A stretch of DNA of 35,609 bases from Syntrophaceae bacterium (GTDB lineage Bacteria > Desulfobacterota > Syntrophia > Syntrophales > Smithellaceae). The DNA is taken from assembly GCA_003142535.1 (NCBI GenBank), contig PLMQ01000030.1:78102-113710 (forward strand), in the 5' to 3' direction. Below are positions 1-35,609 of this stretch, one piece after another. The stretch's first letter is position 1; the number at the start of each line of letters is the position of its first letter. Below the pieces are notes generated by a model. That model was given only the letters and a program-made list of their open reading frames with translations, was not told the origin of the DNA and searched no databases. The position numbers and the translations under genes were made by a program.

Positions 1-188
1 TTGCTGGTCGAATTATCCCGTATAAGCAAGAGTATAATACCCTGCAGCGAGCTTTGGAATGAGTTTCCAAAACTTACTTTGGGGTTCATACCTGTGATCC
101 TCTGTGGTATGATGGGCAGCATGTCGCGATATATAAAGATTTCTTCAGACATAATGACGTGAGAGCGAAAGGATTTATTTTTTCATGA
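1..188 (+). pseudogene. C-terminal remnant of an unrecognised gene upstream of argS
   Basis: The frame whose codons begin at position 3 is coding-like from the window edge to a TGA at 186-188, which overlaps the argS ATG in an ATGA junction. That is the typical end of an upstream gene in an operon. The frame is broken by an in-frame TGA at 60-62. A second frame, starting at position 1, is open from 1 to 167, so a frameshift rather than a nonsense change is possible. The last 40 or so codons give a plausible soluble C-terminus rich in aromatic and charged residues and ending in GFIFS. I do not recognise the family. It could be a decayed gene, a sequencing error, or a chance open frame. Confidence 0.3.
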
Positions 189-1849
189 GAAATAAAATTA
201 TTGCGTTAATGGATAATGCCGTCCGGACAGCAATTCAAAGAGGTTTGCTACCGGAAATAAGTTTGCCTTACATTGAAGTGGAAATACCCGGCAATCCGGA
301 GCATGGCGATTACGCCTCTAATGTTGCGCTGATTCTGGCATCACCGGCCAAACAAAATCCACGGAAAATTGCCGAAATTATTCAGTCGAATTTGTCCGAT
401 CCGGAAAACATTATTGCCCGGACACAGATAGCCGGTCCCGGTTTTTTAAATTTTTTTATTAAAGAAAATATCTGGCGGCAGACACTCCAATTCATTGAAG
501 AAAAAAAAGAAAACTTCGGCAGCAGCTCTATGGGTAACGGCAAAAAAGTACAGGTGGAATTTGTTAGCGCCAATCCTACCGGGCCTTTGCATATTGGCCA
601 TGCCCGCGGGGCAGTTGTCGGGGATGTTATCGCTAATTTGCTGAAAACGTCCGGTTATGATGTGTCCAAGGAATATTATATCAACGATGCAGGCAACCAG
701 ATGAATAACTTGGGGAAGTCAGTATTGTTACGTTACCGCGAATTATCAGGAGAAAAAATTGAATTTCCGGAAAACTGCTACCGTGGTGATTATATCAAGG
801 ACATTGCCAATGATGTCATCAAGAAAGACGGCAAAAAATATCTTACCGCAGACGACGAGCAAACAATCCGCCATTTTACTACGATAGCAGGCGGCGTTAT
901 TCTGGACGAAATAAAAGACGATTTGCGGGATTTCGGCGTTAACTTTGATAATTATTTCAGCGAAAAAGAATTGTATAAAAATGAAGGAGTAGCCAGGCTG
1001 CTGGATTCTCTGCAAAAAAAAGGATTTATTTATTCAGATGGTGAAACCTTATGGTTTAAGACAACCGATTATGGTGATGAAAAAGACCGTGTCGTTGTCC
1101 GGAAGAACGGCGAACCGACATATTTTGCCGCCGATATCGCTTATCATAAAAATAAATATGACAGCGGTTTCGAGATGATTGTTGATATCTGGGGAGCTGA
1201 TCACCACGGCTATATGCCGCGACTTTGGGCTGGAGTTCAGGCGCTCGGCCATGATAAAGACACATTGAAAATAATTTTAGTTCAATTGGTGAATCTGCTC
1301 CGCGGAGGTGTTCCGGTCGCTATGTCCACCCGTTCCGGCGAATTTGTTACACTGCGGGAGGTTCTCGATGAAGTAGGCAAAGATGCCGCCCGTTATAATT
1401 TCCTGATGCGCCGCTCCGACAGTCATCTGGATTTCGATTTGGAAGTTGCCAAACAACAATCCAATGAAAATCCGGTTTATTATGTTCAGTATGCCCACGC
1501 ACGCATCTGCAGCATTATTAAAATGGCTCAGGAAAAGGACATGGCCCTGCCTGTTTATGCCGATATTAATGCTTCCCTGCTGTGTGAACCGGAAGAAATA
1601 AATTTAATGAAGATGATGGCGCGGTATCCCGAAACCATTTACGGAGCCGTCAGGACTCTGGAGCCGCACCGTATTACCTTTTATTTAAATGAACTTGCCT
1701 CTTTGTTTCACAGCTACTATAATAGAAATAAAGTTGTTTCGGATGATGTCAAATTGACAGCAGCACGATTATTTCTGGTGAAAACGATCAGCATTGTTTT
1801 GCAGAACGCCTTGAAGATATTAGGTGTTAATGCACCGGAAAAGATGTGA
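185..1849 (+). CDS. argS: Arginyl-tRNA synthetase (class I)
   Basis: This cytosolic enzyme charges tRNA-Arg with arginine using ATP. The 554-residue protein has the usual length and order: an N-terminal Add-1-type domain (about residues 1-100), a Rossmann catalytic core with the HIGH signature H136-I-G-H139 inside [11 protein letters not shown], and a MSTRS version of the KMSKS loop at about 380-384. A DALR-type helical anticodon-binding domain fills the last 120 residues, with the characteristic YAHARICS near its start. ATG 185 is preceded by a purine-rich GAAAGGA and overlaps the stop of an upstream frame, which suggests coupling. The 3' neighbour is an inverted-repeat element that begins on the last base of the argS stop codon. 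Confidence 0.97.
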
Positions 1850-1974
1850 TTCCAAGTTTAAATCAAAGCGCTATCTTCGTTGGCTTTGTCATCGGCTCCT
1901 CAACGTATTAAAATATACGTCTGCGTCGCCTCTTCCTTGCCGCCTTGATATCATCTTTGATTTAAAATCGGAAT
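1849..1974. repeat. 126-bp intergenic element with 20-bp terminal inverted repeats
   Basis: The left arm at 1849-1868 and the right arm at 1955-1974 are inverted copies of each other with 18 of 20 positions matching. The inner 12 bp (TTTAAATCAAAG and CTTTGATTTAAA) match perfectly. At the centre, 1907-1924, is a smaller imperfect palindrome built on ACGTA and TACGT. There is no credible ORF, and the codons in the open frame here are unlike the neighbours. Size and structure fit a MITE-like or repeated palindromic element. No flanking target-site duplication is obvious, and only one copy is in view, so the repeat nature is inferred. If transcribed, it would fold into a long stem between argS and the SPOR gene. 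Confidence 0.6.
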
Positions 1975-2036
1975 ATGATATTTACAGCTTTGGAAAAAGT
2001 CCTCTGGGGAGTTTCACGAATAAAAGGTAAAAGATT

Positions 2037-2813
2037 ATGGCTTCCGGAAACACTAAGAATTTTGAGTTGAAACTGGGAAGAGCGGGATTAATTATAGTAA
2101 TTATCGGAATGGTTGCTCTTTTATGTTCCGCTTTTATTTTTGGCGTCAGTGTTGGGAAGAATATTGATACTTATCCGGAAAAAATTGCTTCGTTTCCGCA
2201 GAGGTTATTGGCGCTAGTCTGGCGTCCGGCAAAAATCAGAGCGGCCCAAACAACTACGGACGGTAAAATTACGCAATCGCAAAATAAAGCGTCGGAGGAA
2301 ATTGACCTTACCTATTACAATACGTTGACCAGCCAAAAAGGTGCTGCTAAAGAACAGACTATCCCCGAGAAAAAGACAATTACCGCAGTGCCGCCACCTG
2401 CAGCGCAGCCCGAAAAAGCTGAAGAAAAAACTGTTTCGCCCGAGCCCAATTCGGATGTCCAGAAAAAGCAGCAAAAGACGGCAAGTGAGGAGCCGAAAGA
2501 TGAAATAGAAATAAAAACAAGCGAAGCTGAACCAGCAGCAGCTTCTTCCAGCGTAAAATATTCGGTGCAAGCAGCCTCGCTTAAGGAAAAAGTAAAAGCA
2601 ACGCAAATGATTAAAAAAATATCAGCTCTGGGTTTTAAGCCGCAAATTGTGGAAACGACTGTTTCCGGCAAAGGGAAATGGTATCGCATAATTGTTTACG
2701 GTTTTACAAGTAAACAGCAGGCACAGACGGCAGCTGAAAAGATTGCCAAGAAAACCGGAACGAGCTGTGTTGTAAGACGAATCAGTGTTTCCGCCCCCAA
2801 AAGTAAAAAATGA
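2037..2813 (+). CDS. Membrane-anchored SPOR-domain protein
   Basis: This 258-residue protein probably sits in the inner membrane and binds denuded septal peptidoglycan, as DedD and FtsN-like SPOR proteins do. A short cytoplasmic N-terminus is followed by one transmembrane helix (about residues 16-40). A long low-complexity linker rich in Lys, Glu, Pro and Gln follows, then a C-terminal SPOR domain (about 172-250) that starts with the typical YSVQAASL and has the second-half WYRIIVYGF motif. The linker spans the periplasm. ATG 2037 follows an AAAGG stretch. ffh starts 19 bp after its stop, so the two are probably cotranscribed. The precise role in division is inferred from the domain only. Confidence 0.85.
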   Translation: MASGNTKNFELKLGRAGLIIVIIGMVALLCSAFIFGVSVGKNIDTYPEKIASFPQRLLALVWRPAKIRAAQTTTDGKITQSQNKASEEIDLTYYNTLTSQKGAAKEQTIPEKKTITAVPPPAAQPEKAEEKTVSPEPNSDVQKKQQKTASEEPKDEIEIKTSEAEPAAASSSVKYSVQAASLKEKVKATQMIKKISALGFKPQIVETTVSGKGKWYRIIVYGFTSKQQAQTAAEKIAKKTGTSCVVRRISVSAPKSKK

Positions 2814-2832
2814 AGTTGGATGTAAAAAGATT

Positions 2833-4161
2833 ATGTTTGAAAATTTGTCGGAAAAACTAGAAAGTATTTTTAAGAAATTAAGAGGTCGCGGAGTTTTGAA
2901 TGAGGAGAGTGTTGGTGCAGCGCTCAAAGAAATTCGTATTGCTCTGTTAGAGGCCGATGTCAATTTCAAGGTGGTTAAGGATTTTACTGAAGACGTCCGC
3001 ATACGGGCGATTGGTCGGGAAGTAATCGATAGCATCACCCCTGGCCAGCAGGTTGTAAAAATTGTTCATGAGCGGCTTGTTGATCTCATGGGTGGAGTAA
3101 GTGCCCATATTAAGTTTGGTTCGCATATTCCCGCTGTGATTATGCTGGTGGGTTTGCAGGGCTGCGGTAAGACAACAACAGCAGTAAAGCTGGCCCGTTT
3201 ATTATCACGGGAAAAGAAGGTTTGTCTAGTCTCGGCTGATGTTTACCGGCCTGCGGCCAGAGAACAGCTCGCCGTCCTGGGCCGGCAAATTAATGTTTCT
3301 GTTTTTGCTGCGGAGAATTTGAATGATCCGCTAGAAATTTGCCTGCAAGCTATAGAGCAGGCCAGGCGTGACGGTTGTGAAGTAATAATCATTGACACAG
3401 CCGGAAGGTTGCATATTGATGAACCGCTCATGGATGAGCTGAAGAAAATCAAGCTGAAGGTCAATCCGGCGGAAATTATCTATGTTGCTGATGCCATGAC
3501 GGGACAAGATGCTGTTAATGTTGGCAGCAAATTTAATGAATTGATCGGTATTGACGGCGTCATTATGACGAAAATGGACGGTGATGCCCGTGGTGGCGCA
3601 GCCCTGTCCCTGAAAGCGGTTGTCGGAAAACCGATAAAATTTGTGGGCATAGGTGAAAAAGTCGATGCTCTGGAAGTATTTCATCCGGAAAGAATGGCCT
3701 CACGAATTTTGGGGATGGGCGATATCCTGAGTCTTGTAGAAAAAGCGCAGGCGGTAATTGATGAAAAGACCGCTCTGTTACTGGAAAAGAAAATAAGAAA
3801 AAACGATTTTTCGCTGGAAGATTTCCGTAATCAAATAACACAAATCAAGAAAATGGGATCGCTGCAGGATATTTTAGGGATGATTCCTGGATTAGGAAAA
3901 ATGAAAGCACTAAAAGGTCTGCAGCCTGATGATAGTGAAATAGTTAAAGTAGCGGCAATTATTGATTCCATGACAAAAAAAGAGCGTTTTAATTACCAAA
4001 TTATTGACGGCCGCCGTCGTAAAAGAATTGCTGCAGGTAGCGGAACATCCGTTCAGGATGTGAATAGATTACTGAAGAATTATGCCGAAATGAAGAAAAT
4101 GATGAAAAAATATAATCAAAAAGAAGGCGTTAAATCACTTATGCGGAATTTTCCCTTTTAA
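2833..4161 (+). CDS. ffh: Signal recognition particle GTPase Ffh (SRP54)
   Basis: Ffh binds 4.5S RNA and signal sequences of nascent membrane proteins and delivers ribosomes to FtsY. The 442-residue product shows an N-terminal helical bundle, then a GTPase domain with G1 (GLQGCGKTTT, from about 107), DTAGR (about 188) and TKMDGDARGG (about 246). A methionine-rich M domain follows with the MGSLQDILGMIPGLGKM stretch. I chose ATG 2833 because the protein family starts with a MFENLSEKL-type sequence. The upstream in-frame ATG at 2785 would lie inside the SPOR gene. Its position before rpsP, khpA, rimM and trmD is the common proteobacterial order. Confidence 0.97.
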   Translation: MFENLSEKLESIFKKLRGRGVLNEESVGAALKEIRIALLEADVNFKVVKDFTEDVRIRAIGREVIDSITPGQQVVKIVHERLVDLMGGVSAHIKFGSHIPAVIMLVGLQGCGKTTTAVKLARLLSREKKVCLVSADVYRPAAREQLAVLGRQINVSVFAAENLNDPLEICLQAIEQARRDGCEVIIIDTAGRLHIDEPLMDELKKIKLKVNPAEIIYVADAMTGQDAVNVGSKFNELIGIDGVIMTKMDGDARGGAALSLKAVVGKPIKFVGIGEKVDALEVFHPERMASRILGMGDILSLVEKAQAVIDEKTALLLEKKIRKNDFSLEDFRNQITQIKKMGSLQDILGMIPGLGKMKALKGLQPDDSEIVKVAAIIDSMTKKERFNYQIIDGRRRKRIAAGSGTSVQDVNRLLKNYAEMKKMMKKYNQKEGVKSLMRNFPF

Positions 4162-4230
4162 AATCAGAAAAACTATGATAAAATCTAAAATTACGTTAAA
4201 TTATTTTGAAGGAGGTTTCATTTAATATCA

Positions 4231-4485
4231 ATGGCGGTTAAAATTCGACTAACTCGTATGGGTGCGAAAAGCAAGCCCTTTTATCGTATTGTGGCAGCGG
4301 ATACTGATTTTCCGCGTGATGGACGGTTTCTGGAAATCCTGGGTAATTATGATCCAAAAAAGAATCCGGCAGAAATTAATATAAAAGAAGATCGTGTTCG
4401 TGATTGGTTGGCCAAAGGGGCCAAAGCAACACTGACCGTTTCCAGCTTGTTAAAGACAAAAGGTATCGAAGCCAAGATTAAGTAA
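4231..4485 (+). CDS. rpsP: 30S ribosomal protein S16
   Basis: This small-subunit assembly and structural protein is 84 residues long, a normal length. It opens with the family signature VKIRLTRMGAKSKPFYRIV and contains the DGRFLEILGNYDP segment. A strong GAAGGAGGT ribosome-binding site lies about 13 bases upstream of ATG 4231. It heads the rpsP-khpA-rimM-trmD-rplS set, which in many bacteria is one operon linking ribosome parts with tRNA modification. An AT-rich stretch at 4162-4205 between ffh and rpsP, including TATGATAAAAT, could hold a promoter, but I see no convincing -35 box. Confidence 0.97.
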   Translation: MAVKIRLTRMGAKSKPFYRIVAADTDFPRDGRFLEILGNYDPKKNPAEINIKEDRVRDWLAKGAKATLTVSSLLKTKGIEAKIK

Positions 4486-4603
4486 GATATCTCTGGCATT
4501 TTGATCAATTTAAGAGCGGGATGACGGCAACAGGCCGGACATCAATTATAAAAGAAAAATGATTTTCCAAAGGAATTAATCAAAATCTGTGGAGGATGTT
4601 ACG

Positions 4604-4834
4604 ATGAAAGAGTTGATCAAGTATATAGCTCAGGCTTTAGTGGATAGCCCGGATAAAGTTGAAGTTACGGAAGTCTTAGGTGAGCAAACATCTGTGATTG
4701 AATTACGCGTAGCAAAAGAAGATTTGGGTAAAGTCATTGGAAAGCAGGGCCGAACCGCCAAGGCTATTCGTACTATCCTGAGTGCCTCCTCAACTAAAAT
4801 TCACAAACGGGCAGTTCTGGAAATAATAGAATAG
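4604..4834 (+). CDS. khpA: KH-domain RNA-binding protein KhpA (YlqC family)
   Basis: This 76-residue protein is almost entirely one type II KH fold. The RNA-binding GxxG loop is GKQG within the [16 protein letters not shown] segment, and the [19 protein letters not shown] segment forms the sheet before it. KhpA proteins, often paired with KhpB, bind many RNAs and influence cell division and translation. The position between rpsP and rimM is the standard one. I chose ATG 4604 because the GGAGG at 4591-4595 sits at a proper distance. A longer GTG start at 4589 would overlap that site. The 118 bases between rpsP and this gene carry no ORF. Confidence 0.92.
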
Positions 4835-4839
4835 ACAAA

Positions 4840-5340
4840 ATGGATCTTTTTGTTGCTGGTGAGATCGTCAAGCCTCGTGGTCTCCGCGGCTGTGTAAAAG
4901 TGTTATCACAGTTGGATAATCAAAGTATCATTACCGCGGAGCTGAAGTATATTTATATTGAGGATATTTCGGGGCGAAAAACACGTTACAACCTCAGGAA
5001 GTTTGATATATCCGGTAAATTTCTATTTCTCGAACTCGAAAACATAATTGATGTAGATTCCGCTAAATCCTTAATCGGGAGTAAAGTATTTTTACCTGTT
5101 GATGTTCTGGCCGATCTGCTGGAAGGTGAATATTACTGGCGGGATATTATTGGGATGGACGTTTACAATGAAGACGGAAAACCCCTCGGACGTATTGAAT
5201 CTGTTTTTCCGACGGGAAGCAATGACGTGTATGTCTGCAAGGGAGAGCGGGAAATACTTTTGCCGGCGATTGCCGATGTAATAAGGAAAATAGATCTCGA
5301 TAAAAGGATTATGACTGTAAGATTGTTGGCAGGGCTGTAA
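4840..5340 (+). CDS. rimM: 16S rRNA processing/maturation protein RimM
   Basis: RimM assists maturation of the 30S head by binding S19. The 166-residue protein has the two expected beta-barrel parts. The N-terminal RimM domain begins AGEIVKPRGLRGCVKV, and the PRC-barrel part begins near YYWRDIIGMDVYNEDGKPLG and ends in the conserved ILLPAIADVIRKID region. It starts 5 bp after khpA stops and ends 1 bp before trmD, so the three genes are surely read as one transcript with coupled translation. Confidence 0.95.
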   Translation: MDLFVAGEIVKPRGLRGCVKVLSQLDNQSIITAELKYIYIEDISGRKTRYNLRKFDISGKFLFLELENIIDVDSAKSLIGSKVFLPVDVLADLLEGEYYWRDIIGMDVYNEDGKPLGRIESVFPTGSNDVYVCKGEREILLPAIADVIRKIDLDKRIMTVRLLAGL

Positions 5341-5341
5341 A

Positions 5342-6079
5342 GTGATCAAATTTGATATTCTCACAATTTTCCCCGAGATGTTTTCATCTCCCCTCAATTT
5401 CAGCTTGATCAAAAAAGCTCAGGAAAAAGGTCTTTTAAATATTAACCTTCATGATATCCGCAATTGGGCTCATGATAAACATAAAATGACGGATGATTCG
5501 CCCTATGGTGGCGGTTGCGGCATGGTTATGAAAGTGGAACCGGTGGAAAAGGCGTTGGCCGCAATTAAGGACAGGGAAACTCAATCACAGGTAATTTTAA
5601 TGACGCCGCAGGGTCGGCCTCTTACGCAGAAGATTGTCACAGAGCTATCCGAAAAAAAACAATTAATAATTTTTTGCGGCCGCTACGAGGGAGTTGATGA
5701 GAGGATCAGTACAAATTTAGTTGACCGGGAGATATCCATTGGCGATTATATTTTGACAGGCGGTGAACTTCCCGCTTTGGTATTGATTGACGCGGTTTCC
5801 CGTCTTATTCCCGGAGTCCTGGGCAATGCACAGTCAACAGATAATGAATCTTTTTCCCATGGTCTTTTGGAATATCCGCAATATACCAGACCGGCAATAT
5901 ATAAAGGCTGGAGTGTGCCGGATGTTTTAATTTCGGGAAATCACGCTGAAATTGAATTATGGCGTAGGCGCGAATCAATTCGCAGGACATACAGGCGCCG
6001 GCCTGATTTACTCAAAGGAATTGACTTGTCAACGGAGGATATGAAAATATTGGAACAAATTAAGTCAGAAGATACATAA
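5342..6079 (+). CDS. trmD: tRNA (guanine37-N1)-methyltransferase TrmD
   Basis: TrmD is a SPOUT methyltransferase that makes m1G37 in tRNAs reading CUN, CCN and CGG codons, which prevents +1 frameshifting. The 245-residue protein has the family landmarks: FDILTIFPEMF at the N-terminus, SPYGGGCGMVMK, GRYEGVDERI, and the trefoil-knot AdoMet site SIGDYILTGGELPALVLIDA. The start is GTG 5342, one base after the rimM stop. No ATG gives the full conserved N-terminus. The gene belongs to the rpsP-rplS operon. Confidence 0.96.
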   Translation: MIKFDILTIFPEMFSSPLNFSLIKKAQEKGLLNINLHDIRNWAHDKHKMTDDSPYGGGCGMVMKVEPVEKALAAIKDRETQSQVILMTPQGRPLTQKIVTELSEKKQLIIFCGRYEGVDERISTNLVDREISIGDYILTGGELPALVLIDAVSRLIPGVLGNAQSTDNESFSHGLLEYPQYTRPAIYKGWSVPDVLISGNHAEIELWRRRESIRRTYRRRPDLLKGIDLSTEDMKILEQIKSEDT

Positions 6080-6092
6080 ACTCTTGATTTTA

Positions 6093-6140
6093 AGAAGCGA
6101 TTGAGGTAAGAAAAACAGTTTTTTTAAAAAGGTCGCTTCT
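6093..6140 (+). other. Inverted repeat between trmD and the downstream methyltransferase
   Basis: AGAAGCGA at 6093-6100 and TCGCTTCT at 6133-6140 are perfectly complementary arms of 8 bp, separated by 32 bases that end in a run of T and A. The structure ends 12 bp before the next start codon, so in mRNA it could shield its translation start region. It lacks a terminal T tract immediately after the stem, so a terminator call is not supported. Confidence 0.3.
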
Positions 6141-6151
6141 ATCCGCTGAAA

Positions 6152-6721
6152 GTGAACGGAAAAGCGCCTATGCTCTACATTGCTCTTTTACATTATCCGG
6201 TTTATAATAAAGATGGCAAGGTTGTGAGCACATCCATTGCGAATATGGATCTGCATGATATTGCCAGGGCGTCGCAGACATACGGTGTGCTGGGTTTTTA
6301 TGTAGTTAATCCCATACCGGCACAGAGAGATTTGGCTGCGGAAATTATGAATCATTGGCAGACAGGTTATGGCGCTTCTTTCAATAAATCGCGTAAAGAT
6401 GCCTTCGGGCTTGTGAGGCTTAAGGCAAATCTGGAGGAAACAAGCGAGGAAATTAAGGTGGAGGCTGGATGTCTGCCGCGAACAATTGTTACCGGTGCTA
6501 ACTTAAGAAATGAGCTTTTAACTTTTACGGAATTGAAGAAATTGATAAGAAATGATAATTTGCCTTATCTTTTAATTTTTGGTACAGGTTCGGGGATTGC
6601 TGAAGAAATTATCAATAATGCTGATTACCGTCTGGAACCGATAAAGGGAGCGGGAGATTATAATCATCTTGCTGTAAGGTCAGCAGTAGCCATAGTTTTA
6701 GATAGGATTGCGGGAAATTAA
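6152..6721 (+). CDS. Predicted SPOUT-class RNA methyltransferase (COG4752-type)
   Basis: This 189-residue protein resembles the Methyltrn_RNA_4 family (formerly DUF2168-like, COG4752), predicted SAM-dependent RNA methyltransferases found in this operon in delta-group bacteria and Thermotogae. Visible hallmarks are LYIALLHYPVYNKDG at the N-terminus, the MDLHDIARASQTYGV segment, and a C-terminal knot-like region, LIFGTGSGIAEEI followed by YNHLAVRSAVAIVLDR. The target nucleotide is not known to me. The start is taken as GTG 6152. ATG 6170 (MLYIALLHYPV) is an equally reasonable alternative, since no clear ribosome-binding site decides between them. Confidence 0.85.
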   Translation: MNGKAPMLYIALLHYPVYNKDGKVVSTSIANMDLHDIARASQTYGVLGFYVVNPIPAQRDLAAEIMNHWQTGYGASFNKSRKDAFGLVRLKANLEETSEEIKVEAGCLPRTIVTGANLRNELLTFTELKKLIRNDNLPYLLIFGTGSGIAEEIINNADYRLEPIKGAGDYNHLAVRSAVAIVLDRIAGN

Positions 6722-6762
6722 AAATTATTGATTAATGCGAGTTTAGCAGGAGGAAATATAAA

Positions 6763-7110
6763 ATGAATATTGTCGAAATGATTGAGAAAGAGCACATGAG
6801 GGGAGATATTCCCGGTTTTAAAGCTGGTGATACAGTTAAGGTATATGTGCGCATCATTGAAGGACAGAAGCAAAGAATTCAAGCTTTTGAAGGAATTGTT
6901 ATTCGTAAGCGCCGTGGTAACAGCCGTGCCAATTTTACGGTGAGAAAAATTTCTTATGGTATTGGTGTGGAAAGGACGTTCCCTTTGCATTCACCGGTTA
7001 TCGATCGGATTGAAGTAATTACCAGAGGAAAGGTTCGCCGTTCGCGTCTATATTACTTGAGAAGCTTAAGAGGTAAAAAAGCAAGGATTAAGGAAGAAAC
7101 AAGTAACTGA
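6763..7110 (+). CDS. rplS: 50S ribosomal protein L19
   Basis: L19 lies at the 30S-50S interface. The 115-residue protein is of standard length and carries family blocks [29 protein letters not shown] and a C-terminal [27 protein letters not shown] site lies about 11 bases before ATG 6763. It follows trmD and the SPOUT methyltransferase in the same operon and is followed by a 93-base spacer before rnhB. Confidence 0.97.
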
Positions 7111-7203
7111 GCCAATTTGCCTTTATCTGGGCGGTTTTAATATGCTGGGCAAAAAGAAGCCAATAAAGCGCCCCTATGAAAGCAGGATGGTATAAAGGCC
7201 ACA

Positions 7204-7863
7204 ATGGAATGGGAAGGAATCATTCCTTCATCATCTACGATGGACACTTTTGAAAAGCTTGCTTACCAGAATGGTTATCGGCTGATTGCGGGCGTTGATG
7301 AAGTAGGCAGAGGGCCGCTCGCAGGTCCTGTTGTGGCCGCGGCTGTAATTTTCCCTCCTGATTATCTCAATGACCAAATTAACGATTCCAAACAGCTTTC
7401 CGCAAAAAAGAGAGAAGACCTTTACAAAGTTATCAAAAATGATGCACTGGCCGTGGGTATTGGCGTTACTGATGCCGATATAATTGACCGCATAAATATT
7501 CTCCAGGCATCGCTTCTGTCCATGCGTGAAGCTGTTTTGGAACTAGTGCACCAGCCCGATTTCCTTTTAATTGATGGTTTACACAAAATTCAACTGCCGG
7601 TCGCGCAGAAACCACTGATAAAAGGCGATACTTTGAGTGTGTCTATTGCCGCTGCTTCAATCATTGCCAAGGTTTCCCGTGACCGGATTATGGAAATTTA
7701 TCACCGACAGTTTCCCCAGTATAATTTTCTGCGCAATAAAGGTTATGGAACTAAAGATCACCGCGCAGCTCTCAAAGAATTCGGTATGTGCAAAATTCAT
7801 CGCCGGTCATTCCATCTGAAGAATTCCGATGTAAATCAAATGGTGCTGGACTTATCCGAATGA
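7204..7863 (+). CDS. rnhB: Ribonuclease HII
   Basis: RNase HII cuts RNA in RNA-DNA hybrids and removes misincorporated ribonucleotides. The 219-residue protein begins its core with GVDEVGRGPLAGPVV, in which D32 and E33 are the first catalytic acids. Further acidic residues follow in DFLLIDG and in the SIIAKVSRDRIM region, with a C-terminal HRRSFH. Some family members start nearer the core, so ATG 7240 is possible, but 7204 has an AAAGG upstream. The stop overlaps the yraN ATG by the ATGA arrangement, indicating coupled translation. Confidence 0.95.
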   Translation: MEWEGIIPSSSTMDTFEKLAYQNGYRLIAGVDEVGRGPLAGPVVAAAVIFPPDYLNDQINDSKQLSAKKREDLYKVIKNDALAVGIGVTDADIIDRINILQASLLSMREAVLELVHQPDFLLIDGLHKIQLPVAQKPLIKGDTLSVSIAAASIIAKVSRDRIMEIYHRQFPQYNFLRNKGYGTKDHRAALKEFGMCKIHRRSFHLKNSDVNQMVLDLSE

Positions 7864-8234
7864 AAGATAAAAGCAAAATTACAACAGGCAAAGAAGGAGA
7901 ATGCATAGCGGCCACTTTTTTAAACAAAAATGGCTATCGGATTTGCGAAACGAATTTCCGCTGCCCTATCGGCGAAATTGATATTATAGCGAAAGAGAAA
8001 GATACTCTTGTTTTTATTGAAGTCAAAACCAGAAAATCCAGGGAATTAGGCTATCCGGAGCAGGCAGTTGGAATAAAGAAGCAACGAAAAATGTCGCAGT
8101 TGGCCCTGTGGTATCTACAACAAAAAAAGTTTTCTGATATAAAAGCTCGTTTCGATGTCATAGCTATTACAATGCTTCCCCATGGAGATGAAATTAAATT
8201 AATCAAAAATGCCTTTGATTTAATATCTTCCTAA
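7860..8234 (+). CDS. yraN: YraN family endonuclease-like protein (UPF0102)
   Basis: This 124-residue protein has a restriction-endonuclease-like fold. It has the family's GEIDIIAKEKDTLVFIEVKTR core, in which the D, E and K residues form a PD-(D/E)xK site, preceded by GKEGECIAATFLNKNGY. The cellular function is not firmly known, but it commonly sits beside rnhB. I chose ATG 7860, overlapping the rnhB stop. A longer frame from 7788 would lie entirely inside rnhB. The gene ends in a 4-base overlap with the convergent ugd gene, leaving no room for a terminator between them. Confidence 0.93.
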   Translation: MKDKSKITTGKEGECIAATFLNKNGYRICETNFRCPIGEIDIIAKEKDTLVFIEVKTRKSRELGYPEQAVGIKKQRKMSQLALWYLQQKKFSDIKARFDVIAITMLPHGDEIKLIKNAFDLISS

Positions 8235-9625
8235 ATGCCGGGCTGATTCTTAAAATGGCTCAAGCCGGGCTTGCCAATGGGATAAACATTGAAGCCGATC
8301 TCAAAACATTTCTTGTGGTCAATTATATTGCGGCCATCAAAAATAAAAGCCGGTTTGACCATTGATTGGTATATCTTTTTGTAATCCAGTTTTTTGTATA
8401 AATCCCAGTCGGTAAGAATGGCGATGGCATGGCAGCCCTGCACGGCTTCATAGGGATTTTTAATGTAGCTTATCTCGCCTGCCTCATCTGCCAAATCCAG
8501 CGCGGCGTTTCCCATTGCTTTAGGATCGGAGATGACCACATCAGCACATTCTGCCAGTAGCCTGCGGGTGATGTAAATTGCCGGGCTTTCTCTGGTGTCT
8601 CCGGTGTTGGCTTTAAAAGAAAAACCTAAGATACAAATTTTCTTCCCGGCCAGCGTGTTGAACATGGTGCTTAAAATGTGCAGGATAAAGCGTTCCTGTT
8701 GATATTTGTTGATTTTTACGACGCTTTCCCAGTAATCAGCCACTTCCGGCAAACCATAAAACCTGCACAGGTAAACAAGATTTAAAATATCCTTTTTAAA
8801 GCAGGAACCGCCGAAGCCGATTCCGGCATTGAGAAACTTTCCGCCGATGCGGCTGTCCAAACCTACGGCTCGGGCTACTTCGGAGACATCGGCATCCGCT
8901 ATTTCACACAAGACGGAAATGGAATTGATCGAAGACACCCGTTGCGCCAGAAAAGCGTTGGCGACTAATTTGGAGAGTTCGCTGCTCCAGATATTGGAAG
9001 TGATAATTTTTTCTTTAGGAACCCAGCGGGCATAAATTTCCACTAATTCTTTGCGTGCTTTTAACCCGCTTATTGTTTCGCGTGAGCCGATAAGGACTCG
9101 ATCCGGGTTTTCCAGGTCTTTCATTGCCGAGCCCTCAGCCATGAATTCCGGGTTGGAGAGGACTTCAAAAGATATTTTGCCTTTGGCCGAACTCAGAATT
9201 CTTTCCATGGCTAAGGCGGTTTTCACAGGTAGAGTGCTTTTTTCGATGATGATTTTGGATGATTGGGAGTACTTAAGGATTTCGCGGGCTGTCTTTTCCA
9301 GGAATTGCAGATCAGAGGCCATTCCGGCGCCGGCGCCGAATGTTTTTGTGGGCGTATTGACGCTCACAAAAATAATATCATTTTCTTTGATTTGCCCGGC
9401 GATATCTTTATCGAAAAACAAATTCTTGCCGCGTGTCTTTTTGATAATTGCAGCAAGCCCCGGTTCATAAACAGGTAACTCGCTGGAATTCCAGGCGTCG
9501 ATGCGTTCATGATTAATATCAACGACAGTGACACGGTAATCGGGGCACTTGTGTGCGATCATGGCCATCGTCGGGCCGCCAACATAACCGGCGCCAATGC
9601 ATAAAATCTTTTTCTTAAATTTCAT
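8231..9625 (-). CDS. ugd: UDP-glucose 6-dehydrogenase
   Basis: This enzyme oxidises UDP-glucose to UDP-glucuronate with two NAD+. The 464-residue protein looks more like the animal/plant-type UGDH branch than the shorter enterobacterial one. It has an N-terminal Rossmann motif ILCIGAGYVGGPTMAMIA, a dehydrogenase middle domain with the catalytic cysteine C275 in GIGFGGSCFKKDI, and a UDP-binding C-terminal domain starting near KKICILGFSFKANTGDTRESP. A CGGAGGACT site precedes the start on the minus strand. The upstream gene in the same operon is a UDP-glucuronate decarboxylase, so its product is probably used directly. The stop TAG (8233-8231) overlaps yraN. Confidence 0.95.
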   Translation of the reverse strand: MKFKKKILCIGAGYVGGPTMAMIAHKCPDYRVTVVDINHERIDAWNSSELPVYEPGLAAIIKKTRGKNLFFDKDIAGQIKENDIIFVSVNTPTKTFGAGAGMASDLQFLEKTAREILKYSQSSKIIIEKSTLPVKTALAMERILSSAKGKISFEVLSNPEFMAEGSAMKDLENPDRVLIGSRETISGLKARKELVEIYARWVPKEKIITSNIWSSELSKLVANAFLAQRVSSINSISVLCEIADADVSEVARAVGLDSRIGGKFLNAGIGFGGSCFKKDILNLVYLCRFYGLPEVADYWESVVKINKYQQERFILHILSTMFNTLAGKKICILGFSFKANTGDTRESPAIYITRRLLAECADVVISDPKAMGNAALDLADEAGEISYIKNPYEAVQGCHAIAILTDWDLYKKLDYKKIYQSMVKPAFIFDGRNIIDHKKCFEIGFNVYPIGKPGLSHFKNQPGI

Positions 9626-9649
9626 TTTAACTTATCAGTCCTCCGCTGG

Positions 9650-10594
9650 TTAAGAAGTTTTTAGCACATCATGAAAATATTGGATCGTTTCTATTAAACC
9701 CTTCTCTAAATCAATTCTGGGGCTCCAGTCAAGCTTGTTCCCGGCGAGAGTTATGTCCGGTTTACGTTGTGTGGGATCGTCCGCGGGCAGGGGTTGATGG
9801 ATAAGCTGCGAACTACTGCCTGTTAATCTGATTATCAATTGCGCCAGTTCCAGGATCGTGAACTCACCGGGATTGCCGAGATTTACCGGGCCGTAAAAGT
9901 CATCTCCGGCATTCATCATGCGGATTAAACCATCGATCATATCGTCAACATAACAAAAAGATCTGGTATGGGAGCCGTCACCATAAATTGTGATATCTTC
10001 GCCTCGCAGGGCCTGAATGATGAAATTGCTAACTACACGTCCGTCGTTGACGGCCATACGCGGTCCATAGGTATTGAAGATTCTGACTATTTTTGTATTA
10101 ACTTTGTTTTGCCGCCGGTAGTCCATCATCAGGCATTCAGCGGCTCTTTTTCCTTCATCATAACAACTGCGAATACCAACAGGGTTAACTCTTCCCCAGT
10201 AGGATTCGTTTTGCGGATGTATTTCAGGATCACCGTAAACTTCTGAGGTGGAGGCCTGAAGAACTTTTGCTTTTGTTTGTTTGGCAATGCCTAAGACTAT
10301 TATAGCTCCCATCACATTGGTTTTAATTGTCTTGATTGGGTTATATTGGTAATGTATCGGAGATGCCGGACAGGCCAGATTATAAATTTCATCAACATCC
10401 AGGTTAATCGGATTGATGATGTCATGATTGATTAGCTTAAAAAGGGGATTACCCAGAAGGTGCGCAATATTGTCTTTGTTTCCCGTATAAAAATTATCCA
10501 GGCAAAGAATATTGTTCCCTTCACCAAGTAATTTGTCGCAAAGATGCGAGCCTAAGAAACCGGCACCACCTGTAATAAGAATGCGTTTCGTCAT
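9650..10594 (-). CDS. uxs: UDP-glucuronate decarboxylase (UDP-xylose synthase)
   Basis: This is an extended short-chain dehydrogenase of 314 residues. NAD binding is shown by [15 protein letters not shown] near the N-terminus, and the catalytic pair is Y145 and K149 in [11 protein letters not shown]. The [14 protein letters not shown] and NTYGPRM segments are typical of UXS enzymes, which turn UDP-glucuronate into UDP-xylose for surface polysaccharides or lipid A-type decorations. It is the first gene of a two-gene minus-strand operon with ugd 24 bp downstream, giving UDP-glucose to UDP-glucuronate to UDP-xylose. Related 4,6-dehydratases cannot be fully excluded, but the paired ugd supports UXS. 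Confidence 0.92.
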
Positions 10595-10672
10595 ACAAAT
10601 ATATTAGCCTTTGATTAGTTCAATATGGTAATTTCTGTCTGGCTCTGCTATTAAACCTGAAACAGGCGGCAG

Positions 10673-11560
10673 ATGTCAACCATAAAAAATCATTTTCGGG
10701 TTTGTATGGATAAAAATAAAAATGAGCAAAGCGGAACACTCTATATCGTTGCCACTCCGATCGGCAATCTGGAGGATATTACTTTGCGGGCAATACGTAT
10801 ACTGAGAGAAGTAGATCTTATTGCCGCCGAGGATACGCGAAGGACAAAAAAATTACTTAATGCTTATGAAATAAAAACACCCCTAATCAGTCTTCACGAA
10901 CATAATGAAAAAGAAAAAAGCACCATGATAATTTCTAAAATCATGTCGGGCATAAATGTAGCTTATGTCTCTGATGCCGGCACTCCCTGCATATCCGATC
11001 CAGGTCATTACCTGGTCGGTATTGCCCGGGATGGAGATATAAACGTGGTTCCTATTCCGGGGCCATCGGCAGTAGTTACTGCCTTGAGCGCTGCAGGTTT
11101 TCCTGCTGATAATTTCCTTTTTTGCGGGTTCCTACCGGCAAAAGATAATAAGCGGCGGCAATTTTTAGAATTACTTAAAAATGAGGAAAAAACAATTGTC
11201 TTTTATGAATCGCCGGTGAGATTTCCGGCGACTCTCCATGATATTTACGATGTGCTGGGCGATCGGGAAATAGTAGTTGCACGCGAAATGACTAAAACAT
11301 TTGAAGAAATTAAGAAGGGGAAAATTGCCGATTTTATAGGGAGTGAGAAGTTCGTTAAGGCAAAAGGGGAATTTACCATTGTTTTAAAGGGAGAAGAAAA
11401 GAAAATAATTCCCGTTACCGATGAAGAGATAGAAGAAAACCTTCTATACCTCTGGAAAAATAAAAATTTATCATTGCGTGATGCTGTCACTGAAGTTGTC
11501 GTGCAAACCGGTTTATCCAGGAAAAAGATTTATAGCCTGGCTGTTAAGCTCCGTTTATAA
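10673..11560 (+). CDS. rsmI: 16S rRNA (cytidine1402-2'-O)-methyltransferase RsmI
   Basis: RsmI methylates the ribose of C1402 in the decoding centre. The 295-residue protein is a tetrapyrrole-methylase-fold enzyme with LYIVATPIGNLEDITLRAI, AAEDTRRTKKLL, YVSDAGTPCISDPG and the PGPSAVVTALSAAGF AdoMet-binding region, plus a C-terminal helical part. I take ATG 10673, preceded by an AGGCGG-like site. ATG 10706 would give a product 11 residues shorter with the core intact. The 78-base divergent spacer to uxs must hold promoters for both sides, but I cannot name boxes with confidence. Confidence 0.95.
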   Translation: MSTIKNHFRVCMDKNKNEQSGTLYIVATPIGNLEDITLRAIRILREVDLIAAEDTRRTKKLLNAYEIKTPLISLHEHNEKEKSTMIISKIMSGINVAYVSDAGTPCISDPGHYLVGIARDGDINVVPIPGPSAVVTALSAAGFPADNFLFCGFLPAKDNKRRQFLELLKNEEKTIVFYESPVRFPATLHDIYDVLGDREIVVAREMTKTFEEIKKGKIADFIGSEKFVKAKGEFTIVLKGEEKKIIPVTDEEIEENLLYLWKNKNLSLRDAVTEVVVQTGLSRKKIYSLAVKLRL

Positions 11561-11702
11561 ACAATTCCGGTAAATTGCCTGTAAAAATTGACCGCATATA
11601 TCGCTTGAACTGTTTTAGGCACTGTGGTAACTCCGTCAGTAAAATCAGCGTAGTGTTTCTGGTTTTTTAAAAGGCATGGTATGGGAAGCAGGAGATAAAA
11701 AA

Positions 11703-12041
11703 ATGGGATTAGATTCTGTAATTACTGATGACAAGAAGATTTATGATTTAACTGAAGTTTATGAGGAAAAAAACGGCAGAAATGGTCAGGAAGTAATTGT
11801 GGTTGATGGGCGCGGTTATGAGAGAATGCCTAAAAATAACAATGATATACATCCTCAATCAGCCGTTATTGAAGATAGTTTAGCAACAAAGAATATGAAC
11901 GATGAAATTATCAGGCGCGCGACGGAGATAGCGGAAAGAGTTGCCCGGGAAATCATTCCCGAAGTTGCCGAAAGAGTTATCCGGGAAGAAATTGAAAAGT
12001 TAAAAAAATTGAGCGATAATGAATCATCGAAGGTCAGTTAG
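11703..12041 (+). CDS. Small hypothetical protein with amphipathic C-terminal helix
   Basis: I do not recognise a named family. The 112-residue, charged, cytosolic-looking protein has a polar N-terminal half (EVIVVDGRGYERMPK) and a C-terminal helix with the pattern ATEIAERVAREIIPEVAERV followed by IREEIEKLKKL. That helix resembles a motif I associate with the tails of several deltaproteobacterial regulatory proteins, which is recollection rather than proof. GGAG at 11691-11694 fits ATG 11703, so an upstream in-frame start at 11676 is less likely. It ends 4 bases before the next gene's preferred start, so it appears to be the first gene of the envelope cluster. Confidence 0.7.
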   Translation: MGLDSVITDDKKIYDLTEVYEEKNGRNGQEVIVVDGRGYERMPKNNNDIHPQSAVIEDSLATKNMNDEIIRRATEIAERVAREIIPEVAERVIREEIEKLKKLSDNESSKVS

Positions 12042-12045
12042 GCAG

Positions 12046-12738
12046 ATGAAAAGATTCTTGTTTTTATCATTTCTTTTTGTTGTTGTTTTATGTTTCACTT
12101 CTGCTGATGCGCGGGAAAACGAAAATCTATTGAATCTCGATGTTGAAGGTAATGCCAAAATTAATCAGAATAGTGATGTTGCCGGTGCGCGAGATGAAGC
12201 AATTCTGGACGCATTGGAAAAAGCTATATATCAATCAGCATCGTTTTTGTTATCTATGTCCATTAACGATGAGAAATTTCAAATTGTTAAGAATGCGTTG
12301 AATGAAGAAACAGACAAATATGTAAGTAATTATAAAATTACAGCCGAAAATAAGCAATTGGATACTTACTCAGTTAATGTTAATGTTTCTGTAGTATTAT
12401 CGGATATGAAAAATGACCTGACAAAAATGGGTTTTCTTCAGCTGTCAAATAAAGATAAGACTAATTTGGCTGTTTCTTTAAAGGTGAATGGTTTAAAAAA
12501 ATATACTGATTTTTCGCGTTTGAGAGAATTATTGCAAAAACATACAAAAGGGGTGAAAAATATTTATCCCTGCCATTTTGAATGGCAACGGGCTCAGCTG
12601 GAAATTGAAATTATAGGAACAGCGCAGGTTTTAGCCGATGAATTGGCAAGAACGGGCGGGTATTTGCTGGATACAAGAATGATTGATAAGAATCAAATGG
12701 AAATAACTTGTCTATATAATAGGGGAGGACAAAAATGA
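12046..12738 (+). CDS. Secreted FlgT/LPP20-like protein
   Basis: The 230-residue protein opens with a Sec signal peptide (KR, then a hydrophobic stretch LFLSFLFVVVLCF, cleavage probably after SADA). The mature part begins with a segment typical of FlgT and LPP20-type periplasmic or outer-membrane proteins: LDVEGNAKI, then ARDEAILDALEKAI. A second domain follows from about residue 145, VSLKVNGLKKYTDFSRLREL. Such proteins build envelope rings or lipoprotein assemblies. No flagellar genes are visible here. ATG 12046 is preferred over 12019, which would overlap the upstream gene by 23 bases. It overlaps the next gene by ATGA. Confidence 0.65.
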   Translation: MKRFLFLSFLFVVVLCFTSADARENENLLNLDVEGNAKINQNSDVAGARDEAILDALEKAIYQSASFLLSMSINDEKFQIVKNALNEETDKYVSNYKITAENKQLDTYSVNVNVSVVLSDMKNDLTKMGFLQLSNKDKTNLAVSLKVNGLKKYTDFSRLRELLQKHTKGVKNIYPCHFEWQRAQLEIEIIGTAQVLADELARTGGYLLDTRMIDKNQMEITCLYNRGGQK

Positions 12739-13334
12739 AAAGATGCAAATGGCTGTTTCTTATACCGATTATTATTAGTGCTCTAATAGTTGGTTGTGCA
12801 TCGAAAACACAGCAGATATTGAAACCGGATCAGGAAAAGAACACCGTAAAGGTAATTGCCGTGCTGCCGGTTGATAACAAAACTCCTGATGTTAAGGCAC
12901 CGCTTCTGTTAAGATCAAAGGTACTAGATGAACTTTACTTCAAAGGTTATACCAAACTTCCGCTGGAAGTAATTGACAGGAAGCTGGAGCCGCTATACAG
13001 CAACGAAATAAAAGGCACAAAAGGTGTTGTTGCTCCGCAAGTGCTCAAGGAACTAGTCGGAGCGGATGCCGTTATGTATTGCACGCTTACGGAAGGCAAA
13101 CGTTCGGTAAGTATGTTCTATGCGCCGGTCACAATAGCTGCCCGTTGTGAACTGCGCAGTGCTCAAACGGGAGAAGTTCTCTGGAATGCTCAGTATAAGT
13201 CAACCAGTAGAAATTTTGATTTCACCAGTAAAAGACTGGAAATGAAGACCAGCGAAGCTTATGAAACGCTAATGGAAGAAGTTGTCAATAAAGTGATGGA
13301 AACGTTGCCGGACGGACCGAATTTACGAGGATGA
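12735..13334 (+). CDS. GNA1162-like (DUF799-type) lipoprotein
   Basis: This 199-residue protein has a lipoprotein signal: basic MKRCK, a hydrophobic helix, then lipobox IVGC with C21 as the lipidated residue. The mature part matches my memory of the GNA1162/DUF799 family, which is structurally related to CsgG. It has an IAVLPVDNKTPDVKAP opening, then LVGADAVMYCTLTEG and the LRSAQTGEVLWNA segment shared with CsgG/TolB-N-like folds. It probably sits in the outer-membrane leaflet facing the periplasm. The start overlaps the stop of the FlgT/LPP20-like gene, so the two products are likely made together. The exact role is unknown. Confidence 0.72.
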   Translation: MKRCKWLFLIPIIISALIVGCASKTQQILKPDQEKNTVKVIAVLPVDNKTPDVKAPLLLRSKVLDELYFKGYTKLPLEVIDRKLEPLYSNEIKGTKGVVAPQVLKELVGADAVMYCTLTEGKRSVSMFYAPVTIAARCELRSAQTGEVLWNAQYKSTSRNFDFTSKRLEMKTSEAYETLMEEVVNKVMETLPDGPNLRG

Positions 13335-13413
13335 ACGAGTTTTGATTTGTCCATAGAGGGAATGCATTTTTTTAGTAATAGAGTTGATGCTTAAAGAAAC
13401 AGTGGAGATACTT

Positions 13414-14172
13414 ATGAAAAAAAGTATGCAAATTATTGTGAGTATTTTAGTCATGTGTATCTTTTCCACTTATGTTTATGCCAAACCACCGGCAATAGTG
13501 AAAATGGCAAAAGGAGAAGCCAGGATAACCGTTCTTGAAGGTAAAGCACAGGCAATGTGTACCGGTCAAAAAGAATTTAAGAATCTGAAGATAAATGATT
13601 CGCTCAAACCAGGTTGCGAAGTAACTACCGGCGAAATGAGCCGGATGGAACTCCTTCTTCCCGATAAGAGTATTGTGCGTTTTGCAGATAATACATGTTT
13701 TAAAATTATGCAAGCTGATGCCGGTCAGCAGGGTCAGCGGGACGTAAAAATATTTGTGGCAGTAGGGAAAATTTGGTCAAATGTACGTAAAGCCCTTGGC
13801 GGTAAAGGCGGTTTTGAAGTATCGTGCGATAATGCCGTTGCCGGGGTACGCGGAACAATTTACAGGATGAATGTCGAAGATGACAAATCGGCCCTGGTAA
13901 AAGTGTACGATGGCGAAGTCAGTGTTGCCGCTGCCACCGCGCCAAGAGAGCAGAAAGCTGCAATTGCCGGACCGCCGAAGCCCGTTGCCGGACCCGCGAC
14001 AATTGCCGGACCGAAGCCTGTTTCCATGGAAGAGTGGGTATATGTCGTTAAGTCTATGCAGCAAATAAGCATTAAGTCTGATGGTAAGGTCGAAGAGCCA
14101 AAGGAATTTACGGAAGCTGATGACCGCGATGTCTGGGTGGACTGGAACAAGGACAGAGACAATAAAAGATAG
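13414..14172 (+). CDS. Secreted FecR-domain protein
   Basis: This 252-residue protein carries an N-terminal signal peptide (KKSMQIIVSILVMCIFSTYVYA) and a FecR-type domain with GKAQAMCTGQKEFKNLKIND, MELLLPDKSIVRFADNTCF and the diagnostic VRGTIYRM segment. The tail contains Pro/Ala/Gly-rich repeats of the tripeptide AGP (VAGPATIAGPKP). FecR domains in this arrangement are usually periplasmic or surface structural modules rather than iron-signalling anti-sigma factors, because no transmembrane helix separates an N-terminal cytosolic part. GGAG at 13404-13407 decides ATG 13414 over upstream starts at 13384/13387. It follows the GNA1162-like lipoprotein after an 79-base spacer. Confidence 0.8.
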   Translation: MKKSMQIIVSILVMCIFSTYVYAKPPAIVKMAKGEARITVLEGKAQAMCTGQKEFKNLKINDSLKPGCEVTTGEMSRMELLLPDKSIVRFADNTCFKIMQADAGQQGQRDVKIFVAVGKIWSNVRKALGGKGGFEVSCDNAVAGVRGTIYRMNVEDDKSALVKVYDGEVSVAAATAPREQKAAIAGPPKPVAGPATIAGPKPVSMEEWVYVVKSMQQISIKSDGKVEEPKEFTEADDRDVWVDWNKDRDNKR

Positions 14173-14198
14173 AGGGATTTAGATATCAAGCTAGCTAA

Positions 14199-14744
14199 AT
14201 GAATATACCTAATTTTTTATCTTTACTACGGATCATACTTGTTCCGGTGGTGGTGATATTTCTAATTCAAGGGTCATACTGTAAAGCTCTAATTACCTTT
14301 ACTTTTGCCGGTTTAACGGATGCTTTTGATGGCACACTGGCCAGATTATTAAACTGCCAGACGAAACTGGGTGCTTATCTTGATCCTATTGCCGATAAGT
14401 TACTTTTAACCTCGAGCTATGTAACTTTATCCATCTTAGGTATTCTGCCCAGCTGGCTTACCGTGCTTGTTATAAGCCGCGATTTTATAATACTTCTGGG
14501 TATAGCAATTCTGTCGTTGATATCGGTTCCCTATGAAATCAAACCGGCTTTTGTCGGTAAAATGACTACTGCGCTACAGTTAGGTACTATTTTCTTTGCT
14601 TTGCTGTTTCAGGCGGTTTCTCACGATGTCAGTTACGATTGGATTATAATTCTTTGCTGGCTGACGGGAATTTTTACTATTATTTCCGGATCGATTTATA
14701 TAATCCGCGGGATCAAATTTATCAACCGTGTTGCCTCAAAATAG
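14199..14744 (+). CDS. pgsA: CDP-diacylglycerol-glycerol-3-phosphate 3-phosphatidyltransferase
   Basis: PgsA makes phosphatidylglycerol phosphate, the first step to phosphatidylglycerol and cardiolipin. The 181-residue protein has several hydrophobic helices and the complete CDP-alcohol phosphotransferase signature with all metal and substrate residues: D41, D44, G45, A48, R49, G58, D62 and D66. It starts with MNIPNFLSLLRI, the classic PgsA N-terminus. Other CDP-alcohol transferases share the signature, but the N-terminus and size favour PgsA. It lies between the FecR gene and tRNA-Val. Confidence 0.93.
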   Translation: MNIPNFLSLLRIILVPVVVIFLIQGSYCKALITFTFAGLTDAFDGTLARLLNCQTKLGAYLDPIADKLLLTSSYVTLSILGILPSWLTVLVISRDFIILLGIAILSLISVPYEIKPAFVGKMTTALQLGTIFFALLFQAVSHDVSYDWIIILCWLTGIFTIISGSIYIIRGIKFINRVASK

Positions 14745-14765
14745 GCCAAAAAGGGTGATATTTGC

Positions 14766-14794
14766 TTGACACAGCAGCATTTTGCTGCTAGTAG
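14766..14794 (+). promoter_or_regulatory. Candidate promoter of tRNA-Val with a hairpin in the spacer
   Basis: A perfect TTGACA at 14766-14771 lies 50 bp before the mature tRNA. Seventeen bases further is TAGTAG, a weak -10 box with 3 of 6 matches. Within the spacer is a 7-bp inverted repeat, AGCAGCA (14773-14779) and TGCTGCT (14783-14789), with a 3-base loop. The good -35, weak -10 and palindrome could indicate an operator or simply chance. Confidence 0.35.
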
Positions 14795-14820
14795 TCCAAA
14801 ATTCTGAAGAGAGGTAATGT

Positions 14821-14895
14821 AGGCAAGTAGCTCAGGGGGAGAGCGCCATCCTGACGCGGTGGATGTCCAGGGTTCAAATCCCTGCTTGCCTACCA
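14821..14895 (+). tRNA. tRNA-Val (anticodon GAC)
   Basis: The cloverleaf was folded by hand. The acceptor stem AGGCAAG (14821-14827) pairs perfectly with CTTGCCT (14885-14891), followed by discriminator A and an encoded CCA (14893-14895). The D stem is GCTC/GAGC. The anticodon stem is CCATC/GGTGG with one T-G wobble, and the loop CTGACGC places GAC at 14853-14855, reading GUC and GUU valine codons. The T arm is CAGGG-TTCAAAT-CCCTG. The gene stands alone between pgsA and thrS, with its own candidate promoter and a terminator downstream. Confidence 0.95.
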
Positions 14896-14933
14896 TTTTT
14901 TGATAATCAAATGCTATAAATGCCAATTTATGA

Positions 14934-14963
14934 AGGGCATCAGCGAAATGGTGATGCCCTTTT
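14934..14963 (+). terminator. Rho-independent terminator after tRNA-Val
   Basis: AGGGCATCA (14934-14942) and TGATGCCCT (14952-14960) form a perfect 9-bp stem with a 9-base loop, directly followed by TTT. It ends the tRNA transcript and lies 51 bp before thrS, so thrS probably needs a promoter after it. It could also act as a leader attenuator for thrS, but no antiterminator or T-box-like sequence is evident. Confidence 0.8.
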
Positions 14964-15014
14964 AAAATGAATTAGCGGTAAATAGATTAACATTTTTAGT
15001 GCGTGTAAGAAATT

Positions 15015-16928
15015 ATGGATATTAGAATTACTTATCCCGATAAAAGCGAGGCAACTTTTCCAGCAGGAATTCCTATAGGTAAGGCTATTGCCGCCTGGAA
15101 AAAAGACGCTGTTGCTACTACGGTGGCGGCTAAAGTCAATGGTGTGCTTGTTGATGTCAGTTATCCCGTGCAGGAAAATGCGACAATAGCTTTAATTGAT
15201 GTCTCCATTAAAGATGGCCTATCGGTTCTGCGTCACAGTATATCGCATGTCATGGCTCAGGCTGTACAGGATGTTTTCCACGGTGCCAAGGTCAGTATTG
15301 GTCCATCCATCGAAGATGGGTTCTACTATGATTTTGACTATAAAGAAACTTTTACGAACGAAGATTTTGCCAAAATTGAAAACCGTATGAAGGAAATCGT
15401 TTCTGACAATTATCCTTTTATTCGTCAGGAGATGCCTCGCGCGAAAGCAGCAAGTCTTTTTCAGGAAAAAGGTGAAACATATAAAGTTGAGTTAATCAAT
15501 GATTTGCCTGCAGATGTGAAAAATGTCAGCATTTACAAACAGGGAGATTATATTGATCTTTGCCGCGGACCGCACATTCCTTCAACGGGAATGATTAATG
15601 CGTTCAAATTGCTGAGCGTTGCCGGTGCCTACTGGCGTGGTGACGAGAAAAATAAAATGCTCCAGCGTATTTACGGCACCGGTTTTGCCGATGAGAAAGA
15701 ACTCAATGATTATTTGTTTCTGTTGGAAGAAGCTAAGAAAAGAGACCACCGCCGTCTGGGACGGGAATTGGATCTTTTTCAGATCAACGAGGAAGTGGGT
15801 CCGGGCCTGATAATATTTCATCCCAAAGGAATGATGCTGCGCTATATAATTGAAGAATGGGAAAGAAAAGAACATTTAAAACGCGGCTACGATATGGTTA
15901 TGGGGCCGCAAATTCTCAAGGTTGACCTCTGGAAGAAATCTGGCCACTTTGATCATTATCGCGAGAATATGTATTTTACCGAAGTGGATGAACAGCCATA
16001 CGGCATTAAACCCATGAACTGTCTATCCCATATGCTGATTTATAAATCCAAGATTAGAAGCTATCGCGATTTGCCGCTAAGATATTTTGAACTGGGTACA
16101 GTGCATCGTCACGAAAAGACAGGCGTCCTGCATGGTTTAATGCGGGCACGTCAGTTTACTCAGGATGATGCCCATATACTTTGTACACCGGAACAATTAA
16201 ATTCGGAAATTCGGGCTATTGCTGATTTTGTTAATTATGCCATGGGCATTTTTGGTTTTGAGTATGAAGTAGAATTGAGCACCAGGCCGGAGCATTCCAT
16301 CGGTTCCGATCAGGACTGGGAACTGGCTACTACCGCTTTGGAAAATGCTCTTAAAGATAATAAAATAAGTTATGAAGTAAATGAAGGGGATGGCGCATTT
16401 TATGGTCCCAAAATTGATTTTAAATTAAAAGACGCCCTGAAAAGAAAATGGCAATGCGCGACCATTCAGTGCGATTTTACTCTACCGGAAAGATTTGACT
16501 TGAGTTACATCGGCCCTGATGGCGAAAAACACCGGCCGGTAATGTTGCATCGCGTTATTCTGGGCGCTATTGAACGCTTTATGGGTGTGCTCATTGAACA
16601 ATACACCGGCGCTTTTCCTGTCTGGCTTTCGCCCACTCAGGCGATTGTGCTGACAGTGACCGATAAGCATATTCCATACGCGCAGTCCGTATATGATAAA
16701 CTGATGGCGGCCGGTATCCGCTGTGAAAAATGTTTTGATAATGAAAAATTGGGGTATAAGATACGTCAATCGCAGATGCAAAAAATTCCTTATATGCTGG
16801 TTATCGGAGATAAGGAGGTCGCAACTGAGACTGTAGCGCCCCGGGAACGTGACGGGAATAATTTAACACCGCTTTCCGTTGTTGAATTTATTGTTTTGGT
16901 ACAGGATAAGTGTGAAAAGAAGCTCTAG
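15015..16928 (+). CDS. thrS: Threonyl-tRNA synthetase (class II)
   Basis: The 637-residue enzyme has all four expected parts. A TGS domain (about residues 1-62) is followed by the N2 editing domain with [11 protein letters not shown] and the DLCRGPH motif, then the catalytic core and a C-terminal anticodon-binding domain (from about 535, with [17 protein letters not shown]). The core has the zinc ligand cysteine in [10 protein letters not shown], motif 2 [20 protein letters not shown] and motif 3 [11 protein letters not shown]. It heads the thrS-infC-rpmI-rplT-pheS-pheT-ihfA block, the same order as in E. coli. No clear Shine-Dalgarno sequence precedes ATG 15015. Confidence 0.97.
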
Positions 16929-16951
16929 CCTAAAAAAGAGCTTATTATTGC

Positions 16952-16966
16952 AGGAGGTGACATATA
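16952..16966 (+). promoter_or_regulatory. Strong Shine-Dalgarno and AUA start codon of infC
   Basis: AGGAGGTGA at 16952-16960 is a near-perfect anti-16S match. Six bases after AGGAGG stands ATA (16964-16966), in frame with the IF3 reading frame. The resulting N-terminus, (M)AKDLRINREI, is the expected IF3 start. The nearest ordinary alternative, TTG 16976, is too far from the ribosome-binding site and would delete conserved residues. Confidence 0.85.
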
Positions 16967-17473
16967 GCTAAGGATTTGAGGATCAACAGGGAAATTAAAT
17001 CGGCCACAGTTCGAGTAATTGACGAAGAAAGCAAACAACTGGGGGTTATTACACTAGATGAAGCGATAGCCCATGCGGAAAGGGTTGTTTTGGATTTAGT
17101 AGAAGTATCGCCCACTGCCGAACCGCCTGTTTGCAAAATAATGGATTACGGCAAGTATCGATACAGGCTGAGCAAAAAAATGCATGATGCCAAAAAGAGC
17201 CAGACCGTAATTCATATTAAAGAAATAAGGTTAAGGCCGAAAACAGAGGAACATGACGTACAGGTTAAGATTAAGCATATTAAGAAATTTTTAGAAAAGC
17301 ACGATAAAGTAAAAATATCGATGATGTTCCGGGGACGCGAAATTGCTTTTACTGAGATCGGGCGCCGGTTAATGGATGAAATAAAAAGTGAATTAGCCAA
17401 TGATTGTGTTATAGACCAGGAACCGCGCCTTGAAGGACGGAGTATGGTTATGGTTGTTTCACCAAAAAAGTAA
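16964..17473 (+). CDS. infC: Translation initiation factor IF-3
   Basis: IF-3 splits ribosomes and proofreads start-codon and initiator tRNA choice on the 30S subunit. The 169-residue product has the N-domain (AKDLRINREI through DLVEVSPTAEPPVCKIMDYGKYRY), a lysine-rich linker and the C-domain (IRLRPKTEEHDVQVKIKHIKKF, then MMFRGREIAF). The start is the non-canonical AUA at 16964. Because IF-3 discriminates against such codons, this implies negative autoregulation, as established for the AUU start of E. coli infC. Automated calls at TTG 16976 would lose four residues. Confidence 0.95.
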   Translation: MAKDLRINREIKSATVRVIDEESKQLGVITLDEAIAHAERVVLDLVEVSPTAEPPVCKIMDYGKYRYRLSKKMHDAKKSQTVIHIKEIRLRPKTEEHDVQVKIKHIKKFLEKHDKVKISMMFRGREIAFTEIGRRLMDEIKSELANDCVIDQEPRLEGRSMVMVVSPKK

Positions 17474-17499
17474 ATAAATGACGATAAAGGGGTGATTTC

Positions 17500-17697
17500 A
17501 TGCCAAAATTAAAGACACATAGAGGAGCTGCCAAGCGCTTTTCAATTACCGCTAAAGGAAAAGTGAAGCGAAGTAAAGCATTTGCCAGTCACATCCTCAC
17601 CAAGAAGACAACAAAGAGGAAGAGAGCTCTAAGGAAGGCCGCGCTGGTGGAATCAGCAAATTACAAAGAAATTAAGAGGCTTATTCCTTATCTGTAA
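17500..17697 (+). CDS. rpmI: 50S ribosomal protein L35
   Basis: This 65-residue, very basic protein begins [20 protein letters not shown], the family signature, and contains [17 protein letters not shown]. An AAAGGGGTG ribosome-binding site precedes ATG 17500. It lies 26 bp after infC and 41 bp before rplT in the conserved infC-rpmI-rplT order. Confidence 0.97.
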
Positions 17698-17738
17698 ATA
17701 GAAATATTACATTTGTTTTAAATTAGGAGAGTAGTGAA

Positions 17739-18089
17739 ATGTCCAGGATAAAGAGGGGTGTTAATGCCCGCAAGAAAAAAAGAAAGATATTTAAACTAGC
17801 TAAAGGTTTTTTTGGTGCGCGTAGCCGTCTGCTCAGAACCGCTACTGAAGCTGTAAACAAGGCGATGAAATATGCTTATCGTGACCGGCGGGCGAGAAAA
17901 AGAGAATTTCGTCAACTATGGATTGCCCGCATCAATGCGGCAGCCCGTTTCAACAACATCTCTTACAGCCGCTTGATTGATGATATGAAGAAATCGGGCA
18001 TTGAGTTGGATCGCAAAATGCTGGCGGAATTGGCTGTTAATGATCCTCAAGGGTTCGCTCAAGTTGTTGTCACAGCGAAGGGCAACTAG
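17739..18089 (+). CDS. rplT: 50S ribosomal protein L20
   Basis: L20 is an early 50S assembly protein that binds 23S rRNA and, in several bacteria, represses its own operon. The 116-residue product has [22 protein letters not shown] at the N-terminus and the globular [13 protein letters not shown] and [16 protein letters not shown] segments. TTAGGAGAG provides the ribosome-binding site. pheS follows after only 2 bp, so there is no pheM-like leader peptide or attenuator as in E. coli. Confidence 0.97.
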
Positions 18090-18091
18090 GC

Positions 18092-19108
18092 ATGTCAGGT
18101 GAGCTTCAACAGCTGGAGAAGGATGCTCTTGCCGAATTGGCGGCGGTAACAACTGAAGAGCAAATTCTGGCTGTAAGAACAAAATATCTGGGCCGTAAAG
18201 GGCTGTTAACAGGTCTTTTAAGAAATATTGCCCAGGTTCCTGATGCAGAAAAACCTCTATTTGGAAAACGCTGCAATGAAGTGAAGAACAGCGTCAACTG
18301 TAAAATTGAGGATGCTCTTAAAGTTCAATTAACCCGGAAAAGAGAAGATTTACTTCTCAAAGAAAAAATTGATGTTACTCTGCCGGGGAGAGTGGTTAAA
18401 TGCGGCCGCATCCATCCCGTGATTCAAGTGCGCCGGGAAATTTGTGCAATTTTTGCTTCTTTTGGCTTCTCTATAGTAGAAGGGCCGGAAGTTGAGCTTG
18501 ATTATTACAATTTTGAAGCTTTGAACATTCCGAAGGATCATCCTGCCCGGGATATGCAGGATACATTTTATATCGAAGAAAATATTGTATTGCGTACACA
18601 TACCTCTCCGGTGCAGGTACGCATTATGGAGAAAATGAAGCCGCCGGTGCGGATTTTGTCTCCGGGGAGAGTTTACCGTCCAGATTCCGACGTTTCCCAC
18701 ACACCGATGTTTCATCAGATTGAAGGACTGCTTGTTGAAAAAGGCGTTAGTTTTGCTGATTTGAAAGGGATGTTAACCGCTTTTTTAAAAAAGGTGTTTG
18801 GCCGCGAGACCACTTTGCGCTTTCGTCCCAGTTTTTTCCCCTTTACAGAACCTTCTGCCGAAGTTGATATTCGCTGTGTCATGTGCAATGGACGAGGTTG
18901 CCGTGTCTGCGGACAAAGTGGCTGGCTGGAAATTCTCGGATCGGGCATGGTTGATCCGGCAGTGTTTCAAAACGTCGGGTACGACCCGGAAGAATATACG
19001 GGATTCGCGTTTGGCCTTGGTTTGGAACGCATTGCCATGCTCAAGTACGGCATCTCTGATATTCGATTATTTTTTGAAAACGATATAAGATTCCTTAGAC
19101 AATTTTAG
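18092..19108 (+). CDS. pheS: Phenylalanyl-tRNA synthetase alpha subunit
   Basis: This is the catalytic subunit of the alpha2-beta2 enzyme that charges tRNA-Phe. The 338-residue protein has an N-terminal coiled-coil arm (about residues 1-85). Class II motifs follow: [16 protein letters not shown]-type sequence here as [30 protein letters not shown], the motif 2 region [23 protein letters not shown] and motif 3 [14 protein letters not shown]. Four cysteines in the [17 protein letters not shown] segment may bind zinc, an insertion seen in many bacterial PheS proteins. ATG 18092 is 2 bp after rplT. Confidence 0.97.
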
Positions 19109-19122
19109 GAGAGCCTTTCTTT

Positions 19123-21567
19123 ATGCTAGTTAGTATCAAATGGCTCAAAGATTATGTAGATATTGATTTAACCGCGGTTGAACTGGCCGATAAACTGACA
19201 ATGGCCGGTCTGGAAGTTGATGAAATCAGGAATATCAAACCGACGTTTAGCGGTGTTGTAGTTGCTAAAATTATTTCCGTAAAAAACCATCCCTCTGCAG
19301 ATAAATTATCTCTTTGTGAAGTAACTGACGGTTCCCAGAGTTATCCTGTTGTCTGTGGTGCAAAAAATATTAAAGCCGGCGATATGGTGCCTCTGGCGAA
19401 AGTAGGGGCAACAATACCCGGAGGATATATAATCAAATCATCAGTTCTGCGTGGCGAGAAATCGGCTGGAATGCTTTGTTCTGAAGCCGAACTGGAAATA
19501 GGTGATGATAAATCCGGCATCATGCAGCTGCCGCAAAACTTACAGCCGGGATTGCCGCTCGAACAGGCCCTCGATTTGGATGATACAGTTTTAGATGTTG
19601 GAATTACTCCGAACAGAGCGGATTGCTTAAGTATGATCGGTATTGCCCGTGAAGTCGCAGCTCTCACCGGTAAAAAATTAAAGATGCCTGTTTATAATGT
19701 ACGCGAAGCAGCTGAAGATATCCGCAAAACCACTTCAATCAAAATCATTGATGCAGATCTTTGCCCGCGTTATACCGTGCGTATGATCAAAAACGTGAAA
19801 ATCGGGCCGTCACCCGCATGGATGAAAAGGAGGCTCGATGCAGCAGGATTGCGGGCAATCAACAATGTTGTGGATATAACCAATTTTGTTATGCTGGAAA
19901 CTGGTCAACCTCTGCATGCTTTTGATTTTCGCTTTCTGGAAGAGGGACGTATTGTTGTACGCAAATCCAAGTTTAATGAAGAATTTATATCACTTGATGG
20001 AAAAAGCAGGAAGTTGGATGGCGATACGTTACTGATTTGTGATGGCGTTAAACCAGTCGCTATTGCTGGAATAATGGGTGGTCTCAATTCCGAAGTAAAG
20101 GAGGATACACAGCTCATCCTGTTGGAAAGTGCATATTTTAATCCGACTTCCATTCGCCGGTCGGCTCGTAAGCTTGCCATGCCCACCGATGCCGCATTTC
20201 GTTTTGAGAGAGGGATTGACCCGGAGGGAGTGCTAATAGCGCTGAATCGGGCAGCCCAGCTGATTGCTGAACTTTCCGGCGGCAGTGTTTATAAGAACTA
20301 TATTGATGAATATCCACGAAAAGTACCTTCGGCAAAAGATATTCCACTACGGTTGAACAGAATTAACGAAACCATTGGAACGGCCATAAAGGGAAAGGAT
20401 ATAATAAAAATTTTAAAGAGTATCGGCATGAATGCAATTGATGTCGGCAAAGATAAATATCTTGTTACCCCTCCTACTTACCGAGTTGATATTACAAGGG
20501 AAATAGATTTGATTGAAGAAGTCGCCAGGTTGTACGGGTATGACAAAGTGCCGGCAAAACTGCCGACCATTTCCGTAACCGAAATGGTTGAAATTCCGCG
20601 GCTGGCTTTGGAAGAAAGAATCAGATTGTTATTAACAGGAACCGGATATTCTGAAGTTGTGAATTACAGTTTTATCACTCCATCATCGGCAGATCATCTT
20701 CGCTTGGAAGAAAGGGATAAAAGACGTTGTTTTGTCCATATTAAAAATCCACTTGTGGAAGATCAGTCCGTCATGCGAACGACCATGGTCTATGGTCTGC
20801 TCGATACACTCAAGAAGAATGTCAATAACGGCTGTTCTGATTTGTCAATATTCGAAATTGGCCGAATATTTCTCAACTGCGGACAAGGAAAACTCCCGGA
20901 AGAAAGTAATATGCTGGCCGGTTTGCTGTCGGGAGCGGTGAGTAAAGATTTGTGGGGTTCTAAAGTTGCGGTCGATTTTTATGATATAAAAGGCTGTGCA
21001 GAAAATATTTTTCTGGATTTGAAGTTAAATAATTTCCATTATTCTTCAGTTGATACCCAATCTTTTTTACATTCCGGTAAATCCTGCGGTATTTATTTAG
21101 ATAATATAAACATTGGTTATATTGGTGCTGTCCATCCAAACGTCCTGGAGAATATGGATTTAAAAGACTGCGCTTATATTTTTGAAATGAATCTGGATAT
21201 TTTAGCAAATCATCTTCAGCATGGCATTACTTATAAAGAAATTTCCAAATTTCCGGCTGTCATGCGCGATGTGGCTTTTGTTGTTCCGGCTTCTATAGAA
21301 ACAGATTATATGCTGAAAATTGTTCTAAGCCATAACGAAGATTTGCTTGAAAATGTCGGCATTTTTGATATATACGCAGGTAGCAGTCTTCCCGAAGGGG
21401 AAAAGAGTTTAGGTTTACGTTTCTCTTATCGCGCTTGGGATAGAACGCTGACAGATATCGAAGTGAACAATATCCACGAAAAAATTGTGCGAAACACCGT
21501 TCAGAAAACTGGTGCAAAAATAAGAGGCGAACAGTTATATGAAGTAAAAACGGAGGAAAAGAAATGA
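19123..21567 (+). CDS. pheT: Phenylalanyl-tRNA synthetase beta subunit
   Basis: The 814-residue beta subunit carries tRNA binding and editing. In order it shows the start SIKWLKDYVDIDLT, the tRNA-binding (EMAP/OB) domain with HPSADKLSLCEV and VVCGAKNI, the B3/B4 editing region, the B5 domain (PTYRVDITREIDLIEEVARL), a catalytic-like core, and the C-terminal anticodon-binding FDX-ACB domain (KFPAVMRDVAFVV, then YAGSSLPEGEKSLGLRFSY). AGGAGAG lies before ATG 19123. It overlaps ihfA by 4 bases (ATGA), as in many proteobacteria. Confidence 0.97.
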   Translation: MLVSIKWLKDYVDIDLTAVELADKLTMAGLEVDEIRNIKPTFSGVVVAKIISVKNHPSADKLSLCEVTDGSQSYPVVCGAKNIKAGDMVPLAKVGATIPGGYIIKSSVLRGEKSAGMLCSEAELEIGDDKSGIMQLPQNLQPGLPLEQALDLDDTVLDVGITPNRADCLSMIGIAREVAALTGKKLKMPVYNVREAAEDIRKTTSIKIIDADLCPRYTVRMIKNVKIGPSPAWMKRRLDAAGLRAINNVVDITNFVMLETGQPLHAFDFRFLEEGRIVVRKSKFNEEFISLDGKSRKLDGDTLLICDGVKPVAIAGIMGGLNSEVKEDTQLILLESAYFNPTSIRRSARKLAMPTDAAFRFERGIDPEGVLIALNRAAQLIAELSGGSVYKNYIDEYPRKVPSAKDIPLRLNRINETIGTAIKGKDIIKILKSIGMNAIDVGKDKYLVTPPTYRVDITREIDLIEEVARLYGYDKVPAKLPTISVTEMVEIPRLALEERIRLLLTGTGYSEVVNYSFITPSSADHLRLEERDKRRCFVHIKNPLVEDQSVMRTTMVYGLLDTLKKNVNNGCSDLSIFEIGRIFLNCGQGKLPEESNMLAGLLSGAVSKDLWGSKVAVDFYDIKGCAENIFLDLKLNNFHYSSVDTQSFLHSGKSCGIYLDNINIGYIGAVHPNVLENMDLKDCAYIFEMNLDILANHLQHGITYKEISKFPAVMRDVAFVVPASIETDYMLKIVLSHNEDLLENVGIFDIYAGSSLPEGEKSLGLRFSYRAWDRTLTDIEVNNIHEKIVRNTVQKTGAKIRGEQLYEVKTEEKK

Positions 21568-21839
21568 CGAAGATTGATATTATTCAAAATGTTTATGAGA
21601 AGCTGGGCTTTTCCAAGAAAGAGTCGTCAGATATAGTTGAATCTGTATTTGACATTATTAAAGACAGCCTGGCGCAAGGCGACAAAGTGAAAATTTCCGG
21701 ATTTGGTAACTTTGTCGTAAAAGAAAAGCGGGCACGCCGCGGCCGTAATCCTCAAACGGGACAGGAGATATCCATTACCGCCCGGAGAGTATTGACTTTT
21801 AAATCTTCTCAGGTTTTGCGTAAGGCCCTGAACGGTTAA
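21564..21839 (+). CDS. ihfA: Integration host factor alpha subunit
   Basis: IHF-alpha pairs with IHF-beta to bend DNA at recombination, replication and promoter sites. The 91-residue protein is a DNABII family member with VYEKLGFSKKESSDIVESV, GDKVKISGFGNFVVKEKRARRGRNPQTG and a C-terminal RRVLTFKSSQVLRK. The Arg-Gly-Arg-Asn-Pro-Gln tip of the arm is intact. The location right after pheT is diagnostic for ihfA rather than hupA/B. IHF is also a usual cofactor of integrases such as the one at 34729. Confidence 0.93.
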   Translation: MTKIDIIQNVYEKLGFSKKESSDIVESVFDIIKDSLAQGDKVKISGFGNFVVKEKRARRGRNPQTGQEISITARRVLTFKSSQVLRKALNG

Positions 21840-22024
21840 TTGCTTCAATCGACCGCCTACATTCTTCAGCGCTGGAAGATGCCATTACGACTTATTGGCT
21901 TTCTTGAAGTAAACGCTTGTATCGTTAGTTTGATCGGAAACAAATATCCTCAAATGTTATCTTGCAGGCGGCAGATTATTTTAAAGTGCGTCGGGGAAGT
22001 TAGCAGTCAGAATTCAGGAATTGT

Positions 22025-22363
22025 ATGGAAACAATAATTCCCGAAAAGGCATATTTCCGTATTGGAGAAGTCAGTAAAATCCTCGATGTCGAGCCTTACG
22101 TTGTTAGATACTGGGAGACAGAGTTTAGAACAGTCAAGCCGATACGAACAAAGACAGCGCAGCGTTTGTATAGAAAAAAAGATGTCCTGGAATTACTGAC
22201 GATCAGAAATTTGCTTTACTCCCAACGCTTTACAATTGATGGGGCTAAAAAACAACTTATAAAAATGCGTGGAGAAACTCCAGCAGAAGATATAAACGAT
22301 GTCCAGGGAAGATTAATAAAGATTAAAACGGAATTGCAGCAAATACGAAAAATAATCAGTTAA
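22025..22363 (+). CDS. MerR family transcriptional regulator
   Basis: The 112-residue protein has an N-terminal winged-helix MerR domain (YFRIGEVSKILDVEPYVVRYWETEF, then RLYRKKDVLELLTI) and a short helical tail, without a long effector-binding domain. A MerR gene of this short type commonly follows ihfA in delta-group bacteria, but its target is unknown to me. The 185-base gap from ihfA carries no convincing gene. A strong terminator begins inside its stop codon. Confidence 0.88.
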   Translation: METIIPEKAYFRIGEVSKILDVEPYVVRYWETEFRTVKPIRTKTAQRLYRKKDVLELLTIRNLLYSQRFTIDGAKKQLIKMRGETPAEDINDVQGRLIKIKTELQQIRKIIS

Positions 22364-22395
22364 AAAAGCCGACTGAAAATTAAGCCGGCTTTTTT
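22362..22395 (+). terminator. Rho-independent terminator closing the thrS-merR block
   Basis: AAAAAAGCCG (22362-22371) and CGGCTTTTTT (22386-22395) form a perfect 10-bp stem with a 14-base loop. The arrangement A-run, GC stem, T-run is symmetrical, so it can also stop transcription arriving from the minus-strand PxxKW gene. Confidence 0.88.
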
Positions 22396-22458
22396 ATTAC
22401 TTTTATTAGTAATTAACAAAAGAATCTCATTTGTAGCGACTAATTAAGGGCTTTGTTA

Positions 22459-22743
22459 TTATCCCTTTTTATTTGCCCTTTTAGAAGCTTTGAGCGGATT
22501 AATTTTCTGTGTTGTTTCTTTAATTTCCGACTTGATGTGTGTTGCGGTCGGGCATTTGCCATTGAGCCATTTGCTGGTTGGATCTGGATAAACCTTGCAG
22601 TATTTTCCTGAATTATAGTCAAATATTTTACTGCAATCACTGCATTTTTCAACTATTGTATTACAGTTTCCACCAAAGAAACCGCAGCCTTTCTTGCTCA
22701 TGAAAGCACATTCTAATCCTGTTTTAACTGTCTGACAAAGCAT
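22459..22743 (-). CDS. PxxKW family cysteine-rich protein
   Basis: This small 94-residue protein has eight cysteines (3, 12, 20, 27, 34, 37, 49, 64) and the name-giving motif PTSKW at 55-59 within KVYPDPTSKW. The tail has INPLKASKRA. I recall this as a family restricted largely to sulfate-reducing and syntrophic deltaproteobacteria, with no known function. Cysteine spacing suggests metal or redox binding. A GGGGG-containing sequence precedes ATG 22743. The gene is convergent to merR. A second minus frame at 22440-22652 is a shadow. Confidence 0.8.
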   Translation of the reverse strand: MLCQTVKTGLECAFMSKKGCGFFGGNCNTIVEKCSDCSKIFDYNSGKYCKVYPDPTSKWLNGKCPTATHIKSEIKETTQKINPLKASKRANKKG

Positions 22744-22883
22744 TGTAATAACCCCCTATATTTCCTTTATCTTGAAAAATATTGCGGATAGATTAAATAA
22801 TACAAAGTTTTCCGCAAACATAATTGACCTAAAGTCGCGGTGTCCTTAGCAATAAAAACCACCCGTGTCAAGATATAAATCAA

Positions 22884-23378
22884 TTATCTGTCGGACATTT
22901 GATCGTCATAGCTTTTATACAATAAATCATTAGGATGATAAATTATTACTTCCTTATTGTCAGTAATTTGTATAGAAAGACTGGGGACATCAATAGAGTA
23001 CCACACACCCATTTGTTTGCTATTATCATCCATAATTGAGTATCCCCAAACGGCCTGAAAACAACATGTAGCTGCTCTATCGCGCATATTATTGACAAGA
23101 AAATAAAATATTTCCGGTGTAGGTTCAATTTTTTTCCAAAGGTTGGAATTAAGCGTATAGACTTTATTTAATCCCAAAATTGAGCGTGGATAGCTGTCTG
23201 AACCGGTAATATAATAATTAAAAGCCGTATTAATTTGCAGATTTTCGAAAGACTTTCTTACTGTTGTATCAGGTGACAAAGTGGCCCATTTGCCGGAAAA
23301 TAATCCAACGCAACTAACGAAGGAAAAAATTAAAAAAATGGTTAAAATAATATATAGTCTCTTAAAATATTTCTTCAT
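22884..23378 (-). CDS. Hypothetical lipoprotein
   Basis: No named family is recognised with certainty. The 164-residue protein has a lipoprotein signal: KKYFKRLY, a hydrophobic run, and FVSC with C23 as the likely lipidated residue. The mature part contains YYITGSDSYPRSILGLNK and LWKKIEPTPE, a pattern I associate with uncharacterised deltaproteobacterial lipoproteins. Asp or Glu does not occupy +2 (it is Val), which would favour the outer membrane by the E. coli rule. It is divergent from the EIID gene across 180 AT-rich bases and precedes the PxxKW gene with 140 bases between them. Confidence 0.68.
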   Translation of the reverse strand: MKKYFKRLYIILTIFLIFSFVSCVGLFSGKWATLSPDTTVRKSFENLQINTAFNYYITGSDSYPRSILGLNKVYTLNSNLWKKIEPTPEIFYFLVNNMRDRAATCCFQAVWGYSIMDDNSKQMGVWYSIDVPSLSIQITDNKEVIIYHPNDLLYKSYDDQMSDR

Positions 23379-23558
23379 ATTTTTCCCCTTCCTATTTTCC
23401 AGATTATTTTCAGGAACTTGTTATTATTACAAGAACAAAAAATAATTAATTTGTCAATAATTCATTGAATTGTTTTGATAAAATTGACTTCATCACCTTT
23501 TTATGTTAAAAAACATAATTAACAGATGGAGATTTGATTTTTTTGGGGCCACAAAAAA

Positions 23559-24317
23559 ATGAAGAATTCTACTTTAATTAAAATATTTTTGCGGTCCTTT
23601 TTTATCCATGTTACGCTTAATTTTCGGAGAATGCAAAACCTTGGTTTTGCCATGGCGATGATTCCTGTTGTCCGGGAATGGAATCTATCGCAGAAAGATG
23701 CTGAAGGAATATTAACCAGGCATCTGCAGATGTTCAATACCCATCCCTATTTTTCTGCATCGATAATCGGTGCTGTGGTTCGTCTGGAAGAGGAGCAAAT
23801 GCACAGCGGTAATACATTGTCTGACGCTGTTGTTGTTAAACAAAGTTTAATGGGGCCTTATGCAGCCATCGGCGATACGTTTTTCTGGGGCGCGTTAAGG
23901 CCTTTTGCAGCAATAATTGCCATTGTACTGGGCTGTATGGGTTTTATTATTGCTCCCCTGGCTTTTTTATTGATATATACTCCGGCACATCTCTGGGTAA
24001 GATTAAAAGGATTTCTTGAAGGTTATAGGCGAGGAAAACAGGGGATTGAATTTATTCGTATTATGGATTTGCCGCGTGTCGCGGTAAGGATTCGCTGGTT
24101 TTCTTTGATAATATTAAGCTGTTTTGCCGTTTTATTTACAGCCAAAGAAACTTTGCCTTCTATCCATCTTCCTAATGTTGTTATGAATCTTGGGTCACTG
24201 GTTGTTATTTTATTTTGTGTTCTACTGATAAAAAAAAGAATTTCACAATTTTATATTTTATATGGTGCTGTCATTATATTTATTTTAATATCAATGAAAG
24301 AAGTTTTAAATTGGTAG
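23559..24317 (+). CDS. PTS mannose/fructose/sorbose family EIID-like membrane protein
   Basis: This 252-residue membrane protein matches the IID component of the mannose-type phosphotransferase family. The N-terminal FLRSFFIHVTLNFRRMQNLGFAMAMIPV, then FNTHPYFSASIIGAVVRLEE and SLMGPYAAIGDTFFWGALRP are typical IID landmarks. Several hydrophobic segments follow in the C-terminal half. EIID works with EIIC to form the sugar channel, but no EIIC, EIIA or EIIB gene is nearby. The gene overlaps HPr by 7 bases. Either its partners lie elsewhere or the protein has another role. Confidence 0.87.
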   Translation: MKNSTLIKIFLRSFFIHVTLNFRRMQNLGFAMAMIPVVREWNLSQKDAEGILTRHLQMFNTHPYFSASIIGAVVRLEEEQMHSGNTLSDAVVVKQSLMGPYAAIGDTFFWGALRPFAAIIAIVLGCMGFIIAPLAFLLIYTPAHLWVRLKGFLEGYRRGKQGIEFIRIMDLPRVAVRIRWFSLIILSCFAVLFTAKETLPSIHLPNVVMNLGSLVVILFCVLLIKKRISQFYILYGAVIIFILISMKEVLNW

Positions 24318-24580
24318 AAATCAGGACATTTACACTGAAAAATAAATTGGGAATGCATGCCCGCGCGGCGGCGTCTTTTGTAAAAATGGCGCAGCAATAT
24401 AAGGCCGATATTTATATCGATCGTAACGGGCAGACCGTCAACGGTAAGAGTATTTTAGGAATCCTTGCTTTGGCTTGTCCTAAGGGCGGGGCATTGACAA
24501 TAAAAGCTGATGGTGATGATGCTCTCGAAGCGATGGTTGCATTGGCAAATTTGATAGAAAATAAATTCGGAGAAGATTAA
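24311..24580 (+). CDS. ptsH: Phosphocarrier protein HPr
   Basis: HPr accepts phosphate from enzyme I and passes it to EIIA domains. The 89-residue protein has the active-site His16 (equivalent to His15) in LGMHARAAASF and Ser47 (equivalent to regulatory Ser46) in NGKSILGIL. Retention of Ser47 allows control by HPr kinase, which is not visible here. The best start is TTG 24311, which overlaps the EIID stop. A longer frame from 24215 would run about 100 bases inside EIID and add an unrelated N-terminus. ptsI begins 8 bp downstream. Confidence 0.92.
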   Translation: MVEIRTFTLKNKLGMHARAAASFVKMAQQYKADIYIDRNGQTVNGKSILGILALACPKGGALTIKADGDDALEAMVALANLIENKFGED

Positions 24581-24588
24581 CGTAAATT

Positions 24589-26370
24589 ATGAGTACGGAA
24601 CAGGCAAAAAAAACATTTGTTCTTAAAGGTATAGGTGTTTCTCCGGGTATCGTTATCGGCAAGGCGTATCTCTTTGATCCGCTGGATATCCAACTTTCTT
24701 TTTTTAAGCTTGCCGATTCTTCGTTGATCCCTAGAGAAATACAGCGTTTTAAAAATGCACTTAAGGAATCCGAACGGCAACTTGTAGAAATTCAAGAAAA
24801 TCTGAAAAAGACAAAAGTCACCGAGCCTCTTTATATTATTGATGTCCATATTTTAATTCTCAAAGATAAAAAATTTGTCAACCGTACGATCAAATATATT
24901 CGCCGATTAGGCATCAATGCCGAATGGGCTATAAGAATGACCCTCGATCGTTACAAACAGATATTTGAAGAAGTCGAAGACAGTTACATTCGCGGACGTA
25001 TCAGTGACGTGCAGCATGTTATTCAGCGGGTACTGCGATGTCTATCCGGGAAAAAAAGAGAAACTATTTGGGATATCGGTGAAGGAGTTATCGTTATTGC
25101 GCCGGATCTTTCTCCGGCTGATACGGCGCAGTTGAAGATGGAAAAAGTAAAGGGTTTTGCCACTGATATTGGAGGGCGGACATCACATACGGCAATAGTT
25201 GCCCGTGCTATGGAAATACCGGCGGTAGCCGGATTGGATAATATCTCGCGCATGGTGCATCCAACCGATATTGTCATTGTTGACGGTACGTCAGGATTGG
25301 TTATAGTTAATCCTTATCCGGATATCTTAAAAAGGTATGAAGAAAAGAAGCTGCATTATGCAGCGGTCAAAGACGAATATCTGAAATATGCAAAAAATCC
25401 CGCTACTACTCGTGATAATTATACGGTACAGATTGGCGGCAATATAGAGTTTATTGAAGAAATACCTTCAGCGATTGCCCATGGAGCGGAATATATAGGT
25501 CTGTACCGGACGGAATTCATTTATATTAACCGTGAGAGTTTACCCACCGAAGAAGATCACTTCAATAATTACCGCCAGGTTGTGGGAGTCAAAGATTTAC
25601 TTTGGTCCACAATCAGAACTTTTGACCTGGGTGGCGATAAATTTCCTGCCAATCAAAAGCAGGTTAAAGAATTAAATCCTCAAATGGGATTAAGGGCGAT
25701 CCGTTTTTGTCTGCAGGAGGTTGACCTTTTTAAGACACAATTAAGAGCTATCTGGCGTGCCAGTGCCATAGGTAAGACTAAAATCCTGTTTCCTATGATT
25801 TCCGGCATTGAAGAAATCAGAGAAGCGAAAAAATTGCTGGAAGAAACTCGAAACGAGCTTTTAGCTGAGGGTGTCGAAATTGCACCCAAAATGGAAATTG
25901 GTGCAATGATAGAAGTGCCCTCCGCTGTGGTGATTGCTGATAAGCTGGCACGCGAGGTAGATTTTTTCAGTATCGGCACTAATGATTTGATCCAATATGC
26001 ACTGGCAATTGACCGCGCCAATGAACGTTTGACTTATTTATATGAACCTTTGCATCCCGCTGTTCTCAGGTTGCTGAAAAGAGTGGTTGATGCAGCACAT
26101 GTGGCGAAAATTCGTGTGGCCATGTGCGGGGAAATGGCGGGGGACCCGATGTGCTGCCTGATTCTTTTAGGGTTGGAACTAGATGAGTTAAGCATGAATC
26201 ATCTGGCCATTCCGCGGATTAAGAGAATCATCCAGGAATCAACTATAGAAGAAGCCAAGACCTTATTAAAGAAAGCCATGTCTTTCAACTCATCTGCTGA
26301 AATACGTGTTTATGTTCAGGATTATATGATGCAACGTTTCCCTCAGGAATTGCATAAAGAAGAAGATTGA
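24589..26370 (+). CDS. ptsI: Phosphoenolpyruvate-protein phosphotransferase (enzyme I)
   Basis: Enzyme I transfers phosphate from PEP to HPr. The 593-residue protein has an HPr-binding helical domain with KGIGVSPGIVIGKAYL at the start and a swivelling phosphohistidine domain with H200 in GGRTSHTAIVARAMEIPAVAG. A PEP-binding TIM barrel follows, with YRTEFIY, RTFDLGGDK, DFFSIGTNDL and the active-site cysteine in MCGEMAGDP. Length and motifs are complete. It is the last of three tightly packed genes (EIID, HPr, EI). Confidence 0.96.
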   Translation: MSTEQAKKTFVLKGIGVSPGIVIGKAYLFDPLDIQLSFFKLADSSLIPREIQRFKNALKESERQLVEIQENLKKTKVTEPLYIIDVHILILKDKKFVNRTIKYIRRLGINAEWAIRMTLDRYKQIFEEVEDSYIRGRISDVQHVIQRVLRCLSGKKRETIWDIGEGVIVIAPDLSPADTAQLKMEKVKGFATDIGGRTSHTAIVARAMEIPAVAGLDNISRMVHPTDIVIVDGTSGLVIVNPYPDILKRYEEKKLHYAAVKDEYLKYAKNPATTRDNYTVQIGGNIEFIEEIPSAIAHGAEYIGLYRTEFIYINRESLPTEEDHFNNYRQVVGVKDLLWSTIRTFDLGGDKFPANQKQVKELNPQMGLRAIRFCLQEVDLFKTQLRAIWRASAIGKTKILFPMISGIEEIREAKKLLEETRNELLAEGVEIAPKMEIGAMIEVPSAVVIADKLAREVDFFSIGTNDLIQYALAIDRANERLTYLYEPLHPAVLRLLKRVVDAAHVAKIRVAMCGEMAGDPMCCLILLGLELDELSMNHLAIPRIKRIIQESTIEEAKTLLKKAMSFNSSAEIRVYVQDYMMQRFPQELHKEED

Positions 26371-26434
26371 TTTATACTCGGAGTATAGTGGAGCAACTCC
26401 GGCAGGAGCCAGAGCCTCCTTTCAAAAGCGCGAC

Positions 26435-26497
26435 ATCCCGCGGATTGCAGAACGCATTCATATCCCTTTGGGAGCCGGGGGCGTTCTGCAGCGGGAT
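26435..26497. repeat. Large imperfect hairpin between ptsI and the plsB-like gene
   Basis: An outer 7-bp stem (ATCCCGC 26435-26441 with GCGGGAT 26491-26497) and an inner 9-bp stem (GCAGAACGC 26447-26455 with GCGTTCTGC 26481-26489) are both perfect. They are separated by a 5-to-1 internal loop. A small TCCC/GGGA stem sits near the tip. No T tract follows, so it is not a classical terminator. It lies in a 201-base spacer without a convincing gene and could be a repeated palindromic element, an mRNA stabiliser or a processing site. Confidence 0.55.
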
Positions 26498-26571
26498 AAA
26501 TAAAACCGGGCTGTCCGCCGATTGCAAATTCTCTCTGAACTGGAATCTGAACTATACAGGAAGAAAATACA

Positions 26572-29178
26572 TTGGATCAGCAAATTAACGATGAAGAGTA
26601 TTACTCCGGTTGCCTTTATGAGCGGCAGGATTTTTTACGTTTTCGTCCGGCAAAAACTTTCCTTTCCCGTGTGTCGATTGCCGATGATTATGTGGAAACC
26701 ATTAAAAAGCTGGCGGCTGAAGGTACTGTCGTTTATGCCATAAAACAAAGAAGTAAACTTAACAGCCTTATTATCAACGAACTGACCTCACGTAAAGGTT
26801 TGCCCCGCCCTTTATACTGCCATGGGATGAATATGTCCTTCTGGCAGCCGCTGCCCATGATGCTGAAGTTTTTTTGGTCTTCCTTTTTACGGCGTTTTCG
26901 AAAAAAACAAAAAACCATTCAAGGCAATCTGGCTTTTCTGGAGCGGGAAGTTACCGGTAAAAAAAGTATCATCATTCATCTGGGCGAATCGGAGTTTATT
27001 GAGAGCAAATCGGCAGAGAATGCCATTATCAGTCTCCTTAAAGTACAGAAAAGAGTGGATTTTCCGATTTTCATCGTACCTGTTTTGGTTGCTTACGGGC
27101 GCAGAAGGGAAAAGGAAAATGAAAGTCTGATCAACATTCTTTTTGGTCAGACAGAGCATACCGGTGCTCTGCGCCGTTTAATCACTTTCATTCGTTATTC
27201 CAACAAGGCGTTTGTTGTTCCAGCCGATTCAATTAATCTTGCAAAATATTTAAAAGATAACAAAGATATTCATCAAGAAGCTATTGTACACGATCTGCGA
27301 GGCGAATTGATTGGCCGCATTGAGGAAGAAAAAACGACCATAGTCGGACCGGCATTGAAATCACGTGAAGAACTAATCGGTATGGTTTTAAGTGATGAAA
27401 CAGTTAATGCCTTTATCAATGAATATGCGGTAAGGGAGAAAAAGGATCCGGCAGCAGTGGAAAAAGAAGCCAGGCGCTACCTTTATGAAATAGCCGCCGA
27501 TTATAATGAAACATATGTCGAGATCTGGGATAAATTGCTAACCTGGCTTTGGAACACTGTATATGACGGTGTGCTGCTGGATATGGAAGGTTTGGCCAAG
27601 ATCAGAAATGTTTCTAAAAAAATGCCGTTTGTTATTATTCCTTGCCACCGTAGCCATATAGATTATCTTTTGTTATCTTATGTATTCTATAAGAACAATA
27701 TCCAAATGCCTTTTGTTGCCGCCGGCAGCAATATGTCTTTTTTCCCCATGGGTTATGTCTTTCGAAAATCAGGTGCTTTTTTTCTAAGGCGCAGTTTCCG
27801 GGGCAACGAAGTTTATGCGGAAGTATTTACCAAATATATTGCCACACTCCTGAAGGAAGGATTGCCTCTGGAATTCTTTATCGAAGGCGGTCGCAGCCGC
27901 ACAGGCAAAATGGTAATGCCGAAATACGGGCTTCTTTCCATGGTTTTGCAGGCTTATCAGGAAAAGTATTGCGAGAATTTTGCCGCTATTCCCGTTTACA
28001 TTGGTTATGATCGTGTGATCGAGGAGAAATCTTATCTTCAGGAACTGACTGGTGCTCCCAAGGTACAGGAAAACACCGCGGAGATGATTAAAAGCAGTAA
28101 TATATTGCGTAAGCGCTATGGCCGAGTTTACATTAATATTGGCGATCCGATTATTATGAAGTCGTATCTGGAAACACAAGACAAGCAGATAAACCAGATG
28201 AACGTGGATGAGCGGCAAAGTCTTTACCGGAAAATAGGTTATGAAATTGTTCTGGCGATAAATAATGTATCGGTGGTTACTCCTTTTTCTATGGTAGCTT
28301 CCGGACTTCTCAGCCATGATCGGCGCGGAATATCATATGAAGATTTGATGGATGTTGTGCACGAATTTTATGAATACCTGTTGGTGAAGAAAGTAAAATT
28401 TGCTGCCACCTTTGCCCATCGGGAAAAAGCAATCGCCGATGCCTTAAACATCTTTGTTCAGTCGGGAATCATTTCTAAAATTGAAGCTGAAAAAGACGAA
28501 GTGGAGGAAATGCAGGAAGTTGTTTATTCTCTGGAAGATGAAAAACGTCTTAACCTGGAATATTACAAAAATAATATTTTACATTTTTTTGTGCCATTAT
28601 GCTTTGTTGCCACATCCATGGTCAGTAGCAGTGAAGATGTCATGTCGCTGAACCGGATTATGGGTGATTACAAATTCCTGAAAAGACTATTATGGAATGA
28701 GTTTATTTTTGATGAGAAGAAAGATGATGTCGATGAAGTCAATGATGTTCTTGCCTATTTGCACAGCAGAAAAATGATAGTTCCCGCCGAGCGGGAAGGC
28801 CAGGTCTGGATAGAAGTGAAGGGCAAGGGTAAGACAAAGTTGGAGCCTTTTGCCAGCCTGATTCATAATTATCTGGAATCTTGTTGGGTTGTCATAAGAA
28901 GTTGTCCTTATCTGAAGAAAACAGCTCACAAGGAGAGAGACTGGTTAAAAAAGATCAGGGCCCTGGGTGATAGAATGTACAGCAAAGGAGAAGTTCTACG
29001 GGCCGAAGCTCTTTCTCAATCCAATTATGTAAATGTCATCAGGTTTCTGGAAGATGCCGAACTTATTGCTAAAGCTGATAAAGAAGAAAAAGGCGGGAAA
29101 AGGGAATCTGTCTATATACTTACTGAAAACAGGGCGGAAATGGAAGTATTACGCCGGCGTCTTTTTAAATTCTTGTAA
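26572..29178 (+). CDS. plsB: Glycerol-3-phosphate 1-O-acyltransferase (PlsB type)
   Basis: PlsB acylates sn-glycerol-3-phosphate at position 1, the first step of membrane phospholipid synthesis, on the inner membrane. The 868-residue protein contains the acyltransferase blocks in order: H359-RSHI-D364 (the HX4D catalytic box in PCHRSHIDYLLLSYV), then GAFFLRRSF, FIEGGRSRTGKM and IPVYIGYDRVIEEKSY. It is about 60 residues longer than E. coli PlsB, with most of the excess before the catalytic box. The start is TTG 26572, supported by AGGAAG about ten bases upstream. No ATG gives the N-terminal region. The C-terminal 300 residues are weakly conserved. Confidence 0.9.
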   Translation: MDQQINDEEYYSGCLYERQDFLRFRPAKTFLSRVSIADDYVETIKKLAAEGTVVYAIKQRSKLNSLIINELTSRKGLPRPLYCHGMNMSFWQPLPMMLKFFWSSFLRRFRKKQKTIQGNLAFLEREVTGKKSIIIHLGESEFIESKSAENAIISLLKVQKRVDFPIFIVPVLVAYGRRREKENESLINILFGQTEHTGALRRLITFIRYSNKAFVVPADSINLAKYLKDNKDIHQEAIVHDLRGELIGRIEEEKTTIVGPALKSREELIGMVLSDETVNAFINEYAVREKKDPAAVEKEARRYLYEIAADYNETYVEIWDKLLTWLWNTVYDGVLLDMEGLAKIRNVSKKMPFVIIPCHRSHIDYLLLSYVFYKNNIQMPFVAAGSNMSFFPMGYVFRKSGAFFLRRSFRGNEVYAEVFTKYIATLLKEGLPLEFFIEGGRSRTGKMVMPKYGLLSMVLQAYQEKYCENFAAIPVYIGYDRVIEEKSYLQELTGAPKVQENTAEMIKSSNILRKRYGRVYINIGDPIIMKSYLETQDKQINQMNVDERQSLYRKIGYEIVLAINNVSVVTPFSMVASGLLSHDRRGISYEDLMDVVHEFYEYLLVKKVKFAATFAHREKAIADALNIFVQSGIISKIEAEKDEVEEMQEVVYSLEDEKRLNLEYYKNNILHFFVPLCFVATSMVSSSEDVMSLNRIMGDYKFLKRLLWNEFIFDEKKDDVDEVNDVLAYLHSRKMIVPAEREGQVWIEVKGKGKTKLEPFASLIHNYLESCWVVIRSCPYLKKTAHKERDWLKKIRALGDRMYSKGEVLRAEALSQSNYVNVIRFLEDAELIAKADKEEKGGKRESVYILTENRAEMEVLRRRLFKFL

Positions 29179-29187
29179 TGAGACCCA

Positions 29188-29270
29188 AACTTCAGAAACA
29201 AAGTGCGTAACCTAATAACCTAAAGGTCACGCGAGGTCACAAGCTGAAGTTAGCCGGTCGAATTATCCCG
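29188..29270. repeat. Inverted and direct repeats in the plsB-eno gap
   Basis: The 147-base gap between convergent plsB and eno has an 8-bp inverted repeat, AACTTCAG (29188-29195) and CTGAAGTT (29244-29251). Inside it is a direct repeat of AGGTCAC at 29224-29230 and 29234-29240. Immediately after, GGTCGAATTATCCCG at 29256-29270 is identical to 6-20 at the window start, and similarity continues weakly for another 20 bases. No terminator with a clear T tract was found for either gene. Confidence 0.4.
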
Positions 29271-29325
29271 CGCAAGCGGTGGTAAAATAATATTTTTATC
29301 ATCAGCAAAAAAATAAATACAATAA

Positions 29326-30729
<1,404 letters not shown>

Positions 30730-30799
30730 TCATGTAAATATATTATCAAATTTGCTCTGAGGATACTATTCCCATGTGTTATGAATTTGTCGGCAATTT

Positions 30800-31546
30800 A
30801 TGGATATAATAAAAACAGATAAAAACACAAAGCTTTTCCGTCATTTGAAAAAATGGCTGGAAAAAGCCGTTTTGGATTTTAATATGATTCAGGAAGGTGA
30901 CCGGGTACTGATAGGAGTCTCCGGCGGGGCCGATAGTTTGGCTCTGCTGGATTTGCTGGACTCACCGATGATCTTTGTGCCGGAGTTTTCCATTCTGGCG
31001 GTAAATATTGATATGGGTTTTGACAGTTCATATCGCAGTTATAATGCCCTGGAGAAATATCTACAGACTAATAATTACCAATACATTATGGAAAAAACAG
31101 ATATCGGACCTTTGGCGCATAGCGATTATAATAAGAAAAATCCCTGTTTCTTATGTTCGCGCTTGCGCCGCAAAAGAATCTTTGAAATTGCCGCTGCTGA
31201 GGGTTGCAATAAGATCGCCTTTGCTCATCATCGGGATGATATTATTGAAACTCTTTTGATTAATATGTTTTACGGGCGGGAAATAAGCACGATGATGCCC
31301 AATCAGCGAATATTCGGCGGTAAGCTGCACATTATTCGTCCGCTGGCTTATTTACGGGAAGAACTGGTAAAAAAATATGGCAGGGAGCGCCAATTTCCCG
31401 CCGTGAAAAACGATTGTCCGACAAGCAAAACATCAAAGCGGGTTTATGTGAAGAATCTTTTGAATGAACTCGAAAGGGATAATAAAGAAATCAGGGATAA
31501 TATTTATAAGGCCATGAGCCACGTAAAACCTGATTATTTGTTATAG
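30800..31546 (+). CDS. ttcA: TtcA-like tRNA thiolase (PP-loop, CxxC)
   Basis: TtcA proteins use an Fe-S cluster and ATP to place 2-thiocytidine at position 32 of some tRNAs. The 248-residue protein has the PP-loop SGGADS (41-46), the CxxC pair C116 and C119 in NPCFLCSRLRRKRIFE and a third cysteine, C206, in NDCPTSK. AHHRDDIIETLLINMFYG is a family hallmark. The PP-loop has Ala where typical TtcA has Lys (SGGKDS). Other PP-loop enzymes such as TilS vary at that site, so function is probably retained. A weak ribosome-binding site precedes ATG 30800. Another TtcA/TtuA-type thiolase is possible. Confidence 0.83.
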   Translation: MDIIKTDKNTKLFRHLKKWLEKAVLDFNMIQEGDRVLIGVSGGADSLALLDLLDSPMIFVPEFSILAVNIDMGFDSSYRSYNALEKYLQTNNYQYIMEKTDIGPLAHSDYNKKNPCFLCSRLRRKRIFEIAAAEGCNKIAFAHHRDDIIETLLINMFYGREISTMMPNQRIFGGKLHIIRPLAYLREELVKKYGRERQFPAVKNDCPTSKTSKRVYVKNLLNELERDNKEIRDNIYKAMSHVKPDYLL

Positions 31547-31563
31547 GGAAACCGATTAAGAAA

Positions 31564-31591
31564 TTGTAGGCCGTGTGACCTCACACGGCGA
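31564..31591. repeat. REP-like palindrome, type A, copy 1
   Basis: The 28-base unit TTGTAGGCCGTGTGACC followed by TCACACGGCGA contains a perfect 9-bp stem, GCCGTGTGA (31570-31578) with TCACACGGC (31581-31589), around a 2-base centre. It lies 17 bases before the RAYT transposase start. Copy 2 at 32141-32168 differs at one base of 28. Confidence 0.85.
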
Positions 31592-31608
31592 AACGAAGTA
31601 GGTGATAT

Positions 31609-32076
31609 ATGGTAGAAGAAACCAACATGCCCAGAAGATTGCGGCGTTTGACGAACATTAGTCAAAACAATCCTCGATATTTTCTGACACTTTGTTCAGA
31701 AGGCAGAAATAAGTGCTTTGCGTCGGATAGCGTTCATTCTGCGTTTATTGAATTCATGAAAGGTAGTCCAAAACGATATGGATGGTCATGTGGAGAATAC
31801 GTGCTGATGCTTGATTATATGCATTATTTTGCAGCACCTTTTCCAGATGGTGTAGCATTAGGCCTATGGGTGAAAGCAACAAAGGCTTTCATTCGACTGG
31901 CAGCCAAAGAACATGAAATTAAATGGCAGAAGGGATTTTTTGATCATGTTTTAAGATCAAGGGAATCATACTCAGAAAAATGGGAATACGTTTGGCAAAA
32001 TCCGGTTAGGGCAGGCCTTGTGGCAAAGCTAGATGAATGGCCATTTTCAGGGCAAATTGATATTGACGAATTGTAA
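31609..32076 (+). CDS. REP-associated tyrosine transposase (RAYT, Y1/IS200-like) with altered HUH motif
   Basis: RAYTs are single-copy relatives of IS200/IS605 TnpA that process REP palindromes. The 155-residue protein matches the family by MPRRLRRL at the start, NPRYFLTLCSEGR, FFDHVLRSRESYSEKWEYV and WQNPVRAGLV, in which Y127 is the expected nucleophile. The place of the His-hydrophobic-His motif is taken by Y70-M71-H72 in VLMLDYMHYF, so the first metal-binding histidine is missing. The usual preceding Pro is also changed. It is bracketed by type A palindromes, as true RAYTs are. An AGGTGA site precedes ATG 31609. It may be inactive or divergent. Confidence 0.85.
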   Translation: MVEETNMPRRLRRLTNISQNNPRYFLTLCSEGRNKCFASDSVHSAFIEFMKGSPKRYGWSCGEYVLMLDYMHYFAAPFPDGVALGLWVKATKAFIRLAAKEHEIKWQKGFFDHVLRSRESYSEKWEYVWQNPVRAGLVAKLDEWPFSGQIDIDEL

Positions 32077-32085
32077 GGAAATATC

Positions 32086-32123
32086 GCCGGGTCAGGTCGC
32101 GTGCCCTTCAGGGTAGACCCGGC
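32086..32123. repeat. REP-like palindrome, type B, copy 1
   Basis: An 8-bp perfect stem, GCCGGGTC (32086-32093) with GACCCGGC (32116-32123), encloses a second stem, CCC-TTCA-GGG (32104-32113). The core GTGCCCTTCAGGGT (32101-32114) recurs identically at 33648-33661. The sequence CGGCCTACA just after (32120-32128) is the inverse complement of the first part of the type A unit at 32143-32151, making a compound element. Confidence 0.75.
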
Positions 32124-32140
32124 CTACAGTAAAAAAATCA

Positions 32141-32168
32141 TTGTAGGCCGTATGACCTCACACGGCGA
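32141..32168. repeat. REP-like palindrome, type A, copy 2
   Basis: This has 27 of 28 bases identical to the unit at 31564-31591, in the same orientation, 64 bp after the RAYT stop. The single change (A for G at 32152) turns one G-C pair of the stem into an A-C mismatch. Confidence 0.85.
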
Positions 32169-32255
32169 GAAAATAAAACGAAAAATGCAGGTTGTATGAT
32201 CCCAACCGGCAAAAAAATAAATAGCAAAAACTGACGTTTAATGTAAAAATGAATT

Positions 32256-32732
32256 ATGGCTAAAGAAAATTCAGCACAAAAACTGATTGCTTCCAACAAA
32301 TTTGCACGGGTGAATTACGATATTGATGATACATATGAGGCTGGTATTGTCCTGACCGGTACGGAAGTCAAAGCGCTGCGCGCCGGCAAAGCCAACCTGA
32401 AAGATAGTTACGCCGTGGTGAAAGACGATGAAGTCTTCTTGCGCGAAATGCACATCAGCCATTATGATCACGGTAACCGCTTTAATCATGAGCCCCTGCG
32501 CGCACGAAAGCTCCTATTGCATAAGCGGGAAATAAAGAAACTTTACGGCAAATCGCGGGAAAAAGGGCTGGCGCTGGTTCCACTGAAGCTTTATTTTAAA
32601 GACGGCAAAGTGAAAGTCGAAATAGGTATTGGTAAAGGTAAAAAATTATATGACCGCCGCGAGGATATCAAACAGCGCGAAGAACGCCGCGACATTGCCC
32701 GAAGCTTCAAATCCAAATTAATAAAAGTTTAA
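32256..32732 (+). CDS. smpB: SsrA-binding protein SmpB
   Basis: SmpB binds the tRNA-like part of tmRNA and brings it to stalled ribosomes. The 158-residue protein has the OB-fold core with [46 protein letters not shown] and [27 protein letters not shown]. The basic C-terminal tail [18 protein letters not shown] enters the mRNA channel. Its partner RNA, ssrA, lies 1 kb downstream on the same strand, separated by the pirin gene. Confidence 0.97.
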
Positions 32733-32771
32733 AAGACACATGCTAGGCTTTGAAAAGCAGGGATTGCTTTA

Positions 32772-33626
32772 ATGACAAAAACCAGAAAAATAAAAGAAAT
32801 AATCAGGAGCAAACCGACGCTGGAAGGGGCGGGTGTCCATTTAAACCGGGTTTTTGGCAATAATGAAGCGCCTCTACTCGATCCCTTTCTACTGCTGGAT
32901 GATTTTCGTTCCGGCAACCCGAGTCATTACCTCAAAGGCTTTCCGTGGCATCCGCACCGCGGCATTGAAACAATTACTTATATGCTGGGCGGTAGTGTGG
33001 AGCATGGCGACAGCATGGGAAATCAAGGTGTGATTAGCGCAGGCGATGTGCAGTGGATGACGGCAGGCAGCGGCATAATTCATCAGGAAATGCCCAAAGG
33101 CGACAAAGCAGGGTATATGGGTGGTTTTCAACTTTGGGCTAATCTTCCGGCTTCCCACAAAATGATGCACCCGCGTTACCGGGATGTGAAAGTGAGCCAG
33201 ATACCGGAAGTATCTCCGGCACAAGGTGTTAAGATAAAAATTATCTGTGGCGAGATTGAAGGAATAAAAGGAGCAGTACATGATATCGTGACCGAGCCCG
33301 AATATCTGGACATTACTATCGCGGCTGATACTGAATTTACTCATCCGGAAAAACCGGGTCATACGGTTCTGGCCTATATCATTGATGGACGGGGATATTT
33401 TGCTGAAGAAGGCGATCTATTAAGTAATGGTGAGTTGGCCTGGTATAGCGATGGCGGAAAAATAACTGTTCGCGCCACTGATCAGCCTGTGCGTTTTCTT
33501 CTGATCTCCGGCAAACCCATTGGCGAACCGGTTGCCTGGTATGGCCCAATTGTCATGAATACACAGGAAGAACTGCAACTAGCCTTTGAAGAGTATAATA
33601 ACGGCACATTCATCAAGCACAAATAA
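32772..33626 (+). CDS. Pirin family protein
   Basis: This 284-residue bicupin is pirin-like. The N-terminal cupin carries the metal-binding residues H60, H62, H104 and E106 in WHPHRGIETITYMLGG and AGSGIIHQEMP, at nearly the same positions as in human pirin. The second cupin includes HTVLAYIIDGRGYF. Bacterial pirins can act as quercetin dioxygenases or regulators, so a specific substrate cannot be assigned. ATG 32772 is 39 bp after smpB, and cotranscription is plausible. Confidence 0.92.
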   Translation: MTKTRKIKEIIRSKPTLEGAGVHLNRVFGNNEAPLLDPFLLLDDFRSGNPSHYLKGFPWHPHRGIETITYMLGGSVEHGDSMGNQGVISAGDVQWMTAGSGIIHQEMPKGDKAGYMGGFQLWANLPASHKMMHPRYRDVKVSQIPEVSPAQGVKIKIICGEIEGIKGAVHDIVTEPEYLDITIAADTEFTHPEKPGHTVLAYIIDGRGYFAEEGDLLSNGELAWYSDGGKITVRATDQPVRFLLISGKPIGEPVAWYGPIVMNTQEELQLAFEEYNNGTFIKHK

Positions 33627-33640
33627 CATACAGTTTTATT

Positions 33641-33672
33641 CCGGCTTGTGCCCTTCAGGGTGCGCACGCCGG
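33641..33672. repeat. REP-like palindrome, type B, copy 2
   Basis: CCGGC (33641-33645) pairs with GCCGG (33668-33672), and CCC-TTCA-GGG (33651-33660) forms an inner hairpin. The 14-base core (33648-33661) is the same as in 32101-32114. It lies 14 bp after the pirin stop and 29 bp before the ssrA -35 box. It might also help end pirin transcription, but there is no T tract. Confidence 0.7.
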
Positions 33673-33701
33673 AATCCAGAAATGTATTGCAATGGTTTCC
33701 T

Positions 33702-33730
33702 TTGACAAATGCGCGGTATGTGTCTATATT
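33702..33730 (+). promoter_or_regulatory. Sigma70 promoter of ssrA
   Basis: Perfect TTGACA at 33702-33707, a spacer of 17 bases, then TATATT at 33725-33730 (5 of 6 matches to TATAAT). The expected start is around 33737, giving a pre-tmRNA with a leader of roughly 20 bases to be removed by RNase P. Confidence 0.85.
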
Positions 33731-33755
33731 ATTACAAACAAATCAAAATTTAAGG

Positions 33756-34109
33756 GGGGGCGTCACGGTTTCGACGGGGACATTTGAAGTTGTAGAAGCG
33801 TGCCGAGGTTCCTACAGGCCTCGTTAAACAGGTAGGAAACATATAATCGCAGATAACTACGATTACGCTTTAGCCGCTTAGTCGGCTAACGTTCTACCCT
33901 TCTTGCCTGTCAGTTGGAATAGAACGTCATTATGACAGGATAACCAAACTTCTTGCCTGGGGGAGGGCGGCGAAAACTTTACAGGATAGCGCGGTGCGAT
34001 CCAGCCTTAGGGAGCAAACCAGCGTGAAGGTTCTAAAACGAAGGCTACGCACGTAGAAGCTCCAGCGGAAGGTTTTCGGACGCGGGTTCGACTCCCGCCG
34101 CCTCCACCA
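33756..34109 (+). ncRNA. ssrA: Transfer-messenger RNA (tmRNA)
   Basis: tmRNA rescues stalled ribosomes and tags the unfinished protein. The 5' end GGGGGCG (33756-33762) pairs with CGCCTCC (34099-34105) before A and encoded CCA, ending at 34109. The GGTTTCGACGGGGAC segment and the T arm with GGTTCGA near the 3' end are typical. The tag reading frame at 33849-33881 starts with resume codon GCA, encodes ADNYDYALAA and stops at TAG. The LAA end is the usual protease recognition tail. One-piece form, 354 bases, own promoter upstream and terminator downstream. smpB is nearby. Confidence 0.97.
34081..34109 (+). other. Probable attachment site at the ssrA 3' end
   Basis: The T arm and acceptor end of tmRNA are a classic target for P4-type integrases, and a tyrosine recombinase gene of that type begins about 620 bp downstream. 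The 3' end of ssrA is intact here, so this copy would be the restored one. The second direct repeat must lie beyond the window and is not seen, so the site is inferred from context. Confidence 0.4.
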
Positions 34110-34140
34110 GAACGGAATCCAACAAAATCCAAAGAAGTGC

Positions 34141-34168
34141 AAAACCCGTTAGAAATAGCGGGTTTTTT
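34141..34168 (+). terminator. Rho-independent terminator after ssrA
   Basis: AAAACCCG (34141-34148) pairs with CGGGTTTT (34159-34166), with a 10-base loop, and the T run continues to 34168. It is placed 31 bases after the mature end of tmRNA. Confidence 0.85.
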
Positions 34169-34220
34169 CTTGTTTTTTATCCAACGATGTGTTATGAAGT
34201 TCCATAAAATACACTCATTT

Positions 34221-34270
34221 TACGGGTATATTATCTGAAAATACCCGTACGCAAAAAGACGATACCCGTA
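34221..34270. repeat. Three phased copies of ATACCCGTA upstream of the Arm-domain gene
   Basis: The 9-mer ATACCCGTA occurs at 34241-34249 and 34262-34270 on the plus strand and inverted at 34221-34229. Start-to-start distances are 20 and 21 bp, about two helical turns, so all three face the same side of the DNA. The last copy ends 13 bp before ATG 34284. The 114 bases from the ssrA terminator to the gene hold nothing else recognisable. They are probable operators or arm-type sites for the proteins that follow. Confidence 0.75.
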
Positions 34271-34283
34271 TAAAGGAGAAAAC

Positions 34284-34724
34284 ATGCAAAAAAAAATTGA
34301 TTGCTTGTCCGATGCTGAAATCAGAGCCGCACAACAGGAAACTAATCTTTACAGGCTTTACGACGGAGACGGACTATATTTGCTTATCACTCCTTCCGGC
34401 GGTAAGTGGTGGCGTTTTAAATATCGTTTTAATCGTAAAGATAAAAGTTTAGCATTGGGAACCTACCCGGAGGCAGGTATTGAAGATGCGAGGAGAAGCA
34501 GAGATGCAGCAAAAGAACTATTGGCGCAAGGTTTTGATCCGTCTGAAATTCGGAAACGAGAGAAAGCACGTGATAAGGCTGATCGTCTTGAGTCTGCAAG
34601 AATACCTTCTGTGCGTGCCACCTTTGACGGGAAAATTGAAATTTGGAAAGGCAATAATACGATGCGGCTTACATTAGATGAAGCCAGATTTATTGGAACG
34701 TTACTAGCAAATATTACGAGGTGA
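34284..34724 (+). CDS. Stand-alone Arm-DNA-binding-domain protein (DUF4102-type)
   Basis: Residues about 15-105 of this 146-residue protein match the N-terminal Arm-binding domain of P4-type integrases: RLYDGDGLYLLITPSGGKWW, RFKYRF, LALGTYPEAGIEDARR and LLAQGFDPSEIRK. There is no core-binding or catalytic domain. In its place is a short C-terminal segment with IEIWKGNNTMRLTLDEARFI that I do not recognise. A full integrase with its own related domain follows after 4 bp. The protein may compete for arm sites, regulate the operon, or direct excision, all of which is inference. AAAGGAG precedes ATG 34284. Confidence 0.75.
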   Translation: MQKKIDCLSDAEIRAAQQETNLYRLYDGDGLYLLITPSGGKWWRFKYRFNRKDKSLALGTYPEAGIEDARRSRDAAKELLAQGFDPSEIRKREKARDKADRLESARIPSVRATFDGKIEIWKGNNTMRLTLDEARFIGTLLANITR

Positions 34725-34728
34725 TAAT

Positions 34729-35609
34729 ATGCCACTTAATGACATGAAAATCCGTACTGCAAAACCGAAAGAAAAATTCTACAAATTGACTGACGGTGAT
34801 GGTCTCCATCTGCATGTAACAGAGAAAGGAAGTAAACTGTGGCGGTTTCGTTATCGGTTTGGAGGGAAAGAAAAATTACTTGCACTAGGTGCATATCCAG
34901 AAATAAGCCTTCTTGATGCACGTCAAAGACGTGATGAAGCTCGAAGGCAATTAGCGCATGGCATTGATCCTGGTGCCGTTCGTAAAGCACAAAAGGAAGC
35001 TCAAATCGAAGAAGCCGAAACATTCGAAGTGATAGGTCGTGAGTGGCATACCAGATTTTTATCAGAGTGGACACCAGGGCACGGCATCACTATTATGAGT
35101 AGATTGGAACGCGATCTTTTTCCATGGATCGGGAAAATACCAATAACAAAAATTAGAGCTCGTGACATTCTGGAAACATTGCGTCGCGTTGAAAATAGAG
35201 GGGCTTTGGAATCAGCGCATAGGATCAGAACTATTTGCGGGCAAGTGTTCAGATACGCTGTAGCCACTGGGCGTGTAGAGCGTGATCCGTCAGTCGATTT
35301 AAAGGGTGCATTGCCACAGCCACATAAAAGACACATGGCAGCTATAACCGAACCGACAAAAGTTGCAGAACTGTTAATGGCTATTGATGGCTACCAGGGT
35401 GGCTTTGTTGTTAAATGTGCTTTGCAAATTGCCCCTTTGGTTTTTGTCCGTCCAGGTGAATTGCGTCATATGGAATGGACCGAATTAGATTTTGAAAACG
35501 CTCAATGGAATATTCCCTCTGGTAAAATGAAAATGAAAGAGCCCCACCTTGTACCGTTGTCAAAACAAGCAATAGATATTTTAATGGAGCTTCAGAAGTT
35601 AACAGGCGC
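34729..35609 (+). CDS. int: Tyrosine recombinase/integrase, P4 type (partial, runs off the window)
   Basis: The open frame continues through the last base, giving at least 293 residues. It begins with an Arm-binding domain (TDGDGLHLHVTEKGSKLW, LALGAYPEISLLDAR). A core-binding SAM-like region follows (about residues 100-200, WIGKIPITKIRARDIL and ICGQVFRYAVATGRV). The start of the catalytic domain has the first active-site arginine near residue 241 in VRPGELRHMEW. The later His-x-x-Arg and Tyr nucleophile lie beyond 35609. GAGGTGA precedes ATG 34729. Its position by ssrA suggests integration into the tmRNA gene. Confidence 0.93.
   Translation, partial: MPLNDMKIRTAKPKEKFYKLTDGDGLHLHVTEKGSKLWRFRYRFGGKEKLLALGAYPEISLLDARQRRDEARRQLAHGIDPGAVRKAQKEAQIEEAETFEVIGREWHTRFLSEWTPGHGITIMSRLERDLFPWIGKIPITKIRARDILETLRRVENRGALESAHRIRTICGQVFRYAVATGRVERDPSVDLKGALPQPHKRHMAAITEPTKVAELLMAIDGYQGGFVVKCALQIAPLVFVRPGELRHMEWTELDFENAQWNIPSGKMKMKEPHLVPLSKQAIDILMELQKLTG

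Follow-up and report, generated by a model that had tools for sequence, protein, structure and literature searches.

In this Syntrophaceae genome, a gene for an Arm DNA-binding domain stands directly in front of an integrase gene beside ssrA. Arm sites decide between integration and excision by tyrosine integrases. What, then, could a free Arm domain do next to an integrase that carries one of its own? The window, the whole stretch of 35,609 nucleotides that was analysed, is a contig end within a 2.9 Mb genome assembly (G000:C15:78102-113710). At its end, pirin-like and smpB-like genes are followed by ssrA, a hairpin, three repeats, orf146 (gene 1), and int.

The ssrA locus and the gene 1 protein

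The features of the locus, in window coordinates, are as follows.

33756 to 34109, plus strand: ssrA (tmRNA; tag ADNYDYALAA), found with ARAGORN; its 3' end presumably serves as the attachment site (attL)
34142 to 34168, plus strand: terminator-like hairpin AACCCGTTAGAAATAGCGGGTTTTTT, judged by eye
34222 to 34229, minus strand: inverted putative arm site 1, ACGGGTAT, which shares bases with a -10-like TATATT (34227-34232)
34241 to 34248, plus strand: putative arm site 2, ATACCCGT, read from the sequence
34262 to 34269, plus strand: putative arm site 3, ATACCCGT, read likewise, 21 bp from site 2
34284 to 34724, plus strand: gene 1 (orf146), a free Arm DNA-binding domain with a tail, from Pfam, an AF2 model, and the conservation of the tail
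34718 to 34724, plus strand: ribosome-binding site GAGGTGA for int, read likewise, lying over the gene 1 stop codon
34729 to 35609, plus strand: P4/SXT-type tyrosine integrase, N-terminal 293 aa (Pfam PF13356, PF22022, and PF00589), truncated by the contig end

Gene 1 runs from an ATG at 34284 to a TGA at 34724 and encodes 146 aa. The int ATG is at 34729, and the gap is 4 nt, as the first-pass annotation had it. Residues 8-93 of the gene 1 protein match PF13356 (Arm-DNA-bind_3, DUF4102; E=1.1e-24, 86.7 bits against a cut-off of 27), and the integrase matches the same family (E=1.4e-28). Both a score above the curated cut-off and an arm-type fold place gene 1 in this family. A tyrosine recombinase is defined by core-binding and catalytic domains with R-K-HxxR-H/Y, and gene 1 has no match in Pfam to PF22022 (core-binding) or PF00589 (catalytic). 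It also has no Pfam match to AlpA, which the AlpA genes found elsewhere in these elements do have, so it does not class as an AlpA/Xis-type recombination directionality factor (RDF). The C-terminal 40 or so residues have no Pfam match, and nothing convincing was found for them in PHROGs, NCBIfam, or PDB. Two weak single-member matches, phrog_27870 (E 0.0013 over 18 residues) and the excisionase TIGR01764 (E 0.088), were disbelieved. The tail looks by eye like the catalytic beta-hairpin region of the integrase, but derivation from that region was rejected (hhalign probability 0.1%).

The second gene encodes a P4/SXT-type integrase in which the Arm domain, the core-binding domain, and the first catalytic part were all matched in Pfam. 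It stops at the contig end (113710) after 293 aa, whereas homologous loci have 404-405 aa. The C-terminal catalytic residues fall past the contig end, and the frames are complete in related loci. The first-pass description of two adjacent Arm-domain genes, the first with an unmatched tail in place of a catalytic part, thus stands, except that the integrase it called complete is represented by 293 of about 405 aa. The element is likewise broken off here. A search for the remainder of the integrase on the other contigs of the genome turned up two other integrases alone, and no second ssrA end was found as a right-hand attachment site in this genome with up to 2 mismatches allowed.

Two further features of the left end are shared with related loci, gene 1 present or absent. 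The terminator-like hairpin is in the same position in most of them. A TCCAA-like repeat, ATCCAACAAAATCCAAAGAAGTGCA, with a phasing of about 10 bp (34111-34143 in the window), is kept in the same place right after the tRNA or tmRNA end and may represent core-type integrase sites.

The AlphaFold (AF2) model of gene 1 (mean pLDDT 87) consists of the Arm domain, a linking helix (86-106), and a beta-beta-beta-alpha tail (109-145). The modelled Arm domain matches 3ju0, 3jtz, and 3rmp with Z scores of 13.9, 13.0, and 12.4 and 38-46% identity over 75-87 residues. These are Arm domains of the P4-like (DUF4102/IntSXT) HPI and HAI7 integrases, 3rmp being titled for attP recognition, and they share fold and Pfam family with gene 1. 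They belong to full integrases, whereas gene 1 encodes just the Arm and a new tail. The isolated amino-terminal arm-binding domain of lambda Int (1kjk) has a related fold (Z 4.3) and is another case of an Arm separable from the catalytic part. It is a laboratory fragment without a tail, while gene 1 is a natural gene with one.

The tail keeps its form when modelled by itself (pLDDT 88). None of its structure matches is significant; Pur-alpha repeat III is the best (Z 3.9), PC4 has a Z of 3.3, and the SopB C-domain (3kz5) has a Foldseek E of 0.63. Several of these beta-meander/helix modules (SopB C-domain, PUR, PC4) function as dimers. From this topology one may guess that the modelled tail pairs subunits.

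Distribution, selection, and origin of gene 1

Among 59 relatives searched, full-length homologues of gene 1 have 83, 74, and 46% identity. When the tail alone was used as a profile, 9 of 155 genomes in the class proved to carry it, as did 7 loci from named genome records (the closest being Syntrophales/Deltaproteobacteria metagenome assemblies) and one further genome, G372, from another family of the phylum. No match to the tail was found in phages, plasmids, or IMG/VR records. In total, the Arm and tail protein is present in 10 Desulfobacterota genomes of at least two families and at 9 distinct loci, since G010 and G088 share an identical gene 1 protein sequence. These two loci (L053 in G088 and L054 in G010) are from genomes placed in different families, and the protein is beside the same tRNA-Ala in both; either a recent transfer or a binning error could account for this.

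An integrase directly follows gene 1 in all 10 genomes, although some are shortened by a contig end. The recurrence of the gene, with the same C-terminal segment, directly before integrases was what the first-pass annotation had proposed to look for. Where the flank is readable, gene 1 follows a tmRNA end (G000, G125, G148, G149, and G372), tRNA-Ala (G009, G010, and G088), or tRNA-Met (G046). Gene 1 and int are separated by 3-5 nt, except in G046 and G125, where 11 nt lie between them. At the gene 1 stop codon, or right beside it, there is a Shine-Dalgarno-like sequence; the junction is nearly identical in several further loci, and the rest of those examined have variants of it.

Gene 1 is under strong purifying selection. 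Between G000 and G009, the Arm part has a pS of 0.75 and a pN of 0.12, and the tail has a pS of 0.58, a pN of 0.02, and an omega of 0.02. Synonymous changes are nearly saturated and protein changes are few. In some pairs, conservation is higher in the tail than in the Arm part. Recurrence before integrases and purifying selection together uphold the idea of a dedicated, co-transcribed free Arm protein. The reading frame is intact in 8 of the 10 copies. The damaged copies are those of G125, with a frameshift in an A run, and G149, which is broken along with its int. Because two of the ten are damaged, gene 1 may be dispensable after integration. In G125, gene 1 (L057 2705-3207) is split at the A run GGAAAAAAACTTTC, with the Arm and tail conserved on either side, and the frameshift could be a sequencing or assembly error or slippage.

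The origin of gene 1 was explored in a tree of 52 Arm domains, which rests on about 90 columns and in which the deeper forks are weak. The gene 1 Arms fall in one group (support 91/31) with one divergent lone Arm within it. The integrase Arms of the same loci fall in two separate places: those of G046 and G125 are with the lone integrases L018 and L035, and the remaining ones group with L028, L078, and L089. Even so, gene 1 is no fresh copy of the neighbouring integrase, and it has been retained with at least two integrase lineages. Distances among gene 1 Arms and among integrase Arms are correlated (rho 0.79, p 0.01), as would be expected if the two are inherited as a pair.

These observations bear on a rival explanation, which the first-pass annotation had itself named as the one that would undo its proposal. 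Gene 1 could be a decayed integrase copy, the relic of a tandem insertion with a tail acquired by chance. Relics of this kind exist. At a tRNA-Met in G053 (C106, L027/L041), a broken Arm fragment stands before an intact integrase, each with a set of three sites, and this arrangement is a tandem-insertion relic. Gene 1 has the same tail in 10 genomes, an omega well below 1, mostly intact frames, Arms that form a single group apart from the neighbouring integrases, and a tail unlike the integrase profile. A decayed integrase is ruled out on these grounds, save for a very small residual chance.

The putative arm-site operator and the possible roles of gene 1

The sites before gene 1 consist of one inverted and then two direct copies in steps of about 20 bp. 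Among 20,000 dinucleotide-shuffled versions of the stretch, one had an exact arrangement of this kind. The inverted-direct-direct layout is also present in the other gene 1 loci with an intact upstream region. Most lone integrases of the order have it as well, immediately before the int start codon. In the two-gene loci it is before gene 1, and int is without such sites in front. Gene 1 has thus taken the promoter-proximal slot of a putative integrase arm-site operator, which int fills in the lone loci.

The core sequence varies by locus, with all three copies changing together. It is TACCCGTA, TACCCGCA, TACCCCC, or GTTGCCCC in gene 1 loci, and AGCCCCCA, GGTACCCA, or TACACCC in lone integrase loci. 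The spacing between sites 2 and 3 is 19-22 bp across the loci, about two helical turns, which places both on one face. The first site covers the -10-like TATATT, and in G148 a TTGACA is 17 bp upstream of the -10-like box. Site 1 is thus presumed to overlap the promoter. Site and Arm divergence are correlated to a similar degree for gene 1 (rho 0.60, p 0.09) and Int (rho 0.62, p 0.06), and this covariation over 7 loci does not tell which Arm domain reads the sites. G000 itself possesses three P4-type integrases, on C57 (L002), on C35 (L003), and in the window. They share the layout and differ in their sites (AGCCCCCA, GGTACCCA, and ATACCCGT, respectively), as if arm-site specificities were held distinct within one cell.

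The simplest reading, preferred here with a probability of roughly 0.5, is that gene 1 encodes a free arm-site-binding regulator that would repress its operon, compete with Int, and keep the integrated element stable. The Arm domain would bind the same arm-type (P') sites in attL as the integrase, and the tail would probably mediate subunit pairing or contact with Int. Since site 1 sits on the presumed promoter, binding there would repress the gene 1-int operon. Because recombination requires Int on the arm sites, the free protein would in addition compete with it or alter the way in which Int fills them. The integrated element would be kept stable until Int or AlpA levels rise. The brake or switch role put forward in the first-pass annotation is plausible, and the overlap of the three-site operator with the presumed promoter makes a regulator more likely. 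Of this scheme, the gene, its domain, its conservation together with Int, and the site layout are observed. Gene 1 binding to the three putative sites is probable, its repression of the operon is about an even bet, and competition with Int and pairing by the tail are likewise inferred.

The site layout is also compatible with a positive role, and the main rival is an architectural helper, which is possible though clearly less likely than repression. Gene 1 would then bridge or pre-fill arm sites and aid a productive Int complex, promoting integration or excision. Its tight translational coupling to int would suit a stoichiometric partner, the spacing of sites 2 and 3 on one face would suit such a complex, and the tail offers a possible contact surface. 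Lone integrases with the same three-site layout work without gene 1, however, and repression more readily explains why site 1 overlaps the presumed promoter.

Two other roles are improbable. Gene 1 could replace AlpA/Xis as the excision switch. It is, by its domain, a small DNA-binding protein adjoining int, and regulators that bind att regions can switch direction. It has no HTH, its fold is that of an Arm domain, and AlpA genes were found downstream in each of the three elements (G009, G088, and G090) with a long enough downstream region. Because AlpA is still present in these three, gene 1 is an addition to AlpA and not a substitute for it, and the first-pass suggestion that it stands in for AlpA/Xis was not borne out. 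Equally doubtful is a sensor-type repressor, similar to satellite master repressors, in which the tail would dock a signal from a helper phage or the host, and the integrase operon would thereby be released. The stronger conservation of the tail in some pairs would suit this, as would the content of the G009 element (L099 2236-9016). This small element has a satellite-like gene set: downstream of int, Pfam recognises AlpA (E 6e-10) and a Prim-Pol primase (E 2e-31), next come genes of 191 and 538 aa without a Pfam match, and there are other unknown genes. By order and size, the 191-aa and 538-aa genes are a possible terminase pair. The terminase likeness is one of arrangement only, this was the sole element read at length, and no helper or inducer is known.

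Relation to known integration modules

The repressor reading has a precedent in the KplE1 prophage of E. coli, in which intS is repressed both by its own product and by the RDF, and an arm site of IntS lies across the -10 box (PMC2951348). Modules of tRNA and int in that orientation were proposed to share this arrangement in general (PMC2951348). The loci described here conform to it, as inferred from sequence: a tRNA or tmRNA is followed by int on the same strand, the presumed promoter is inside attL, and arm-type repeats lie over it. They differ in that the KplE1 repressors are IntS and the RDF TorI, with no separate Arm-domain protein in the operon.

AlpA is the usual directionality factor. 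The AlpA/Vis/Xis RDFs resemble gene 1 as small DNA-binding partners of integrases in tRNA-linked elements. AlpA is of the HTH type, while gene 1 is an Arm domain that coexists with AlpA. The parts and the operator logic of the gene 1 module are of known kinds. The open-access literature yielded no account of an Arm protein that has its own gene next to an integrase, and it is this free Arm partner for which no earlier description was found. It is tentatively proposed, with less confidence than the regulator role itself, that gene 1 represents a new class of integrase accessory. Such a free subunit would bind arm sites, would have separated once from integrase Arm domains and stayed with at least two integrase lineages, and would act through its own pairing tail both to repress the operon and to switch directionality or occupancy at attL.

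An Arm domain that occurs naturally as its own gene would allow arm-site occupancy to be studied apart from catalysis. The conserved three-site layout would give a simple signature by which such operators can be found and tested in poorly studied bacteria. Gene 1 would also show a second route, besides AlpA/Xis, by which small elements control their integrase.
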